Assembly (NCBI GenBank): GCA_024698505.1
Contig: JAILRE010000018.1
Location: 1-64,000, forward strand
Source: Clostridiales bacterium
Lineage (GTDB): Bacteria; Bacillota; Clostridia; Christensenellales; CAG-138
Direction of reading: 5' to 3'
Length of the DNA: 64,000 nucleotides
A model generated the notes under the pieces. It searched no databases and was not told the DNA's origin. It was given only the letters and a program-made list of their open reading frames with translations. Positions 1 through 64,000 of this stretch are shown here, one piece after another (positions within the stretch are counted from its first letter, which is position 1; each line of letters starts with the position of its first letter). A program made the position numbers and the translations under genes.

Positions 1-1
1 T

Positions 2-240
2 ACGCCGACTCCTACACCTACGCCGACTCCTACGTCGACGCCCACGCCGACTCCGACGCCGACTCCTACGTCGACGCCGACGCCGACTCCTACGCCGACG
101 CCCACGCCGACTCCTACGCCGACGCCTACGCCGACGCCCACGCCTACGCCGACGCCCACGCTCACTCCGACGCCGACGCCCACTCCGACGCCTACGCCTA
201 CGCCGACGCCGTCGCCTACGCCGACGCCGACGCCTACTCC
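2..240 (+). repeat. Low-complexity tandem hexamer tract encoding a (Thr-Pro/Thr-Ser)n linker
   Basis: Imperfect acgccg/actcct/acgtcg hexamers; frame 2 reads [16 protein letters not shown]... with no stop and continues in frame into the ORF listed from 242. Confidence 0.9.
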
Positions 241-2920
241 GATGACGGCGCCCGTGTTCGTTGAGCTCAACGAGGTCAGGAGCTACAATCCGGGCATTGA
301 CGACGAATACGAGGATAAGTTCTATTTCTACTTCAATCTTGAGCTTAACGATATCGATACCTCCGAACCGGTCACGGCCAAGCTCCAATACGCCGATATA
401 GGCAGCGAGGACTGGGAAGACTGTCCGATGCTCGGCGAGAGCGTGCTCACAGCCGTTTTCGATGGCGACGATACGTATTGGTCGTGCGAGGACCTTGTGT
501 TCGATATCTATACGCTCGAGTATAAGGGAGCGATCGGCTTGATGAAGCAGGCGAGGATCCTCGTAGAATTCACATACCTTGACGGCAGCGAGGATTCCGT
601 TTTGTCCACAGAGCTCTACAGCCTCTTCATCTACAGGGGAGATTATATCCATACTGTCTCCTCGAGTTATGAGGATGGCGTCATATCATGCACGTTCAGG
701 GTCGATACAGCTCTGGTGCTCGATCTCACAAAGCTCGAGCTGACTCAGCTCACGCTGACGAGATACCGCGAAGGCGAATACTATAATATGCAGGACATCA
801 TTAATGACGCCGATATCTCCGAGTTTGCCGAGGACGGCATGTTTAGGGTGACCTATACTCCGACTGAGCCGCTCGATCCCGATGATATCAACGACGTTAT
901 CGTCGCCTTCGATTACTCCGATCATAACGATTTCATCTACTGGCACTCCGCGGGGTTCGCGTCTCTGGACGTCCCGGTCACATTCACCGCACCCACGCTG
1001 GACAGTGCGGTCGTTCTTCAGGATGACGGATTCAGCTATGTTCCGATCACCGTGACAGTTGCCGACGGCACGATGTACGGCGATCTTACAGCGACGCTTG
1101 AGTATTGGAACGGCAGCGGTTACGAGCTGTTCGAGGATGACAGCGGCGATATGACCATTAATACCATCTCACTGAGCCGGTCCGACAGCACGACATCATG
1201 GGTGACGGAGCCATCTTCCGGCGACTGCCTTATAGCCGAGCTTTCAGATCCCGACGGCTACGGCTTCTTCCGCGTATCTCTGCAATACGTCGACGACACA
1301 GGCCTCACGCAGTATGTCTACAGCGAACCCTTCGTCGTTTATCAGGGCACCTATGTCCGGCCCGACGAAGAAGAGAGCATAGAGGTCGGCGACGGCTACT
1401 TCTACGCCACCTACCGTATAGATCCGGATCTGGTGGATCCCGAAAAAGTGGACACTGTCGAATTCTCCGCGACTTCCATCAGCGGAGCTGATATCCTGAA
1501 CGAGATCGAATGGTTCGAGATCCATGCCGATACAGGCGAGGTTAGCGTCCGCGGTCAGATCAGCTATGCGGGCGCCGGTACCGACGAGTATTTCATCGCG
1601 ACGGTCAAGCTGCTTTATACGAATACCGAAGCCGGTCCCGTTACCGTCGAATGGGAAGCTGAATCGAGCGTTGAGATCGTGATCGAATACGGTTACTCCG
1701 GAGGTATCCCGCCAGAGGTCGTCAGCTCGGAAGTCATAAATCTCGATTCGACTTTCTACGTGACTTTCTCCCTGCTCATGAACGACGCGGAGGAGGTCAC
1801 GGCAAGGCTTTACCGAGCTGTGGGCGTAGACAGCTATGAATTCAACGAGTGCGATGCTAGCTTCGGCACGGCCGAGCTCTATTGCTCCATCGTATCCGAT
1901 CCCTTAGAATACTGGAACACTTCGCCGGAAGACGCGTGCCTTTCATACGACGCGAGCTTAGAATACGGTGTTCCGGGGCTCTTCTACTGGTTCTATATCG
2001 AGTTCGAGTGCACGATGCCCGACGGTTCGGTAGAGTACGTATACAGCGACGACATTCCGGCCTACTTGGGATCGTTCTTCGTCGAAGCTACGGAGTACGC
2101 GGTCGCCGCTTACAATCCGGTAACGCAGGAGTTCAGCAGCTCATGGTTGATTAACAGAAACCTCGCTCCGGATCTTTCAAAGGTCAGCGTGGAGCGCGTA
2201 GTTATCGTTCCCGGTTCCGATTCGGCCACAGAAGTTGAGCTGCCGAGCAGCTGCGTGTCATTCAACTCATACGATCCGGAGTATGATTACGAGGCATATG
2301 TCTTTGCCGAGGGAGTGACACTCGCCGGCTCTTCCGAATGGACGCTGGAACTGACCCTTTCCTATAACGGCGAACGCTTCATATGGACTTCGACTCAGTC
2401 CATGGTCGTCGCAGAGCTCACCAAGTCGATCCAAAATGTCAAGCAATATCAAAACATACCCCAATGGGGCAAGCAGGAGGTTTATCATGAAGAAAAAAAG
2501 CAACGCCAAAACCTATATCGGGATCGTTATAGCGGCGATCCTGGTGCTGCTGCTGGCAAATCCAAAATGGCTTCCCATTTCGGAGAGCCTCAAAAACGCA
2601 GTCAGCGAGATGGAAGCGACTCATTTGCTCCTAAAGGGGGATACGCACGCCACCATCGCTCACCTTATTACACTGTTGCTGGCTCTGGTCATCGTCTGGC
2701 TGATCTATCAGGTGCTCAAGCTGATACTTACCTTCATAGGCAAGAGAGGAGGCAGGGTCCAGAGTGTGACGAGCCTGATCTCCGGCCTGCTCAAATACGT
2801 CGCTGTCATCGCGGCGGTCGTCTGGGGCCTCAGCATACTCGGCATCAACACCACGGCGGTACTGGCCGGCGTCGGCATAGTCGGCCTGATATTGGGCTTC
2901 GGCGCGCAGAGTCTCATTGA
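2..2920 (+). CDS. C-terminal part of a large acidic repetitive extracellular protein (5' end outside window; native stop probably near 2440-2490)
   Basis: Frame open from the window edge through the TP linker; beta-rich, Asp/Glu-rich repeats up to about 2430; the last ~145 codons lie out of frame over mscS and look non-native. Confidence 0.7.
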
Positions 2921-3419
2921 GGATATCATCACCGGCACATTCATAATTTTCGAGAACCAGTACAGCGTGGGAGATATAATAATCCTTGATGATTTCCGAG
3001 GCACCGTTCGCAGTATCGGCGTGCGCACAACGGTCATAGAAGACGCCGGCGGTAACCTTAAGGTCGTCAACAACTCCGATATCCGCAATTTCCAGAATCG
3101 CTCCCGCAATAATTCCGTAGCGCTCGTAGTGGTAAGCGTCGCATACAGCACCGACCTCAAAAAGCTCGAGGCCATGCTGGATGAATCCCTGCCCGCTCTG
3201 AAGAATCAGCATCCCGAGCTGTATCTCACAAAGCCCCGCTATCTGGGTGTGGAGAAGCTCGGCGACAGCGGTATAGATCTCAAGTTCGCCGCGGACGTCA
3301 CCGAGGAGAACGTCTTCAACGGTCAACGCATGCTCGCAAGAGATCTGAAGATACTCTTCGACGAGAAGGGCGTGGAGATCCCGTTCCCGCAGGTCGTAGT
3401 GCACAAAGCGGAGGAGTAA
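2487..3419 (+). CDS. Mechanosensitive ion channel family protein (MscS-like)
   Basis: [14 protein letters not shown]..., TM segments and MscS core '[36 protein letters not shown]'; AGGAGG upstream of ATG at 2487. Confidence 0.9.
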
Positions 3420-3483
3420 TCCTTAAGACGCGATCATATGACCTGAAGTGAAAGCGCCTGTTTTGCTCATTAACAATAATGAT

Positions 3484-3508
3484 CCCCCGGCGGAGCCGGG
3501 GGTATTTC
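3484..3508 (+). terminator. Intrinsic terminator-like hairpin after mscS
   Basis: CCCCCGGC-GGA-GCCGGGGG followed by a T-rich stretch. Confidence 0.6.
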
Positions 3509-3580
3509 ATTTTCGGGCATAGCCCTCATAATACTGGCGGCCCACACGTGGGCATAGAGTGCCTGCCAGCACGCAAAGGA

Positions 3581-4051
3581 TTACTTGCTACCCGTAAACG
3601 GGTCCCTCGGGTCAAACATGCTTAGCTGATCCGTTTCCTTGTCGATCTTCAATTGGTTTTGTATGTATTCTTTTATTGCAGATGTGTTCTTCCCTGCCGT
3701 GTCTACATAGTAGCCACGGCACCAAAATTCGCGGTTTCGGTATGCAAACTTCATGTTCCCAAATTTCTGGAATATTATCAGACTACTCTTCCCCTTCAGG
3801 TATCCCATAAATCCCGAAACGCTCATTTTGGGCGGTATGCTCAGCAGCAGGTGTATGTGGTCCGGGCATACTTCGCCCTCTATTATCTCTACTCCTTTCC
3901 ACTGGCATAGTTGTCTTATTATCTCTCTTATTTCGGCACGCTTTTCTTCATAGAATACTTTTCTTCTATACTTCGGTGCAAACACAACATGGTATTTGCA
4001 ATTCCACTTGGTATGTGCTAAAGTGTTACTGTCATTATTTTGCTTCTGCAT
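3581..4051 (-). CDS. tnpA: IS200/IS605 family transposase TnpA
   Basis: 156 aa; 'WNCKYHVVFAPKYRRKVFY', HUH motif 'DHIHLLLSIPP', catalytic-Tyr region 'CRGYYVDTAGKNTSAIKEYIQNQ'. Confidence 0.95.
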   Translation of the reverse strand: MQKQNNDSNTLAHTKWNCKYHVVFAPKYRRKVFYEEKRAEIREIIRQLCQWKGVEIIEGEVCPDHIHLLLSIPPKMSVSGFMGYLKGKSSLIIFQKFGNMKFAYRNREFWCRGYYVDTAGKNTSAIKEYIQNQLKIDKETDQLSMFDPRDPFTGSK

Positions 4052-4060
4052 TTTAATGTC

Positions 4061-4119
4061 CTCCTGATGTGTTTTCAGCGTAACTGGCAGGTCACGCTCT
4101 TACTTTAACACATCAGGAG
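4061..4119 (-). promoter_or_regulatory. Inverted repeat in the tnpA 5' leader that can sequester the Shine-Dalgarno
   Basis: CTCCTGATGTGTT (4061-4073) and AACACATCAGGAG (4107-4119) are perfect 13-bp complements; the AGGAG of tnpA lies in one arm. Confidence 0.75.
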
Positions 4120-4191
4120 TTTTTTGTAACTGTCTCACCGGTAAACCTTTACGGAACCCCGCCACTATGGCGGGGTTTTCGAGATACAACA

Positions 4192-4219
4192 AAAAAAGCA
4201 CCCATCGGGTGCTTTTTGT
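4192..4219. terminator. Bidirectional intrinsic terminator
   Basis: AAAAAAAGCACCC-ATC-GGGTGCTTTTT. Confidence 0.8.
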
Positions 4220-4407
4220 TGGTATGAGAAAAGACATTCGAACTCTTCATCGAAAACGCTTTACGTTTTCTCAGCGAAGGCGAAGATCGCTGATGAGATA
4301 TCAAGTTACGTCCTGCGCGAATGGAGAATTCAAGTTATCTTGCCCGCACATCTCAGCCTTGAATCCGGGTTTCCCGAGGCTTATATTACAGGCGGAACGA
4401 AGGCTTA

Positions 4408-5289
4408 TTATTCCTCCAGATACGCCTCCAAATACCTTCTGCAGCCTTCCGTGGGGTCAAGGCCTGCGCCGGTGTTTTCGATCATATGCCTTATGATCTG
4501 AGTCGGTATAACGAGATTATCGGTCTTCATTTCCTTTTTATGTGAACGTGCCATGTTTTCAACTACTTCGGTCATATCGGCGCCGCTGTATGCTTTTCTG
4601 CAAAGCGCGGCGTCCCTTTTTCTTTGAAGGCTGCAGCATTTATCATGTCCCAGACGCAGGAGCGCGGCGATGCCGTAGGTCAGCGGCAGTATTGCGATAA
4701 GCGAGATCCAGATGGGGATCCGCGTGGCGAAGCCGTAGAAGTCGTTCCAGCCGCCCTTATCCTCGCCTATGAATACCACCATGACGAGATAGACCATAGC
4801 GTATATGAATACGGGTATCAGAGCGAGGAACGATTCTTTCAAACGGATGAGATGGCTCTTTATGAAACAGCAGAAGGTGACGATGGAGAGGACGGGGCAG
4901 ACGCCGTGCAGGAAGAATCGGGAGCCCGTGAATATCAGCACGAATCCCTTGACCGGAGCCAGTATGCAGAGCGATACAAGGAATGTAAGCGAAACGGCGG
5001 TCACGGCGATATGCATCAGCACGACGATCCAGTCCGGCAGATGATAATACCCCGTTCGGAGTCCGTCGATCGTGTACGGGATGCAGAGCAGCATGGTAAG
5101 GCCGGCCAGAATGTTGGAATCCACCGTGAACATACAGAACGTTCGGATGCCCATATGGTCGAAGTTTTCATCGAACAGGGTAACAAGGTTCATTGTCACG
5201 CCGACACAGACGCATACGGCAACGACGACGGCGCCTATCAAGGCGAAAAGACATTGGCCTCGGTTGCTCCGGATTACGGGATCGTTCAT
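4408..5289 (-). CDS. Polytopic integral membrane protein of unknown function
   Basis: Many hydrophobic segments ('TFCMFTVDSNILAGLTMLLCIPYTIDGL', 'GSRFFLHGVCPVLSIVTFCCFI'); likely start MNDPVIRSN at 5289. Confidence 0.7.
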   Translation of the reverse strand: MNDPVIRSNRGQCLFALIGAVVVAVCVCVGVTMNLVTLFDENFDHMGIRTFCMFTVDSNILAGLTMLLCIPYTIDGLRTGYYHLPDWIVVLMHIAVTAVSLTFLVSLCILAPVKGFVLIFTGSRFFLHGVCPVLSIVTFCCFIKSHLIRLKESFLALIPVFIYAMVYLVMVVFIGEDKGGWNDFYGFATRIPIWISLIAILPLTYGIAALLRLGHDKCCSLQRKRDAALCRKAYSGADMTEVVENMARSHKKEMKTDNLVIPTQIIRHMIENTGAGLDPTEGCRRYLEAYLEE

Positions 5290-5420
5290 AGATGCATCCT
5301 TTCTCGTTTGATCGAACGGATCATTAAAGACGGGTATTGTTTGCACTAATTACAATACCACAAAATACCCCATAAATCAACACGTGACGCCCAACAGCCG
5401 CTCCGGACGCCGCCGCGGTA

Positions 5421-5449
5421 TTGTCAATTGATCATACTTATGATATAAT
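5421..5449 (+). promoter_or_regulatory. SigA-type promoter for the M29 aminopeptidase gene
   Basis: TTGTCA - 17 nt - TATAAT. Confidence 0.75.
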
Positions 5450-5508
5450 CGAAAAAACGGATCCGCAGATACTTCGCGGCGCCGCAATGCAATAAAAGGA
5501 GATACAAA

Positions 5509-6732
5509 ATGAAACAGACCATTCTGCGCAAGTACGCCCGACTTATAGCGCGTGTAGGCGCAAACATCCAGAAGGGACAGGAAGTCATAATCACCTGCGA
5601 TCTCGACCAGCCCAAATTCGTGGAGCTGCTCGTTGACGAGTGCTACAAGGCCGGCGCGAAGAAAGTCACGGTCAGGTTCAATTATCAGCCTCTTGAGAAG
5701 CTGCATGTCCGTCATCAGACGGTCACGACGATGGCAAAGGTGGAGGAGTGGGAGAAGGCGCGTCTGCAGTTCTACGTGGATACTCTGCCCTGCAGGATCT
5801 ATCTCGCTTCCGAGGATCCCGACGGACTGAAGGGTATCAATCAGAAGAAGATCGCAAAGGCCAATCAGAAGAGCTGGCCTATCATAAAGCCCTATTCCGA
5901 TGCGATGGATAACAAGTATCAGTGGTGCATCGCGGCTGTTCCCGGCGCCGCGTGGGCCAAGAAGCTCTTCCCGGAGCTTCCCAAGGGCAGGGCAATCGAA
6001 AAGCTGTGGGAGGCGATACTCTTCACTTCCCGCGTTACCGAGGATCCCGTCGCGGCTTGGGACGCCCATAATAAGGATCTGCACGACCGCTGCGCTTACC
6101 TCAACAGCCTGGGCATTTCCGAACTGCACTATAAGGGCGACAACGGCACCGATCTTACAGTCGGCATGATCCCCGAGGCCGAATTCAAGGGCGGCGGAGA
6201 TACCAGTCTTAAGGGCATATTCTTCAACCCCAACATCCCCACAGAGGAATGCTTCACCTCCCCGATGCGCGGCAAGGCTGAAGGTATCGTTTACGCTACC
6301 AAGCCCCTTTCCTATCAGGGCGAGCTGATCGAAAACTTCAGCGTCCGCTTTGAAAACGGCAAGGCCGTCGAGGTGCACGCCGATAGGAACGAGGAGCTTC
6401 TCAAGCAGATGATCTCAATGGACGAAGGCGCCGCTTATCTTGGCGAATGCGCGCTGGTTCCCGTTAATTCGCCCATCTCCGAATCCGGCTTGCTCTTCTA
6501 CGAGACCCTCTTCGATGAGAACGCCGCCTGCCATCTGGCGCTCGGCATGGGCTTCGCAGATACCATCAAGGGCTTCGAGAACAAGACTCTCGACGAATGC
6601 CGCGAAATGGGCATCAACGACTCCATGATCCACGTTGATTTCATGATCGGCTACGAGGGCCTCGATATCGACGCCATAACGAAGGACGGAAAGACCATTC
6701 CCGTATTCCGCAAAGGCAAGTGGGCTTTCTGA
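5509..6732 (+). CDS. Aminopeptidase, M29 (AmpS/PepS-like) family
   Basis: Full-length ORF with 'DNGTDLTVGMIPEAEFKGGGDTS', 'NPNIPTEECFTSP', 'GECALVP', 'HLALGMGF', 'HVDFMIG'. Confidence 0.9.
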   Translation: MKQTILRKYARLIARVGANIQKGQEVIITCDLDQPKFVELLVDECYKAGAKKVTVRFNYQPLEKLHVRHQTVTTMAKVEEWEKARLQFYVDTLPCRIYLASEDPDGLKGINQKKIAKANQKSWPIIKPYSDAMDNKYQWCIAAVPGAAWAKKLFPELPKGRAIEKLWEAILFTSRVTEDPVAAWDAHNKDLHDRCAYLNSLGISELHYKGDNGTDLTVGMIPEAEFKGGGDTSLKGIFFNPNIPTEECFTSPMRGKAEGIVYATKPLSYQGELIENFSVRFENGKAVEVHADRNEELLKQMISMDEGAAYLGECALVPVNSPISESGLLFYETLFDENAACHLALGMGFADTIKGFENKTLDECREMGINDSMIHVDFMIGYEGLDIDAITKDGKTIPVFRKGKWAF

Positions 6733-6828
6733 TAAGCCTGCCCGCAAGCGCCTATCGCCGGATGCGGCCGCGGTGATTTCGGGAAAACGCCGCGGGGATG
6801 CTTCGGCCGCTTGAAAGGAATACAGACA

Positions 6829-6868
6829 AACGAACCTCCTCCGCCGATAATGGGCAGGGGAGGTTTTC
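6829..6868 (+). terminator. Candidate intrinsic terminator
   Basis: GAACCTCC ... GGAGGTTTTCTTTT. Confidence 0.5.
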
Positions 6869-6928
6869 TTTTACAGGACGCCTCCTGCGAATAGCGGCAG
6901 GATGACCGAAGAATCGCCGCAAACGCTA

Positions 6929-6962
6929 TTGCCAAGCGAGATAGGATATGGTATAATATACC
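6929..6962 (+). promoter_or_regulatory. SigA-type promoter whose -10 lies in a perfect small palindrome
   Basis: TTGCCA (6929-6934) - 17 nt - TATAAT (6952-6957); GGTATA-A-TATACC at 6950-6962. Confidence 0.6.
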
Positions 6963-7083
6963 AAATCGGGAATGAACGGCCGATATTTCTCGTTTCATTG
7001 TCAAAGGATCCGTACAGTATTGGCTTTTTGAACGAACAGACCCCGCCGTTTATCCCGAATCATCAGAACGTGGAGGGAAAGTT

Positions 7084-7704
7084 ATGCAGACCGATCGCAT
7101 TGAAAAAGAAGACGGCAGATTCCGCTGGCGCTATGAGATGAGTCTTTTCAAAAACCCGACGGTGTTTCTGAACGTCGCGAAGGCGCTGCTCATCGCCGTA
7201 GCCATCACGATGGTCATTATCGGGTTCATTTTCCTGATCGCCGATGGCTTCTCCGCGGAAAGCTTCAAATTCTTCGGGAAGCTCACGCTCATTATGCTCG
7301 GCATTTTCGCCGTGCTGCTCGTTTTGGGATATCTCCTATATGCCGCGATAATGGGCGGGAATTACGTCGTCGACTTTGAGATGGACGATAAGATCCTCAT
7401 TCACGCGCAGTGCCCCAAGCAGGCCAAGAAGGCGAAAGCGATCGGCGCGGCGACCGTTGTCGCCGGTATGCTCGCTCACAACAGAGGCGCCGTCAGCGCG
7501 GGCTTCAACGCTGCGGCAAGGTCTGTTTCGTCGGTCGAATTCGATTCCGTCAAAAAGGTCGTCGTTGATAAGAAGAGAAGCGTCATAAAGCTTCGCAGCA
7601 TTGGCTGGAACGAAGCCTACGCAGATGGGGAAGATTTCGACTTTGTTGCCGATTGGATCTCCTCGCATATCCCCGAGAAGGCGGAATTGGTGGTGAAGGA
7701 ATGA
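7084..7704 (+). CDS. Membrane protein of unknown function
   Basis: Two strong TM segments and a basic/alanine-rich cytoplasmic region; downstream ORF overlaps by ATGA. Confidence 0.75.
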   Translation: MQTDRIEKEDGRFRWRYEMSLFKNPTVFLNVAKALLIAVAITMVIIGFIFLIADGFSAESFKFFGKLTLIMLGIFAVLLVLGYLLYAAIMGGNYVVDFEMDDKILIHAQCPKQAKKAKAIGAATVVAGMLAHNRGAVSAGFNAAARSVSSVEFDSVKKVVVDKKRSVIKLRSIGWNEAYADGEDFDFVADWISSHIPEKAELVVKE

Positions 7705-8192
7705 AAAGGCTCAAGTCAGTATTAGCCGCTTTGCTTATCGTCTCCGCAGCCCTCGTTTTCTGCGGCTGTTCGCTGTTCATCGCAAAGCCGGACAACAAAC
7801 CCTACGAGCCGGATATTCCCGCGCCTTCGCCGCATGACGGCCTGTTCGTTTCCGAGCACGGCACCCTGCGCTTTTTCGGGGACGGCAAGAGGGTGGTATT
7901 CGATTTCGATGAGGAGCTCGCGAAGCTGACGGGTCTTCCTGCGGGCGAACAGGAAGGCGCTTATGAGTTCCTGAGCGGAGACCTTCCGCCGCATGGAAGC
8001 ATGCCCATTCGTTACGACGTAGCGCACGAGCTCAGGATCTCGTTGGGTGAGACGTCCGTAGTTATCCAGCTGGGGATAGCTTCGGAGGACGGAAAAACCG
8101 CCTCCTCCGGCGTGGGAACTGTGACGGAGGAGAGGATACCTTTGCTCTTTTCCGCGGACAAAAACTTCTCCGTCATATTCAAAAAGGAATGA
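7701..8192 (+). CDS. Small putative lipoprotein
   Basis: MKRLKSVLAALLIVSAALVFCGC signal with lipobox-like VFCGC; ATGA overlap with the upstream gene. Confidence 0.75.
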   Translation: MKRLKSVLAALLIVSAALVFCGCSLFIAKPDNKPYEPDIPAPSPHDGLFVSEHGTLRFFGDGKRVVFDFDEELAKLTGLPAGEQEGAYEFLSGDLPPHGSMPIRYDVAHELRISLGETSVVIQLGIASEDGKTASSGVGTVTEERIPLLFSADKNFSVIFKKE

Positions 8193-8382
8193 CGAAATAC
8201 GCGCAGGGAATCGGTAAGTACCGGGATCGCCCGATCCCGCCGCGCATAATTGATCGCATAATTTAAAAGCATGGCACGGAGTATCGCTCCGAAGCCATGC
8301 TTTTCGTTTGTCTTTTGCTTTAGCCGGAAGGCGGGGAGATCCCGCGCAGTTCAGCATGATGACTGCCGGCTCTTTTATAAGA

Positions 8383-8874
8383 TCATTTGCTGAGCTCCAT
8401 ATAAACGGAGATCGGCTCTTCTTCCTCTTCGGAGATAAGATATGCGGGCATCGGTTTGCGCTCGAATCCGAGTCTCTCATATAATGCTATGGCTTTTTCG
8501 TTTTCGGGATTGGGATCCACCCAGACCTTTTCGGCTCCGTTTCCGAATGCCTGGTCTATTGCGTATGAAAGCGCTTTTGTCGCGATCCCGCGTCCTCGGG
8601 CAAATTTGTACAGCTTGATATCTACCGCGGCGCTGCTGCCGTGCTCCCTGTCGATCTGATAGAACGTTTCTCCGCAGAAGACGCCGTCCTCAAATATGCA
8701 GAAGTGGTTTATGGCCGGTCTGTTCGTTTCTATCCATTTGATCCAGTTCTGCATTTCCTTATCGGATTCATGCAGCCCGTCGGGGAATCCGACAAAGCGC
8801 ATAACGTCCCCGTCCGCCCAAAGAAGCTGAACTTCCCTGAGGTTATCCTCGGTGGTTTCCTTTATTTTTATCAT
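8383..8874 (-). CDS. GNAT family N-acetyltransferase
   Basis: 'DIKLYKFARGRGIATKALSYAIDQAFG...VWVDPNPENEKAIALYERLGFERK'. Confidence 0.9.
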   Translation of the reverse strand: MIKIKETTEDNLREVQLLWADGDVMRFVGFPDGLHESDKEMQNWIKWIETNRPAINHFCIFEDGVFCGETFYQIDREHGSSAAVDIKLYKFARGRGIATKALSYAIDQAFGNGAEKVWVDPNPENEKAIALYERLGFERKPMPAYLISEEEEEPISVYMELSK

Positions 8875-8980
8875 GAACTCGCCTCCGATCTCTTATGGTT
8901 TCTGCCGACAGTATATCATTATGCTCGTTGTTTTTCAATAGCATTGATCGAATGGCGTGTTTTCGCCCTCTTGCGTGTCG

Positions 8981-9009
8981 TTGACAATTATGCTTTGATA
9001 AACTATAAT
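8981..9009 (+). promoter_or_regulatory. Full-consensus SigA promoter
   Basis: TTGACA - 17 nt - TATAAT, 32 nt before the ATG at 9041. Confidence 0.85.
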
Positions 9010-9040
9010 CAAAACTAGATTTATAACGGAGGTTGATGAA

Positions 9041-9724
9041 ATGAAGATACTCGTTTTGAACGGAAGCCCCAAGTGCGAAAAGAGCGACACCATGCACATT
9101 ACACGCGCATTTCTTGAAGGAATGAAGGAAGCGGGCGATCAGCAGATCAAAACGATCAATGCGGTCGAGAAGCATATCGAATACTGTACCGGCTGTTTTG
9201 CCTGCATGCATAACGGCGGTAGCTGCATGATCGACGACGATATGAAGGACATACTCGAGGATATCCTCGCGAGCGATCTTCTTATACTCAGCTTCCCGCT
9301 CTACTGCTACGGCATGCCGGCGCCGTTAAAGGCGATAATAGACCGCGTGCTCCCGCTTTCCTCCATGGAAATGGAAAAGATAGGGGAGAGGTACGAGCAC
9401 GTTGGGCAGGCAGATTGTTCTAAGCTGAACTACGTTATGATCTGCGGATGCGGCTTCCCAAACAGCAAGCATAATTTCGAGGCGGCCGTTATGCAGTACA
9501 GGCTGCTTTTCCCGGGAGACAATCTTGCTGTTACGGTTCCCGAAAGCCCGATGTTCAACGCTCCGCAGGCGGCTCCCATTACTGGGCCGAGGCTCGAGCT
9601 CGTCCGTCAGGCGGGCAAAATGTTCGCTCAAACCGGCAAGGTCGACGAAGAGCTTCTTGCGGTTATCTGCTCGCCCATGATCCCGGAGGAGGTTTACGCC
9701 TCGATAGTAAACGGCGGAGTGTGA
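9041..9724 (+). CDS. Flavodoxin-fold NAD(P)H-dependent oxidoreductase
   Basis: 'KILVLNGSPKCEKSDTMHITRAFLEGM', 'CTGCFACM', 'SFPLYCYGMPAPLKAIIDR'. Confidence 0.9.
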   Translation: MKILVLNGSPKCEKSDTMHITRAFLEGMKEAGDQQIKTINAVEKHIEYCTGCFACMHNGGSCMIDDDMKDILEDILASDLLILSFPLYCYGMPAPLKAIIDRVLPLSSMEMEKIGERYEHVGQADCSKLNYVMICGCGFPNSKHNFEAAVMQYRLLFPGDNLAVTVPESPMFNAPQAAPITGPRLELVRQAGKMFAQTGKVDEELLAVICSPMIPEEVYASIVNGGV

Positions 9725-9859
9725 TCGCACTCGTCGATACGGCCGCCTTTTCATATTCAACTCCCGGTTGAATTTATTCGATTTAGCCGTTATTTACTTA
9801 TCGTCTGTAAGATGTATAATCATACTGCGGCCGACAAAAAAGAAAACAGGAGAAACAAT

Positions 9860-10393
9860 ATGGATAACATCAAAATAGGCGGCTACATACAGAGCCAAAG
9901 AAAAGAGGCCAAGCTCACTCAGAAGGAGCTTGCCGATAAACTGAACATCTCGTTCCAGGCTGTCTCCAAATGGGAGAACGGCGAATCGCTCCCCGATACC
10001 GGGATACTGCTCGATCTCTGTGAAGTCCTCAATACTTCGGTAGACAGGCTGCTGAACGGGGGAGATATCAAGACCGGCGAACGCAAGCTCATGCGCGTTC
10101 AGGACGTTATGGAAGGCTTCCAGCATCTTGAGGCGATAGGCAAGTGCTTCGGCGAGAACTGCACCTTCTATACTGCTATGATCGAAGGCGTGAATACGAA
10201 GATGAATATGGACATCATCGAGTATCTGCACAACCCCAAGACAAGGCAGGTCATGTACGCGGAGGTCATAATCCAGGGGATCCTCGAAGGGAAGACCGTC
10301 GATATCGAGGAAGTAGACGCTCTCTTCTCCAACAAAAGAATGGTTGAAATGATCAGGAAATATCTGGAAGATCCCGAGGGAATGAAGCGATGA
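9860..10393 (+). CDS. XRE-family (HTH_3) transcriptional regulator
   Basis: 'IGGYIQSQRKEAKLTQKELADKLNISFQAVSKWENGESLPD'. Confidence 0.9.
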   Translation: MDNIKIGGYIQSQRKEAKLTQKELADKLNISFQAVSKWENGESLPDTGILLDLCEVLNTSVDRLLNGGDIKTGERKLMRVQDVMEGFQHLEAIGKCFGENCTFYTAMIEGVNTKMNMDIIEYLHNPKTRQVMYAEVIIQGILEGKTVDIEEVDALFSNKRMVEMIRKYLEDPEGMKR

Positions 10394-10407
10394 AAGACAA
10401 AATAAAG

Positions 10408-10436
10408 CGGAGAGCGATATCGCTCTCCGTTTTGTT
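10408..10436 (+). terminator. Intrinsic terminator
   Basis: CGGAGAGCGATATCGCTCTCCG followed by TTTTGTTGTT. Confidence 0.7.
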
Positions 10437-10444
10437 GTTAAGCT

Positions 10445-11479
10445 TTATTCCGTAAGATAGGCCATAAGCAGCTTATACGTCGCTTCGAGACCGTCGATAT
10501 GCGTGCGCTCGTAGCCGTGGCTGTTGGCGGTGCCGGGGCCGATAGCGGCATGCCTTATATCGTGACCGGCGGCAATGCTCGTATCGCCGTCAGTTCCGTA
10601 ATGGGGGGTGAAAATGTCTATCACGTAATCCGCGCCCGATCTGATGGCAGCGCTCCTTAGCTCGTTCGTCAGCCCCCAATGATAGGGATAGCGGGAATCC
10701 TTCGCGAAAATGGAGACCTTGTGCTCGTCCGAGTTCTGATCGGGGCCGGTGGGGGCGATGTCTATCGCAAGGAAATCACGAACGCCCTCGGGCAGCCAGC
10801 TTGTACCGTGGCCTATCTCTTCGTACGCGGCAAAATAGGCGTAGACCTTTCGATTTAGCTTCAGGCCTTTCTCCTTGATGGCCTTCATGGCGGCGAGCAG
10901 CACCGCGACGCAGGCCTTGTCGTCGATAAAGCGGGATTTGATATAGCCGTTAGCGACCGTCATCCTCGGATCGAGCGCGATCATATCGCCCGTTTCGATG
11001 CCGAGTTTGCGGACGTCCTCCGCATTCTTAACGTCCACGTCGAGCACCACGCAGACATTCGTCCTGAAATCGGGAAGAACGTTCCTGAGCTCCTCTTCGG
11101 TCACGTGGACGGAATTGGGAGTGCGGCAGATGCAGCCCGTGAAAACCTTGCCGTCACGCGTATGGATGCGGACGTTTTCCGTTACGCAGTAGAAGGGATA
11201 GAGCCCGCCGACGGGGCAAACGTTAAGCGTGCCGTCCCTGTTGATATGCCTGACCATAAGGCCTATATCGTCAATATGCGCGGAGACGACGAGGGCGTTC
11301 CCTTCGCCTCCCATATCGGTTATAAGGCCGCCCTTATGCGTTGCCTCATATGAATACCCTATCTCGTCAAGAAGGCCGGAGAGGACGTTCTGGACCTCCT
11401 CATACTGGCCCGTTGTGCTGTCGGCGGCGAGAAGCCTCTTGAAGGCTTCGATACAGTATTCCTTGTCAAATCCAAACAT
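10445..11479 (-). CDS. M42 family metallopeptidase (glutamyl aminopeptidase/endoglucanase-like)
   Basis: 'VVSAHIDDIGLMV', 'RFIDDKACVAVLLAAM', 'AAYEEIGHGTSW', 'DIAPTGPDQ', 'HYGTDGDTSIAAG'. Confidence 0.9.
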   Translation of the reverse strand: MFGFDKEYCIEAFKRLLAADSTTGQYEEVQNVLSGLLDEIGYSYEATHKGGLITDMGGEGNALVVSAHIDDIGLMVRHINRDGTLNVCPVGGLYPFYCVTENVRIHTRDGKVFTGCICRTPNSVHVTEEELRNVLPDFRTNVCVVLDVDVKNAEDVRKLGIETGDMIALDPRMTVANGYIKSRFIDDKACVAVLLAAMKAIKEKGLKLNRKVYAYFAAYEEIGHGTSWLPEGVRDFLAIDIAPTGPDQNSDEHKVSIFAKDSRYPYHWGLTNELRSAAIRSGADYVIDIFTPHYGTDGDTSIAAGHDIRHAAIGPGTANSHGYERTHIDGLEATYKLLMAYLTE

Positions 11480-11511
11480 ATTGCTGCTCCTTTCGGATTG
11501 TTGATCGTTTA

Positions 11512-12219
11512 TTATTCAAAGCGTTCCTTGGCGTTGAACACGTGGGTGATGGTCTTATAATCGCCGAATACGGTTAGCTTGTCTCCGGGCTTGAAAACGG
11601 TATGAGCGTTGGGAGCCTCGATCTTAAGATCCTTTGACTCTATCAGCATTACGAGTATGTGATATCTCTCTTTTAATCCGGATTTGGCGAGCTCTTTTTC
11701 AGCAAGCTCTTCAGGCACGTTCTTAAGAGTTATCTGGGCGATTGAGCCCTTGCCGATGTAGTCTATGAGAAGCACCGTGTTTACGGAATCGCTTTTTACG
11801 ATGGATCCCGCGATCTTTTCAATAACGTGATTGATAGCTGCGCGGACGGGTTTGATCCTTATAAGAACAATAAGTAGCACGACCGAAATGATGGGGATGA
11901 GAAGGCCGAAGAAGAAGGACGTGAACTGCGCTTCTTTCAATGAAAGAAATACGTTTACGAACGCGGATACTACGGAAATATTGAATACGTATCCGAAGAG
12001 TATGACGGCTTTCGTAAGACGGCGCCTCGATCTTGTGGAAAGGAGCATTTCGCTCTCTCTCGTGGTATAGCCGCATCCGGTAAGCATTGAAGTCACCTGG
12101 AAACGGGCCTTTTCCTCGGGCAGCCCTATGAATCGGAAAAGCATGGTGAATATCTCGGATATTATCCAGTAGATAAGAATCAAAAGAGCGAAAAGCGATG
12201 CGGATACGTAAATGTTCAT
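11512..12219 (-). CDS. Membrane protein with C-terminal TrkA-C (RCK_C)-like domain
   Basis: Three to four TMs, then 'GKGSIAQITLKNVPEELAEKELAKSGLKERYHILVMLIESKDLKIEAPNAHTVFKPGDKLTVFGDY'. Confidence 0.75.
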   Translation of the reverse strand: MNIYVSASLFALLILIYWIISEIFTMLFRFIGLPEEKARFQVTSMLTGCGYTTRESEMLLSTRSRRRLTKAVILFGYVFNISVVSAFVNVFLSLKEAQFTSFFFGLLIPIISVVLLIVLIRIKPVRAAINHVIEKIAGSIVKSDSVNTVLLIDYIGKGSIAQITLKNVPEELAEKELAKSGLKERYHILVMLIESKDLKIEAPNAHTVFKPGDKLTVFGDYKTITHVFNAKERFE

Positions 12220-12349
12220 AGCCCTTTAAGCGTCGCCGGAATGGGCGAAAGCCGACTCCTTTTCTCCGAATTGAAAGCGGACGGGGGAGGGGTGCATCCC
12301 GTAAGTCCCGTAACAATAATACTTTAACACAATTCAGAATCATTTTCAA

Positions 12350-12388
12350 TCGAAAAAAAGAAAAGCGCCTGCAGTTTGCAGACGCTAT
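12350..12388 (-). terminator. Intrinsic terminator downstream of tRNA-Asn
   Basis: Minus strand GCGTCTGCA-AAC-TGCAGGCGC-TTTTCTTTTTTT. Confidence 0.8.
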
Positions 12389-12392
12389 TTGG

Positions 12393-12465
12393 CTCCCCCT
12401 GTTGGACTCGAACCAACGACACTGCGGTTAACAGCCGCATGCTCTACCGACTGAGCTAAGGAGGA
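12393..12465 (-). tRNA. tRNA-Asn (GTT)
   Basis: Minus strand TCCTCCT...AGCTCAGTCGGTAGAGC...CTGTTAA...GGTTCGAGTCC...AGGGGGA; cloverleaf with GTT anticodon, CCA not encoded. Confidence 0.95.
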
Positions 12466-12575
12466 ATATCTTTTCGACGCTGACTATTATACGACAGCGC
12501 TTTTGAAAATGCAACCCCTATTTGAAATATATTGTACTCCGATTTCCCGTTGGTATTCGGGATAATAAGATGCTA

Positions 12576-12604
12576 TTGCATAATCCGACACATAAGATTA
12601 TAAT
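12576..12604 (+). promoter_or_regulatory. SigA-type promoter of the CDF transporter
   Basis: TTGCAT - 17 nt - TATAAT. Confidence 0.7.
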
Positions 12605-12629
12605 AGTTTAATCCGAACGGAGGCTCAGT

Positions 12630-13799
12630 ATGATCACACTTCTTTCAAGGTTATTTATTAAGGACGGCCGCAATTATGCAGACCCCGCTGTTCGCCGTTC
12701 CTACGGCGTTCTTTGCGGTGGAGTCGGCATATTCCTGAACATACTGCTGTTCATAGGCAAGTTCATCGCCGGCGCGCTTTCGGCATCCGTAGCCGTCACG
12801 GCAGACGCTTTCAACAACCTTTCCGATGCGGGCAGTTCCGTTGTCTCGTTGATCGGATTCAAGCTTTCCGGTCAGAAGCCCGATCCTGAGCATCCGTACG
12901 GTCACGGCAGGCTCGAATACATATCCGGTCTTATCGTTTCAATGGTAATCGTCGTTATGGGCCTTGAGCTGCTGCTCTCATCCATAAAGAAGATCGTCCA
13001 TCCGGAAGCCACGGCGTTTTCATGGTTGAGCCTCGGCATACTTATAGCATCGATACTTGTTAAGGGATACATGTTCCTTTACAATTCGCGCACTGCAAAG
13101 AAGATCGATTCCGTCGCAATGAAGGCGACCGCAACGGATTCTTTGACCGACTGCATAGCGACGCTCGTCGCGCTGATAGCGATGGTGGTCTGCAAGCTCT
13201 GGGGCTGGAAGATCGACGGTTGGGCCGGCGCGCTCGTCTCGCTCTTCGTTCTGTACTCGGGATTGACCGCCGCCAAAGACACCATCAGTCCGCTGCTCGG
13301 CCAGCCTCCTTCCAAAGAACTCGTCGAAGGTATAGAGGAGACCGTTCTTGCGCATGAGGAGATACTCGGGATTCACGATCTCGTTGTTCACGATTACGGC
13401 CCCGGCCGAATGATGATGAGTCTTCACGCCGAAGTCCCCGCGGAAGGCAGCATGCTCGACCTGCACGATCTCATTGACAATATCGAGCGCGAGCTCAAGG
13501 AGAAGTTCTCCTGCGAGGCGGTCGTTCACATGGATCCCGTTCAGAATCACGACGAGCATACCATAGAGCTGAAGTCGTCGGTCACCGAGATAGTATCAGG
13601 CATCTCATCCGATCTTAAAATGCACGATTTCAGGATCGTCAAAGGCCCGACGCATACAAATATCGTCTTCGACGTAGTCGTTCCCTTCAAGTTCGCTCTG
13701 ACGGATACCCAGCTAATAGATAGGATCGGGAGCGCCATACGCGAAAAGCACGGCGACAATTACTATACGGTAATCAATATAGACAGATCCTACGTTTGA
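12630..13799 (+). CDS. Cation diffusion facilitator family transporter
   Basis: 'SASVAVTADAFNNLSDAGSSVVSLIGFKLSGQKPDPEHPYGHGRLEYIS' plus C-terminal CDF domain. Confidence 0.95.
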   Translation: MITLLSRLFIKDGRNYADPAVRRSYGVLCGGVGIFLNILLFIGKFIAGALSASVAVTADAFNNLSDAGSSVVSLIGFKLSGQKPDPEHPYGHGRLEYISGLIVSMVIVVMGLELLLSSIKKIVHPEATAFSWLSLGILIASILVKGYMFLYNSRTAKKIDSVAMKATATDSLTDCIATLVALIAMVVCKLWGWKIDGWAGALVSLFVLYSGLTAAKDTISPLLGQPPSKELVEGIEETVLAHEEILGIHDLVVHDYGPGRMMMSLHAEVPAEGSMLDLHDLIDNIERELKEKFSCEAVVHMDPVQNHDEHTIELKSSVTEIVSGISSDLKMHDFRIVKGPTHTNIVFDVVVPFKFALTDTQLIDRIGSAIREKHGDNYYTVINIDRSYV

Positions 13800-13815
13800 T
13801 CAACAGGGAATAATA

Positions 13816-13844
13816 AAGGACGGTCCCAAACGGAACCGTCCTGT
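13816..13844. terminator. Bidirectional terminator between convergent CDF and EF-G-like genes
   Basis: GGACGGT-CCCAAACGGA-ACCGTCC followed by TGTTGTTTT. Confidence 0.6.
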
Positions 13845-13858
13845 TGTTTTGCAGGGAA

Positions 13859-15934
13859 TTACTCCTCTTCGTCCTCTTCCTTCTTGGCGTTCTCGATGAT
13901 CTTCTGGGCAACGTTGGCGGGAACGTCCTCATAGCGGACGAACTCGCTGCGGAAGGAACCGCGGCCCTGAGTCATGGAACGGAGGTCGGTCGCGTACTTG
14001 AACATCTCGGAGAGGGGGGCCTCCGCGATGACTTCGGTCAGACCGTCGCCAATGGGGTTGGAACCGATGAGACGGCCGCGGCGGCGGCTGATATCGCCCA
14101 TGATGTCGCCCATGTAGTCGATGGGGACCTGGATGTCATAGCGATAGATCGGCTCGATAAGAACGGGGCTCGCCTTCGCGCAGGCCGCCTTGTAGGAAAG
14201 ACGCGCAGCGGACTTGAACGCGACTTCCTTGGAATCGACGGGATGGTACTTGCCGTCGTAAAGGGTAGCCTTGACGCCGATCATGGGATAGCCGGCAAGA
14301 ACGCCCTTCTTCATGGCCTCTACGAGACCCTTTTCAACAGCGGGGATGAACTGGTTGGGAACAACGCCGCCGACGATAGCGTCGACAAACTCGAAATCGC
14401 CCTCGGCGAGCGGCTCGAACTTGATCTGAACAACGCCGAACTGACCTGCGCCGCCGGACTGCTTCTTATGCTTACCTTCGGCGGAAGCGGTGGCGCGAAT
14501 GGTCTCACGGTAGGGGATGCGGGGATCGGAGAGAGCGGCCTCTACCTTGAACTTGTTGCGAAGCTTCGCGCAGATGACGTCGATATGCATCTCGCCCAGA
14601 CCGCATACGAGAACGTCGCCGGTTTCGGCGTTGCGCTCGATGCGCATGGTGGGATCTTCCTCGGTCAGACGGTTGAGACCAGCGAAGACCTTGTCCTCTT
14701 CACCGGACTTCTTGGCGGTGACGGCGAGGTTGATGCAGGGCTGCGGGAAATCGATGGGAGCGAACTTGACGGGATCGGCGGCGTCGGTCAGGGTGTCGCC
14801 GGTGCCGGTGAACTGCAGCTTCGCCATGGCGCCGATATCGCCTTCGACGATCGCGTCGACGGGGATGGTCTTGCTGCCGCGCATCATGAATACGTTGCCG
14901 CTCTTCTCGCTCTTCTCGGCGTTGGAGTTGTAGGGGATGACGTCCGCGGAGATGGAGCCGCTGTAAACCTTGAATATGGAGATCTTACCGACAAAGGGGT
15001 CGGCAACGGTCTTCATGACCTGAGCGGCGAGCTTGCCGCCCATCTGGACCTCAACGGGTTCGCCGGTCTTGGCATTGACCGCGGGACGGGCCTTGCACAT
15101 CTTGGCGGTGGGCATGAGCTTGACGATGTTGTTCATGAGGGTGATAACACCGAGATTGGGAGCGGCCGCGCAGCAGGCGACGGGGGTGAGCATTCCGGAA
15201 AGAACGCCGAGGTTGATGCCCTTAACAAGCTCGTCATGGGTGAGATCCATATTCTCGAAGTAGATCTCCATGAGCTCTTCGTCGCACTCGGCGGCGGCTT
15301 CTACGAGAGCCTCGCGAAGCTCCTGAGCATGGGACTCGAGATCGGCGGGAATGGCGATCTCTTTCTCGTTCTTGCCGTCAAACTTCTTGGCGGTCATGTT
15401 TACGAGATCGACGTAACCGGTGAATACGCCCTTTTCAACGATGGGGAGCTGGATGGGAGCGGCGGATACGCCGAACTTTTCCTTGATGACTTCCATCGCC
15501 TTGTCGAAGTTCGCGTTTTCCTTGTCCATCTGGTTGACGACGAGCATGCGGGGCATCTCTGCCTTCTTGCACATCGTCATGGCCTTCTCGGTGCCCACGA
15601 CGGGGCCGGAGACCGCGCTGCAGAGAATAACGGCGGAATCGGCGAGAGCCATGGCCTCGTAAACTTCACCATAGAAATCGAAGAAGCCGGGGGCGTCGAT
15701 CAGGTTGATCTTGGAATCCTGCCACTCGAAGGGAGCGAGAGCGGTGCTTATGGAAATATGCCTCTTGGTCTCCTCGGCGTCGTAGTCGGTGGTGGTGGAA
15801 CCGTCTTCCACGCGGCCCATACGGTCAAGAAGGCCGGCGTTATAGAGCATGGCCTCGGTCAGAGTGGTCTTGCCTTCGCCGCCGTGACCCAATACACAGA
15901 CGTTGCGAATGCTGTCAGCTTGATAGTTTTTCAT
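13859..15934 (-). CDS. Elongation factor G-like protein (divergent EF-G paralogue)
   Basis: 691 aa; translational GTPase with G1 'GHGGEGKTT', G3 'DAPGFFDF', G4 'NQMD', EF-G domain IV-like C-terminus. Confidence 0.9.
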   Translation of the reverse strand: MKNYQADSIRNVCVLGHGGEGKTTLTEAMLYNAGLLDRMGRVEDGSTTTDYDAEETKRHISISTALAPFEWQDSKINLIDAPGFFDFYGEVYEAMALADSAVILCSAVSGPVVGTEKAMTMCKKAEMPRMLVVNQMDKENANFDKAMEVIKEKFGVSAAPIQLPIVEKGVFTGYVDLVNMTAKKFDGKNEKEIAIPADLESHAQELREALVEAAAECDEELMEIYFENMDLTHDELVKGINLGVLSGMLTPVACCAAAPNLGVITLMNNIVKLMPTAKMCKARPAVNAKTGEPVEVQMGGKLAAQVMKTVADPFVGKISIFKVYSGSISADVIPYNSNAEKSEKSGNVFMMRGSKTIPVDAIVEGDIGAMAKLQFTGTGDTLTDAADPVKFAPIDFPQPCINLAVTAKKSGEEDKVFAGLNRLTEEDPTMRIERNAETGDVLVCGLGEMHIDVICAKLRNKFKVEAALSDPRIPYRETIRATASAEGKHKKQSGGAGQFGVVQIKFEPLAEGDFEFVDAIVGGVVPNQFIPAVEKGLVEAMKKGVLAGYPMIGVKATLYDGKYHPVDSKEVAFKSAARLSYKAACAKASPVLIEPIYRYDIQVPIDYMGDIMGDISRRRGRLIGSNPIGDGLTEVIAEAPLSEMFKYATDLRSMTQGRGSFRSEFVRYEDVPANVAQKIIENAKKEEDEEE

Positions 15935-16202
15935 AATTCGATATGATCCCCCTAACGGTTAATATAATCAGTTTGAGCGTATAAACACGCCAAATAGCAT
16001 AATACCATAATTGGCGTTCGGTGTAAACCCGTTTTTGAAAAAAAGATGTTGTTTTCCGAGATATATTTCTTCAGCTCACGTCCGAATAATCACCTGTTGC
16101 GGCCATGGTTTACGCTTTGGCCTTGCCGATTTTTCGTAAAAGATATTTTCAAAACGGCCGAAGTATGGTATAATGCATCCATATAAGCATTGGAGGCGTA
16201 AT

Positions 16203-16904
16203 ATGGAACTGAAATATAAACGCGTTCTTCTTAAAATGAGCGGCGAAGTGCTCGGCAGCAAGGACGCTCCCGTTGACGGAGCCAAGGTAGCCGAGGCGGC
16301 AAAACACATAAAGTCCCTGTATGACGCGGGCGTTCAGGTCGGCGTCGTATGCGGAGGCGGCAACATAATGCGCGGAAGAGACAGCGGGCCCATGGACAGG
16401 AATCGCGCCGATTCCATAGGCATGCTTGCAACCGCCATCAATGCGCTTTCCCTCGAGCAGGGGCTTATCAATATCGGCGTCCCCGTGAGGGTGCTTTCCG
16501 CCGTGAATATCGAGCTGTTTATGGATACCTATTCCGCGAGGCTCGCAAACGCTTCCCTCGATAACGGCGAGGTAGTCATTTTCGCCTGCGGATCGGGCCT
16601 GCCCTTCTTCTCGACGGATACCGCTGCAGCTCTGCGCGCCGCGCAGATAAACGCGGACGCGCTGCTCCTTGCAAAGAATATCGACGGCGTTTATTCCGCA
16701 GACCCCAAAAAGGATCCCGCCGCCGTCAAGTTCGATACGCTCACCTATGACGAAGTGATAGCCAAGCAGCTTCGCGCCACGGATCTTACCGCGATCACGC
16801 TCTGCCGTGAGACGGGCATGAAGATCGTCGTTTTCTCCATGGAGGATGATTCCGCTTTCGTCAGGGCCGCAGCCGGAGAGAACGTCGGCACAGTAATCAG
16901 TTGA
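16203..16904 (+). CDS. pyrH: UMP kinase
   Basis: 'YKRVLLKMSGEVLGSKD', 'VCGGGNIMRGRD', 'RADSIGMLATAINALSLEQ', 'FACGSGLPFFSTDTAAALRAAQINADALLLAKN'. Confidence 0.97.
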   Translation: MELKYKRVLLKMSGEVLGSKDAPVDGAKVAEAAKHIKSLYDAGVQVGVVCGGGNIMRGRDSGPMDRNRADSIGMLATAINALSLEQGLINIGVPVRVLSAVNIELFMDTYSARLANASLDNGEVVIFACGSGLPFFSTDTAAALRAAQINADALLLAKNIDGVYSADPKKDPAAVKFDTLTYDEVIAKQLRATDLTAITLCRETGMKIVVFSMEDDSAFVRAAAGENVGTVIS

Positions 16905-16944
16905 TCGGCCGTATTATATTTTGAAGCAAGCCGGATGATAATAG

Positions 16945-16973
16945 TTGACAAAAGGCGCTGTATCATCTAAAAT
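16945..16973 (+). promoter_or_regulatory. SigA-type promoter upstream of frr
   Basis: TTGACA - 17 nt - TAAAAT. Confidence 0.75.
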
Positions 16974-17007
16974 TAATCGGTAAACTATCTGTAAGGAGGT
17001 AAATAAC

Positions 17008-17562
17008 ATGAACGAAGTTATAGATAATGCTCAGCTTAAAATGCATAAAACCATTTCCGTTCTCAAGCGCGATCTCGGAGGCCTTCGCGCTGGCCGCGCG
17101 AATCCCCAGCTGCTTGAGAGGATAACCGTCGATTACTACGGCTCCGCTACCCCCATCAATCAGATCGGCAACATCAGTTCTCCGGAGCCCCGTCTGCTCG
17201 TCATCAATCTTTGGGATCCCAAAATGATCCCCGCTGTTGAGAAGGCGATCCAGAAGTCCGATCTCGGCATCAACCCCACAAACGACGGCAAGCTCATTCG
17301 TCTCGTTTTCCCCGAGCTCACCGAGGAACGCCGCCGCGATCTCGTCAAGACGATCAAAAAGAAAGCCGAGGAAGCCAAAGTTGCCATTCGTTCCATCCGC
17401 CGCGACGCGAACGAGAGCCTGAAGAAGCTCAAGAAGGACAGCGAGATCACCGAGGACGATCAGAAGGATCTTGAGTCGAAGGCTCAGGAGATCACCGACA
17501 ACTCCATCAAGGAGATCGACCGCATCGCTTCCGAGAAAGAGAAGGAGATCATGGAGTTTTGA
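17008..17562 (+). CDS. frr: Ribosome recycling factor
   Basis: 'LRAGRANPQLLERITVDYYGSATPINQIGNIS', 'VFPELTEERRRDLVK'. Confidence 0.98.
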   Translation: MNEVIDNAQLKMHKTISVLKRDLGGLRAGRANPQLLERITVDYYGSATPINQIGNISSPEPRLLVINLWDPKMIPAVEKAIQKSDLGINPTNDGKLIRLVFPELTEERRRDLVKTIKKKAEEAKVAIRSIRRDANESLKKLKKDSEITEDDQKDLESKAQEITDNSIKEIDRIASEKEKEIMEF

Positions 17563-17756
17563 CGGACGTCCGCGGATTTGAACTTCAGCTCGCTGAGAAT
17601 ATACTGCGGGCTGAAGGTTATAACGTCGTCAGCCGCGAGGTACGCTCGAAGACGGGAGTGCCTGGCGGGGATGATAAAAGAGTAATAAGGGTACGCTTGG
17701 TCGAATCGGAAAAAACCGTTTACCTCGCGTACTCGATTTTTAAGACCAGGATTTAA
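17559..17756 (+). CDS. Small uncharacterised protein (65 aa) between frr and uppS
   Basis: TTG start overlapping the frr TGA; codon-like composition; 'GYNVVSREVRSKTGVPGGDDKRVIRVRLVESEKTVYLAYSIFKT'. Confidence 0.65.
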   Translation: MTDVRGFELQLAENILRAEGYNVVSREVRSKTGVPGGDDKRVIRVRLVESEKTVYLAYSIFKTRI

Positions 17757-17786
17757 GAAAAGCATTTCCTCACAGGAGACGGTCGT

Positions 17787-18533
17787 ATGAAGATTTATGA
17801 ACGATACACTGACGTGGAGCTTGCCGCAATGGGGCTTCCGGGAGAGATGCCTAAGCACGTCGCGATCATAATGGACGGCAACGGCAGATGGGCAAAGCAG
17901 AGGCTTATGCCCAGATCCTTCGGCCACAGGGCCGGCATGGAAGCGCTGCACGATATCGTCAGGGAAGCGCATTGCCTCGGCATCAAAGCGCTTACAGTTT
18001 ACGCCTTCTCCACGGAAAATTGGCAGAGGCCCGTTCAGGAGGTCAACGCGCTGTTCGGCCTTTTGACCGAGTACTTCGAGAAGGAGATCGACGAGCTTGA
18101 CGCGAACGGCGTCAGGATCGTAACGCTCGGGGATCTCGAGCCTTTTCCGCCGAAGGTCAAGGCTTGTATGCTGAGCGCGATCGAACGCACGAAAGACAAC
18201 GACGGCCTGCACTTTTGCATTGCCATCAATTACGGTTCGAGGGCTGAGATACTCCGCGCTGTCAGGAACATATCAAAGCTCGGACTCGACGAAAAGGACA
18301 TAACCGAGGAACTTGTTTCCGACAATCTCTACACGAGGGAACAGCCCGAGCTTGATCTTATAATCAGGACGGCGGGGGAGCAGAGGCTTTCGAATTTCCT
18401 GCTTTGGCAGGCGGCGTACGCCGAATTCGTTTTCACTGATGTCTGCTGGCCCGATTTCTCGATCGATGAATTCAGGAAGTGCATAGTTGAATACATGAAG
18501 CGCACCAGGCGCTTCGGAAAGGTAGTGGAATGA
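17787..18533 (+). CDS. uppS: Isoprenyl transferase / undecaprenyl diphosphate synthase
   Basis: 'HVAIIMDGNGRWAKQRLMPRSFGHRAGMEAL', 'ELDLIIRTAGEQRLSNFLLWQAAYAEF'. Confidence 0.97.
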   Translation: MKIYERYTDVELAAMGLPGEMPKHVAIIMDGNGRWAKQRLMPRSFGHRAGMEALHDIVREAHCLGIKALTVYAFSTENWQRPVQEVNALFGLLTEYFEKEIDELDANGVRIVTLGDLEPFPPKVKACMLSAIERTKDNDGLHFCIAINYGSRAEILRAVRNISKLGLDEKDITEELVSDNLYTREQPELDLIIRTAGEQRLSNFLLWQAAYAEFVFTDVCWPDFSIDEFRKCIVEYMKRTRRFGKVVE

Positions 18534-18534
18534 T

Positions 18535-19341
18535 ATGAGCGAGCTTGGCGTCCGGACCATAGTTGCTGTATTTCTTATCGGCCTGCTTGCGCTCGTCGTT
18601 ATATTCGGAGGTTGGGTGCAGGCATGCGTGCTCACGCTTTTCTCCGTGCTTGCTGTCATTGAGATGAGCAGGATGTTCAAGAAGAAGGAGATCGACATCT
18701 GCCTGCCGCCGCTTTTCCTCATGGCGGGCGCTCAGTATTTCCTTCTGTTCAAGCTTCCCGCATACCTTCCGATACTCTACGTCGTATGCTTTACCTACAT
18801 ACTTGCCGACAGGATCCTCAATAAGCACAGGAAGACCGAGGATGCGATCGCAACGATATTCGTTATGATCTATCCGCTCGCGCTTCTTCTCTGCTTCGGC
18901 TTCTTCGGGTTCGACAGGACCGACGTTTCAAGAGTCGCGCTCATGATGGTGTTTGCAGCTCCCTGTATGGCGGACAACAACGCCTATCTTTGGGGACGCA
19001 AATTCGGCAAGCACAAGCTTTGTCCTGCTATCAGCCCCAAAAAGACCGTTGAAGGCTATATTGCGGGTCTGATTGGCGGCCCGATGGGCGGCGTCCTCGT
19101 CTATTTCCTCCAGAAGATCTGGGGGCTCGACGTTCATTGGGGCTGGCTCGTCGGTCTCGGCTTCTTAGGCGGCGTGATCGGTCAATTCGGAGATCTGTTC
19201 GCCTCTACTTTCAAACGCTGGGCGGGGATAAAGGATTACGGTTCGATCTTTCCGGGCCACGGAGGCGTCATGGACAGACTTGACAGCGCCATGGTATTCG
19301 CGCCCGTCGTCGCCGCCTTCTTCCACTACGTTATTCGCTGA
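18535..19341 (+). CDS. cdsA: Phosphatidate cytidylyltransferase
   Basis: 'CPAISPKKTVEGYIAGLIGG', 'GQFGDLFASTFKRWAGIKDYGSIFPGHGGVMDRLDS'. Confidence 0.97.
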   Translation: MSELGVRTIVAVFLIGLLALVVIFGGWVQACVLTLFSVLAVIEMSRMFKKKEIDICLPPLFLMAGAQYFLLFKLPAYLPILYVVCFTYILADRILNKHRKTEDAIATIFVMIYPLALLLCFGFFGFDRTDVSRVALMMVFAAPCMADNNAYLWGRKFGKHKLCPAISPKKTVEGYIAGLIGGPMGGVLVYFLQKIWGLDVHWGWLVGLGFLGGVIGQFGDLFASTFKRWAGIKDYGSIFPGHGGVMDRLDSAMVFAPVVAAFFHYVIR

Positions 19342-19346
19342 TAATT

Positions 19347-20492
19347 ATGAAAAGAGCTGCAGTATTCGGATCCACCGGTTCAATAGGCAAACAAACACTT
19401 TCCGTATGCAGGGAGCATCCGGACGAGTTTTCCGTTTACGCGCTCGTTTTCGGTCATAATATTGAAGAAGGCACTGATCAGATATTAGAATTCGATCCCG
19501 CCGTGATCGGCGTTTACGACGAGGCTTGCGCTAAGGAGATCGGAGCTCGGTTCCCCGGCAGGAACGTCGTTTCCGGATCGGCTGTCAACGAGCTTGCTGC
19601 GCTTCCCGAGGTCGACACAGTCGTTAACGGCGTAAGCGGATTCAGCGGTACTTTCCCGCTTATCAAGGCGCTTGACGCCGGTAAGACCGTCGCCCTTGCA
19701 AATAAGGAGAGCGTAGTCTGCGCGGGCGGGCTTGTCCGCGCGGCCATGCAAAAGGGCGGCGGAAAGATACTACCCGTGGACAGCGAGCAGAGCGCCGTAT
19801 TTCAGGCCCTTTCTGCCGGCCGCAGGGAGGACGTAAGATCGATCATACTCACGGCTTCGGGAGGATCGTTCAGGTCTTTGCCTTATGAAGAGCTGGAGAA
19901 GGTCACGCCAGAGATGGCAATGAAGCACCCTAATTGGAGCATGGGACGAAAAATAACCATCGATTCGTCTACACTCTTCAATAAGGGATTGGAAGTCATG
20001 GAGGCGGCGTTCCTGTTCGACGCTTCCGCAGATGAGATAAAGGTGCTCGTCCATCCGCAGTCCATAGTGCATTCTATGGTCGAGTACAAGGATAATTCCA
20101 TAATCGCTCAGCTGAGCGTCCCCGATATGAGGCTCGCTATACAGTATGCGATGACCTATCCCGAAAGGATAGATTGTCCTGCGAAGCAGCTCGATCTTAC
20201 CATGCTTTCGGGGCTGACTTTCGAGGAACCGGATACCGTAAGGTTCCCCGCTCTGCCCATGGCTTACGAGGCTTTGAAGGCCGGAGGCTCGCTTCCCGTG
20301 GCCTATAACTCGGGCAACGAGGCTGCGGTTGAGAGATTCATCAAGGGCGAGCTTCTGTTTACCGAGATCCCCGAGTGCGTCGCGTACGCGATGGAAAGGA
20401 TCGAGCGTGTCGATATTAACGACATGGAAACGCTCCTTCACTGCGATAAAGAGGCGCGCCGTATGGCGTATGAATTTGCTGTTAAGAGGTAA
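19347..20492 (+). CDS. dxr: 1-deoxy-D-xylulose-5-phosphate reductoisomerase
   Basis: 'AVFGSTGSIGKQTL', 'ALANKESVVCAGG', 'LPVDSEQSAVFQAL', 'HPQSIVHSMVEYKD'. Confidence 0.97.
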   Translation: MKRAAVFGSTGSIGKQTLSVCREHPDEFSVYALVFGHNIEEGTDQILEFDPAVIGVYDEACAKEIGARFPGRNVVSGSAVNELAALPEVDTVVNGVSGFSGTFPLIKALDAGKTVALANKESVVCAGGLVRAAMQKGGGKILPVDSEQSAVFQALSAGRREDVRSIILTASGGSFRSLPYEELEKVTPEMAMKHPNWSMGRKITIDSSTLFNKGLEVMEAAFLFDASADEIKVLVHPQSIVHSMVEYKDNSIIAQLSVPDMRLAIQYAMTYPERIDCPAKQLDLTMLSGLTFEEPDTVRFPALPMAYEALKAGGSLPVAYNSGNEAAVERFIKGELLFTEIPECVAYAMERIERVDINDMETLLHCDKEARRMAYEFAVKR

Positions 20493-20493
20493 T

Positions 20494-21591
20494 ATGTCCG
20501 GAGTATTTTACTTTATTGTTTCGCTTCTCGTGCTTGCGCTCATGATATTCATCCATGAGCTCGGTCACTATACCGCGGGCAGGATATTGGGATTCAAGAT
20601 ACTCGATTTCTCAATAGGCTTCGGCCCCGCGCTTTTCCAGTTCAAAAAGAAGGATATCAATTACGCCCTCAGGGCTATCCCGCTCGGCGGCGCATGCCGC
20701 TTTTACGGCGAGGAGGACGAACCCATCGACGCAGTGTCTTTCAATTCGCAGAAGCCGTTGAAGCGTCTTATAGTCATATTCGCGGGCCCGTTGATGAACT
20801 TCGTTCTTGCCTACGTTCTGGCCGTCGTGATGCTTCTTTGCTACGGCGATCAGAAGGTCGACAAGTATGCTAACGGCGACTATGCGATAGTAATAAACGC
20901 CGTCTCCGAAGACAGCCCCGCCGAGAGAGCCGGCCTCATGGAGGGGGATATCATTATCTCCGTCGGAGGGAACGACATTTCCGGCGAGCCTCATGAGTAC
21001 GAGGATAAGATCGAAATAGTATCAAAAAGCATAGACGAAGCTCCCGCGGAGGGCGTTGCCCTAATCGTTCTTCGGGACGGGGTGCAGAAGGAGATATTCG
21101 TTTCAGATATCTTCAACGAAAAGGCGGATAAGAACCTCGTCGGCATAACCATGGGCGCTTATCGCAGATTCGTGCGGCGCGGCTTCTTCAGCGCGTTCGG
21201 CGGCGGTTTCGAGCTTATGGGCGATATAGTCAAATCGACCTTCACCGCTATCGCGAACGGCTTCAAAAACGGCTTTAACCAGGGCGACGTTTCGGGCGTC
21301 GTCGGAACGGTCGTCATCACCATGAAGATGGCCTCGATGGGCTTCTACAATCTGCTCTTCGTAATGATAATCATTTCGATGAGCTTGGGTATTATGAACC
21401 TTCTGCCGATACTTCCTCTGGACGGCGGGCATCTGCTTTTCGATTTCATCGAATTGGTTTTCGGCAAACCCGTACCGAGGAAACTGCAGAGCATTCTGAG
21501 CGTTATAGGTATCTTCCTGCTGATAGTGCTGATGATCTACGCTACCGTCAGCGATATTCGCGGACTCTTCAACGGCATGTTCAACTGGTGA
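20494..21591 (+). CDS. rseP: RIP metalloprotease (site-2 protease)
   Basis: 'FIHELGHYTAGR' (HExxH), PDZ domain, 'NLLPILPLDGGHLLFDFIE'. Confidence 0.95.
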   Translation: MSGVFYFIVSLLVLALMIFIHELGHYTAGRILGFKILDFSIGFGPALFQFKKKDINYALRAIPLGGACRFYGEEDEPIDAVSFNSQKPLKRLIVIFAGPLMNFVLAYVLAVVMLLCYGDQKVDKYANGDYAIVINAVSEDSPAERAGLMEGDIIISVGGNDISGEPHEYEDKIEIVSKSIDEAPAEGVALIVLRDGVQKEIFVSDIFNEKADKNLVGITMGAYRRFVRRGFFSAFGGGFELMGDIVKSTFTAIANGFKNGFNQGDVSGVVGTVVITMKMASMGFYNLLFVMIIISMSLGIMNLLPILPLDGGHLLFDFIELVFGKPVPRKLQSILSVIGIFLLIVLMIYATVSDIRGLFNGMFNW

Positions 21592-21616
21592 CGAATCGAA
21601 AGGCTGGAGGAAAAAC

Positions 21617-22660
21617 ATGGCTTCCAAAAGAATGATGATCGGAAATACGGCTGTCGGAGGCGGTGCTCCCGTCACGATACAATCCATGACGAATACCGAT
21701 ACCAGGGACGCCGTCCGTACGACGGAACAGATACTCTCCCTTGAAAACGCGGGCTGTGAAATAGTTCGTTTCTCCGTATATGACGAGGATTGCGCAGCGT
21801 CCATTCCGTACATCAAGGCGCATACGCATATCCCGCTCGTTGCCGATATCCATTTCGATCACAGGCTTGCGATCGCAGCTATCGAAAACGGCATCGATAA
21901 GGTCAGGATAAATCCCGGCAATATCGGCTCGGAGCAGAAGGTGCGGGAGCTCGTTGCCGCCGCCAAGGACAGGAATATCCCTATCAGGATAGGCGTCAAC
22001 GGCGGTTCTTTGGAGAAGGATATCCTCAGAAAGTACGGCGTTACTCCCGAGGGAATGCTTGAAAGCGCGCTGTCTCACGTCGCCATTCTTGAAAAATGCG
22101 GCTTCTATGACATTGTTATTTCCATGAAAGCTTCCACCGTTCAAAAGACGGTCCAGGCGAACAGGCTTGCAAGCAAGAGGACGCCTTATCCTCTTCACCT
22201 CGGCGTGACCGAGGCTGGCATGGGGGAGGCGGCCATGGTGAAATCCTCCATAGGCATAGGCTCACTTCTTCTTGACGGCATAGGCGATACCATTAGGGTC
22301 TCCCTTACGGGCGATCCTGTAAGGGAAGTATATGCCGCCAAAAGGATACTCGCCGCCGTCGGCCTCCGATCGGAAGGCGTCGAGGTCGTCAGCTGCCCCA
22401 CGTGCGGCAGGACGAGAGTAGATCTTGCGAGCATCGTAAAGAAGGTAGAGGAGTCCCTTCCAGAAACGGATAAGTCGCTCAGGATCGCCGTTATGGGCTG
22501 CGCCGTAAACGGCCCGGGCGAGGCAAGGGAAGCTGATATCGGCATAGCTTTCGGAAGCAAAAACGCCGTAGTTTTCAAAAAAGGCGAGCTTTGCTATTCG
22601 GACAAGCTTCCCGAGGTTGTGGACAGGTTTATTTCGGACGTTAAATCGGAGCTTCAATGA
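21617..22660 (+). CDS. ispG: 4-hydroxy-3-methylbut-2-en-1-yl diphosphate synthase (flavodoxin)
   Basis: 'IQSMTNTDTRD', 'VADIHFDHRLAI', 'VSCPTCGRTRVDL', 'IAVMGCAVNGPGEAREADIGIAFG'. Confidence 0.97.
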   Translation: MASKRMMIGNTAVGGGAPVTIQSMTNTDTRDAVRTTEQILSLENAGCEIVRFSVYDEDCAASIPYIKAHTHIPLVADIHFDHRLAIAAIENGIDKVRINPGNIGSEQKVRELVAAAKDRNIPIRIGVNGGSLEKDILRKYGVTPEGMLESALSHVAILEKCGFYDIVISMKASTVQKTVQANRLASKRTPYPLHLGVTEAGMGEAAMVKSSIGIGSLLLDGIGDTIRVSLTGDPVREVYAAKRILAAVGLRSEGVEVVSCPTCGRTRVDLASIVKKVEESLPETDKSLRIAVMGCAVNGPGEAREADIGIAFGSKNAVVFKKGELCYSDKLPEVVDRFISDVKSELQ

Positions 22661-25600
22661 GCGAACAGGAATACATCAACATCGGCAATAAGCTTCTGAA
22701 GAATTCGGCTTTCTCCATTACGCACGCATCGAGGTCGTCTTCTACAGGCGCTTTTCATATCTGCCTTAAAGCGGAGAAGATACTGATGCCCTTCGAGATA
22801 GAGGCCATCAAGCGCTTCATCTGCGATAAGCTTTTGACAAACAACGTCTCTTTCGAGATCGACTTCAAGGAAGCCGTGGACGGGCTGTCCGATATGCGGG
22901 AAGACGACGTCGCGGATCTTTTCAGGGAGATCTGGAGCCGTATCTCTCCCGAGATTTTTCCCGTGCTCGCAAATTCTCTTATCGACGTTTCAAGGGACGA
23001 GGACGGCACGGTATTTATCGTAAGGTCTTCTCCTGAGCTTATCAAAGCCATCGATGCGGAAAGCGTCTCAAAGATCAAAACCGAGGCCGCCAATAACTGG
23101 GACTGGCATTTCGGAATAAAGCTCGTCGGCGATCAGGATCTTAACGATATCAAAAGCTATGACGTTTCGCCTTACGTAGTCAGGGAACGCGTTTCCACCG
23201 CCGATATCGGTTCAGCAGAGCCCGCCCCCACAAAGCGAAAGAAGCCTTCCGCCAAGGCTGCCGTCGATCCGAAGGATATCGTCCTCGGCAAGGAAATAGT
23301 CCGCCGCGAGATCACGCCTATGAGCGATTTCTCCGAGACTACCGGCAGCGCCATAGCGAAGGGCGCTATAATCGGTTACGAGGTATCGGAAACGAGGGAC
23401 AAGTCCAGATCCATATTCAAGATCGACTTTTCCGACAAGACCAATTCGCTCTCTGCCAAATTCTTCACAGAGCCCGACAAGGCCGGTTCCATCGAATCCC
23501 TGCTCAAGGAGATCAAGGATAAGGGCGATGAGATCATAGTTCGCGGCAGTTATAAGTACGATTCCTATTCCCGCGATTACATACTGATGGCGAACGACGT
23601 CAACAGATGCGCCCGCGAAAAACGCATCGACGACGCTCCCGATGGCGAAAAACGCGTGGAGCTTCATCTGCATACGCAGTCATCGACCATGGATGCTCTT
23701 ACGAAGGTGTCCGACGTCGTCAACACGGCTTTCAAGTGGGGCCACAGGGCCGTCGCCATCACGGATCACGGCGTAGTTCATTCGCTTCCCGAAGCGATGA
23801 AGATCTATAAGGATATCAAAAAGACCGCCCGCGCCAATGGCGTCGATCCCGATTTCAAGGTCATATTCGGCTGCGAAGGCTATCTTGTAAGCGACTCAAC
23901 GATCCACAGCATAGACGAGCGTCCCTATACCGCTGTCGCCGTTACCGCGGCCTATTCCGCTGCGGGTACCGCGGTTTATGAGATCCGCGCCGTCAAGTTC
24001 GATCATGAAGGTACCGTGATCGGCGAATTCGGTTCCGTGACCGATCCCGGCGCATCCCTGCCCAAATGGGCTGCGGAAAAATGCGGCATTGACGAGGATG
24101 AATTCAAAAACGCTCCCGAGGCGATCAAAGTCGTCGGCGACTTCGTTTCGTTCGCTGAGGGTTCCGTGATCGTTGCCTATAACGATACCGTAATAAACGG
24201 GCTTTCTTCCGTGCTCGCTTCGGAGGACATATTGCCCTTCGAATACGTCGATATCAATAAGCTCGAGCTCAATATGCACCTTAATATCAAGGATTACAGC
24301 ATGGAGAGCGGCTGCGCGCCGATAAGCGGCAGATACGAAGCTCTTCCCGAGATCCCCGCAAAGGACAGCGTCCGCGCTTTGAAGGAGCTTGCGGCAGGGC
24401 TTATCGCCGAGCTCAAGCAGAACGGCGGCACGGAGATCCCCTATTGGGACAGACGAGAGCCCGATTATACGAAGCTTCAGCGTTACCATATCATACTGCT
24501 CGCCGCGAGCCACGAGGGCCTTAAGAACCTCTACAAGCTCGTTTCCTATTCGCATCTGCAGTATTATCACAAGCGTCCCTGCATCCCCAGAAGCCTTCTG
24601 AACATGCTGAGGAACGGCATACTGCTCGGCTCCGCCTGCGAGGCGGGAGAGCTTTACAGGGCTGTTTCCAGAGGACTCCCCGCAGAGGAACAGAAGCGCA
24701 TCGCCAAGTGGTATGATTACCTTGAGATACAGCCGCTTGACAATAACATGTTCATGACCGCTTCGGACGAACTCAACGTATCCGTCGACGATCTTAAGAA
24801 CTTCAACAGGCGCATAGTCGAGCTCGGCGACGAGCTGGGCAAGCTTACCGTTGCCACGTGCGACGTGCATTTCCTGGAGCCGGACGACGCGATCTTCCGT
24901 TCCATACTCCTTCATTCTCAGGGCTACAGGGACGCAGTCAGGATGACTCCGCTCTATTTCAGAACGACCAAGGAGATGCTTGACGAGTTTTCCTATCTCG
25001 GTGAGGAAAGGGCGAGGGAGGTAGTAATTACAAATCCCAATATCATCGCCGATATGTGCGGCGAGCAGCTGCATCCCTTCCTTGACGAGAAATTCACCTA
25101 TTCGCCCGAGCTTCCCAACGCCAAGGAGATCCTCGAGAGCATGACAATGAACGAGGCGCACAGGCGTTACGGCGATCCGCTTCCCGAGATAGTCCAAAAA
25201 AGGCTCGACAAAGAGCTTGCTTCCATAGTCGGCAACGGTTATTCTTCGCTCTACATGGTCGCGCAGAAGCTCGTTTCCAAATCCCTGGGCGACGGATATC
25301 TCGTAGGCTCAAGGGGTTCCGTCGGATCGTCTTTCGTTGCGACCATGCTTGGCATAACGGAGGTCAACGCGCTTCCTCCGCATTACCTCTGCCCCAACTG
25401 CAAATACAGCGAGTTCAAGACCGACGTCCATTCAAGATGCGGCATCGACCTTCCCGATAAGGATTGCCCCGTCTGCGGAACAAAGCTCCGAAAGGAGGGC
25501 TACGATATCCCGTTCGAGGTGTTCCTCGGCTTCAAGGGCGATAAGACTCCCGATATCGATCTGAATTTCTCGGGCGATTACCAGCCCGTCGCGCACAGAT

Positions 25601-26970
25601 TCACCGAGGAGATGTTCGGCGCAGGTCACGCTTTCAGAGCGGGCACCATATCCGCCGTTCAGGATAAGACCGTTTACGGTTACGTAAAGCATTATTGCGA
25701 GGATCTCGGTCTCAATAAGTCCGAAACCGAGATCAACAGGCTCGTTCAGGGCTGCCTCGGAGTAAAGAAGACCTCAGGTCAGCATCCCGGCGGCATCGTA
25801 ATAGTCCCCGAGGATTACGAGATATTCGATTTCTGCCCCGTTCAGCATCCCGCCGATAAGAACGACAGCGGATCCGTTACAACGCATTTCGATTTCCATG
25901 CGCTCGACGATAAGCTCGTTAAGCTTGACATACTCGGTCACGACGATCCCACCGTTCTCAGAATGCTCAACGATCTGACGGGCCTCGATCCGAGGACCAT
26001 CCCGCTTGACGATCCCGAGACGATGTCGATCTACAGCACGGACGCCGCGCTCGGCGTCAGCCTTAAGCCTCTCGGATGCGACGTGGGCTCTTTGGCGATA
26101 CCCGAATTCGGCACCGGCTTCGTTCGCGGCATGCTGACGGAGACGAGGCCGACAACGATGGAGGAGCTCGTCAGGATATCCGGCCTTTCCCACGGTACCG
26201 ACGTTTGGAACAACAACGCGCAGGTGCTCGTGCAGAACAAGGTCGCGACACTAATGGAGGTCATCTGCACCCGCGACGATATAATGAACTATCTCATCTC
26301 CATAGGCGGAGATCCTTCGCTTTCGTTCAAGACGATGGAAAGCGTCCGAAAAGGCAGGGGATTGAAGCCCGAGATGGAGGAAATGATGCACAGCATTTCC
26401 GTCCCCGAATGGTTCATAGACAGCTGTAAAAAGATCAAGTACATGTTCCCGAGGGCGCACGCGGCGGCATACGTCATGATGAGCTTCCGAATTGCGTACT
26501 ATAAGGTCCATTACCCGCTTGAGTTCTACGCGGTCTACTTTACGGTAAGGGCGGATACCTTCGATATAGAGCTTTGCCTTGGCGGATTCGACGCCGTTAT
26601 GAATAATCTGAAGGCGCTGAAGAGCAAGGATAAGCCCGATCAGAAGGAGAAGGACGCAATCACGATACTCGAGGTCGTAGCCGAGATGAATCTTCGCGGA
26701 TTCGAGCTTCTGCCTGTCGATCTTTACAAATCAAAGGCCAAGAACTTCACCATCGAGGACGGCAAGCTGAGGCCTCCGTTCACGTCGGTTGCGGGGCTCG
26801 GTGAGAACGTCGCCGTGCAGATCGAGAACGGCGCCAAAGGCGGCGAGTATTCCTCCAAAGAGGATTTCGCCATAAGAACGAAGGCGAATTCGAGCATAAT
26901 AGAAAAGCTTGCCGCGCTCGGATGCTTCGAGGGGATCCCGGACACGGATCAGATCAAGTTCAGTTTCTGA
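22657..26970 (+). CDS. polC: DNA polymerase III subunit alpha, Gram-positive PolC type
   Basis: PHP 'VELHLHTQSSTMDA', Zn finger 'CPNCKYSEF...CPVCGTKL', 'GDKTPDIDLNFSG', 'SGQHPGGIVIVP', 'MFPRAHAAAYVMM'; ATGA overlap with ispG. Confidence 0.98.
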   Translation: MSEQEYINIGNKLLKNSAFSITHASRSSSTGAFHICLKAEKILMPFEIEAIKRFICDKLLTNNVSFEIDFKEAVDGLSDMREDDVADLFREIWSRISPEIFPVLANSLIDVSRDEDGTVFIVRSSPELIKAIDAESVSKIKTEAANNWDWHFGIKLVGDQDLNDIKSYDVSPYVVRERVSTADIGSAEPAPTKRKKPSAKAAVDPKDIVLGKEIVRREITPMSDFSETTGSAIAKGAIIGYEVSETRDKSRSIFKIDFSDKTNSLSAKFFTEPDKAGSIESLLKEIKDKGDEIIVRGSYKYDSYSRDYILMANDVNRCAREKRIDDAPDGEKRVELHLHTQSSTMDALTKVSDVVNTAFKWGHRAVAITDHGVVHSLPEAMKIYKDIKKTARANGVDPDFKVIFGCEGYLVSDSTIHSIDERPYTAVAVTAAYSAAGTAVYEIRAVKFDHEGTVIGEFGSVTDPGASLPKWAAEKCGIDEDEFKNAPEAIKVVGDFVSFAEGSVIVAYNDTVINGLSSVLASEDILPFEYVDINKLELNMHLNIKDYSMESGCAPISGRYEALPEIPAKDSVRALKELAAGLIAELKQNGGTEIPYWDRREPDYTKLQRYHIILLAASHEGLKNLYKLVSYSHLQYYHKRPCIPRSLLNMLRNGILLGSACEAGELYRAVSRGLPAEEQKRIAKWYDYLEIQPLDNNMFMTASDELNVSVDDLKNFNRRIVELGDELGKLTVATCDVHFLEPDDAIFRSILLHSQGYRDAVRMTPLYFRTTKEMLDEFSYLGEERAREVVITNPNIIADMCGEQLHPFLDEKFTYSPELPNAKEILESMTMNEAHRRYGDPLPEIVQKRLDKELASIVGNGYSSLYMVAQKLVSKSLGDGYLVGSRGSVGSSFVATMLGITEVNALPPHYLCPNCKYSEFKTDVHSRCGIDLPDKDCPVCGTKLRKEGYDIPFEVFLGFKGDKTPDIDLNFSGDYQPVAHRFTEEMFGAGHAFRAGTISAVQDKTVYGYVKHYCEDLGLNKSETEINRLVQGCLGVKKTSGQHPGGIVIVPEDYEIFDFCPVQHPADKNDSGSVTTHFDFHALDDKLVKLDILGHDDPTVLRMLNDLTGLDPRTIPLDDPETMSIYSTDAALGVSLKPLGCDVGSLAIPEFGTGFVRGMLTETRPTTMEELVRISGLSHGTDVWNNNAQVLVQNKVATLMEVICTRDDIMNYLISIGGDPSLSFKTMESVRKGRGLKPEMEEMMHSISVPEWFIDSCKKIKYMFPRAHAAAYVMMSFRIAYYKVHYPLEFYAVYFTVRADTFDIELCLGGFDAVMNNLKALKSKDKPDQKEKDAITILEVVAEMNLRGFELLPVDLYKSKAKNFTIEDGKLRPPFTSVAGLGENVAVQIENGAKGGEYSSKEDFAIRTKANSSIIEKLAALGCFEGIPDTDQIKFSF

Positions 26971-26975
26971 CAAAT

Positions 26976-27009
26976 AAAAGAACACCGGATTAACCGGTGT
27001 TCTTTTTTT
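26976..27009. terminator. Intrinsic terminator after polC
   Basis: AAAAGAACACCGG-ATTAA-CCGGTGTTCTTTTTTT. Confidence 0.85.
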
Positions 27010-27019
27010 ATGATGATTT

Positions 27020-27388
27020 TCAGCAGAACTTTTCGCGAAGGAGCGCTACTGCTTCTTCCTCCGAAAAGCCGAGGTTCTTTGCGGTTTCGGCGGCGGCTGT
27101 CAGCAGAGGATCGAGCGAACTGCGGCGAAGCCTTTCGCGGTCCTCGGAAGAAAGCTCCGCGACGAAGCATCCGCTGCCTGCGCGCGCTTCAATGAGCCTT
27201 GCTTCGATCAGCGCATCCCATGCGTTTCTTACGGTGATAATACTGATCCCAAGCTCCTTTGCGACTGTCCTGATCGGCGGCAGAGCTTCCCCGGGTGAAA
27301 TTGTCCCCGAAAGGACCTGCCCCGCGATCTCGTCGTAAAGCTGCTTGTATACGGGCGTTGAGTCCGATGGGATTATTCTCAGCCGCAT
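27020..27388 (-). CDS. GntR-family (YtrA-like) transcriptional regulator
   Basis: 'PVYKQLYDEIAGQVLSGTISPGEALPPIRTVAKELGISIITVRNAWDALIEARLIEARAGSGCFV'. Confidence 0.9.
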   Translation of the reverse strand: MRLRIIPSDSTPVYKQLYDEIAGQVLSGTISPGEALPPIRTVAKELGISIITVRNAWDALIEARLIEARAGSGCFVAELSSEDRERLRRSSLDPLLTAAAETAKNLGFSEEEAVALLREKFC

Positions 27389-28071
27389 CAGATGTCGACC
27401 TCGTCGAAGAGCTTACAGCTTCTCCTGTATGAGAGCAGGGTAATGAAAAAATAGATGAGCAAGCCAGCTCCGATAAACAGAAGCTGATAAAGAAGCGAAG
27501 AGGATGAACCCGGCCAGCAGTCAATATTGTTTTCGATCCATGCGAAGAAGGGCACGGACCCTGCGGCTGCTCCGGCAGCTATGAAGAAGCCCTCGAATAC
27601 GAATATGAAGAGGAACACGGCGATAGTCGAGATAAGGAATGCGCGCTCGGCTTTATATCCGTTTTTATAGAAGAACGGAAGGAAGGTCGCGTTGAAAACG
27701 GAATAGACGAGGAAGCATCCTCCGAGCAGCGCGGGGCAGGCGTCGAGGCCGGCTTTGTTTGCGTCCGTAAGCAGCGCGTGGTGGACGAAAATCATTGCCG
27801 TGAAGACGAGCATCATCGCGAGCTGTATTACCGCAACGAACAGGTACTTGGACTTGACAGCCTCCCTTTTCGAGATGGGCAGCAGCGCGGTAAACAGCAC
27901 GTCGCTGTTGGAGTTGCTTATCTGCATGGAATTGAATATCGCGTTTCCAGTGAAGAAGCAAGCCACAAGATAGACGTAGCTCGGAATAAGAAACATCAGC
28001 GCTGAGAGCGAGAAGAAGAAAACGAGAGGATGCATGCAGAGCTTGAATTCTTTATACAGCAGCTTTTTCAT
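27388..28071 (-). CDS. ABC-2 type permease
   Basis: Six hydrophobic segments, 'FTALLPISKREAVKSKYLFVAVIQLAMMLVFT'; coupled to the adjacent ATPase. Confidence 0.8.
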   Translation of the reverse strand: MKKLLYKEFKLCMHPLVFFFSLSALMFLIPSYVYLVACFFTGNAIFNSMQISNSNSDVLFTALLPISKREAVKSKYLFVAVIQLAMMLVFTAMIFVHHALLTDANKAGLDACPALLGGCFLVYSVFNATFLPFFYKNGYKAERAFLISTIAVFLFIFVFEGFFIAAGAAAGSVPFFAWIENNIDCWPGSSSSLLYQLLFIGAGLLIYFFITLLSYRRSCKLFDEVDI

Positions 28072-28916
28072 TTCTCTTCCTCCTGTTCTACGTATACCAT
28101 AATGGATTCAAGATCGGCCGGCGCTGTCCTGCAGTCTGAAAAGAGGCCAGCGTCCTCCGCTTTTATCAATCCGCTGAAGCCGAAAGCGTTTTCCTTATAG
28201 CTGATGAGATGCGTTTTTAAGCTTTCAAGGTGTTCCTGTTCTCCGGATACGAGCATGAACTTGTTCCTGAAGCTTTCGGTATCGGTAAAATCGAAGAGCT
28301 TTCCGTTCTTTATGTAACCGATGAAATCGGCGCATTTCTCGAGATCCGAGATTATATGCGTCGAAAAGAGCACGCTCCTCGTTCCGTCCTCGACGAGAGA
28401 ACGAAGCACGTCGAGCAGTTCGTTCCTCGAAACGGGATCGAGGCCGCTCGTGGGTTCGTCGAGTATGAGCAGCTTCGCGTTATGCGAAAGCGCCAGAGCG
28501 AGAGCGAATTTGACGCGCATGCCGGCTGAAAGCTCGCGGATCTTTTTGTTCTCGTCGAGAGAGAATTTTTCAAGGTATCCCTTGTAAGCCGAGTCGTCCC
28601 ATTCCTTGTAGAATCTCTTCGTAACGTCAGCTATCGTTTTGAGCTTTGAACGCATATAGCAGTTGAATTCGCCCATTATGAAACCGATCTTCTGCTTGCA
28701 TTCGGATTCGTTTTCGAAGAAATCCATCCCGTCGACGAATACGCTTCCGCCGTCCCTTTTAATAAGGTTAAGCATTGCTTTCATCGTAGTCGTTTTGCCC
28801 GCGCCGTTTCGACCTATAAAACCCATTATGCAGCCGGGTTCCAGATCGAAAGAAATATCGTCGAGAAGAAAGCTCGGGTATTGCTTTCTCAACGATTTTA
28901 CACTAAGCAGATTCAT
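28068..28916 (-). CDS. ABC transporter ATP-binding protein
   Basis: Walker A 'GRNGAGKTT', signature-like 'ELSAGMRVKFALALAL', Walker B 'LLILDEPTSGLD'. Confidence 0.93.
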   Translation of the reverse strand: MNLLSVKSLRKQYPSFLLDDISFDLEPGCIMGFIGRNGAGKTTTMKAMLNLIKRDGGSVFVDGMDFFENESECKQKIGFIMGEFNCYMRSKLKTIADVTKRFYKEWDDSAYKGYLEKFSLDENKKIRELSAGMRVKFALALALSHNAKLLILDEPTSGLDPVSRNELLDVLRSLVEDGTRSVLFSTHIISDLEKCADFIGYIKNGKLFDFTDTESFRNKFMLVSGEQEHLESLKTHLISYKENAFGFSGLIKAEDAGLFSDCRTAPADLESIMVYVEQEEEK

Positions 28917-28928
28917 TTAGCCCTCCTG

Positions 28929-28980
28929 ATTGTGCTTATCTGATAAGCACAATTATAAACCTCATATCTCGTCTTGTCAA
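28929..28980 (-). promoter_or_regulatory. Consensus SigA promoter with perfect 12-1-12 palindromic operator
   Basis: Minus strand TTGACA (28975-28980) - 17 nt - TATAAT (28952-28957); palindrome ATTGTGCTTATC-T-GATAAGCACAAT at 28929-28953. Confidence 0.85.
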
Positions 28981-29062
28981 TAATGAAAAACTGCCTGTTT
29001 AAGAATATTTGACGCCGCATTGCAGATAATAGGCGCATAACAGTTTGCAAGGAGTCAACGCA

Positions 29063-29617
29063 ATGAAAGCAACGGGAATCGTTAGAAGGATCGACGAGCT
29101 CGGAAGAGTCGTTATCCCAAAGGAGATCAGAAGGACGCTTAGGATCAGGGAAGGCGATCCTCTTGAGATATTCGTGGACCGCGAAGGAGGCGTTATACTC
29201 AAAAAGTATTCTCCCATTGGCGAGCTCGGAGATTTTGCCAGAGAGTACGCCGAGTCGATCCATCAATCGGTAGGGCATACTGCCGTTATCTGCGACAGGG
29301 ACGTCGTTATCGCCGTTTCGGGAGCGGGGAAAAAGGAGCTTCTTTCGCATCCCGTAAGCGAGAGGATAGAGGAGATAATGCAGTCGAGAAGACGCGTCTG
29401 CGCAAGCAGAAAAGCGGGGGAGGAGTTGCTTCCCGTAACTACTGACGACAGAGGAGAGGTTTTCTCCGCGGAGCTCATTATACCGATAATCTCGTCGGGC
29501 GACTCCATTGGCGCCGTGATACTTCTATCCCGTGAACCTGACGCCGTATTCAGCGAGACCGATATCAAGGTTTGCGAAACTGCGGCGGGCTTCATGGGAA
29601 AACAAATGGAATCATAA
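29063..29617 (+). CDS. spoVT: AbrB-family regulator, stage V sporulation protein T
   Basis: 'MKATGIVRRIDELGRVVIPKEIRRTLRIREGDPLEIFVDREGGVILKKYSPIGELGDFA' plus C-terminal GAF-like domain. Confidence 0.93.
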   Translation: MKATGIVRRIDELGRVVIPKEIRRTLRIREGDPLEIFVDREGGVILKKYSPIGELGDFAREYAESIHQSVGHTAVICDRDVVIAVSGAGKKELLSHPVSERIEEIMQSRRRVCASRKAGEELLPVTTDDRGEVFSAELIIPIISSGDSIGAVILLSREPDAVFSETDIKVCETAAGFMGKQMES

Positions 29618-29622
29618 TTCGG

Positions 29623-29648
29623 GGACGGCCTTGATCGGCCGTCCTTTA
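29623..29648 (+). terminator. Intrinsic terminator after spoVT
   Basis: GGACGGCC-TTGATC-GGCCGTCC-TTTATT. Confidence 0.75.
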
Positions 29649-29662
29649 TTCTATAAATCTGC

Positions 29663-29691
29663 TTGACAATATGCTTCTTGCGATGTAGAAT
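29663..29691 (+). promoter_or_regulatory. SigA-type promoter of the leuS leader
   Basis: TTGACA - 17 nt - TAGAAT. Confidence 0.8.
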
Positions 29692-29699
29692 AGGCAAAG

Positions 29700-29945
29700 A
29701 TGTAAAGGCTGTGAAGCGGAAAAGTAGTGATCGAGCCGTTTATTAAAGAGAGCCGCCGTTCGGTGCAAGGCGGCAAGGCAGATCCCGAAGCTCGCCGCAG
29801 AGCCCCCTTGCCGAACGGGAAACCCATTAAGCGGGGCGTAGTCGGGCGTTAACCGAATTCGAGCGGGCATTCTTGCCAACCGGAGTGGTACCGCGGAGTC
29901 TATCGTGCTTCGTCTCCTTTTGAGAGACGGAGTTTATTTTATTGC
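29700..29945 (+). ncRNA. T-box leader controlling leuS (candidate Leu CTC specifier at 29791-29793)
   Basis: Long structured leader; T-box motif TGGTACCGCGG at 29886-29896; terminator CGTCTC-CTTTTGA-GAGACG then T-rich; 'GAAGCTCGCC' in stem I context matches a Leu specifier. Confidence 0.92.
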
Positions 29946-29966
29946 AAAAACATCAAGGAGAAAAAT

Positions 29967-32375
29967 ATGGCTGCAGAAAGATACGACCATATCGCCATTG
30001 AAAAGAAATGGCAGGACAGATGGAATAAGGCTAAATGCTTTGAGGCGAAGGACGATTACACCCTGCCCAAGTATTACGCGCTTATAGAGTTCCCGTTTCC
30101 GAGCGGCGCGGGGCTTCACGTCGGGCATCCCCGCCCCTATACCGCGCTTGACGTTATCGCGCGAAAGAAGAGGCTCGAAGGCTACAACGTGCTCTTCCCG
30201 ATAGGCTATGACAGCTTCGGCCTTCCCACGGAGAACTACGCCATCAAGACGGGCGAGCACCCCATGAAGGTGACGGAGCGCAATATCTCCGTATTCCACC
30301 GCCAGCTCCAGATGCTCGGAATGAGCTTCGATTGGAGCCGCGAGCTTTATACCTCCGATCCCAATTACTATAAGTGGACGCAGTGGATATTCCTTAAGCT
30401 GTTCGAAAAAGGCCTTGCTTATAAAGCGGAGCTTCCGATCAATTTCTGCACCTCGTGCAAGGTCGGCCTCGCGAACGAGGAAGTCGTTGACGGCACCTGC
30501 GAGCGCTGCGGCGCGCCGGTTATCCGCATGGTAAGAAGCCAGTGGATGCTGAAGATCACCGCCTATGCCGACAGGCTGATCGACGATCTTGATAAGGTCG
30601 ATTTCTCCGAGCGCATCAAGACCACTCAGCGCAACTGGATAGGGCGAAGCACCGGCGCCGAGGTCACCTTCAGGATCGAAGGTTACCCCGAGGGGCTCAG
30701 GATCTACACCACGAGGCCCGATACCATGTTCGGCGCAACGTACATGGTAATAGCTCCCGAGCATCCGCTCGTTGACGTGCTCAAGGACAGGATCGAGAAC
30801 ATGGACGAGGTGCTCGCTTACCGCGAACAGGCCGCGCATAAGAGCGATTTTGAGCGCAGCGAGCTTGCCAAGGATAAGACCGGCGTTCCTCTTAAGGGCG
30901 TTTACGCCATCAATCCCTGCACCGAAAAGCCCATCCCCGTTTGGATCTCCGATTACGTCCTCATGGGTTACGGCACGGGCGCTATAATGGCGGTTCCCGG
31001 CCATGATACGAGGGACTGGGAGTTTGCCAAAAAGTTCGGTCTGCCCATTATCGAGGTCGTCGCCGGAGGCGATATCGAGAAGGAGGCCTTTACAGACTGC
31101 GAGACGGGCGTTCTCGTCAATTCGGGCTTCCTTAACGGTATGCAGGTCGAAGAGGCAAAGAAGGCCATCACCGCCTATCTCGAGGAGAAGGGCATTGGCC
31201 AAAAGAAGACGAATTTCAAGCTCCGCGATTGGCTGTTCTCCCGCCAGAGGTACTGGGGCGAGCCCATACCCCTCGTTTACTGCGAGCACTGCGGCTGGGT
31301 GCCCATCCCCGAGGATCAGCTTCCGCTGACTCTTCCGGACATCGATAACTATAAGCCCGCCGAGGACGGCTCCTCCGCGCTTGCCAGGGCGACCGATTGG
31401 ATCCACACCACCTGCCCGAAGTGCGGCGCACCTGCCGAGCGAGAGATCGATACAATGCCCAACTGGGCAGGTTCCAGCTGGTATTTCCTCAGGTACTGCG
31501 ATCCCAATAACGATAACTGCCTTGCAAGCAAGGAAGCGCTGGATTACTGGATGCCCGTCGACTGGTATAACGGCGGTATGGAGCATACCACGCTGCATCT
31601 GCTTTATTCGAGGTTCTGGCATAAGTTCCTCTACGATATCGGCGTCGTGAGCTGTCCCGAGCCCTATATGAAGCGCACGAGCCACGGAATGATACTTGCA
31701 GAGGACGGCCGCAAGATGTCCAAGAGCTTCGGCAACGTCATTAATCCCGACGATCTGTGCGAATCGCTCGGCGCGGATACCGTCCGCCTTTACGAGATGT
31801 TTATCGGCGCTTTCGAGCAGACCATCCCCTGGAGCACAACGGGCGTTATGGGCTGCCGCAGGTTCCTTGACCGCGTATGGCGTATGCTCGATATGGTGAA
31901 GGGGGAGGGCGAGCGCCCCGAAATGCGCTGTTCGCTCCACACCTGCATAAAGAAGGTCACCGAGGATACCGAACGCATGAAGTTCAATACGGCCATAGCT
32001 GGCATGATGAGCTTCGTCAACGACGTCTACGCCAACGGCAGCATTACCAGGGACGAGATGAGGACGCTCCTCATACTGCTCGATCCGTTCGCTCCTCATA
32101 TTGCGGAAGAGATGAACGAGCTCCTCGGCTTTGAACCCATCTACGAGGCTTCCTGGCCCAAGTGGGATGAATCCGCTCTCGTCAAGAACGAGAGGGAGCT
32201 CGGCATTCAGGTCAACGGCAAGCTCCGCGCGAGGATGAACGTTCCCGCCGAGATCTCCGAGGATGAGCTTCGCGAGCTCGTTCTTTCGAACGAAGAGCTG
32301 GCTCAGTGGCTTGCGGGAAAGACCGTTCGCAAGTTCATTGCAATAAGGAACATCGTTAACGTAGTAGTTGGATAA
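29967..32375 (+). CDS. leuS: Leucyl-tRNA synthetase
   Basis: 'PFPSGAGLHVGHPRPYTALDVIARKKRLEGYNVLFPIGYDSFGLPTENYAI', 'KMSKSFGNVINPDD'. Confidence 0.98.
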   Translation: MAAERYDHIAIEKKWQDRWNKAKCFEAKDDYTLPKYYALIEFPFPSGAGLHVGHPRPYTALDVIARKKRLEGYNVLFPIGYDSFGLPTENYAIKTGEHPMKVTERNISVFHRQLQMLGMSFDWSRELYTSDPNYYKWTQWIFLKLFEKGLAYKAELPINFCTSCKVGLANEEVVDGTCERCGAPVIRMVRSQWMLKITAYADRLIDDLDKVDFSERIKTTQRNWIGRSTGAEVTFRIEGYPEGLRIYTTRPDTMFGATYMVIAPEHPLVDVLKDRIENMDEVLAYREQAAHKSDFERSELAKDKTGVPLKGVYAINPCTEKPIPVWISDYVLMGYGTGAIMAVPGHDTRDWEFAKKFGLPIIEVVAGGDIEKEAFTDCETGVLVNSGFLNGMQVEEAKKAITAYLEEKGIGQKKTNFKLRDWLFSRQRYWGEPIPLVYCEHCGWVPIPEDQLPLTLPDIDNYKPAEDGSSALARATDWIHTTCPKCGAPAEREIDTMPNWAGSSWYFLRYCDPNNDNCLASKEALDYWMPVDWYNGGMEHTTLHLLYSRFWHKFLYDIGVVSCPEPYMKRTSHGMILAEDGRKMSKSFGNVINPDDLCESLGADTVRLYEMFIGAFEQTIPWSTTGVMGCRRFLDRVWRMLDMVKGEGERPEMRCSLHTCIKKVTEDTERMKFNTAIAGMMSFVNDVYANGSITRDEMRTLLILLDPFAPHIAEEMNELLGFEPIYEASWPKWDESALVKNERELGIQVNGKLRARMNVPAEISEDELRELVLSNEELAQWLAGKTVRKFIAIRNIVNVVVG

Positions 32376-32383
32376 TGAACAAG

Positions 32384-32414
32384 CGGGGCGCGTGATCCCA
32401 TGCGCCCCCTTATA
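32384..32414 (+). terminator. Candidate terminator hairpin after leuS
   Basis: GGGGCGC-GTGATCCCAT-GCGCCCC then TTATAT. Confidence 0.5.
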
Positions 32415-32420
32415 TCTGTT

Positions 32421-33083
32421 ATGGCAGGCAGGACAAAGGCTGAAAAATCGAGGATAGAGAAGAGGATGAGGGCCGAAAGGACGGTGATACCCATCGTCTG
32501 TGTTTTGGCTGTCGCCGCTTTTATAGTTATAGCTGCCGTTTTCGGCAAAACCGGCTCAGGGACCTTAGCCAAGACAACTCCGGAGCCTACTGCCGAACCC
32601 ACCGAGTACCCCTTCATCACAATCGTCGGCAGAATGGCCGAAGAGCTTGAAGGAGAAAAAGTGATCGGCGAAGACTATGCGGATTTCAGCTTTCGCAGTC
32701 CGGTCGACGGTTCATCCGTCACCGCGCACGTTTATCTCAAATCGGGCCTTGCCTGTATAAAGACAGTCAGGACGCTTGAAAAGAAATCCGATGAAGCCGT
32801 CGATCCCGACGATCCGTTCGGCGACGTCTACGCCGATGAGAGCGAGAAGCCGGGGGAGAGCGACGATCTTGAAAACGATATCGCTTCCGAGTTAGTCAGG
32901 ATCGTCTCTTTCGTGTATTCTCCCGCCGACGGCGAGAAGGCTTTGCATGACGTCAAAGACGCCCTCGTAAAGATAAGAGCGGGAGAGCTCCAAAAGACGG
33001 ATATCGTTTTCGGAGCTTATATCATGAGCTTTGATTATTCAGAGGCCGACAAGCTTCTCACCGTCATCTGCGAGCCTTCCTAA
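32421..33083 (+). CDS. Membrane-anchored extracytoplasmic protein of unknown function
   Basis: N-terminal TM 'TVIPIVCVLAVAAFIVIAAVFG' followed by PEPTAEPTE linker; start uncertain (32400 or 32421). Confidence 0.65.
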   Translation: MAGRTKAEKSRIEKRMRAERTVIPIVCVLAVAAFIVIAAVFGKTGSGTLAKTTPEPTAEPTEYPFITIVGRMAEELEGEKVIGEDYADFSFRSPVDGSSVTAHVYLKSGLACIKTVRTLEKKSDEAVDPDDPFGDVYADESEKPGESDDLENDIASELVRIVSFVYSPADGEKALHDVKDALVKIRAGELQKTDIVFGAYIMSFDYSEADKLLTVICEPS

Positions 33084-33179
33084 TCCATCTAATATATCAG
33101 ATTAAATACTTTACTTATTTCCCGGAATTATGTATAATCAAACTGCTTGAAAAAACAATCTCCAACGGAGGATCAAAAA

Positions 33180-33788
33180 ATGAGCATCGGTAACAGTAAA
33201 AGGTTTGATACCCGTAAACTCGTCGGCATCGCACTCCTTACGGCGATCGTCGTCGTTCTGCAGCTTCTAGGAAGCTTTATCCGTTTCGGTACTTTCTCTA
33301 TTTCCCTCGTTCTCATGCCCATCGTCGTCGGCGCCGCTCTCTTCGGAGTATGGGCCGGCGCTTGGCTCGGTTTTGTATTCGCGGTAGTCGTCCTGCTTCA
33401 GCCCGATACCGCGTTCTTCCTGGGGATCAATCCCGCGGGTACGGTTATCACCGTCATACTCAAGGGCGTTCTCTGCGGCGCGTGCGCGGGTCTCGTTTAC
33501 AAATTCCTTGCGGAGAAGATCAATACCGTTGCCGGCGTTATCGCGGCGGCTGCGGTTGCTCCCATAGTCAACACGGGAATATTCCTTATCGGATGCAGGC
33601 TCTTCTTCTGGGACACCATTAAGGAAATGGCCGCCGGCACCAAGTACGCGGATAACGTTGGCCTTTACCTTATCGTGTTCTTCGTAGGCCTCAATTTCGT
33701 ATTCGAGCTCGTTGTGAACCTCATTCTCTGCCCCGCGATAGTTTATCTTATCCGCATAGGCGAGAAGAGCATAGCCAGGAAAAAATAA
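33180..33788 (+). CDS. ECF transporter S component (substrate unassigned)
   Basis: 'LVGIALLTAIVVVLQLLGSFIRFGTFSISLVLMPIVVGAALFGVWAGAWLGFVFAVVVLLQ', six TMs. Confidence 0.88.
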   Translation: MSIGNSKRFDTRKLVGIALLTAIVVVLQLLGSFIRFGTFSISLVLMPIVVGAALFGVWAGAWLGFVFAVVVLLQPDTAFFLGINPAGTVITVILKGVLCGACAGLVYKFLAEKINTVAGVIAAAAVAPIVNTGIFLIGCRLFFWDTIKEMAAGTKYADNVGLYLIVFFVGLNFVFELVVNLILCPAIVYLIRIGEKSIARKK

Positions 33789-33800
33789 TCTTTATACCGA

Positions 33801-33829
33801 AAGGGCCGATCGTCAGATCGGCCTTTTTC
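33801..33829. terminator. Intrinsic terminator
   Basis: GGCCGATC-GTCA-GATCGGCC-TTTTTCTT. Confidence 0.8.
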
Positions 33830-34057
33830 TTATGCCGCTCCAAGATAGGTCAGTATGCTTCCGAACGACAGCATTATCTGTACCGCGAACAGGACGTAAC
33901 AAATTGTCTTCTTCGACGCGTCTTCTTTTTTAGAATAATATCGCGCTCCCCAAAGAGGAACGAGCGGGATAAGCGCGGCGTATATCACGAATAGGATCTT
34001 TATGAGCATATTCATCACCTCGGTCGTATGATACCATTCGACACGATACGGCTTCAA
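33830..34057 (-). CDS. Small two-TM membrane protein (true start probably internal)
   Basis: 'MLIKILFVIYAALIPLVPLWGARYYSKKEDASKKTICYVLFAVQIMLSFGSILTYLG'. Confidence 0.5.
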   Translation of the reverse strand: MKPYRVEWYHTTEVMNMLIKILFVIYAALIPLVPLWGARYYSKKEDASKKTICYVLFAVQIMLSFGSILTYLGAA

Positions 34058-34167
34058 TCGTGGCTTTATGACAGAATTGACAAATTAATGAATTCGGAAA
34101 ATAAGACTATGAAATACGCCTCTTTGGTGATATAATTCAAAGTGAGAATTTATAGGAGTATTATCGG

Positions 34168-36192
34168 ATGAACGTATTCAAGGCGGTTTCGCCTTTCGAG
34201 CCGACGGGCGATCAGCCGCAGGCGATAGACAAGCTTGCAGAGGGCGTCATGCGCGGAGACAGGCTCCAGGTCCTGCTCGGCGTGACCGGCTCGGGAAAGA
34301 CCTTTACGATGGCGAAAGTCATTGAAAAGGTGCAGAAACCCACGCTCGTCATCGCGCATAACAAAACGCTTGCGGCCCAGCTTTGTTCGGAGCTTAAGGA
34401 GTTCTTCCCGGACAGCGCTGTGGAGTATTTCGTGAGCTATTATGATTACTATCAGCCGGAAGCGTATATCGCTTCATCCGATACCTATATCGAGAAGGTT
34501 TCATCCGTCAATGAGGAGATAGACAGGCTGCGTCACAGCGCGACCTGCGCGCTGTACGAGCGGAAGGACGTCATAATAGTCGCATCCGTTTCCTGCATTT
34601 ACGCGCTCGGCAGCCCCGAGGAATACTCCAGGATGAGCATTTCGCTCAGGATCGGCATGGAGATAGAGCGCGACGCTATTCTGAGAAAGCTCGTTGAAAT
34701 GCAGTATCAAAGAAACGAGCTCGATTTCTCGCGCGGAACGTTCAGGGTAAAGGGCGACGTCATCGAGGTATTTCCGATGAGCGAGAATGAAAAGGCCTAC
34801 CGTATAGAAATGTTCGGCGATGAGATCGAGAACATTTCCGAGATCACTGTCGTTACGGGCCAGCCTATCAGGTCGCTCGCGCATATAGTGATTTTCCCCG
34901 CGACGCATTACGCCGCCGATCAGGAGAAGACCGAAGAGGCGCTTGAACAGATCAAGCATGACATGATCGAACGCGTAAAGGAATTCAAAGCGCAGAACAA
35001 GCTTATTGAGGCGCAGCGCATTGAACAGCGTACGACCTTCGATATGGAAATGATGCGCGAGATCGGCTACTGCCAGGGCATTGAGAATTATTCCCGTTAT
35101 TTCGACGGACGAAAGCCGGGCGAGCCGCCGTTCACACTGATGGATTATTTCCCGAAAGGATTCCTGACGATAATAGACGAATCCCACGTTACGCTTCCGC
35201 AGCTTCGCGCCATGTACCGCGGTGATCTTTCAAGGAAGACGGAGCTCGTGGAATACGGCTTCAGGATCCCCAGCGCGTACGATAACAGGCCCTTGACTTT
35301 CGACGAGTTCGAGCAGCGAGTCGATCAGTTGATCTGCGTCAGCGCAACGCCCGGCGATTACGAGCTTGAAAAGGCAACTCAGGTCGCAGAACAGATAATA
35401 AGGCCCACCGGACTCGTCGATCCCGAGATCGACGTAAGGCCCGTTACGGGGCAGGTGGACGATCTTCTGGGCGAGATAAGGCTCACGGCCGAAAAAGGCT
35501 ACAGAACGCTCGTAACGACGCTCACGAAGCGTATGGCCGAGATGCTGACGGAATATCTCGACGGAATGGGCGTAAGAGTCAGATACATGCATTCCGATAT
35601 CGAGACCATCGAGAGGATGGAGATAATAAGGGATCTCAGGCTCGGCGAATTCGACGTGCTCGTCGGCATCAACCTTTTGAGGGAGGGCCTGGATCTTCCC
35701 GAGGTCGGGCTCGTCGCCATACTCGACGCCGATAAGGAGGGCTTCCTCAGGTCTACCACTTCGCTCGTTCAGACTGTGGGACGCGCGGCAAGGAACGTCG
35801 ACGGCAGAGTCATCATGTACGCCGATACAATTACCGACTCCATGCAGCGCGCTATCGACGAGACCAACCGCCGCAGAGAGATCCAGCTTCGGTATAATAA
35901 GGAGCATAACATAACTCCCAAGAGCATTAAGAAAGCCGTCCATGACGTTATCGAGATAAGCTCCAAGGCAAAAGCAAGCAAGGACGGAATGACGGACGCC
36001 GAACGCATGGAGCGCATCAGGATAATCACCGAACAGATGCGTCAGGCGGCTATGGAGCTTGAATTCGAGGAAGCCGCGAAGCTGAGGGACGAACTGTTCA
36101 GGCTCCAGGGCAAGGAGCCGGATGAAGCTCCCAAAGCCTTGCCGGGTACTCCCGGAAGCCGCAGGAAGGCCAGACAAAGGACCAGAAAATGA
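34168..36192 (+). CDS. uvrB: Excinuclease ABC subunit B
   Basis: '[42 protein letters not shown]', '[15 protein letters not shown]', C-terminal UVR domain. Confidence 0.99.
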
Positions 36193-39014
36193 AGGACAGC
36201 ATCTATATTCAGGGGGCGAGGGAGAACAACCTTAAAAACGTTTCCCTCGAGCTTCCCAGGAACAAGTTCATAGTATTCACAGGCGTTTCGGGCTCGGGCA
36301 AATCCTCGCTCGCTTTCGATACGATTTATGCGGAGGGGCAGAGGAGATACGTTGAATCCCTCTCGGCCTACGCAAGGCAGTTCCTCGGACAGATGGACAA
36401 ACCCGACGTCGATCATATCGAGGGGCTTTCTCCCGCAATATCCATTGACCAGAAGAGCACCTCGAACAACCCCAGATCCACAGTCGGCACGGTCACCGAG
36501 ATAAACGATTATCTTCGTCTGCTTTACGCAAGGATCGGTCACCCGCATTGCCCCCAATGCGGAAAGCCGATAGAGAAGCAGAGCATCGACCAGGTAGTCG
36601 ACCGCGTAATGGGATTCGACGAGGGCACTAAGATACTCGTAATAGCTCCCGTTGTAAGGGCGCGAAAGGGCGAGCATAAGAGCGTTTTCGAACGCATACG
36701 CAAGGAGGGCTACGTCCGCGTCAAGGTCGACGGAACGGTCTACGACGTCAACGAAGTTCCCGATCTCGATAAGAAAAAGAAGCACACCATCGACGCGGTA
36801 GTCGACAGGCTCGTTATCAGAAAAGGGATCGAATCGAGGCTCAGCGATTCTTTGGAGACCGCTTTCAGCTTCGGCGAGGGGTTGGCAAAAGTCGTTAAAA
36901 CCGACGGAGAGGAGTATCTTTTCTCTCAGAATTACGCTTGCCCCGATTGCGGCATCAGCATAGAAGAGCTTACGCCGAGGATGTTCTCGTTCAACAGTCC
37001 GTTCGGCGCTTGCCCCGAGTGCACGGGCCTCGGCTTTATGCTTACGATGGATGAACAGCTCGTCGTTCCCGATACCAAGCTTTCGCTCAACGAAGGAGCG
37101 ATCTCCGTTTCCGGCTGGCAGAGCAATTCGAAAAACACCATCGCCAATATGTATTTCACCGCCATAGAGAAGGAATACGGCTTTGACGGCGATACTCCCT
37201 GGGAGAAGATCCCCGAGGCGGGCCAAAAGGCCATCCTCTACGGAACGGGCGAAAAGCGTCTGCACGTCGAGTACCAGAAGGAATACGGCAACGGTACGTT
37301 CGACACTCCTTTTGAGGGCGTCATCCCAAACCTGCAGAGGCGTTACCGCGAGACGCAGTCCGATTGGTCCAAGCAGGAGCTTGAAGCCTATATGCGAAAT
37401 ACGCCCTGTCCCGCGTGCGGCGGAAAGAGGCTGAAGCCCGAATCCCTTGCAGTGACCGTCGGCGGGAAGTCTATCGCAGAAGTATCCGATATGTCCGTCG
37501 GCAAGGCGCTTGCATTCATTAAGGATCTGAAGCTCACAAAATCCGAAGGGATAATCGCCGCGCAGATAGTTAAGGAGCTGAACGCAAGGCTCGGATTCCT
37601 CATAAACGTAGGTCTTGATTATCTGACCCTTTCAAGGGCGTCATCTTCGCTTTCCGGCGGCGAGGCACAGAGGATAAGGCTCGCCACGCAGATAGGTTCC
37701 GGCCTTGTAGGAGTCCTCTACATACTTGACGAGCCGAGCATAGGTCTCCATCAAAGGGACAACCGAAAGCTGCTCGACGCGCTCTGCGGACTCAGGGATC
37801 TGGGCAATACGCTCATCGTCGTAGAGCATGACGAGGAGACCATAAGGACGGCGGACCATATCGTCGATATCGGCATTGGCGCGGGCGAACACGGCGGAAA
37901 CGTCATCGCGCAGGGCAGCCTTGAAGAGATAATGGCCGTTCCCGAATCCGTCACGGGGCAGTTCCTGACCGGGAAAAGGGTAATAAAGGTCCCCGAAAAA
38001 CGCCGCAAATGCAGCGGGAATTGGCTCTCCGTGCGCGGGGCAAGGGTCAACAACCTCAAGAACATCGACGTTGACGTTCCGCTCGGCGTATTCACGTGCG
38101 TAACGGGCGTATCGGGCTCCGGTAAATCGAGCCTCGTAAACGAAATAATAAAGAAATCGCTGCTTCACGATCTTAACCGCGCAAGGATAAGACCGGGCGA
38201 CCATGACAGCATCGAAGGCGCAGAGCATCTAGATAAGATAATCGATATTGATCAATCGCCCATCGGCAGGACGCCGAGGAGCAATCCCGCGACCTATACC
38301 GGAGTATTCGATCTTATAAGGGACGTTTTCGCACAGACTCCCGACGCGAAGCTTCGCGGCTTCAATTCGGGAAGGTTCAGCTTCAACGTCAAGGGAGGTC
38401 GCTGCGAAGCCTGCTCCGGCGACGGTATCCTGAAGATAGAGATGCATTTCCTTTCGGACGTTTACGTTCCCTGCGAGGTTTGCAAGGGAAAACGTTACAA
38501 CAGGGAAACGCTTGAAGTCCGATACAAGGGTAAGACCATAGCAGACGTGCTCGATATGACCGCCGAGGAGGCATACCGTTTCTTTAAGCCCCTGCCGAAG
38601 ATCGCAAGGAAGCTCGAGACGCTTTGCGACGTCGGTCTGGGCTACATCAAGCTCGGTCAGCCCTCGACCACGCTGTCGGGCGGCGAGGCGCAGAGGGTGA
38701 AGCTTGCCACGGAGCTTGCGAGAAAGAACACCGGAAGGACTCTTTACGTCCTTGACGAGCCTACGACGGGGCTTCACGTAGCCGACGTCGAGCGTCTGCT
38801 GGAGATCCTGCAAAGGCTCTGCGACGGAGGCAGCACGGTTCTTGTTATAGAACACAACCTTGACGTAATAAAGACCGCTGATTACATAATCGATCTCGGC
38901 CCAGAGGGCGGCGACGCCGGAGGCACGGTAATTGCCTGCGGAACGCCCGAAGAGGTGGCTGAGTGCAAAGAAAGCTATACAGGGCATTTTCTTAAGGAAA
39001 TACTGAAAAAATAA
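36189..39014 (+). CDS. uvrA: Excinuclease ABC subunit A
   Basis: '[58 protein letters not shown]', CxxC Zn motifs, two ABC signatures. Confidence 0.99.
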
Positions 39015-39038
39015 CGAAAGGACAGGGGAGAGGCAACA

Positions 39039-39782
39039 GTGGATTCTACGATGGGAAAATGGTATGAGGCCGCGAAAAAGAGGGTCTCGGTCCGTAAGTA
39101 TTCGGATGGCGCGAGCAGGGATGAGATACTTGAGCTCAAGGACGTAGCCAATTATCTGAGCACGGATGAAGTCAGGATAGTCGTCGGGAAAAAAGACGGT
39201 ATCTTTAACGCGCTTATAGGTAAAACAATATCCGGCACCGATACCTTCGCCGCTGTTATCAGCCGCGAGGGCGACAACGATTACATGGTCGGTTCCGTCG
39301 GCGAGGCTTTCGTGCTCGAATGCACGGCTATGGGATACGGCACGTGCTGGCTCGGGCTTTCCTACAATAAAGCGCTTGCAAACTCCTTTATAAGGCTTGA
39401 CGACGACGAAAAGATCCGCTGTCTGATATCCGTGGGGCATTACGTTATCGAGCCCGCTCACAAGAGGACTCGCAAAACAATATATAATCTTACGGGCCTT
39501 GAGGATCACGCTTTTAGGCAGCTTCCGGATTGGCAGAAATGCGCTATCGAGTGCGGCAGGCTTGCTCCGTCCGCAAGGAACGCCCAGCCCTGGGAATTCG
39601 ACGTTTTGAACGATTCCCTGCAGGTGGCCTGTGTTTCGAAAAATTTCGGATACGGCGGCATCGACTGCGGTATCGCCATGCTGCATCTTGAGATCGGCGC
39701 GGCGCATTGCGGCGTCTACGGAGACTGGCAGATCGAAGACAGATTGCCGTTGTTTACCGTGAATTACAGATCCGAGTCATGA
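39039..39782 (+). CDS. Nitroreductase-family protein
   Basis: 'RVSVRKYSDGASRDEI', 'GSVGEAFVLECTAMGYGTCWLG', 'LAPSARNAQPWEFDVLND'. Confidence 0.85.
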   Translation: MDSTMGKWYEAAKKRVSVRKYSDGASRDEILELKDVANYLSTDEVRIVVGKKDGIFNALIGKTISGTDTFAAVISREGDNDYMVGSVGEAFVLECTAMGYGTCWLGLSYNKALANSFIRLDDDEKIRCLISVGHYVIEPAHKRTRKTIYNLTGLEDHAFRQLPDWQKCAIECGRLAPSARNAQPWEFDVLNDSLQVACVSKNFGYGGIDCGIAMLHLEIGAAHCGVYGDWQIEDRLPLFTVNYRSES

Positions 39783-40270
39783 AAAAGGTTTCGATCTATA
39801 CGGACGGCGCCTGCTCGGGCAATCCGGGCATGGGCGGCTGGGCCGCAATACTGATGTACAGATCCGTCAGGAAAGAGATCTCGGGAAACGCGCTTGAAAC
39901 GACGAATAACCGCATGGAGATAACCGCGGCGCTCGAGGGGCTTGAAGCTTTGAAGGAACCGTGCGCTGTGGATATCTATACGGACAGCGCGTATCTTTAC
40001 AACGCGTTTCACGAAGGCTGGATCTATAATTGGATTCGCAACGGGTTCGTAAAAACCAACAAGAAGCCAGTTGAGAATCGCGATCTCTGGGAGCGCATGA
40101 TCGAGCTTACGCGAAAACACAAAGTCAACTGGAACAAGGTCAAAGGTCACGCGGATAACGAATACAACAATCGCTGCGATCAGCTTGCAAGAGCCGAAAT
40201 CAAGAAACTGCGTGAAACCGTCGATCCAAAGCCTTTGGAAGGGCTTGAAGCCCAAGAACCCCTAAAATAA
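39779..40270 (+). CDS. rnhA: Ribonuclease HI
   Basis: 'VSIYTDGACSGNPGMGGWAAIL', 'TTNNRMEITAALEGL', 'YTDSAYLYNAF', 'KVKGHADNEYNNRCDQLA'. Confidence 0.95.
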   Translation: MKKVSIYTDGACSGNPGMGGWAAILMYRSVRKEISGNALETTNNRMEITAALEGLEALKEPCAVDIYTDSAYLYNAFHEGWIYNWIRNGFVKTNKKPVENRDLWERMIELTRKHKVNWNKVKGHADNEYNNRCDQLARAEIKKLRETVDPKPLEGLEAQEPLK

Positions 40271-40292
40271 TATATTTCGCTGAAACGCACAT

Positions 40293-40330
40293 ACAACATT
40301 GCGTTAAACTTGTCTTTAACGCAATGTTGT
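40293..40330. repeat. Perfect inverted repeat, 16-bp arms with 6-bp centre, upstream of a tyrosine recombinase
   Basis: ACAACATTGCGTTAAA-CTTGTC-TTTAACGCAATGTTGT. Confidence 0.95.
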
Positions 40331-40338
40331 GTTATAAT
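40310..40338 (+). promoter_or_regulatory. Promoter of the tyrosine recombinase embedded in the palindrome
   Basis: TTGTCT - 17 nt - TATAAT. Confidence 0.7.
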
Positions 40339-40364
40339 GAGGATACTGACAAGGAGGCTTCCCC

Positions 40365-41465
40365 ATGAGCGAATACTCTATTGAAAAAACAAAAAAGTAC
40401 ACGCTTAAGCTGCGGGAGCTCGTTATGGAGCTTCCTCCGTGCTGCGGCGAGTTCTTTCGCGGAATCGAGCTCACGACCGGCATCATGACGAGATACGGTT
40501 ACGCCGTCGATCTGCGCACTTTTTTCACTTATCTTTTGGGCACGAATATCTGCGACGGTCTTTCTTCCATGAAACAGATCGATTACGGCGTGCTTGAAAA
40601 AGTCGATTCTACCTGCATAGAATGTTTCCTCGAATACGTTTCTCTTTATCAGCAGGACGATGATTCGGAGCTGATCGTCAACGGCGAACGCGCTAAAGCC
40701 AGGAAGCTTTCCGCGATACGCGCGCTGTTCAAGTATCTGTATAAAAAGGAGCGAATCAAGAACAACGCCCCCGCTCTCGTGGACACTCCGAAGCTTCACG
40801 AGAAGCCCATCATCAGGCTTGAGCCTGACGAGATGTCAAGACTGCTGTCCACCGTTGAGAACGGCGACGGCTTAACCGAAAAGCAAAAAATATATCATCA
40901 GTCCAACGCGGTTCGCGATACGGCAATTATTACATTGTTTCTTGGTACTGGCATGCGTATTAGCGAGCTCGTCGGCATCGACATAGACGATCTCAATTTC
41001 ATGTCCAACGAGGTCAGGATCACCCGCAAAGGCGGCAATGAGGAAATGATAGTATTCGGCTCCGAGGTTCGCCAAGCGCTCCTCCAATACATGATTTATC
41101 GCGAAGGCATGATCCCCGCCGAGGGGCATGAAAAGGCGCTTTTCCTCTCAATGCAGAAGAAGCGAATGAGCGTAAGATCCGTCGAGGTGCTCGTCAAAAA
41201 ATACGCTCAGATTGCCGCCCCTTTGAAGAAGATATCGCCGCATAAGCTTCGCAGTACATACGGAACCATGCTTTACAGGGAGACAGGCGACATTTATCTC
41301 GTAGCTGACGTGCTCGGACATAAGGACGTCAACACGACGCGCAAGCATTACGCCGCCATGAGCGAGGATAAGCGCAGATACGCCGCGGAGGTTTTCAAAC
41401 TGCGCTCCGATGATGAAAAGTCGGATGAAGATACCGGCCTCTCCCCCGCCCCCGAGGACGAATAA
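40365..41465 (+). CDS. Tyrosine-type site-specific recombinase/integrase
   Basis: 'LFLGTGMRISELVGIDIDDL', 'HKLRSTYGTMLY', 'LGHKDVNTTRKHYA': R-K-HxxR-H-Y residues present. Confidence 0.93.
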   Translation: MSEYSIEKTKKYTLKLRELVMELPPCCGEFFRGIELTTGIMTRYGYAVDLRTFFTYLLGTNICDGLSSMKQIDYGVLEKVDSTCIECFLEYVSLYQQDDDSELIVNGERAKARKLSAIRALFKYLYKKERIKNNAPALVDTPKLHEKPIIRLEPDEMSRLLSTVENGDGLTEKQKIYHQSNAVRDTAIITLFLGTGMRISELVGIDIDDLNFMSNEVRITRKGGNEEMIVFGSEVRQALLQYMIYREGMIPAEGHEKALFLSMQKKRMSVRSVEVLVKKYAQIAAPLKKISPHKLRSTYGTMLYRETGDIYLVADVLGHKDVNTTRKHYAAMSEDKRRYAAEVFKLRSDDEKSDEDTGLSPAPEDE

Positions 41466-41493
41466 TCGAGCAAGTTCGGCATAAGAATGCAAT

Positions 41494-42354
41494 ATGAACT
41501 GTGCCGATAATAAAAAGACGCCGCGTCGTTTCAAAAAAGGCAAGGTCATCGCGCTGATCGTCCTTGCCTTTTCAATATCGTTTTTCTTTATTTCACTTAG
41601 GTTTTTTAATGACGATCCGGAAAGCGATCCTTATCGGGAATGGCTTGAGATCAAAAAAGAGCCGCAGGTCGGATTGATCAGGATATGGCATATCGCAGAG
41701 ATTAAGCCGTACGTCGGCAGTCTCTCGTCCTGGCTTTCCAAGCAGGCAGGCGCCTATAAGGATCGATTCATAGGCGTTTACTTTGACGTGCGCGCATACA
41801 CGCTTGAGGATGCGCTTGAAAGGCTTAAGAACGGCGATCGGCCGGATATCATAAGCTTTCCCGAAGGATCGCTCGAAGCTTCGGGTTTTGCGGACGTGAT
41901 TGCTTATTCCGTTCCCTATTGCGCGACGGGCAGCTTTGTCGTTTTCGATCCCGTTAAGGCGGCGGATACGCCTGTTGAGAAAATGGCTGCGTCTGCCGGT
42001 TCGCCCGAAGCTTTCAAAAAGGGAAAATGCTTTTCATGCGTCTGCGATATCCGCGGGCTCGGCGATCTTGAAAGAGCTCAGCTTGCCGGGAAATGCCCGT
42101 ATTTTGAGGCGGAATCGTACCCCGAAGCGGGATTCAAATATCAATCGATCGGTTACTTCAGCGGCGTTTCGGTTGAAAAGATCCCCTACATTTCCGGCTT
42201 TATAGAGCATATTTCGAATACCGCCGCGCAGGGTTCGCTGTGCGGTATAGGCCTTTTGCCCGTAAACGCCGGATTCGATATCGGTTTTGAGATCGAAGCG
42301 ATAAGGAAACTGTACGAATCGTTTTGCGAAACAGCGATCAGGGAGACTTTATGA
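41494..42354 (+). CDS. Membrane-anchored protein resembling extracellular solute-binding proteins
   Basis: N-terminal TM; 'IRIWHIAEIKPYVGSLSSWLSKQAGAYKDRFIGVYFDVRAYTLEDALERLKNGDRPDIISF'. Confidence 0.6.
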   Translation: MNCADNKKTPRRFKKGKVIALIVLAFSISFFFISLRFFNDDPESDPYREWLEIKKEPQVGLIRIWHIAEIKPYVGSLSSWLSKQAGAYKDRFIGVYFDVRAYTLEDALERLKNGDRPDIISFPEGSLEASGFADVIAYSVPYCATGSFVVFDPVKAADTPVEKMAASAGSPEAFKKGKCFSCVCDIRGLGDLERAQLAGKCPYFEAESYPEAGFKYQSIGYFSGVSVEKIPYISGFIEHISNTAAQGSLCGIGLLPVNAGFDIGFEIEAIRKLYESFCETAIRETL

Positions 42355-42437
42355 TAAACTTGCAATCTGGCGCAGTTTGTGTTAATATACTATTATCAAA
42401 AGTATCGATTGCCCGATACGGAAAGACGAGGTAAAAT

Positions 42438-43043
42438 ATGAGCTTCCTGGATTCCTTCCTCAAACGTTTGAGCGGCGAGATCAAGAAAAACGTCGGCTCC
42501 GATATAAAGGACAAGCTTAACAAGGCTGTCAACGAGAAACAGAAAAAGATCGTGTTCGAAGCGCTTCCTACGAACGCGGAAGAACTAAAGGCGCTGCCCT
42601 TTGCCGATCTGCGCGATCCTTACGCCGTAGCCGCTATGACGGTCGCGGCGCTCTGCGTCTTCCCCAAGGACAGAGAAGCCTGCTATGAAATGATGAATTA
42701 TCTGAAGGGGCCGCGTCCGCTCTCGCAGGTGGATATGTCCTTCATACGAGACAGGTTCATGGACGGCGTTGATTACGTGCCTCGTTCCTATTTTGTTGGC
42801 ACTTCCCCCGACAACGATTATTCCCCCTCCCTTCCTTACACCGTTAACGTGCTCGAACTTGCTCACAGCCGCGACCAGATAGGCGAGGGCTATCTCAGGC
42901 TCTTTATAAGGTCGTCGGGTGCGGATTCGGAGCGTTTCGTTGTTCTCAGGCATAAGCCTTCGACCGATCAGTGGTTCGTCTGGCAGTTCGAGGGCCTTCT
43001 GAGCGGGATAAGACAGCCCAAGAGCAAAGACGAATGGGCATAA
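42438..43043 (+). CDS. Conserved protein of unknown function (possibly DUF6935-like)
   Basis: 'YVPRSYFVGTSPDNDYSPSLPYTVNVLELAHSRDQIGEGYLRLFIRSSGADSERFVVLRHKPSTDQWFVWQFEGLLSGIRQP'. Confidence 0.7.
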   Translation: MSFLDSFLKRLSGEIKKNVGSDIKDKLNKAVNEKQKKIVFEALPTNAEELKALPFADLRDPYAVAAMTVAALCVFPKDREACYEMMNYLKGPRPLSQVDMSFIRDRFMDGVDYVPRSYFVGTSPDNDYSPSLPYTVNVLELAHSRDQIGEGYLRLFIRSSGADSERFVVLRHKPSTDQWFVWQFEGLLSGIRQPKSKDEWA

Positions 43044-43056
43044 AGACATAATAAAT

Positions 43057-43090
43057 AAAAGCACCGCCGGTTATCGCCGGCGGTGCTTTT
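43057..43090. terminator. Bidirectional intrinsic terminator
   Basis: AAAAGCACCGCCGG-TTATCG-CCGGCGGTGCTTTT. Confidence 0.85.
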
Positions 43091-43106
43091 GATTTAAGAC
43101 GGCAGT

Positions 43107-45506
43107 TTACTCGAGTCCCATACTTTTGCGGATGATGCAGAGTGCATCGGCGCTGGTTACGTCGCCATCCTGATTATAATCGGCCAGGAACAGGGGAAGC
43201 TCCTCGAGTTCACAAAGGTTCATTGTGTAGCGAACTACCAGCAGCGCGTCGGCGCTGTTAACTTCGTTGTTGAGGTTTACGTCGCCCAGCATGTATTTTC
43301 CGGGGTCGCCGCTGTAGGCAACGTTGTCGAGGAATGCCATATCAAGGCCGTTGTCTACCGAGTAGTCCTTCTTGTAAGTCCATTTGAAAGTGTAGCTTCC
43401 CGTTGTTCCTGCGGTATACGTTTTCGTTGCGAAGCCGGTGCTGCCGCTGATATTGGCGACTTCAGCGCCGTTTGCGTAGAAAGTGAGCTTGTCATAGTTT
43501 GACTCACTGCTGACCGCCCAATCAAATGAAAGCGTCTCCCCCGCCTGCATGTCGATCGTAAGCTGTACGGTGGATTCGGAGTTGCTGACTTTTGCGTTCG
43601 ACGAGTATCCGCAGATCCTTCCTTCGTAGTTTGTATCTACCGCCCAAGGATAGTCGCCCGTCGAGGTGAACTCAAGCGATCCGTTAAGAACGTTGAGCGC
43701 CTCGTCGAGGGTGGGCATGGGTTTTACTTCTATCTCGATGCTTTTCTCGAAGGATCTGAAAGTCGTCAGATCCGTTGCCAGGATCGTGATAGTGACCGTA
43801 CCGGGAGAAATGCCGCGGATAAGAGCGGAATATCTGGATCCCGTTACGGTGGCTATGGATTCGTCTGAACTTGACCAAACAGCGTCATAGTTGTTTGCAC
43901 CCGAGGGATAGCGGATCACTCTGAGCGAAAGGGTGTTTCCGACGTAAACGGAACCTTCCGACGGAGAGAGCGCGACGCCCCACAAATTCACGGGATCGGG
44001 ATCGGGCTTCCTTTTTATGCCTATGTATTCAAGATGCGAATCGGCGCCGCTCGCCGGGAAGTATAATCCGTCGATGGGCTTAATGACGATTGCGCCGCCG
44101 GCGGCAATGCTGCACTGCGAACCCGTGAAAACGACCGGGCCGAGCAGATCGTAGGGATTCTGTACCGAGTGGTACTGCTCGGGATCGTAGCCATTCTGCG
44201 GAGTGAAGCCGTACAGACCGTCATACGAGACAGGGTCGTTTGCTACGAGAGCTATACGGAAGTTTTTAACGAGTTCGGACGTGTCAGCTCCGGTTGCGTT
44301 GGCGATAGCGGATACTGCGCTTCCGGTATTTGAGTACTGCTGTGTGATCGATTTGAATATCGTATTGCCGTAATGCGTGAACAGATACTGGCTGAAGAAC
44401 GAGACCTGAGAATACAGCGGCAGCACGTTGGAAAGGCTGCTGTTCCATTTGTACATGGAATAGCCGTTATGAAGCTCGTAACCGGAAGTATAATTGAACT
44501 CGTGAGGAGGATTCAGCCAATCGTCGTTCCTGCTGTAATAATAGTTTTCCCAGCTCTGAATCCTGGGTATTACGGAGGAACCGGGATAGCAGATCTCCTC
44601 CGCAGCCGCGCTCATGCTCTCGTTCAGCCAGGTATCCATACCGTTCGTGATGGAGTAATTGATCAGATGCTGGTACTCGTGGCAGAAAACGCTGTACGAG
44701 TTCTCGAGATCGTAAACGGGCTCGTTTGTACTCTGATTCACATAATAAACGCAGGGATACGTGTCGATATGGATCATGGGAACTGCGTTTGTGTTGAAAT
44801 CATAGCTGGAGAAATAACCCGCTACGTAGCCGGAAGTGGATCCGGGCTGCCAGCTGTCGGCTATGTTGTAGTACATAAGATGCACTCTGCCGTCGCCCTG
44901 CGTACCGTTGCTGTGATCGCCGAAAGAACTGTTCATAAGATCGTAGATAGAGTCGAATTCTTCGGCAACGATCCCGGGATAAGTTGCGTCGATCACGTCG
45001 AGCGGGTAATAATTCGTGTTATTCTGAGCGGGCGTCCAGACGTAGCAATGCTCGCCCTTGGCAACGCATTTGAAGCTCAGCGACGAGGGACCGGGGCTGT
45101 AATTGCTGATCGTGAAAGTATGAGTATCGCCGACGTTGTAGGAGACCCTTTCGCCCTCCTTGGGGCGGACGGAAGGCCTCAAAGCGTTCTGCTCCGCTAT
45201 TTCGGCGTCAACGTCGATCCTGTACAGTACGTTTTCGCCGGACGGAGACTTGGCGTTCGGATCGACTTCGGTCTCGATCAGGCCGGACATGTCGCCCGTG
45301 GAATACTCCGTGCTCGTAGACGCGATCGTGGACGGGTTGTAGATAACGACGTAGTCGCCTTCATAGCCGCCTGTCGGATCGGTGTCAAGCTCGAGGTGCC
45401 CGTCGCCCTGCAGCCTTTCTGGCTCATTTGCAAGGCTTACGGATGCGGGGATGCACCCGAGCATCAGGACGAGCGCCAATAAAACGGAAAGAACTCGTTT
45501 GGTCAT
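43107..45506 (-). CDS. Secreted zinc metallopeptidase with Ig-like domain and C-terminal dockerin type I-like module
   Basis: Signal peptide MTKRVLSVLLALVLMLGCIPASVSLA; 'FCHEYQHLINYSITNGMDTWLNESMSAAAEEI'; BIG2-like 'SVYVGNTLSLRVIRYPSGANNYDAVWSSSDESIATV'; duplicated 'GDVNLNNEVNSADALLVVRYTM...ADYNQDGDVTSADALCIIRKSM'. Confidence 0.88.
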   Translation of the reverse strand: MTKRVLSVLLALVLMLGCIPASVSLANEPERLQGDGHLELDTDPTGGYEGDYVVIYNPSTIASTSTEYSTGDMSGLIETEVDPNAKSPSGENVLYRIDVDAEIAEQNALRPSVRPKEGERVSYNVGDTHTFTISNYSPGPSSLSFKCVAKGEHCYVWTPAQNNTNYYPLDVIDATYPGIVAEEFDSIYDLMNSSFGDHSNGTQGDGRVHLMYYNIADSWQPGSTSGYVAGYFSSYDFNTNAVPMIHIDTYPCVYYVNQSTNEPVYDLENSYSVFCHEYQHLINYSITNGMDTWLNESMSAAAEEICYPGSSVIPRIQSWENYYYSRNDDWLNPPHEFNYTSGYELHNGYSMYKWNSSLSNVLPLYSQVSFFSQYLFTHYGNTIFKSITQQYSNTGSAVSAIANATGADTSELVKNFRIALVANDPVSYDGLYGFTPQNGYDPEQYHSVQNPYDLLGPVVFTGSQCSIAAGGAIVIKPIDGLYFPASGADSHLEYIGIKRKPDPDPVNLWGVALSPSEGSVYVGNTLSLRVIRYPSGANNYDAVWSSSDESIATVTGSRYSALIRGISPGTVTITILATDLTTFRSFEKSIEIEVKPMPTLDEALNVLNGSLEFTSTGDYPWAVDTNYEGRICGYSSNAKVSNSESTVQLTIDMQAGETLSFDWAVSSESNYDKLTFYANGAEVANISGSTGFATKTYTAGTTGSYTFKWTYKKDYSVDNGLDMAFLDNVAYSGDPGKYMLGDVNLNNEVNSADALLVVRYTMNLCELEELPLFLADYNQDGDVTSADALCIIRKSMGLE

Positions 45507-45718
45507 TTGAATAACCTCCGGATCATTTATTTCAGCATAACTGCTTTCAAATATAATAAAACAAATCCTCCTGTTTTGCAAGCAAAAGATTATTCCGAAA
45601 ATATAATATTTTACTTGTTGGCGAGGGGGTTACGCGCAATGGATTGTTATGGTATAATATGTATTTGGGAATTTGTTCCCGTCTATACATCGAATCTTAT
45701 TATCACGGAGGTTTAATT

Positions 45719-46765
45719 ATGGAAAACGTTAGGGTTGCTATTTGGGGTTTCGGCGCGATGGGTTCCGGTATCGCAAGGATGCTCCTCGGCAAAAAGGGCG
45801 TTGAGATCACAGGTGTATGCGACATGTGGGATAAGCTCAACGGTATGAGCATCTTCGACCGTCTCGGCATCGAAAGGGGCGACCGCAAGGACGTCCGCAT
45901 CTCCAACGACATCAATTCCGTCATCTATAAAGGGGCGGCAGACGTGGCTATCGTCGCAACCGATTCCTTCGTTCCCGCGGTGTTCCCCAAGATCAAGTTC
46001 GTTCTTGAGAACGGCATAAACGTCGTAACCACCGCCGAGGAAATGAGCTACCCCAAGGCGCAGCATCCCGAGCTTGCCGCGGAGCTTGACCGCATCGCCA
46101 AGGAAAACGGCGTTTCCGTTCTCGGCACCGGCATCAATCCCGGCCTCATGATGGACCTCCTCGCTATATGCCTCTCCGGATGTATGATCGACGTTGAGAG
46201 CGTTATGTGCAAGCGCGTCAACTCCCTCTCCCCCTTCGGTCCCGCCGTTATGAAGGAGCAGGGCATCGGCATCACCGTAGACGAGTTCAACAAGGGCGTT
46301 GAGGACGGCACTCTTGCCGGTCACGTCGGCTTTGAAGAGTCCGCCGGCATGATCGCAGAGGCTCTCGGCTGGAAGATCAACAAGTTCGAAAAGCAGATGG
46401 CCCCCATCGTCACCAGCGTTGACCGCAAGGCTCCCTACGGCTTTGCCGCCGCGGGCAACGTCGCAGGCGTTAACATGACCGCTCAGGCCTACGTTGACGG
46501 CAAGATGAGGATCGACCTCATTCATCCTCAGCAGATCGAGCCCGAGATGGAAGGCACGCATACCGGCGATTACGTCGTTATCGAGGGCACTCCCTCCATC
46601 CACGTCGCAAACACCCCCGAAGTTGAGGGCGGTCTCGGCACCATTGCCATGTGCGTAAACATGATCCCCCACGTCATCAACGCCAGGCCTGGCCTCAAGA
46701 CCATGATCGACCTGCCCGTTCCCCATGCCATCATGGGCGACTTCCGCGACTACATAGAAAAATAA
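45719..46765 (+). CDS. ord: 2,4-diaminopentanoate dehydrogenase
   Basis: DapB-like NAD(P) fold 'VAIWGFGAMGSGIARMLLGKKGVEITGVCDM', 'VVTTAEEMSYP', 'GTGINPGLMMDLL'; first gene of the ornithine cluster. Confidence 0.92.
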   Translation: MENVRVAIWGFGAMGSGIARMLLGKKGVEITGVCDMWDKLNGMSIFDRLGIERGDRKDVRISNDINSVIYKGAADVAIVATDSFVPAVFPKIKFVLENGINVVTTAEEMSYPKAQHPELAAELDRIAKENGVSVLGTGINPGLMMDLLAICLSGCMIDVESVMCKRVNSLSPFGPAVMKEQGIGITVDEFNKGVEDGTLAGHVGFEESAGMIAEALGWKINKFEKQMAPIVTSVDRKAPYGFAAAGNVAGVNMTAQAYVDGKMRIDLIHPQQIEPEMEGTHTGDYVVIEGTPSIHVANTPEVEGGLGTIAMCVNMIPHVINARPGLKTMIDLPVPHAIMGDFRDYIEK

Positions 46766-46828
46766 ACCGCATTCGGGAAGCCGGACGATCGTCCGACTTC
46801 CCGAGTTATATTGAAATTGGAGGTATTT

Positions 46829-47128
46829 ATGGCAAAGAAAGGCGATTGGGTGCAGATCCACAATATCGTTCTGCCGCCCGAGGAGCGCTCTTCCGCTCTT
46901 CCCGAGGATACAAAGGTCAATCCTCTTGAGATGTGGGTAAAGGGCTACCTGCAGGAGGACGCCGAGATCGGCGACGTTGCCGAGGTCGTTACCCGCACCG
47001 GCCGTCACGCCAAGGGCGAGGTCGTCAAGGTCAACCCCTATTTCGAGCATAACTTCGGTTTCTTCGTACCCGAGGTGCTTGAGATCGGCGATATGGTGCG
47101 CAAGATCACGTTCGGAGGTGAAGACTGA
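46829..47128 (+). CDS. ortA: 2-amino-4-oxopentanoate thiolase subunit OrtA
   Basis: 'KGDWVQIHNIVLPPEERSSALPEDTKVNPLEMWVKGYL'; position next to ortB. Confidence 0.92.
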   Translation: MAKKGDWVQIHNIVLPPEERSSALPEDTKVNPLEMWVKGYLQEDAEIGDVAEVVTRTGRHAKGEVVKVNPYFEHNFGFFVPEVLEIGDMVRKITFGGED

Positions 47129-48522
47129 TGGATAACAGCTATGATGCGATAATGTCCCGTAAGAACGAGATCATAAAGAACGCTGTCGGCATGGACTTCG
47201 AGAAGTTCGAGAAGCCCGGCATCGGCTTCGATTACGAGGCCATGATGGAAGCCACCGGCTATACCATCGATGAGATAAGGCGCGTTCAGTCCATGTTCTC
47301 CATCGGCAACACGCCGCTTATCGAGCTCAAGAACCTCACCGAGCTTGCGAGGAAATGCGCTCCCGAGGGCAAGGGCGCCCGCATATTCATAAAGGACGAG
47401 GCTTCCAACCCCAGCGGAAGCTTCAAAGCAAGGCGCGCCTGCACTAGCGTTTATCAGGCAAAGAAGCTCGGCTATAAGGGCGTCGTCACCGCTACGAGCG
47501 GCAACTACGGCGCTGCCGTGGCCTGCTGCGCGGCAATGGCCGGCCTTAAGTGCATAGTCGTTCAGGAATGCTACGACAGCAAGGGCGTAGGTCAGCCCGA
47601 GATAATCGAGAAGGCCAGGAAGTGCGAGGCTCTCGGCGCAGAGGTCGTACAGCTCACCGTAGGTCCCGAGCTCTTCTCCACCGTCCTTCAGCTCCTCGAG
47701 GAGACCGGCTATTTCAACGCCTCACTTTACACTCCGTTCGGTATCGCCGGCGTCGAGACCCTTGGTTATGAGATAGCCGAGCAGTTCCGCGCCAAGATCG
47801 GAAAGGATCCGGACGTAGTAGTCTGCACGAACGCGGGCGGCGGCAATCTTACCGGCACCGCGAGGGGCCTCAGGAAGGCCGGCTGCAATGCTAAGGTCAT
47901 CGCGGCTTCCGTCAACCTTTCCGGCCTGCATATGGCGAGCGACAGCCAGTTCAACAAGAAGAGCTTCACGACGGGCCATACCGGATTCGGCGTTCCGTAC
48001 TCCGTAAATCCCGACCATTCCGACGTTCCCAGGAGCGCGGCGAGGCCTCTTCGCTACATGGACAGGTACGTTACCGTTACGCAGGGAAGCGTGTTCTTCA
48101 TAACCGAGTGTCTTGCTTCCCTTGAAGGCCTCGAAAAGGGCCCCGCGGGAAACACATCTCTTGCCGCGGCTTTCCGTCTTGCCCAGGATATGGACAGGGA
48201 TCAGTGCATCGTCGTACAGGAGACCGAATACACCGGCGCCGGCAAGCACATCAATCCCCAGCTCTCCTTTGCAAGGCAGAACGGCATTGATATCCACTTC
48301 GGCGATCCGAAGGATGAGATCCCCGGCAAGAACATCATCCTGCCCGCGCATCCCTCCCTCATTCAGGTGACCGATCTCGATCTCGATCATATGCGCAGGT
48401 CCAGGATCAAGCGCGCCGTCGGCGCTCACAAGGACGAGCTTACTGACGAGGATATAAAGTTCCTTATCGAGGAGACCAACACGGACGAGGAATTCGTCCG
48501 CAGCGCGATAGCGGCGCTCTGA
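47128..48522 (+). CDS. ortB: 2-amino-4-oxopentanoate thiolase subunit OrtB (PLP fold)
   Basis: 'IGNTPLIELKNL', 'IFIKDEASNPSGSFKARRA', 'VTATSGNYGAAVA'. Confidence 0.93.
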   Translation: MDNSYDAIMSRKNEIIKNAVGMDFEKFEKPGIGFDYEAMMEATGYTIDEIRRVQSMFSIGNTPLIELKNLTELARKCAPEGKGARIFIKDEASNPSGSFKARRACTSVYQAKKLGYKGVVTATSGNYGAAVACCAAMAGLKCIVVQECYDSKGVGQPEIIEKARKCEALGAEVVQLTVGPELFSTVLQLLEETGYFNASLYTPFGIAGVETLGYEIAEQFRAKIGKDPDVVVCTNAGGGNLTGTARGLRKAGCNAKVIAASVNLSGLHMASDSQFNKKSFTTGHTGFGVPYSVNPDHSDVPRSAARPLRYMDRYVTVTQGSVFFITECLASLEGLEKGPAGNTSLAAAFRLAQDMDRDQCIVVQETEYTGAGKHINPQLSFARQNGIDIHFGDPKDEIPGKNIILPAHPSLIQVTDLDLDHMRRSRIKRAVGAHKDELTDEDIKFLIEETNTDEEFVRSAIAAL

Positions 48523-48558
48523 TAAAAAGCTAATAAACACACGGAGGATAAACTGTTT

Positions 48559-48924
48559 ATGAAACGTGACGACGATTTCAAAGTTCGCCATGAGCACCTG
48601 AAGGATCTCACGGACGAGCAGCTCGAAGCCCGCTTCTGGGAGCTTGCGAACAAGCTTGTCGATCCTCTTCTTGAGATGGGCCGCGAGTACACCTCCCCCG
48701 CTATCGAGCGTTCCGTGCTTCTTCGCATGGGCTTCTCCTCGATAGAGGCGAAGGCGATCGTAGAAGGGTGCGTCGAGCGCTCCCTCATGTGCTACGGCGC
48801 AGGCAACGTGGTCTACCGCCTTGTCAAAGCCAAGGGCATGGAGATCCGTCCCGCCGGCCTCGAGCTCGTCGAGGGCAGGCTCTGGGATGAAGCCGCAAAT
48901 CTTTTCAAGGGAGGTAACGACTGA
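48559..48924 (+). CDS. oraS: D-ornithine 4,5-aminomutase subunit S
   Basis: 'DDDFKVRHEHLKDLTDEQLEARFWELANKLVDPLLEMGREYTSPAIERSVLLRMGFSS'. Confidence 0.93.
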   Translation: MKRDDDFKVRHEHLKDLTDEQLEARFWELANKLVDPLLEMGREYTSPAIERSVLLRMGFSSIEAKAIVEGCVERSLMCYGAGNVVYRLVKAKGMEIRPAGLELVEGRLWDEAANLFKGGND

Positions 48925-51149
48925 TGAGCGACTATAAGCTTACTCCCGATAAACCCATCAACGTAGCCGAGATACTGAAGGATCTGGAGCATTACCGTCC
49001 CCGCCGCAGGGGCTGGACCTGGCGCAAGCCCGTTCCCGATCTCCACATGGGGCCCTTCGTTTATGAAGAGGCTACCGAGCCTCTGAAGAGGTCGGTCCCC
49101 CTTCCCCCCGCCCATTATTTCGGCGACATCGATCCGCAGCCCACTCCCGTCATTACGACCGAGATCGCATCCGGCCGTTTTGAGGACGATATCCGCCGTA
49201 TGCGCATGGCCGCGCACCACGGCGCGGATCATATCATGGTCATTCGTACGGCCGGTCAGAGCCATTTTGATGGCCTTATAGAGGGCACTCCTCAGGGCAT
49301 GGGCGGCGTTCCCATCACCCGTAAGCAGGTCAGGGCGCAGCGCAAGGCCCTCGATATGATCGAGGACGAGGTCGGCCGCCCCATCAATTATCACAGCTAC
49401 GTTTCCGGCGTTGCAGGTCCCGATATCGCCGTCATGTTCGCCGAGGAAGGCGTCAACGGCGTCCATCAGGATCCGCAGTACAACGTCATTTACCGCAACA
49501 TCAACATGATGCGCTCCTTTGTCGACGCCTGCGAGAGCAAGAAGCTCATCGCGTGGGCCGGCATGGCTCAGATCGACGGCGCGCATAACGCCAACGCGAC
49601 CGCGAGGGAAGCCTGGAAGGTAATGCCCGAGCTGATGGTCCAGCACGGCATCAACGCCATCTTCTCCGCAAGGGTGGGCGTCAACAAGAAGAACATCTGC
49701 CTCTCCACCGTTCCCCCGACGGCTACTCCCGCTCCCTGCATCCACATGGATCTTCCCTACGCCGTGGCGCTGCGCGATCTGTTCCATGAGTACAGGATGA
49801 GGGCTCAGATGAACACCAAGTACATCGAGTCCAGCACCCGCGAGGCGACGGTCACCCACGTCCTCAACATGGTAATATCGAAGCTCACCAGCGCGGATAT
49901 CCAGTCCACGATCACGCCCGACGAAGGCCGCAACGTGCCCTGGCATATCTACAATATCGAGGCATGCGATACCGCGAAGCAGGCGCTCATCGGCATGGAC
50001 GGCCTCATGGAGATGGTCGAGCTCAAGAAGGACGGCTACCTTCGCGAGAAGGCCCGCGAGCTCAAGGAAAGGGCTGTACTCTTCATGGAGGAAATGCTCG
50101 AGCTCGGCGGCTACTTCGCTTCCGTTGAAGAAGGCTTCTTCGTGGATTCCGGCATCTATCCCGAGAGGAACGGCGACGGTATCGCCAGGAAGATCAACGG
50201 CGGCATAGGCGCGGGCACCATCGTAAAGCGCGACAAGCAGTACATGGCCCCCGTTACCGCTCACTACGGCTACAACAACGTAGAGCAGTACGGCGGAGAT
50301 CCCGCGAACCCCTCCGCTCTTATCGGCGGCTGCACGCTCGAGGATCCCGACAAGATCATCTACATCGACGAGCTCGACGATAACGACAACGTCAATGTCC
50401 GTATGGCCGAGACGAAGGATTTCACTCCCGGCGGCAAGAAGATCCGTCCCGAAATGGAGTGGCTTGCAGACGGCACAGTTATGCTCACCATGTTCTTCCC
50501 CGCCCCCAAGCCGATCGCCGAAGCCGCGGCTCTTGAGTGCGCGAAGCGCATGAACCTCGTCGAGTGCGAGGTCATCTCCCGTGAGATAATGCATCCGCAG
50601 GACGGCACCCGCATCGAGGTCAAGGGCAAGGTCCCGTTCGAAATCGACGTCGATTCCCTCGTCATCCCCAAGGAGCCTGACGTGCTCTCCGATGACGTCA
50701 TAAGGGCCGACATCGAACGCAGGCCCATGAAGATCGTCGCCGCTACCGTCGGCGAGGACGAGCATTCCGTCGGTCTCCGCGAGATAATCGATATCAAGCA
50801 CGGCGGCATCGAGAAATACGGCATGGAGGTCATTTACCTCGGCACCTCCTGCCCGCCCGAGAAGCTCGTCAACGCGGCTATCGAGACTCATGCGGACGCG
50901 ATAATGGCCTCGACCATAATCAGCCATGACGATATCCATTATAAGAACATCGCGAAGATCGACCAGATCTGCCGTGAGATGGGTATCCGCGACAAGATCA
51001 TATTCATTGCCGGCGGCACCCAGGTAACTCCCGAGCTCGCCCGCAAGGCGGGCGCCGACGAAGGCTTCGGCCGCGGCAGCCACGGTGTTCATAACGCCAC
51101 TTTCCTCATCAAGAAGAGATGGGAAATGGAAAAAGAGGGCAAGATGTAA
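48924..51149 (+). CDS. oraE: D-ornithine 4,5-aminomutase subunit E (adenosylcobalamin/PLP)
   Basis: 741 aa; 'ILKDLEHYRPRRRGWTWRKP'; B12-binding 'GEDEHSVGLREIIDIKHGG'. Confidence 0.95.
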   Translation: MSDYKLTPDKPINVAEILKDLEHYRPRRRGWTWRKPVPDLHMGPFVYEEATEPLKRSVPLPPAHYFGDIDPQPTPVITTEIASGRFEDDIRRMRMAAHHGADHIMVIRTAGQSHFDGLIEGTPQGMGGVPITRKQVRAQRKALDMIEDEVGRPINYHSYVSGVAGPDIAVMFAEEGVNGVHQDPQYNVIYRNINMMRSFVDACESKKLIAWAGMAQIDGAHNANATAREAWKVMPELMVQHGINAIFSARVGVNKKNICLSTVPPTATPAPCIHMDLPYAVALRDLFHEYRMRAQMNTKYIESSTREATVTHVLNMVISKLTSADIQSTITPDEGRNVPWHIYNIEACDTAKQALIGMDGLMEMVELKKDGYLREKARELKERAVLFMEEMLELGGYFASVEEGFFVDSGIYPERNGDGIARKINGGIGAGTIVKRDKQYMAPVTAHYGYNNVEQYGGDPANPSALIGGCTLEDPDKIIYIDELDDNDNVNVRMAETKDFTPGGKKIRPEMEWLADGTVMLTMFFPAPKPIAEAAALECAKRMNLVECEVISREIMHPQDGTRIEVKGKVPFEIDVDSLVIPKEPDVLSDDVIRADIERRPMKIVAATVGEDEHSVGLREIIDIKHGGIEKYGMEVIYLGTSCPPEKLVNAAIETHADAIMASTIISHDDIHYKNIAKIDQICREMGIRDKIIFIAGGTQVTPELARKAGADEGFGRGSHGVHNATFLIKKRWEMEKEGKM

Positions 51150-51169
51150 TTCTTCCCCAAAGGACTTAA

Positions 51170-51199
51170 CGGGAGCCGCTGCAAACACAGCGGTTCCCG
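51170..51199 (+). terminator. Stem-loop between oraE and the glmL-like gene (intra-cluster)
   Basis: CGGGAGCCGCTG-CAAACA-CAGCGGTTCCCG, 12-bp stem with one G-T pair; weak T-tract. Confidence 0.55.
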
Positions 51200-51211
51200 A
51201 TTTGCGGAATA

Positions 51212-52576
51212 ATGAAGATCGACGTACTCGTTTATGAAATAGGTTCGACCACAACGCTTGTCAACGCCTTTAACGGGATAGACACCGAATCCCCCCGTTT
51301 TATAGGCCAGGGACAGGCGCCGACTTCCGTTTTGGAAGGCGACGTAAGGATCGGGCTTAAAGCCGCTATCGACGATCTTGCGCGTAATCTCGGCGTTGAC
51401 GGCATCGAATACTGCATAGCGTTCGCCACTTCAAGCGCGGCCGGCGGCCTTCGTATGACCGTCCACGGCCTCGTTTACGATATGACCGTCAAGGCGGCGA
51501 GAGCCGCCGCATTGGGCGCTGGCGCGATCATCAAGCACGCGACCGCAGGGATCATGTCCGATTACGATATCGAGGACGTGAAGGCCATCAATCCCAACCT
51601 TATCCTGCTTGCGGGCGGGACCGATTACGGCGAGCGTGAGACGGCCATCGAGAACGCAAAAAAAATCGCGAACAGCGGCCTGAAGGCTCCCGTCATTTAC
51701 GGCGGCAATATCCAGAATCATCACTTAATCAAGGCAATTTTCGAGGGAACGGGCATCCCCCTTTACATAACCGAAAACGTATATCCCAAACTCGATCTTC
51801 TCAATATCGAGCCCGCGAGGAAGATCATACACAAGGTCTTTGAGGAGCATATCGTCAAGGCCGCGGGAATGGAGCACGTGCGCGATATGGTCGCCGGCAA
51901 CATCATCCCCACTCCAGGCGCGGTCATGGAGGCTGCGCAGCTCCTCTATAACGAGATTGGCGATCTTGCCGTTATCGATATCGGCGGCGCTACGACGGAC
52001 GTCCACTCCGTCACCGCCGGAAGCGACGAGATAGCTACCATTCAGACCGTCCCCGAGCCCTTCGCAAAGCGCACGGTCGAGGGTGATCTCGGCATGTTCG
52101 TCAACGCGCATAACGTCATAGACATGATCGGCAAGGAAAAGCTCGAAAAGGAGCTTGGCCTCGATATAGACGCAGTTATGGAGAACTATAAGCCTATCCC
52201 GGAGTCTCCCGAGCAATTCAAGCTCACGCAAAGGCTCTGCCTTGCGGCGGGCATCACTTCGGTACAGAGGCACGCAGGCGCGCTTCGTTACATCTACACC
52301 CCAAGAGGCCGTCAGACGATAGCCGAGGGCAAGGATCTTACGAAGCTCAAATACCTCGTCGCAACGGGCGGCGCTCTTACGAGGCTCCCCGAAAGGCAGT
52401 CCATCATGCGGAAGATCGCCGACATCAACGACAACGGCATGATGCTCTATCCGAAGCCCACAGTACTCAAGCTTCTCTACGATAACGACTACATAATGGC
52501 TTCGCTCGGCGTTTTGAGCAAACAGTACCCCGAAGCCGCGCTCAGGCTTATGAAGCGGAGCCTCGGCATCGAGTAA
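51212..52576 (+). CDS. GlmL/MutL-like ASKHA ATPase, probable ornithine aminomutase reactivating/accessory protein
   Basis: 'VYEIGSTTTLVNAF', 'LILLAGGTDYGERETAIENAK', 'LAVIDIGGATTDVHSV'. Confidence 0.85.
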   Translation: MKIDVLVYEIGSTTTLVNAFNGIDTESPRFIGQGQAPTSVLEGDVRIGLKAAIDDLARNLGVDGIEYCIAFATSSAAGGLRMTVHGLVYDMTVKAARAAALGAGAIIKHATAGIMSDYDIEDVKAINPNLILLAGGTDYGERETAIENAKKIANSGLKAPVIYGGNIQNHHLIKAIFEGTGIPLYITENVYPKLDLLNIEPARKIIHKVFEEHIVKAAGMEHVRDMVAGNIIPTPGAVMEAAQLLYNEIGDLAVIDIGGATTDVHSVTAGSDEIATIQTVPEPFAKRTVEGDLGMFVNAHNVIDMIGKEKLEKELGLDIDAVMENYKPIPESPEQFKLTQRLCLAAGITSVQRHAGALRYIYTPRGRQTIAEGKDLTKLKYLVATGGALTRLPERQSIMRKIADINDNGMMLYPKPTVLKLLYDNDYIMASLGVLSKQYPEAALRLMKRSLGIE

Positions 52577-52585
52577 GGAGGAAAT

Positions 52586-53659
52586 ATGTACCCCCGAATA
52601 AGCATCGATCTTAATAAACTCAAGCATAATCTTGATTTCCTCGTTTCGCTCTGCCACGAACAGGGCATCAAAGCAGCTATCGTTGCGAAGGTCTTCTGCG
52701 CCGACGAAAGGATCGTAGAGGTCATCGATTCGAGCGAAGCCGACATGATCGCCGATTCGAGGACTCAGAACCTTGAAGGCATGAAGACGGAAAAACCCCG
52801 CCTGCTCCTAAGGATAGGCATGCAGAGCGAGGCCGAAAAAATCGTTTCATGCGCGGATATCTCCATGCAGAGCGAGCTTGATACCATACTTCTGCTGAAC
52901 GAAGCCGCAAGGAATAAGGGTATTGTTCACAAGATCGTCCTCATGATCGATATGGGCGACCTTCGCGAGGGCGTTTTCTGTAAGGATACAGATCTAATTC
53001 TTAAGACTGCGAGAGCCATCCACGAGGCCGATTCGCTTGAGCTTTACGGAATAGGCGTCAATCTCACCTGCTATGGCGGGATACTTCCCGATGAGAACAA
53101 TCTGGGCGGACTCGTCGGGATCGCCGAATGGCTGAGGAATGAGCTCGGCGAAGAGATCCCCTTGATCTCGGGCGGAAATTCCTCCACGATGGGAATGCTC
53201 ATCTCGCATGAAGTGCCGAAGGGTATAAACCATCTGAGACTGGGCGAGTCGTTCGTGCTCGGAAACGATACGGCGACGGGTACTCCCGTCGATGGTCTGC
53301 ACACGGATTGCTTCGTGCTTGAAGCCGAAATAGTCGAGCTCAAGCTCAAGCCCTCCAAGCCCATCGGCAGATCCGGGCCCAACGCGTTCGGCGAATACCT
53401 CGAATACCCCGACCGCGGGATCATGAAGCGCGCGATACTCGGTATCGGCAGGCAGGACGTATCCGTAGACGGGCTTACCCCCATAGATCCCACTATTGAG
53501 ATCATAGGCGCAAGCTCGGATCATTTGATAATCAATCTGACGGGCTGCGATACCGATTACAAGGTCGGCGATATCGTAAGGTTCATTCCGGATTACGGCG
53601 CGCTCCTCCACCTCTTTACAAGCAAATATGTCGATAGAAGCTATATCGACCTGAAATAA
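52586..53659 (+). CDS. orr: Ornithine racemase (alanine racemase-fold PLP enzyme)
   Basis: 'YPRISIDLNKLKHNLDFLVSLCHEQGIKAAIVAKVFCAD', 'INHLRLGESFVLGNDTATGTPVDGLHTD'. Confidence 0.88.
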   Translation: MYPRISIDLNKLKHNLDFLVSLCHEQGIKAAIVAKVFCADERIVEVIDSSEADMIADSRTQNLEGMKTEKPRLLLRIGMQSEAEKIVSCADISMQSELDTILLLNEAARNKGIVHKIVLMIDMGDLREGVFCKDTDLILKTARAIHEADSLELYGIGVNLTCYGGILPDENNLGGLVGIAEWLRNELGEEIPLISGGNSSTMGMLISHEVPKGINHLRLGESFVLGNDTATGTPVDGLHTDCFVLEAEIVELKLKPSKPIGRSGPNAFGEYLEYPDRGIMKRAILGIGRQDVSVDGLTPIDPTIEIIGASSDHLIINLTGCDTDYKVGDIVRFIPDYGALLHLFTSKYVDRSYIDLK

Positions 53660-53672
53660 GAAAGGCATCAAA

Positions 53673-54836
53673 ATGTTCGTTCACAACGTTACTTTCCAAA
53701 ACAATCTCCGCTACCGCACCTGGGCCGAGATAGATCTTGCGGCCATGAAATCGAATCTCGAGTACGCGAAACGCATGTCCGGCAAGCCCGTCATCTGCGT
53801 CATTAAGGGCGATGCGTACGGTCACGGCGCGGTCGAATGCGGCAAATACCTGCAGGAAAACGGCGCGGATATGTTCGCCGTCGCCTGTATCGAGGAAGCG
53901 CTCGAGCTTCGCGAGAACGGCATTACGATCCCCATTCTTATTCTCGGCTATACTCCCGCGCTTTTCGTAAAGGAGCTTTCCTATTATGATCTCGAGCAGA
54001 CGGTCGTTGACGTCAGCCATGCAGACGAGCTCAACAAAGCCGCCGAGGAAGCGCACGTCAGGATAAAGGTGCATATCAAGATCGATACCGGCATGGGCAG
54101 GATAGGTCTTTACGCTCACGGCCATATCGGCGGCCGCAAGGTGATTGAGAAGGCCATTGACGACGCGGAGCATATCTACAACCTCCCCCACCTCAACGCG
54201 GTAGGCCTCTATTCCCATTTCGCCGTTGCCGATATGCCCGAGGAGGAGGCTTATACCGAAGCGCAGTACAAAAATTACTGCGACGTGAGGAACGGTCTTT
54301 TGGCGAGGGGCATCAATATCGAGAAATGCCATATCTCCAACTCAGCCGCTATAATGGATCATCCCGAGGTGCACTTCGATTACGTCCGCGAAGGTATCAT
54401 CCTCTACGGCATGTACCCCAACAGCAAGCCCCAGGAGGGCGAATTGAAGCCCGTTATGACGCTTAAATCCCGCGTCGCGCTCGTTCGCGATATCCCCGCG
54501 GGTTCCACTATAAGCTACGGCCGCCTTTTCAAGGCCGAGCATGATATGAAGGTCGCCGTTATCTCCATCGGCTACGCCGACGGCTTCCCCCGCAGGTTGA
54601 CCAACCAGGCGATAATGACCATCAACGGCAAGCGTTATCACCAGATAGGCCGCGTCTGCATGGATATGTGCATGTGCGACGTAACTGGCTCCGACGTAAA
54701 GCGCGGCGACGAGGTCATCATATTCGGCAAGGGCGGCATTTCCGCTGAGGAAGTCTCCGTAATGGTCAACACCATCAACTACGAGGTCACCTGCGATATC
54801 TCCAGGCGCGCGCATACGTTCTATCTTAACCGCTGA
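53673..54836 (+). CDS. alr: Alanine racemase
   Basis: 'RTWAEIDLAAMKSNLEYAKRMSGKPVICVIKGDAYGHGAVE', 'HIKIDTGMGRIG', 'ISYGRLFKA', 'ISIGYADGFPR', 'GRVCMDMCMCDV'. Confidence 0.95.
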   Translation: MFVHNVTFQNNLRYRTWAEIDLAAMKSNLEYAKRMSGKPVICVIKGDAYGHGAVECGKYLQENGADMFAVACIEEALELRENGITIPILILGYTPALFVKELSYYDLEQTVVDVSHADELNKAAEEAHVRIKVHIKIDTGMGRIGLYAHGHIGGRKVIEKAIDDAEHIYNLPHLNAVGLYSHFAVADMPEEEAYTEAQYKNYCDVRNGLLARGINIEKCHISNSAAIMDHPEVHFDYVREGIILYGMYPNSKPQEGELKPVMTLKSRVALVRDIPAGSTISYGRLFKAEHDMKVAVISIGYADGFPRRLTNQAIMTINGKRYHQIGRVCMDMCMCDVTGSDVKRGDEVIIFGKGGISAEEVSVMVNTINYEVTCDISRRAHTFYLNR

Positions 54837-54838
54837 AA

Positions 54839-55426
54839 ATGGCCGTACTCAGATTCGAATGGGATTCCCTTTATAATGAGCTGAAGGACTGCACGAAATG
54901 CAGGCTTTGTGAAAGGCGCACCAATATCGTCATCGCGGACGGCGACCCGCACGCTTCCATCATGTTTATTGGCGAAGGCCCGGGCCGCGAGGAGGATGAA
55001 AGCGGCGTTCCATTCGTAGGGGCTGCGGGCAGGCTTTTCAACGAGCTGCTTGAAGAGGCCGGCCTTGACCGCAGGAAGGTCTATATCTGCAACATCGTCA
55101 AGTGCAGACCGCCTCAGAACAGGGATCCCTATCCGGACGAGGCCGAGGCATGCCTCCCCTATCTCAGGGCGCAGGTAGCACTCGTAAGGCCGAAGGTAAT
55201 CGTCTGCCTTGGAAGGATAGCCGCGAAATACGTCTACGACAGAGACATTCAGATCTCCAAGCAGCGCGGCGCAGTAAAAAAGGCCGGGGCATTCTACATA
55301 ATCCCGACCTATCATCCTGCGGCGCTCCTCCGAAAGGAAGAGCTTACGAACGACCTCGTGTTCGATCTCTGCACCGCCAAGAAATTAGCGGACAGGATCG
55401 AGAAGGGCGAAGAGATCGAACTGTGA
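54839..55426 (+). CDS. Uracil-DNA glycosylase, Fe-S (type 4) family
   Basis: 'DCTKCRLCERRTNIVIADGDPHASIMFIGEGPGREEDESGVPFVGAAGRLF', 'ICNIVKCRPPQNRDP', 'PTYHPAALLR'. Confidence 0.95.
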   Translation: MAVLRFEWDSLYNELKDCTKCRLCERRTNIVIADGDPHASIMFIGEGPGREEDESGVPFVGAAGRLFNELLEEAGLDRRKVYICNIVKCRPPQNRDPYPDEAEACLPYLRAQVALVRPKVIVCLGRIAAKYVYDRDIQISKQRGAVKKAGAFYIIPTYHPAALLRKEELTNDLVFDLCTAKKLADRIEKGEEIEL

Positions 55427-55430
55427 ACCG

Positions 55431-55460
55431 AAAGAGCGGCATATATATGCCGCTCTTTTT
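55431..55460. terminator. Intrinsic terminator
   Basis: AAAGAGCGGCATATATATGCCGCTCTTTTTT. Confidence 0.85.
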
Positions 55461-56122
55461 TATGCCTTGACTACAGCGTACATGATCGAATCGAATTCGT
55501 TTTCGATGGAAGTAACCCCTTTTTCAAGAAGCTCAAGGCCCGCTTCCGTTATTTCTTTTTCGAGAGTTTTGAACGAAACGACACGGCAGGTCGTTGCGGG
55601 GACCATAAGCTTTTTCCCGTCATGCATTCGTTCGCGGAGTTCGAAAGCCTCGTTGGGATCGGTAGAAAACTCGTCTTCACCGTTGCCCATGGACATTATG
55701 AGCGCGATACCGCCTATATTCAGATGATCGCGTATGAATGAATAAAAGCTATTTCTGTCATCATCGTCGACGAGCATATGCAGCACCGCGACCGCGTAAA
55801 TGAAATCGAAGCTTTCGTCAAGCTTCCCGTTGACGCAGTCGAGCTCGAAGAAAGAATCCGCGAATTCGGGGAATCGTCTTTGGCAGTATTTCACGGCCGC
55901 GGGCGATACGTCGGAAGCACGGACGGAATACCCATTCCGTAAAAGCGCGGCCGCGTCGCGCCCCTCGCCGCAGCCGATCTCAAGTATACCGGTCTCTTTT
56001 GCGATCCCGTACTTTTGCATGACGGCGGGAATAAGGCCGGTCTCATTATCGGAAAACCAGCTGAGACCTTCCCTGTGCACCGTCTTATAGCGTTCCTCGT
56101 ATGCTTCGTAGTATCTTTTCAT
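55460..56122 (-). CDS. Class I SAM-dependent methyltransferase
   Basis: 'ILEIGCGEGRDAAALLRNGYSVRASDVSPAAVKYCQRRF'. Confidence 0.9.
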   Translation of the reverse strand: MKRYYEAYEERYKTVHREGLSWFSDNETGLIPAVMQKYGIAKETGILEIGCGEGRDAAALLRNGYSVRASDVSPAAVKYCQRRFPEFADSFFELDCVNGKLDESFDFIYAVAVLHMLVDDDDRNSFYSFIRDHLNIGGIALIMSMGNGEDEFSTDPNEAFELRERMHDGKKLMVPATTCRVVSFKTLEKEITEAGLELLEKGVTSIENEFDSIMYAVVKA

Positions 56123-56135
56123 AAATCAATTAATT

Positions 56136-56160
56136 CGGCCCGCAGAAGAATTGCGGGCCG
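56136..56160 (-). terminator. Candidate terminator hairpin between lpdA and the methyltransferase
   Basis: CGGCCCGCA-GAAGAAT-TGCGGGCCG; weak T-tract. Confidence 0.5.
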
Positions 56161-56180
56161 ACGATAAGATTGCTTTCAGA

Positions 56181-57584
56181 TTACTTTCTCTTGGGCAGCG
56201 CGTGGCAGCAGAGTCCCTCCCAATCGTGCGCGGCTTCCATAACGGATTCGCTGATCGTGGGATGAGCGTGTATGGTATCCGCGACGTCCTTGACGGAACC
56301 GCCGAGCTTGATAACAGCCGCGAGCTCCGCGATCATGTCGGTCGCTCTGGGGCACATGAGCTGAGCGCCTATGAGCTTGCCTTCCATATCGGAGATGAGC
56401 TTTACAAGGCCCAGATTCTCGCCCATTACCATGGCGCGGCCGTTGCCCGCTACGTTGAAAGTGCCGAGCTTGTACTCGATTCCCATTGCCTTCGCCTTTT
56501 CCTCGGAAAGGCCGACGAACGCTATCTCGGGGCTCGTATAGATGCAGGAGGGAACAACGCTGTAATCCATGATCTCGTCATGCCCTGCGGCGTTGGCGGC
56601 TGCGATAAGGCCCTGCGCGGATGCAACGTGAGCGAGCTGGATCTTGCCCGTGATATCGCCTATGGCGTAGATGTTTTCTATATTCGTCCTGCAGCGATCG
56701 TCTATGACAATGAAGTTCCTGTTGAATTCCACGCCGATCTCCTCAAGGCCGAGGCCGCGGGTCTCCGCTTTACGGCCGACGGAAACGACGCAGCATGCGC
56801 CGGAAGCTGTCTTTTCGGCGCCGTTGAGCTCGTAAGTGACGGTTACGGTATCGCCGCCTTCGATTTTGGTGACCTTAGCGTTGTTGATGACTGCGACCTT
56901 TTTCTTTTTGAGGACGCGTAGCGCCGTCCTGACAACGTCGGGATCTACGCCGGGAAGTATCGACGGCATCATCTCAATGACGGTGACGGGCCTGCCGAGC
57001 GTGGCGAAGAGCGTTGCGAATTCGATGCCTATTACGCCGCCGCCGATTATGACGAAGCTCTCGGGCAGTTCGGTCATGGAAAGTATGTCGTCGGAAGTGA
57101 CGACGTTCTGCCCGTTGATACCCTCGATGGGAGGACGCGCGGGAGAAGAACCGGTGGCGAGTATCAGCTTGTCGTACGAGAAGCTTGCCTCTTCCCCGTC
57201 CTTCAGAGCAACGGTCATATGATGATTGTCGGTCAGTCGGCCGAAACCGTTGATGACCTTGACGCCGTGCGCCTTTTCGAGACCGCCTATGCCGGAAACG
57301 AGCTTATCCACGGTTGCGGTTTTGAACGCGGCCATTTTTTCATAATCAAAGGCTACGTCCGCGGCGTTTATGCCGAATGCGGCGGCGTTTTCGGTCTGCT
57401 CGAATACTTCAGCGCAATGGAGCAGGGCCTTCGTGGGGATGCATCCCCTGTTGAGGCAGGTGCCTCCGAGCTCGCGCGCTTCAACGAGGGCGACCTTTTT
57501 ACCGAGCTGAGCGCCTCTTATTGCGGCAACGTATCCGCCGGGGCCTCCGCCCAAAACAGCAATATCATAATCAAACTGGCACAT
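56181..57584 (-). CDS. lpdA: Dihydrolipoyl dehydrogenase
   Basis: 'DIAVLGGGPGGYVAAIRGAQLGKKVALVEARELGGTCLNRGCIPTKALL' redox-active CLNRGC; C-terminal HAHPTISE motif. Confidence 0.96.
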   Translation of the reverse strand: MCQFDYDIAVLGGGPGGYVAAIRGAQLGKKVALVEARELGGTCLNRGCIPTKALLHCAEVFEQTENAAAFGINAADVAFDYEKMAAFKTATVDKLVSGIGGLEKAHGVKVINGFGRLTDNHHMTVALKDGEEASFSYDKLILATGSSPARPPIEGINGQNVVTSDDILSMTELPESFVIIGGGVIGIEFATLFATLGRPVTVIEMMPSILPGVDPDVVRTALRVLKKKKVAVINNAKVTKIEGGDTVTVTYELNGAEKTASGACCVVSVGRKAETRGLGLEEIGVEFNRNFIVIDDRCRTNIENIYAIGDITGKIQLAHVASAQGLIAAANAAGHDEIMDYSVVPSCIYTSPEIAFVGLSEEKAKAMGIEYKLGTFNVAGNGRAMVMGENLGLVKLISDMEGKLIGAQLMCPRATDMIAELAAVIKLGGSVKDVADTIHAHPTISESVMEAAHDWEGLCCHALPKRK

Positions 57585-57741
57585 ATTATACCTCCGTTTT
57601 TGCTAAAACAAGGATACCACAAACCCGCTCGTTTTTCAACCGCTTTAATGAATTATTACAGCCTTGATCAGGCGTTCCGCCTTCTTGACATTTCCGCCAA
57701 AGGATATATAATTGAAATATAAATCTACGGGAGGCGATACT

Positions 57742-58473
57742 ATGTCCGGTATAGAAGAACTGAAGAAAATGATAGAAGAAAGCAAACGGATCGTCTTTTT
57801 GGGAGGCGCGGGCGTCTCCACCGAAAGCGGCATACCCGATTTCAGAAGCGAGAACGGCATTTTCAAAGCGATTCGCGATTTCGGTTATCCTCCCGAAACG
57901 CTGCTTTCCCGTTCCTTCTTCGACAGGCATCCGGACGTGTTCTTCAAGTATTACCGCACTCTGCTCATGAGCGGCGACGCGAAGCCGAACAAGGCGCATT
58001 ATTCGCTCGCAAAGCTTGAGAGAGACGGCAAGCTCACCGCGATAGCGACGCAGAATATCGACGGTCTGCATCAGATGGCCGGCAGCAAAAACGTTTACGA
58101 GCTCCACGGCTCAATAAAGCGCAATTACTGCATGCGCTGTCACAAATTCTATGACGACGAGTTTATAGCAAATTGCGAAGGCGTGCCGCACTGCGAATGC
58201 GGCGGGATCGTAAAACCCGACGTCGTTCTGTACGAAGAAGGTTTGGATACGGATACGCTGATGAACGCGGTAAAGCATATCTCGCGCGCCGATATGATGA
58301 TCGTCGGCGGCACGTCGCTGCAGGTCTACCCCGCCGCCGGTCTTATCGACTATTATCGCGGCAGCAAACTTGTTTTGATCAACAAATCGAGCACGCCTTA
58401 CGACAGCTACGCAGACCTGGTAATAAACGATTCCATAGGCAAGGTGCTTGAAGAAGCCGTTGGCATTGATTGA
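57742..58473 (+). CDS. cobB: NAD-dependent protein deacylase, Sir2 family
   Basis: 'FLGGAGVSTESGIPDFRSENGIF', 'TQNIDGLHQMAGSKNVYELHGSIKRNYCMRCHKFY', CxxC..CxC Zn site. Confidence 0.95.
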   Translation: MSGIEELKKMIEESKRIVFLGGAGVSTESGIPDFRSENGIFKAIRDFGYPPETLLSRSFFDRHPDVFFKYYRTLLMSGDAKPNKAHYSLAKLERDGKLTAIATQNIDGLHQMAGSKNVYELHGSIKRNYCMRCHKFYDDEFIANCEGVPHCECGGIVKPDVVLYEEGLDTDTLMNAVKHISRADMMIVGGTSLQVYPAAGLIDYYRGSKLVLINKSSTPYDSYADLVINDSIGKVLEEAVGID

Positions 58474-58490
58474 AAGATCCATTGAATTGA

Positions 58491-58526
58491 AAAACGCCTG
58501 CGCCGGGGGGATGGCGCGGGCGTTTT
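58491..58526. terminator. Bidirectional intrinsic terminator
   Basis: AAAACGCCTGCGCC-GGGGGGAT-GGCGCGGGCGTTTT. Confidence 0.75.
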
Positions 58527-58542
58527 CTTGTATCTATGGGAC

Positions 58543-60684
58543 TCAGTCGTAATAGACCGGTTCGTCCTCATAGCCTTGTAGTGAGGACAGCAAGGCGGCA
58601 ATCCTTGCAACGTCGGATTCGGAAAGGTCCAAGTTTACGGAAAGCCTCTCATAGCTGTAAACGCTTGTGGGGATCTCGAAGATCACGAGAACGCCCTTGC
58701 CGGGATCGTTGGTCGTCTCCGCCTTGGACAGGATCTTGAGTATCTCATAGATCTCGGGATCGGTATCCTTGAACTTCATAGAGCTTTCCTGCTTCATGTT
58801 TTCATACATCATATTACAATACTTGGAGCTTGAGAATGAAATCCAGCCGAATCGCTGAGAAAGCTCGCTCTTCCCGAAGTTGATATCGAAATCTATATGC
58901 TCTCCGCCGTTTTCGGCCCAATCGATTATCTTATCAAGGGCGTCCTTGACCTTTTTGCCGTTCTTCTCGTTGAGCAGCTCATACGCCTTGGCAAGAGCGC
59001 GCGGAGTGAGCCCGTTAAGTTTATAGATGTCGGAATAGTTCTTCGCGCCAAGGCATCCGTATACCGTAAGCGTGAACGCAGATTCCTCTCCCTCGAAGTA
59101 TATATCGTCGTAATCGCGGAACCATCCGCTGTTTGATTTGAGCGAAAGCTTCTGCTCGTTGGTGAGAGAATTGAATTCCTCCTCGAATACCCTGCCGACC
59201 TGCTTGGCTTCCGCGAGAGACAGATACGTAACGGAGTAGTACTTCATTCCCTCGGGGAAGGAATACGCTGCGTCGACATAGCGCTTATCGGCTTCGCGAA
59301 GCTCTTCGAGACGCGTCTGTTCGGCGTTCGTAAGGTTGATCGCTCTGATAATGTCGCGGCCCTTTCGGCAGATCTTAACGGTATAGTTCGGAACTGCTTT
59401 GCGTCCTTCGGCGTCGATACTGTCGATCGTGCGCTGATATGCTTTCGCTATTATCTCAAGGCTTTCCTTATCGTTGTACTTGATGCTCTCCGACTTGATT
59501 TCCGAATAACTCTTACGATTCATGTAGGAATCGAGCACCGTGTATTCGCTGTCATCTATCTCCTGATATGCGGTTATGTTCTTATCGGTGACTTTTACGT
59601 TATATTCAAGCCTGGTAATTCCGTAAGCAAGACCTACGTAAAGCGCGCATATCGCAATGCAGATCAGGAAGCCCGGCATGGCCTTCGCCATCTTTTTCGC
59701 GCTCTTTGTGGAGATGAGCTCGTAAAGCGAATACGCGATAAACGAGAGGAGCACCATGATCACGATGAAGGCCAAAGACCCGACGCCATCGGCCACCATG
59801 GAATAGGTCAGGACCAGAAGCAGAGGCAGACCGACGGCTATCCTGATGATGGACTGGTAGATCTTGCTCGTCGTGGGATTGCCCGCTGCTTCAGATCTGC
59901 GTTTGAGGAACGCTCTCCAGCCGAGCAGCACGAGTATCATGGAATACACGAAGCAGTAGATCATCGCGCCGACGTTCGCATAATCGATAGACACAAAGCT
60001 CAAGAGAGAATTGTACGGAGTCGCAATGATGTTATAAGTCGGGTTGAAGAAGACCGATATAGACCAAACAACAAGATGGCTCGAGGACAGATTCTGATCG
60101 ATGGAGTTTATGAAAACCGCAAGTATCGAAAAGAGGAAGCGCGGAACGAACAGTATTACCGCAGTCGCAAAGAGGTTGACGAACCTCGTGCCGGATATAG
60201 CGCATGCAAGCGACGCCGCGCCTACGACCTCCAGAGCGCCTATGAGCATGTTTGCATATACCCCAAGGAACAGGAGGTAATTGAACGGCACGCCAAGCAC
60301 AACGTAAATGAGAGCGTGTACGACGGCGTAAGCGGTAAGGCCTATGATCATCCACAGCATTATGACGATGACCGAGGTGAAATAGATCTGCGTCCTCTTG
60401 ATGGGAAGGCCGTGATAGAAATCGCTGAGGGAGCGTTTGTTCATCCAGCCGAATGCGCTGAAGGTGAGCAGTACGCCGACGACGTAGACGTAAGCCAGCA
60501 TTACGGGCGCAAGCGAGCCTCCCGTCGGGATGGAGTAATATTCCAGATTGAGGCCGACGGTCGATGCAACGTTAAGGAACGTGACAATATTGGAAGCCAT
60601 CAGAATGGCGGCGGAAACTATACCTGCAACCTTGAGCTGCCTGAACATTTCCTTGAAATAGCCCCTATGGATCAAGCTTTTCAT
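58543..60684 (-). CDS. Large ABC-2-type permease with extracytoplasmic C-terminal domain (DUF6449-like)
   Basis: 713 aa; 'LLTFSAFGWMNKRSLSDFYHGLPIKRTQIYFTSVI'; multiple TMs then soluble domain. Confidence 0.8.
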   Translation of the reverse strand: MKSLIHRGYFKEMFRQLKVAGIVSAAILMASNIVTFLNVASTVGLNLEYYSIPTGGSLAPVMLAYVYVVGVLLTFSAFGWMNKRSLSDFYHGLPIKRTQIYFTSVIVIMLWMIIGLTAYAVVHALIYVVLGVPFNYLLFLGVYANMLIGALEVVGAASLACAISGTRFVNLFATAVILFVPRFLFSILAVFINSIDQNLSSSHLVVWSISVFFNPTYNIIATPYNSLLSFVSIDYANVGAMIYCFVYSMILVLLGWRAFLKRRSEAAGNPTTSKIYQSIIRIAVGLPLLLVLTYSMVADGVGSLAFIVIMVLLSFIAYSLYELISTKSAKKMAKAMPGFLICIAICALYVGLAYGITRLEYNVKVTDKNITAYQEIDDSEYTVLDSYMNRKSYSEIKSESIKYNDKESLEIIAKAYQRTIDSIDAEGRKAVPNYTVKICRKGRDIIRAINLTNAEQTRLEELREADKRYVDAAYSFPEGMKYYSVTYLSLAEAKQVGRVFEEEFNSLTNEQKLSLKSNSGWFRDYDDIYFEGEESAFTLTVYGCLGAKNYSDIYKLNGLTPRALAKAYELLNEKNGKKVKDALDKIIDWAENGGEHIDFDINFGKSELSQRFGWISFSSSKYCNMMYENMKQESSMKFKDTDPEIYEILKILSKAETTNDPGKGVLVIFEIPTSVYSYERLSVNLDLSESDVARIAALLSSLQGYEDEPVYYD

Positions 60685-60685
60685 A

Positions 60686-61597
60686 TTATTCCACCTCCTG
60701 CTTCAGAACTTCGGAGAATTCATAGCCGAGAGCGTCCATCTCATATACGAATACCTCCTCCAGAGAGAGAGGCAGTATCTCGAACAGGATGGGATCCATG
60801 GCCTTGATCTTGGCCGCGGTCTCTTCCCTGTCGCCTCGTACGATCAGCGAGGATACGCTGCCGTGCTTGGTGAAGGAGAGCATATCGACGCCCTGGAATT
60901 TGGAACGGTCATACTCGCCGCTGAACGCGACCTGCACCTTAAAGAGAGAGGTCTTGAGGTTGCCAATATCGCTCTCGAATATGATGCCGCCTTTATGCAG
61001 CAGCGAGAGCTGATCGCAGGTATCCTCGAGCTCGCGGAGCGAGTGACTTGTTATGACGGCCGTTGCTTTGCGCTCCATTACATCGTCGTAAAGCAGGTTC
61101 TTGACGAGGTTCCTCATAACGGGATCAAGACCGTCGAATGTCTCGTCGAAGAGGATGAAATCCGCGTTGCAGGAAAGAGCGAGTATTGTCGCCGCCTGAC
61201 GCTTCATGCCCTTTGAGAAGGTGCCTATATTGGCCGTCGGGCTGAGCTTGAAAGTCCTTACGAGGTTCTTGAACTTGTCGTAGGAGAACCTTTCGTAGAC
61301 GGAGGCGTAGAGCCTTGCCATCCTGATAAGGTTTGCCCTGGGAAGGAAATAAAGCTCGTCGGGAACGAATACGAGGCGGTTCTTGACCTCGGGATCGTCA
61401 TAGACGTTCTTGCCATCTATCTCAACGGAGCCTCCGTCCGCCCTGTAAATGCCGCTTATAAGGCGAAGGAGCGTGGATTTGCCGGCGCCGTTTGAGCCTA
61501 CCATGCCGTATATGCAGCCTTCGGGTATGCTGCAGTTTAGAGAATTCAGCGCGGTGAAAGAATCGAATTTCTTAGTAAGATCCTTAGCTGTTATCAT
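60686..61597 (-). CDS. ABC transporter ATP-binding protein
   Basis: Walker A 'GSNGAGKSTL', 'TFSKGMKRQAATILALS', 'FILFDETFDGLDPVMR'. Confidence 0.92.
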   Translation of the reverse strand: MITAKDLTKKFDSFTALNSLNCSIPEGCIYGMVGSNGAGKSTLLRLISGIYRADGGSVEIDGKNVYDDPEVKNRLVFVPDELYFLPRANLIRMARLYASVYERFSYDKFKNLVRTFKLSPTANIGTFSKGMKRQAATILALSCNADFILFDETFDGLDPVMRNLVKNLLYDDVMERKATAVITSHSLRELEDTCDQLSLLHKGGIIFESDIGNLKTSLFKVQVAFSGEYDRSKFQGVDMLSFTKHGSVSSLIVRGDREETAAKIKAMDPILFEILPLSLEEVFVYEMDALGYEFSEVLKQEVE

Positions 61598-61992
61598 TCG
61601 GATTCAGCCTTCCTTTCTTCATAGTGATCGGTTACGTAAACATCATCAACTACGGACAGAACGGTATCAACGCTTACTCCCCTGCCCTTGAGCTTATCGA
61701 GAAGCTCGTGAAGCTCGGCGGTTTGAAGCATTGCCGCTTCTTTCAGTTTACTGAGGGCGTCCTTTGAAATGTAGCGCCCGCTTCCGGGAACAGTGTAACA
61801 AAGACCGCGGCGTTCGATCTCGGTATATGCGCGCTGAAGCGTATTGGGATTGATATTCAGGCTTTGCGACAGGTATCTCACCGAAGGAAGCTGACCGTCG
61901 CTGCCGATATCTCCGCTCAGTATGCGGCTTTCGAACTGATTGATAAGCTGCTCGTATATCGGGATCCTCGACATCTTGTCAATTGTAAACAT
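61594..61992 (-). CDS. GntR-family (YtrA-like) transcriptional regulator
   Basis: 'IPIYEQLINQFESRILSGDIGSDGQLPSVRYLSQSLNINPNTLQRAYTEIERRGLCYTVPGSGRYI'. Confidence 0.92.
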   Translation of the reverse strand: MFTIDKMSRIPIYEQLINQFESRILSGDIGSDGQLPSVRYLSQSLNINPNTLQRAYTEIERRGLCYTVPGSGRYISKDALSKLKEAAMLQTAELHELLDKLKGRGVSVDTVLSVVDDVYVTDHYEERKAESE

Positions 61993-62017
61993 CCGTATCC
62001 TCCTTTCCGTGTGTCTA

Positions 62018-62057
62018 CTGTGTTAATTATATTAATACAGATAAAACAGAATGTCAA
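62018..62057 (-). promoter_or_regulatory. Promoter with palindromic operator of the second GntR/ABC operon
   Basis: Minus strand TTGACA (62052-62057) - 17 nt - TAATAT (62029-62034); near-perfect palindrome CTGTGTTAAT-TAT-ATTAATACAG at 62018-62040. Confidence 0.75.
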
Positions 62058-62113
62058 TACCCTTTGCAAAAAAATATCCGCCGATCACTCGGCGGATATG
62101 GGATCCAAGGTCA

Positions 62114-63775
62114 TCAGCCCTGAGCAAAGGGCTTAATGATGTTGGGGTAGGTCTTGATCTTGGTGTTTTCCTTCCACTCGGCAAACTTGGCGTTGTAGAC
62201 ATCGGCCTGCATCGCGTTCAGCTTGGCCTCCTTGGCGGTCTCGAAGATCGACTTGGCGGTAACGGGCTCATCCTCTTCCTCCTCGGAGTCGCCGGTTTCG
62301 GGCGCCTCGGTAGCGTCGGGAGTTTCGGTATCGCCTTCCTCGCCGTCCTCGGCGGTCTTGTTGTCCTCGTCCTTAATCTCGATGGTCTTGGCGGCCTTGG
62401 CGAAGAGCTCGTTGAGAGCGGCGTACTCTTCCTGAGTCATGTGACCGTTGGCGGTAACGACGCCCTCGCCGTCGGTAATGACTTCGTCATTCTCGAAGAG
62501 GGGCATCTTGAAGTAACCGTCCTCATCGTACATGCCGTAGCAATCGTTGGGATTGAGGATGATGTAATGCGCGCCGGCGGTGGTGTAGACCTTAACGACC
62601 TTGGTGTTGTCGGCAAGGGTGAAGTAAGTGAGTTCATACTCCTTGGGCTCGGCGGGCTCGGCAGTGGTATCGGTGGAAGCGGGAGCTTCGGGTTTCCACT
62701 CGTCGCCGAACCTGAGCTTCATCGCGGCATAACCGAAGCCTTCGTAATAGGTATCGATCAGCGACTTCTGCATCATGTAGCCGAAATACTGATAGGAGGG
62801 CTGGAGCATGCCGGGATCGTCGCAGACTTCCTTATCGAAGCACTTCTCGAGGAACTGCTCCTTGGTGAGGGAAGAAAGGGAAGCTTCGAAATCGCTCATC
62901 TTGGAGGTGAATTCCTCATCCTCCGCAGCGTAAGCCGTAAGATCGGTAACGTCGGAACCGGGTTCCTTGGCGAACTTCATCAGAACGTGAAGCACGGAGA
63001 AGATGTTGCCGTAAGGATCGGCTTCCTTGCTCTCGTCGGTATCCTCGGTATCGGGATCGTCCTCAACGGGCTTCTCGGGCTGAGGCATACGGAAAGGCAG
63101 AGCGTCCGCTTCCTTGGTGATGAACTTTTCGAAGGTGCTCCTGAAATTGGTCACGGAGGTAGCGGTCTTGGCGTTCTCCTCGAAGTAAGCCTTTACGTCG
63201 TCAAGAGTGACCGAAACGTCGGCAACGGTGATATCGTGGAGCTTGTTGATGAGGGCCGTCTTGCGGAGGGCTTCCTCAAGGCTCTTGCGATATTTATCAT
63301 AGGAAGAACCGTTCTGCTTGAGAGCTTCCTTGAAAAGCCTGAGAGCTTCTTCGTACTTGGCGGCTTCGTCAATAAACTTGGAATCGACCTTGCTGAGGAA
63401 GTTATCAGTTACGTCCTGCTTGATGTTGTCGTCAACGTCCTGCTGGAGCTTGGCCTCTTCTTCGGAATCGAGGGTGATATTCTGTACCTCTACCTGATCG
63501 AGCTGTACGCCGTAATTGACGAGCTCGTCGAGCATGCGCTCGGCATACTTCTCACGGGTGAGAAGGCCGTACTGAAGGTAGAGATAATAGATGTTGGAAT
63601 TGGTATCGGTATTGTTGTAAAGAGAAAGATACTGATTGAGATCAAGTTTCTGCTTGCCGACCTTGGCAACTATGGGGTTGTTGTTGTAGGAACTCACACA
63701 GCCGAACAGACCGGCGGACATGGCCGCGATCAGAACGACGGCAAGAATTCGTACAAGGGTCTTGTTGAGTTTCAT
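62114..63775 (-). CDS. Lipoprotein with PrsA/SurA-like (foldase) organisation
   Basis: MKLNKTLVRILAVVLIAAMSAGLFGC lipobox; 'VAKVGKQKLDLNQY' SurA_N-like start; helical middle region; acidic low-complexity tail. Confidence 0.65.
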   Translation of the reverse strand: MKLNKTLVRILAVVLIAAMSAGLFGCVSSYNNNPIVAKVGKQKLDLNQYLSLYNNTDTNSNIYYLYLQYGLLTREKYAERMLDELVNYGVQLDQVEVQNITLDSEEEAKLQQDVDDNIKQDVTDNFLSKVDSKFIDEAAKYEEALRLFKEALKQNGSSYDKYRKSLEEALRKTALINKLHDITVADVSVTLDDVKAYFEENAKTATSVTNFRSTFEKFITKEADALPFRMPQPEKPVEDDPDTEDTDESKEADPYGNIFSVLHVLMKFAKEPGSDVTDLTAYAAEDEEFTSKMSDFEASLSSLTKEQFLEKCFDKEVCDDPGMLQPSYQYFGYMMQKSLIDTYYEGFGYAAMKLRFGDEWKPEAPASTDTTAEPAEPKEYELTYFTLADNTKVVKVYTTAGAHYIILNPNDCYGMYDEDGYFKMPLFENDEVITDGEGVVTANGHMTQEEYAALNELFAKAAKTIEIKDEDNKTAEDGEEGDTETPDATEAPETGDSEEEEDEPVTAKSIFETAKEAKLNAMQADVYNAKFAEWKENTKIKTYPNIIKPFAQG

Positions 63776-63875
63776 TGTTGTTCTCCTTCTTGTGGATATG
63801 CCTGCATATTTTATATAGCCGCGCATGATTTGTCAATAAGAAAATCATGCGCAGGCTGCAGAATGCTTCGGAAGA

Positions 63876-64000
63876 TCACTTCTTGAGGGATTCGAGGAAC
63901 ACCTTGGTCCTTCTGAGGGCCTCGCGGATATCCTCGATATCGGTGGCGTAGCAGCAGCGGACGTAGCCTTCGCCGCTGGGGCCGAACGCGGTGCCGGGGA
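63876..64000 (-). CDS. C-terminus of a class I/II aminotransferase (5' end outside window)
   Basis: Minus strand translation ...PGTAFGPSGEGYVRCCYATDIEDIREALRRTKVFLESLKK-stop. Confidence 0.85.
   Translation of the reverse strand, partial: PGTAFGPSGEGYVRCCYATDIEDIREALRRTKVFLESLKK

Follow-up and report, generated by a model that had tools for sequence, protein, structure and literature searches.

A PolC replicase that appears to have kept its inserted exonuclease domain after loss of the catalytic residues, across a clade of Christensenellales-like Clostridia

The window, i.e., the whole 64,000-nucleotide stretch of Clostridiales DNA that was analysed, encodes a complete PolC whose polymerase acids are all in place. 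Of the catalytic residues of its inserted DEDDh exonuclease none is left, D, E, D, H, and D being gone alike, and the Asn of ExoII is the sole survivor. Our preferred reading, to which we give a probability of about two in three, is that this PolC is a working replicase whose inserted exonuclease became catalytically inactive a single time, in an ancestor shared by one subfamily of Christensenellales-like Clostridia, and would have been kept since then as a folded dead domain. Under this reading, the zinc PHP sites of PolC, DnaE1, or both would perform 3'-5' editing and mismatch repair would stand behind them, so that loss of the magnesium DEDDh site could be tolerated, and the insert, lying in a loop beside the PHP site, may be retained for structure or as a binding surface.

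The polC gene and its inserted domain

The polC gene (22657..26970, encoding the 1437 aa DNA polymerase III alpha subunit PolC; this and all features below are on the + strand) lies in the gene order dxr-rseP-ispG-polC. Its ORF belongs to the PolC equivalog, with a full-length match to NF001688 at 1467.6 bits (cut-off 873), a match to TIGR01405 above cut-off, and matches to 9qpc and 3f2b. The N-terminal and OB regions (residues 1-330; 22657..23646) were placed relative to the PHP domain and include a weak OB match at residues 243-315. The PHP domain, matched by Pfam over residues 335-687, comes in an N-terminal half with ligands H337, H339, D346, H371, and E407 (23647..23895) and a C-terminal half with ligands H611, C661, D736, and H738 (24475..25056), so that alignment columns give nine of nine zinc ligands in the pattern HHDHEHCDH. 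The palm keeps all three catalytic aspartates, D966 and D968 in the D-x-D motif (25552..25560) and D1091 (25927..25929), as placed by alignment columns. The initial annotation, made from the sequence alone, had called the PHP and polymerase motifs intact, and this holds. The class of insert-free PolCs (the 2013 variant) is excluded for this protein, since its PHP halves are separated by an exonuclease-type insert of 193 residues.

The insert (residues 414-606; 23896..24474) scores below threshold against Pfam RNase_T (20.2 bits, cut-off 24), and its catalytic columns were placed by alignment with intact PolCs, including a 30-sequence alignment and genus-level columns. The former ExoI D-x-E now reads A428-V429-T430 (23938..23946); the former ExoII (24181..24192) keeps its Asn as N509 and has V512 in the Asp position; and the former ExoIII region, IPAKDS (residues 566-571; 24352..24369), has no His and has S571 in the position of the last Asp. 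The initial annotation had proposed just this, i.e., an ExoI without D-x-E, an ExoII with the Asn but not the Asp, and an ExoIII without HxxxxD, and the alignments with intact PolCs confirm the loss. At ExoI, ExoII, and ExoIII the residues of an active DEDDh enzyme are thus missing, and the insert is best read, on its residues, as a catalytically dead pseudo-exonuclease.

Structure prediction points to retention of the overall fold, as had also been suggested. AlphaFold modelled PHP plus insert with a mean pLDDT of 89.5 and the insert alone with a pLDDT of 81.8, and Foldseek matched the insert alone to S. aureus PolC 9qpc (TM 0.75), S. thermophilus DnaQ (TM 0.74 over target), and E. coli epsilon 2gui (TM 0.70 over target). 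The alignments behind the model were mostly of intact PolCs, which biases it toward the canonical fold; with that leaning, the insert is predicted to retain an RNase H-like DnaQ fold.

One might still suppose that the insert is catalytic through shifted or non-canonical residues. A block at residues 527-564 around VDINKLELNMHLNIKDYSMESGCAPISGRYE (24235..24348), which sits between the former ExoII and ExoIII where intact enzymes have a helix and the ExoIII loop, is strikingly conserved in ten species of the genus by column conservation and holds conserved acidic or basic residues (D532, D546, E561, H541, and C553). However, this block is confined to the window's genus, being absent from the sister genera in the PolC alignment, and is in part a loop of low pLDDT, and across the same ten species none of the five catalytic positions has a conserved acid. 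Genus-level columns and the 30-sequence alignment rule out DEDDh acids at shifted positions, a finding that would have spoken against the initial annotation. D570, one residue off the position of the last Asp, varies among D, E, Q, and K in congeners. We regard a relocated active site as very improbable. The block itself is perhaps a new interaction surface. In a distant relative (L043 of G028), a D-G-E string is present, by eye upstream of the first strand, and is missing from its sister genome.

Inheritance of the loss and constraint on PolC

The search of relatives gave a match in 78 of 81, part of these being DnaE only, and the resulting PolC alignment holds 58 PolCs. The exonuclease is degenerate in all ten genomes of the genus that have PolC and in 19 further genomes, so that 29 genomes from 13 of the family's genera share the loss; the exonuclease-intact genera make up the remainder of the family. 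The survey of relatives proposed in the initial annotation thus finds the loss to be clade-wide, which also bears on the idea of a sequencing or assembly artefact. The window does come from a draft genome of 64 contigs, but the loss is common to 29 genomes and the ORF is open over 1437 aa. Misassembly is excluded because the ten genus genomes and the 13 genera show the same loss, and we give an artefact of either kind a negligible chance.

In a PolC tree built from PHP and polymerase columns with the exonuclease columns excluded, the 26 full-length degenerate rows fall together (SH-aLRT 93). A DnaE1 tree groups the same genomes with support 95, together with two genomes without a polC match. 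Some changes lie outside this pattern. The PolC of G017 (L025), in the intact clade, has the first catalytic Asp of ExoI changed to Tyr (FYIETTGL) in an otherwise intact exonuclease, apparently a recent separate inactivation. In G059 (L050), from another family of the order, the exonuclease has degenerated independently. The PolC of G003 (L002) has Gly at the third polymerase Asp (VKLGILGHDD versus VKLDILGHDD), possibly through sequencing error.

The dead insert is under relaxed constraint, yet not free, and PHP and palm remain constrained. At palm identities of 0.60-0.80, exonuclease identity is ~0.20-0.26 in the dead clade versus ~0.54-0.61 in intact family members, or in coarser figures ~20-27% versus ~50-60% at equal palm divergence. 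Other Firmicutes, again at equal palm divergence, show ~0.43-0.57, and PHP identity is nearly the same in the dead and intact groups. For genus pairs, dN/dS is ~0.2-0.35 for the exonuclease and ~0.02-0.06 for the palm, both rough values with dS near saturation.

These palm values bear on a further explanation, namely that PolC has been demoted, with DnaE1 and its complete PHP domain doing most of the replication, so that PolC is on its way out and its proofreading no longer matters. In its favor, strong PolC matches are lacking in many families of the order, DnaE1 is present with its PHP site complete, and one genome that the DnaE1 tree places with the exo-dead clade (G032, 96% complete) has dxr-rseP-ispG followed directly by rimP-nusA; polC was not found elsewhere in that genome. 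On the other hand, the palm in the genus is under strong purifying selection and only one genome departs from the full set of polymerase acids, from which we take it that PolC still does something important, and loss of polC at the locus level is seen in one clade genome only. We therefore consider demotion rather unlikely as a full account, although the absence of polC in G032 fits a gradual demotion of PolC in a PolC plus DnaE1 system.

Some details of these loci are recorded here in their own right. At L358 (G032:C35:210000-222000), the gene order is canonical except that ispG and rimP-nusA have no polC between them, and the contig spans the site. Possible losses of polC in G023, G012, G001, and G009 were left uncounted, as ispG is missing there too and an assembly gap may be responsible. 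G029, of the intact clade, is rearranged downstream of ispG and gave no PolC. A short PolC-like protein occurs at L059:917-2062 (on C24 of the window's own genome), L060, L061, and L062:3704-4864; it keeps pieces flanking the palm acids without the GDKTPDIDLNF motif, is intact at ~386 aa in G011, and is broken by a TAG in the window's genome. In G000 and G011, a DUF2779/Cas4-like nuclease gene precedes it.

Candidate proofreaders

If the inserted domain is dead, as we prefer to read it, any editing would come from elsewhere. The initial annotation had offered PHP-based proofreading in place of DEDDh as one option, and this is the best supported of its ideas. The nine-ligand pattern HHDHEH(C/H)DH is complete in the window's PolC and in DnaE1 of 42 of 42 genomes (by ligand columns for seven positions and by a motif scan for the first two His), which makes the PHP sites of PolC and DnaE1 candidate proofreaders. 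The window's genome encodes MutS and MutL, on C24, so that loss of mismatch repair is ruled out. Completeness alone does not establish a PHP takeover, since nearly every clostridial PolC has the full PHP site, those with an intact exonuclease included; clostridial PolCs are not known to have PHP nuclease activity. Proofreading by M. tuberculosis DnaE1 is done by a PHP site with all nine residues, and PHP exonuclease activity was absent from a PolC in which one ligand is changed (PMC5636811). The same structural paper describes the DnaQ domain of PolC as inserted into a loop beside the PHP site (PMC5636811). We favor PHP editing backed by mismatch repair because the PHP sites are kept, MutS and MutL are kept, and PHP proofreads in M. 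tuberculosis DnaE1. A more specific version, in which PolC would edit only via its own PHP zinc site and the insert, with its block at residues 527-564, would now serve in structure or binding, the whole being an intermediate between canonical PolC and loss of PolC, is put forward tentatively, at somewhat less than even odds.

A DEDDh exonuclease acting in trans could in principle replace the dead domain. An intact DEDDh gene adjoins rarA in five congeners (G001, G005, G007, G008, and G010), and RNase_T-family genes occur in several more of the exo-dead genera. Nothing, however, ties such nucleases to PolC, and the window's genome and several congeners have no RNase_T-family gene of this kind: there were no free-standing RNase_T matches in the window's genome (85% complete), none besides PolC in G002, G003, G006, G011, and G012 (90-94% complete), and no RNase_T-family gene in G028 (94% complete). 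A stand-alone DnaQ as general substitute, another option of the initial annotation, is thus ruled out for the window's genome and several congeners, and replacement in trans appears improbable for the clade. The small exonuclease gene beside rarA (L105-L109 in the five congeners) has been lost in others: G002 and G012 have rarA without a DEDDh neighbor, and the sole rarA-like gene found in G000, G003, G006, and G011 is a paralogue of 45% identity.

It could also be that nothing has replaced the lost activity and that the lineage is a natural mutator. An exonuclease-defective polC allele does raise the mutation rate in B. subtilis (PMC11890065), but B. subtilis is expected to be without PHP back-up, as most Bacilli PolCs in our sample have a D-to-N change in PHP; DnaE3 PHP has been reported as disrupted (PMC3919608). 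Here, in contrast, MutS and MutL are kept, there are two complete PHP sites, that of DnaE1 being one, and the exo-dead condition has persisted while at least 13 genera diverged, all of which speaks against a mutator. The high mutation rate raised in the initial annotation is therefore unsupported, and we judge this explanation even less probable than replacement in trans.

Breadth of exonuclease loss and relation to known systems

The loss was set against a wider sample. A separate scan of GTDB genomes found DEDHD in 78 of 80 Firmicutes PolCs, the two exceptions being members of the dead clade. At the level of the class, 109 PolC loci comprised 80 intact, 21 without insert (one truncated ORF included), and 8 others. 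Among these eight, one is truncated at a contig end (L277) and one is a degenerate remnant (L281). Three (L293, L295, and L300, from G146, G198, and G173) have a divergent, unrelated-looking or remnant insert of ~135 aa at the exonuclease site, and three more (L303, L304, and L305, from G213, G163, and G137) are PolCs of ~1650 aa with a divergent ~310 aa insert replacing the exonuclease; PHP is complete in all six. On a FastTree tree of 238 PolCs, with some long branches, the exonuclease must have switched between the intact and lost states at least 14 times, with ~6 inactivated and ~9 deleted groups.

The PHP site was complete in 60 of the 60 exonuclease-lost PolCs in which all nine positions were covered. 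PHP substitutions occurred in 12 of ~183 exonuclease-intact PolCs, all 12 with the exonuclease intact, and nine of these are the D-to-N change, found in this sample in Bacilli, where most sampled PolCs have DEDDh intact and PHP broken by it. A tie between exonuclease loss and PHP completeness (0 of 60 broken versus 12 of ~183) is weak once relatedness is counted. Within Clostridia, two PolCs (L298 and L311, from G195 and G169) have the reverse pattern to that of the window, with several PHP ligands substituted and DEDDh intact.

PolCs without the exonuclease insertion make up 6% of PolCs, in Clostridia and Negativicutes (PMC3919608), so that whole-domain deletion is already published. A 2026 survey reported three active proofreaders as the usual complement of Clostridia, and inactivation in Pol III alpha subunits as hitting PHP, not DnaQ (PMC12926913). 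No prior report of a PolC retaining an inactivated DnaQ domain was found in the literature searched, and the inactivated-but-kept exonuclease is clade-wide and apparently both new and recurrent. The clade and ~5 other apparently independent cases contradict the 2026 statement that such inactivation does not occur. Bacteria of the dead-insert clade, which are uncultured Clostridia of gut type, probably correct copying errors differently from textbook PolC organisms, and the clade and these other cases amount to a natural experiment on the capacity of PHP to sustain PolC proofreading. Since a single class contains PolCs with the domain deleted, inactivated, or intact, comparing them makes it directly testable which of the three candidate clostridial proofreaders matters.

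The window's PolC shares with canonical PolCs carrying DEDDh (B. subtilis, S. aureus 9qpc) its family, domain order, polymerase acids, and predicted insert fold, but those enzymes keep the DEDDh residues, all five of which are lost here. Exonuclease-less PolCs are likewise without DEDDh proofreading, PHP-complete, and paired with DnaE1; there the domain has been deleted, whereas here it appears to be kept folded and inactive throughout a subfamily. The nine-residue PHP zinc site is complete as in M. tuberculosis DnaE1 (PMC5636811), which is, in contrast, a DnaE-type enzyme without an inserted DnaQ domain and one whose PHP activity was measured, where we infer it for PolC. Lastly, PolA2 (APEX) and the B-family G2 polymerases (PMC12926913) also keep a vestigial 3'-5' exonuclease domain, but these are A- and B-family accessory enzymes, whereas the protein described here is a PolC-type replicase.
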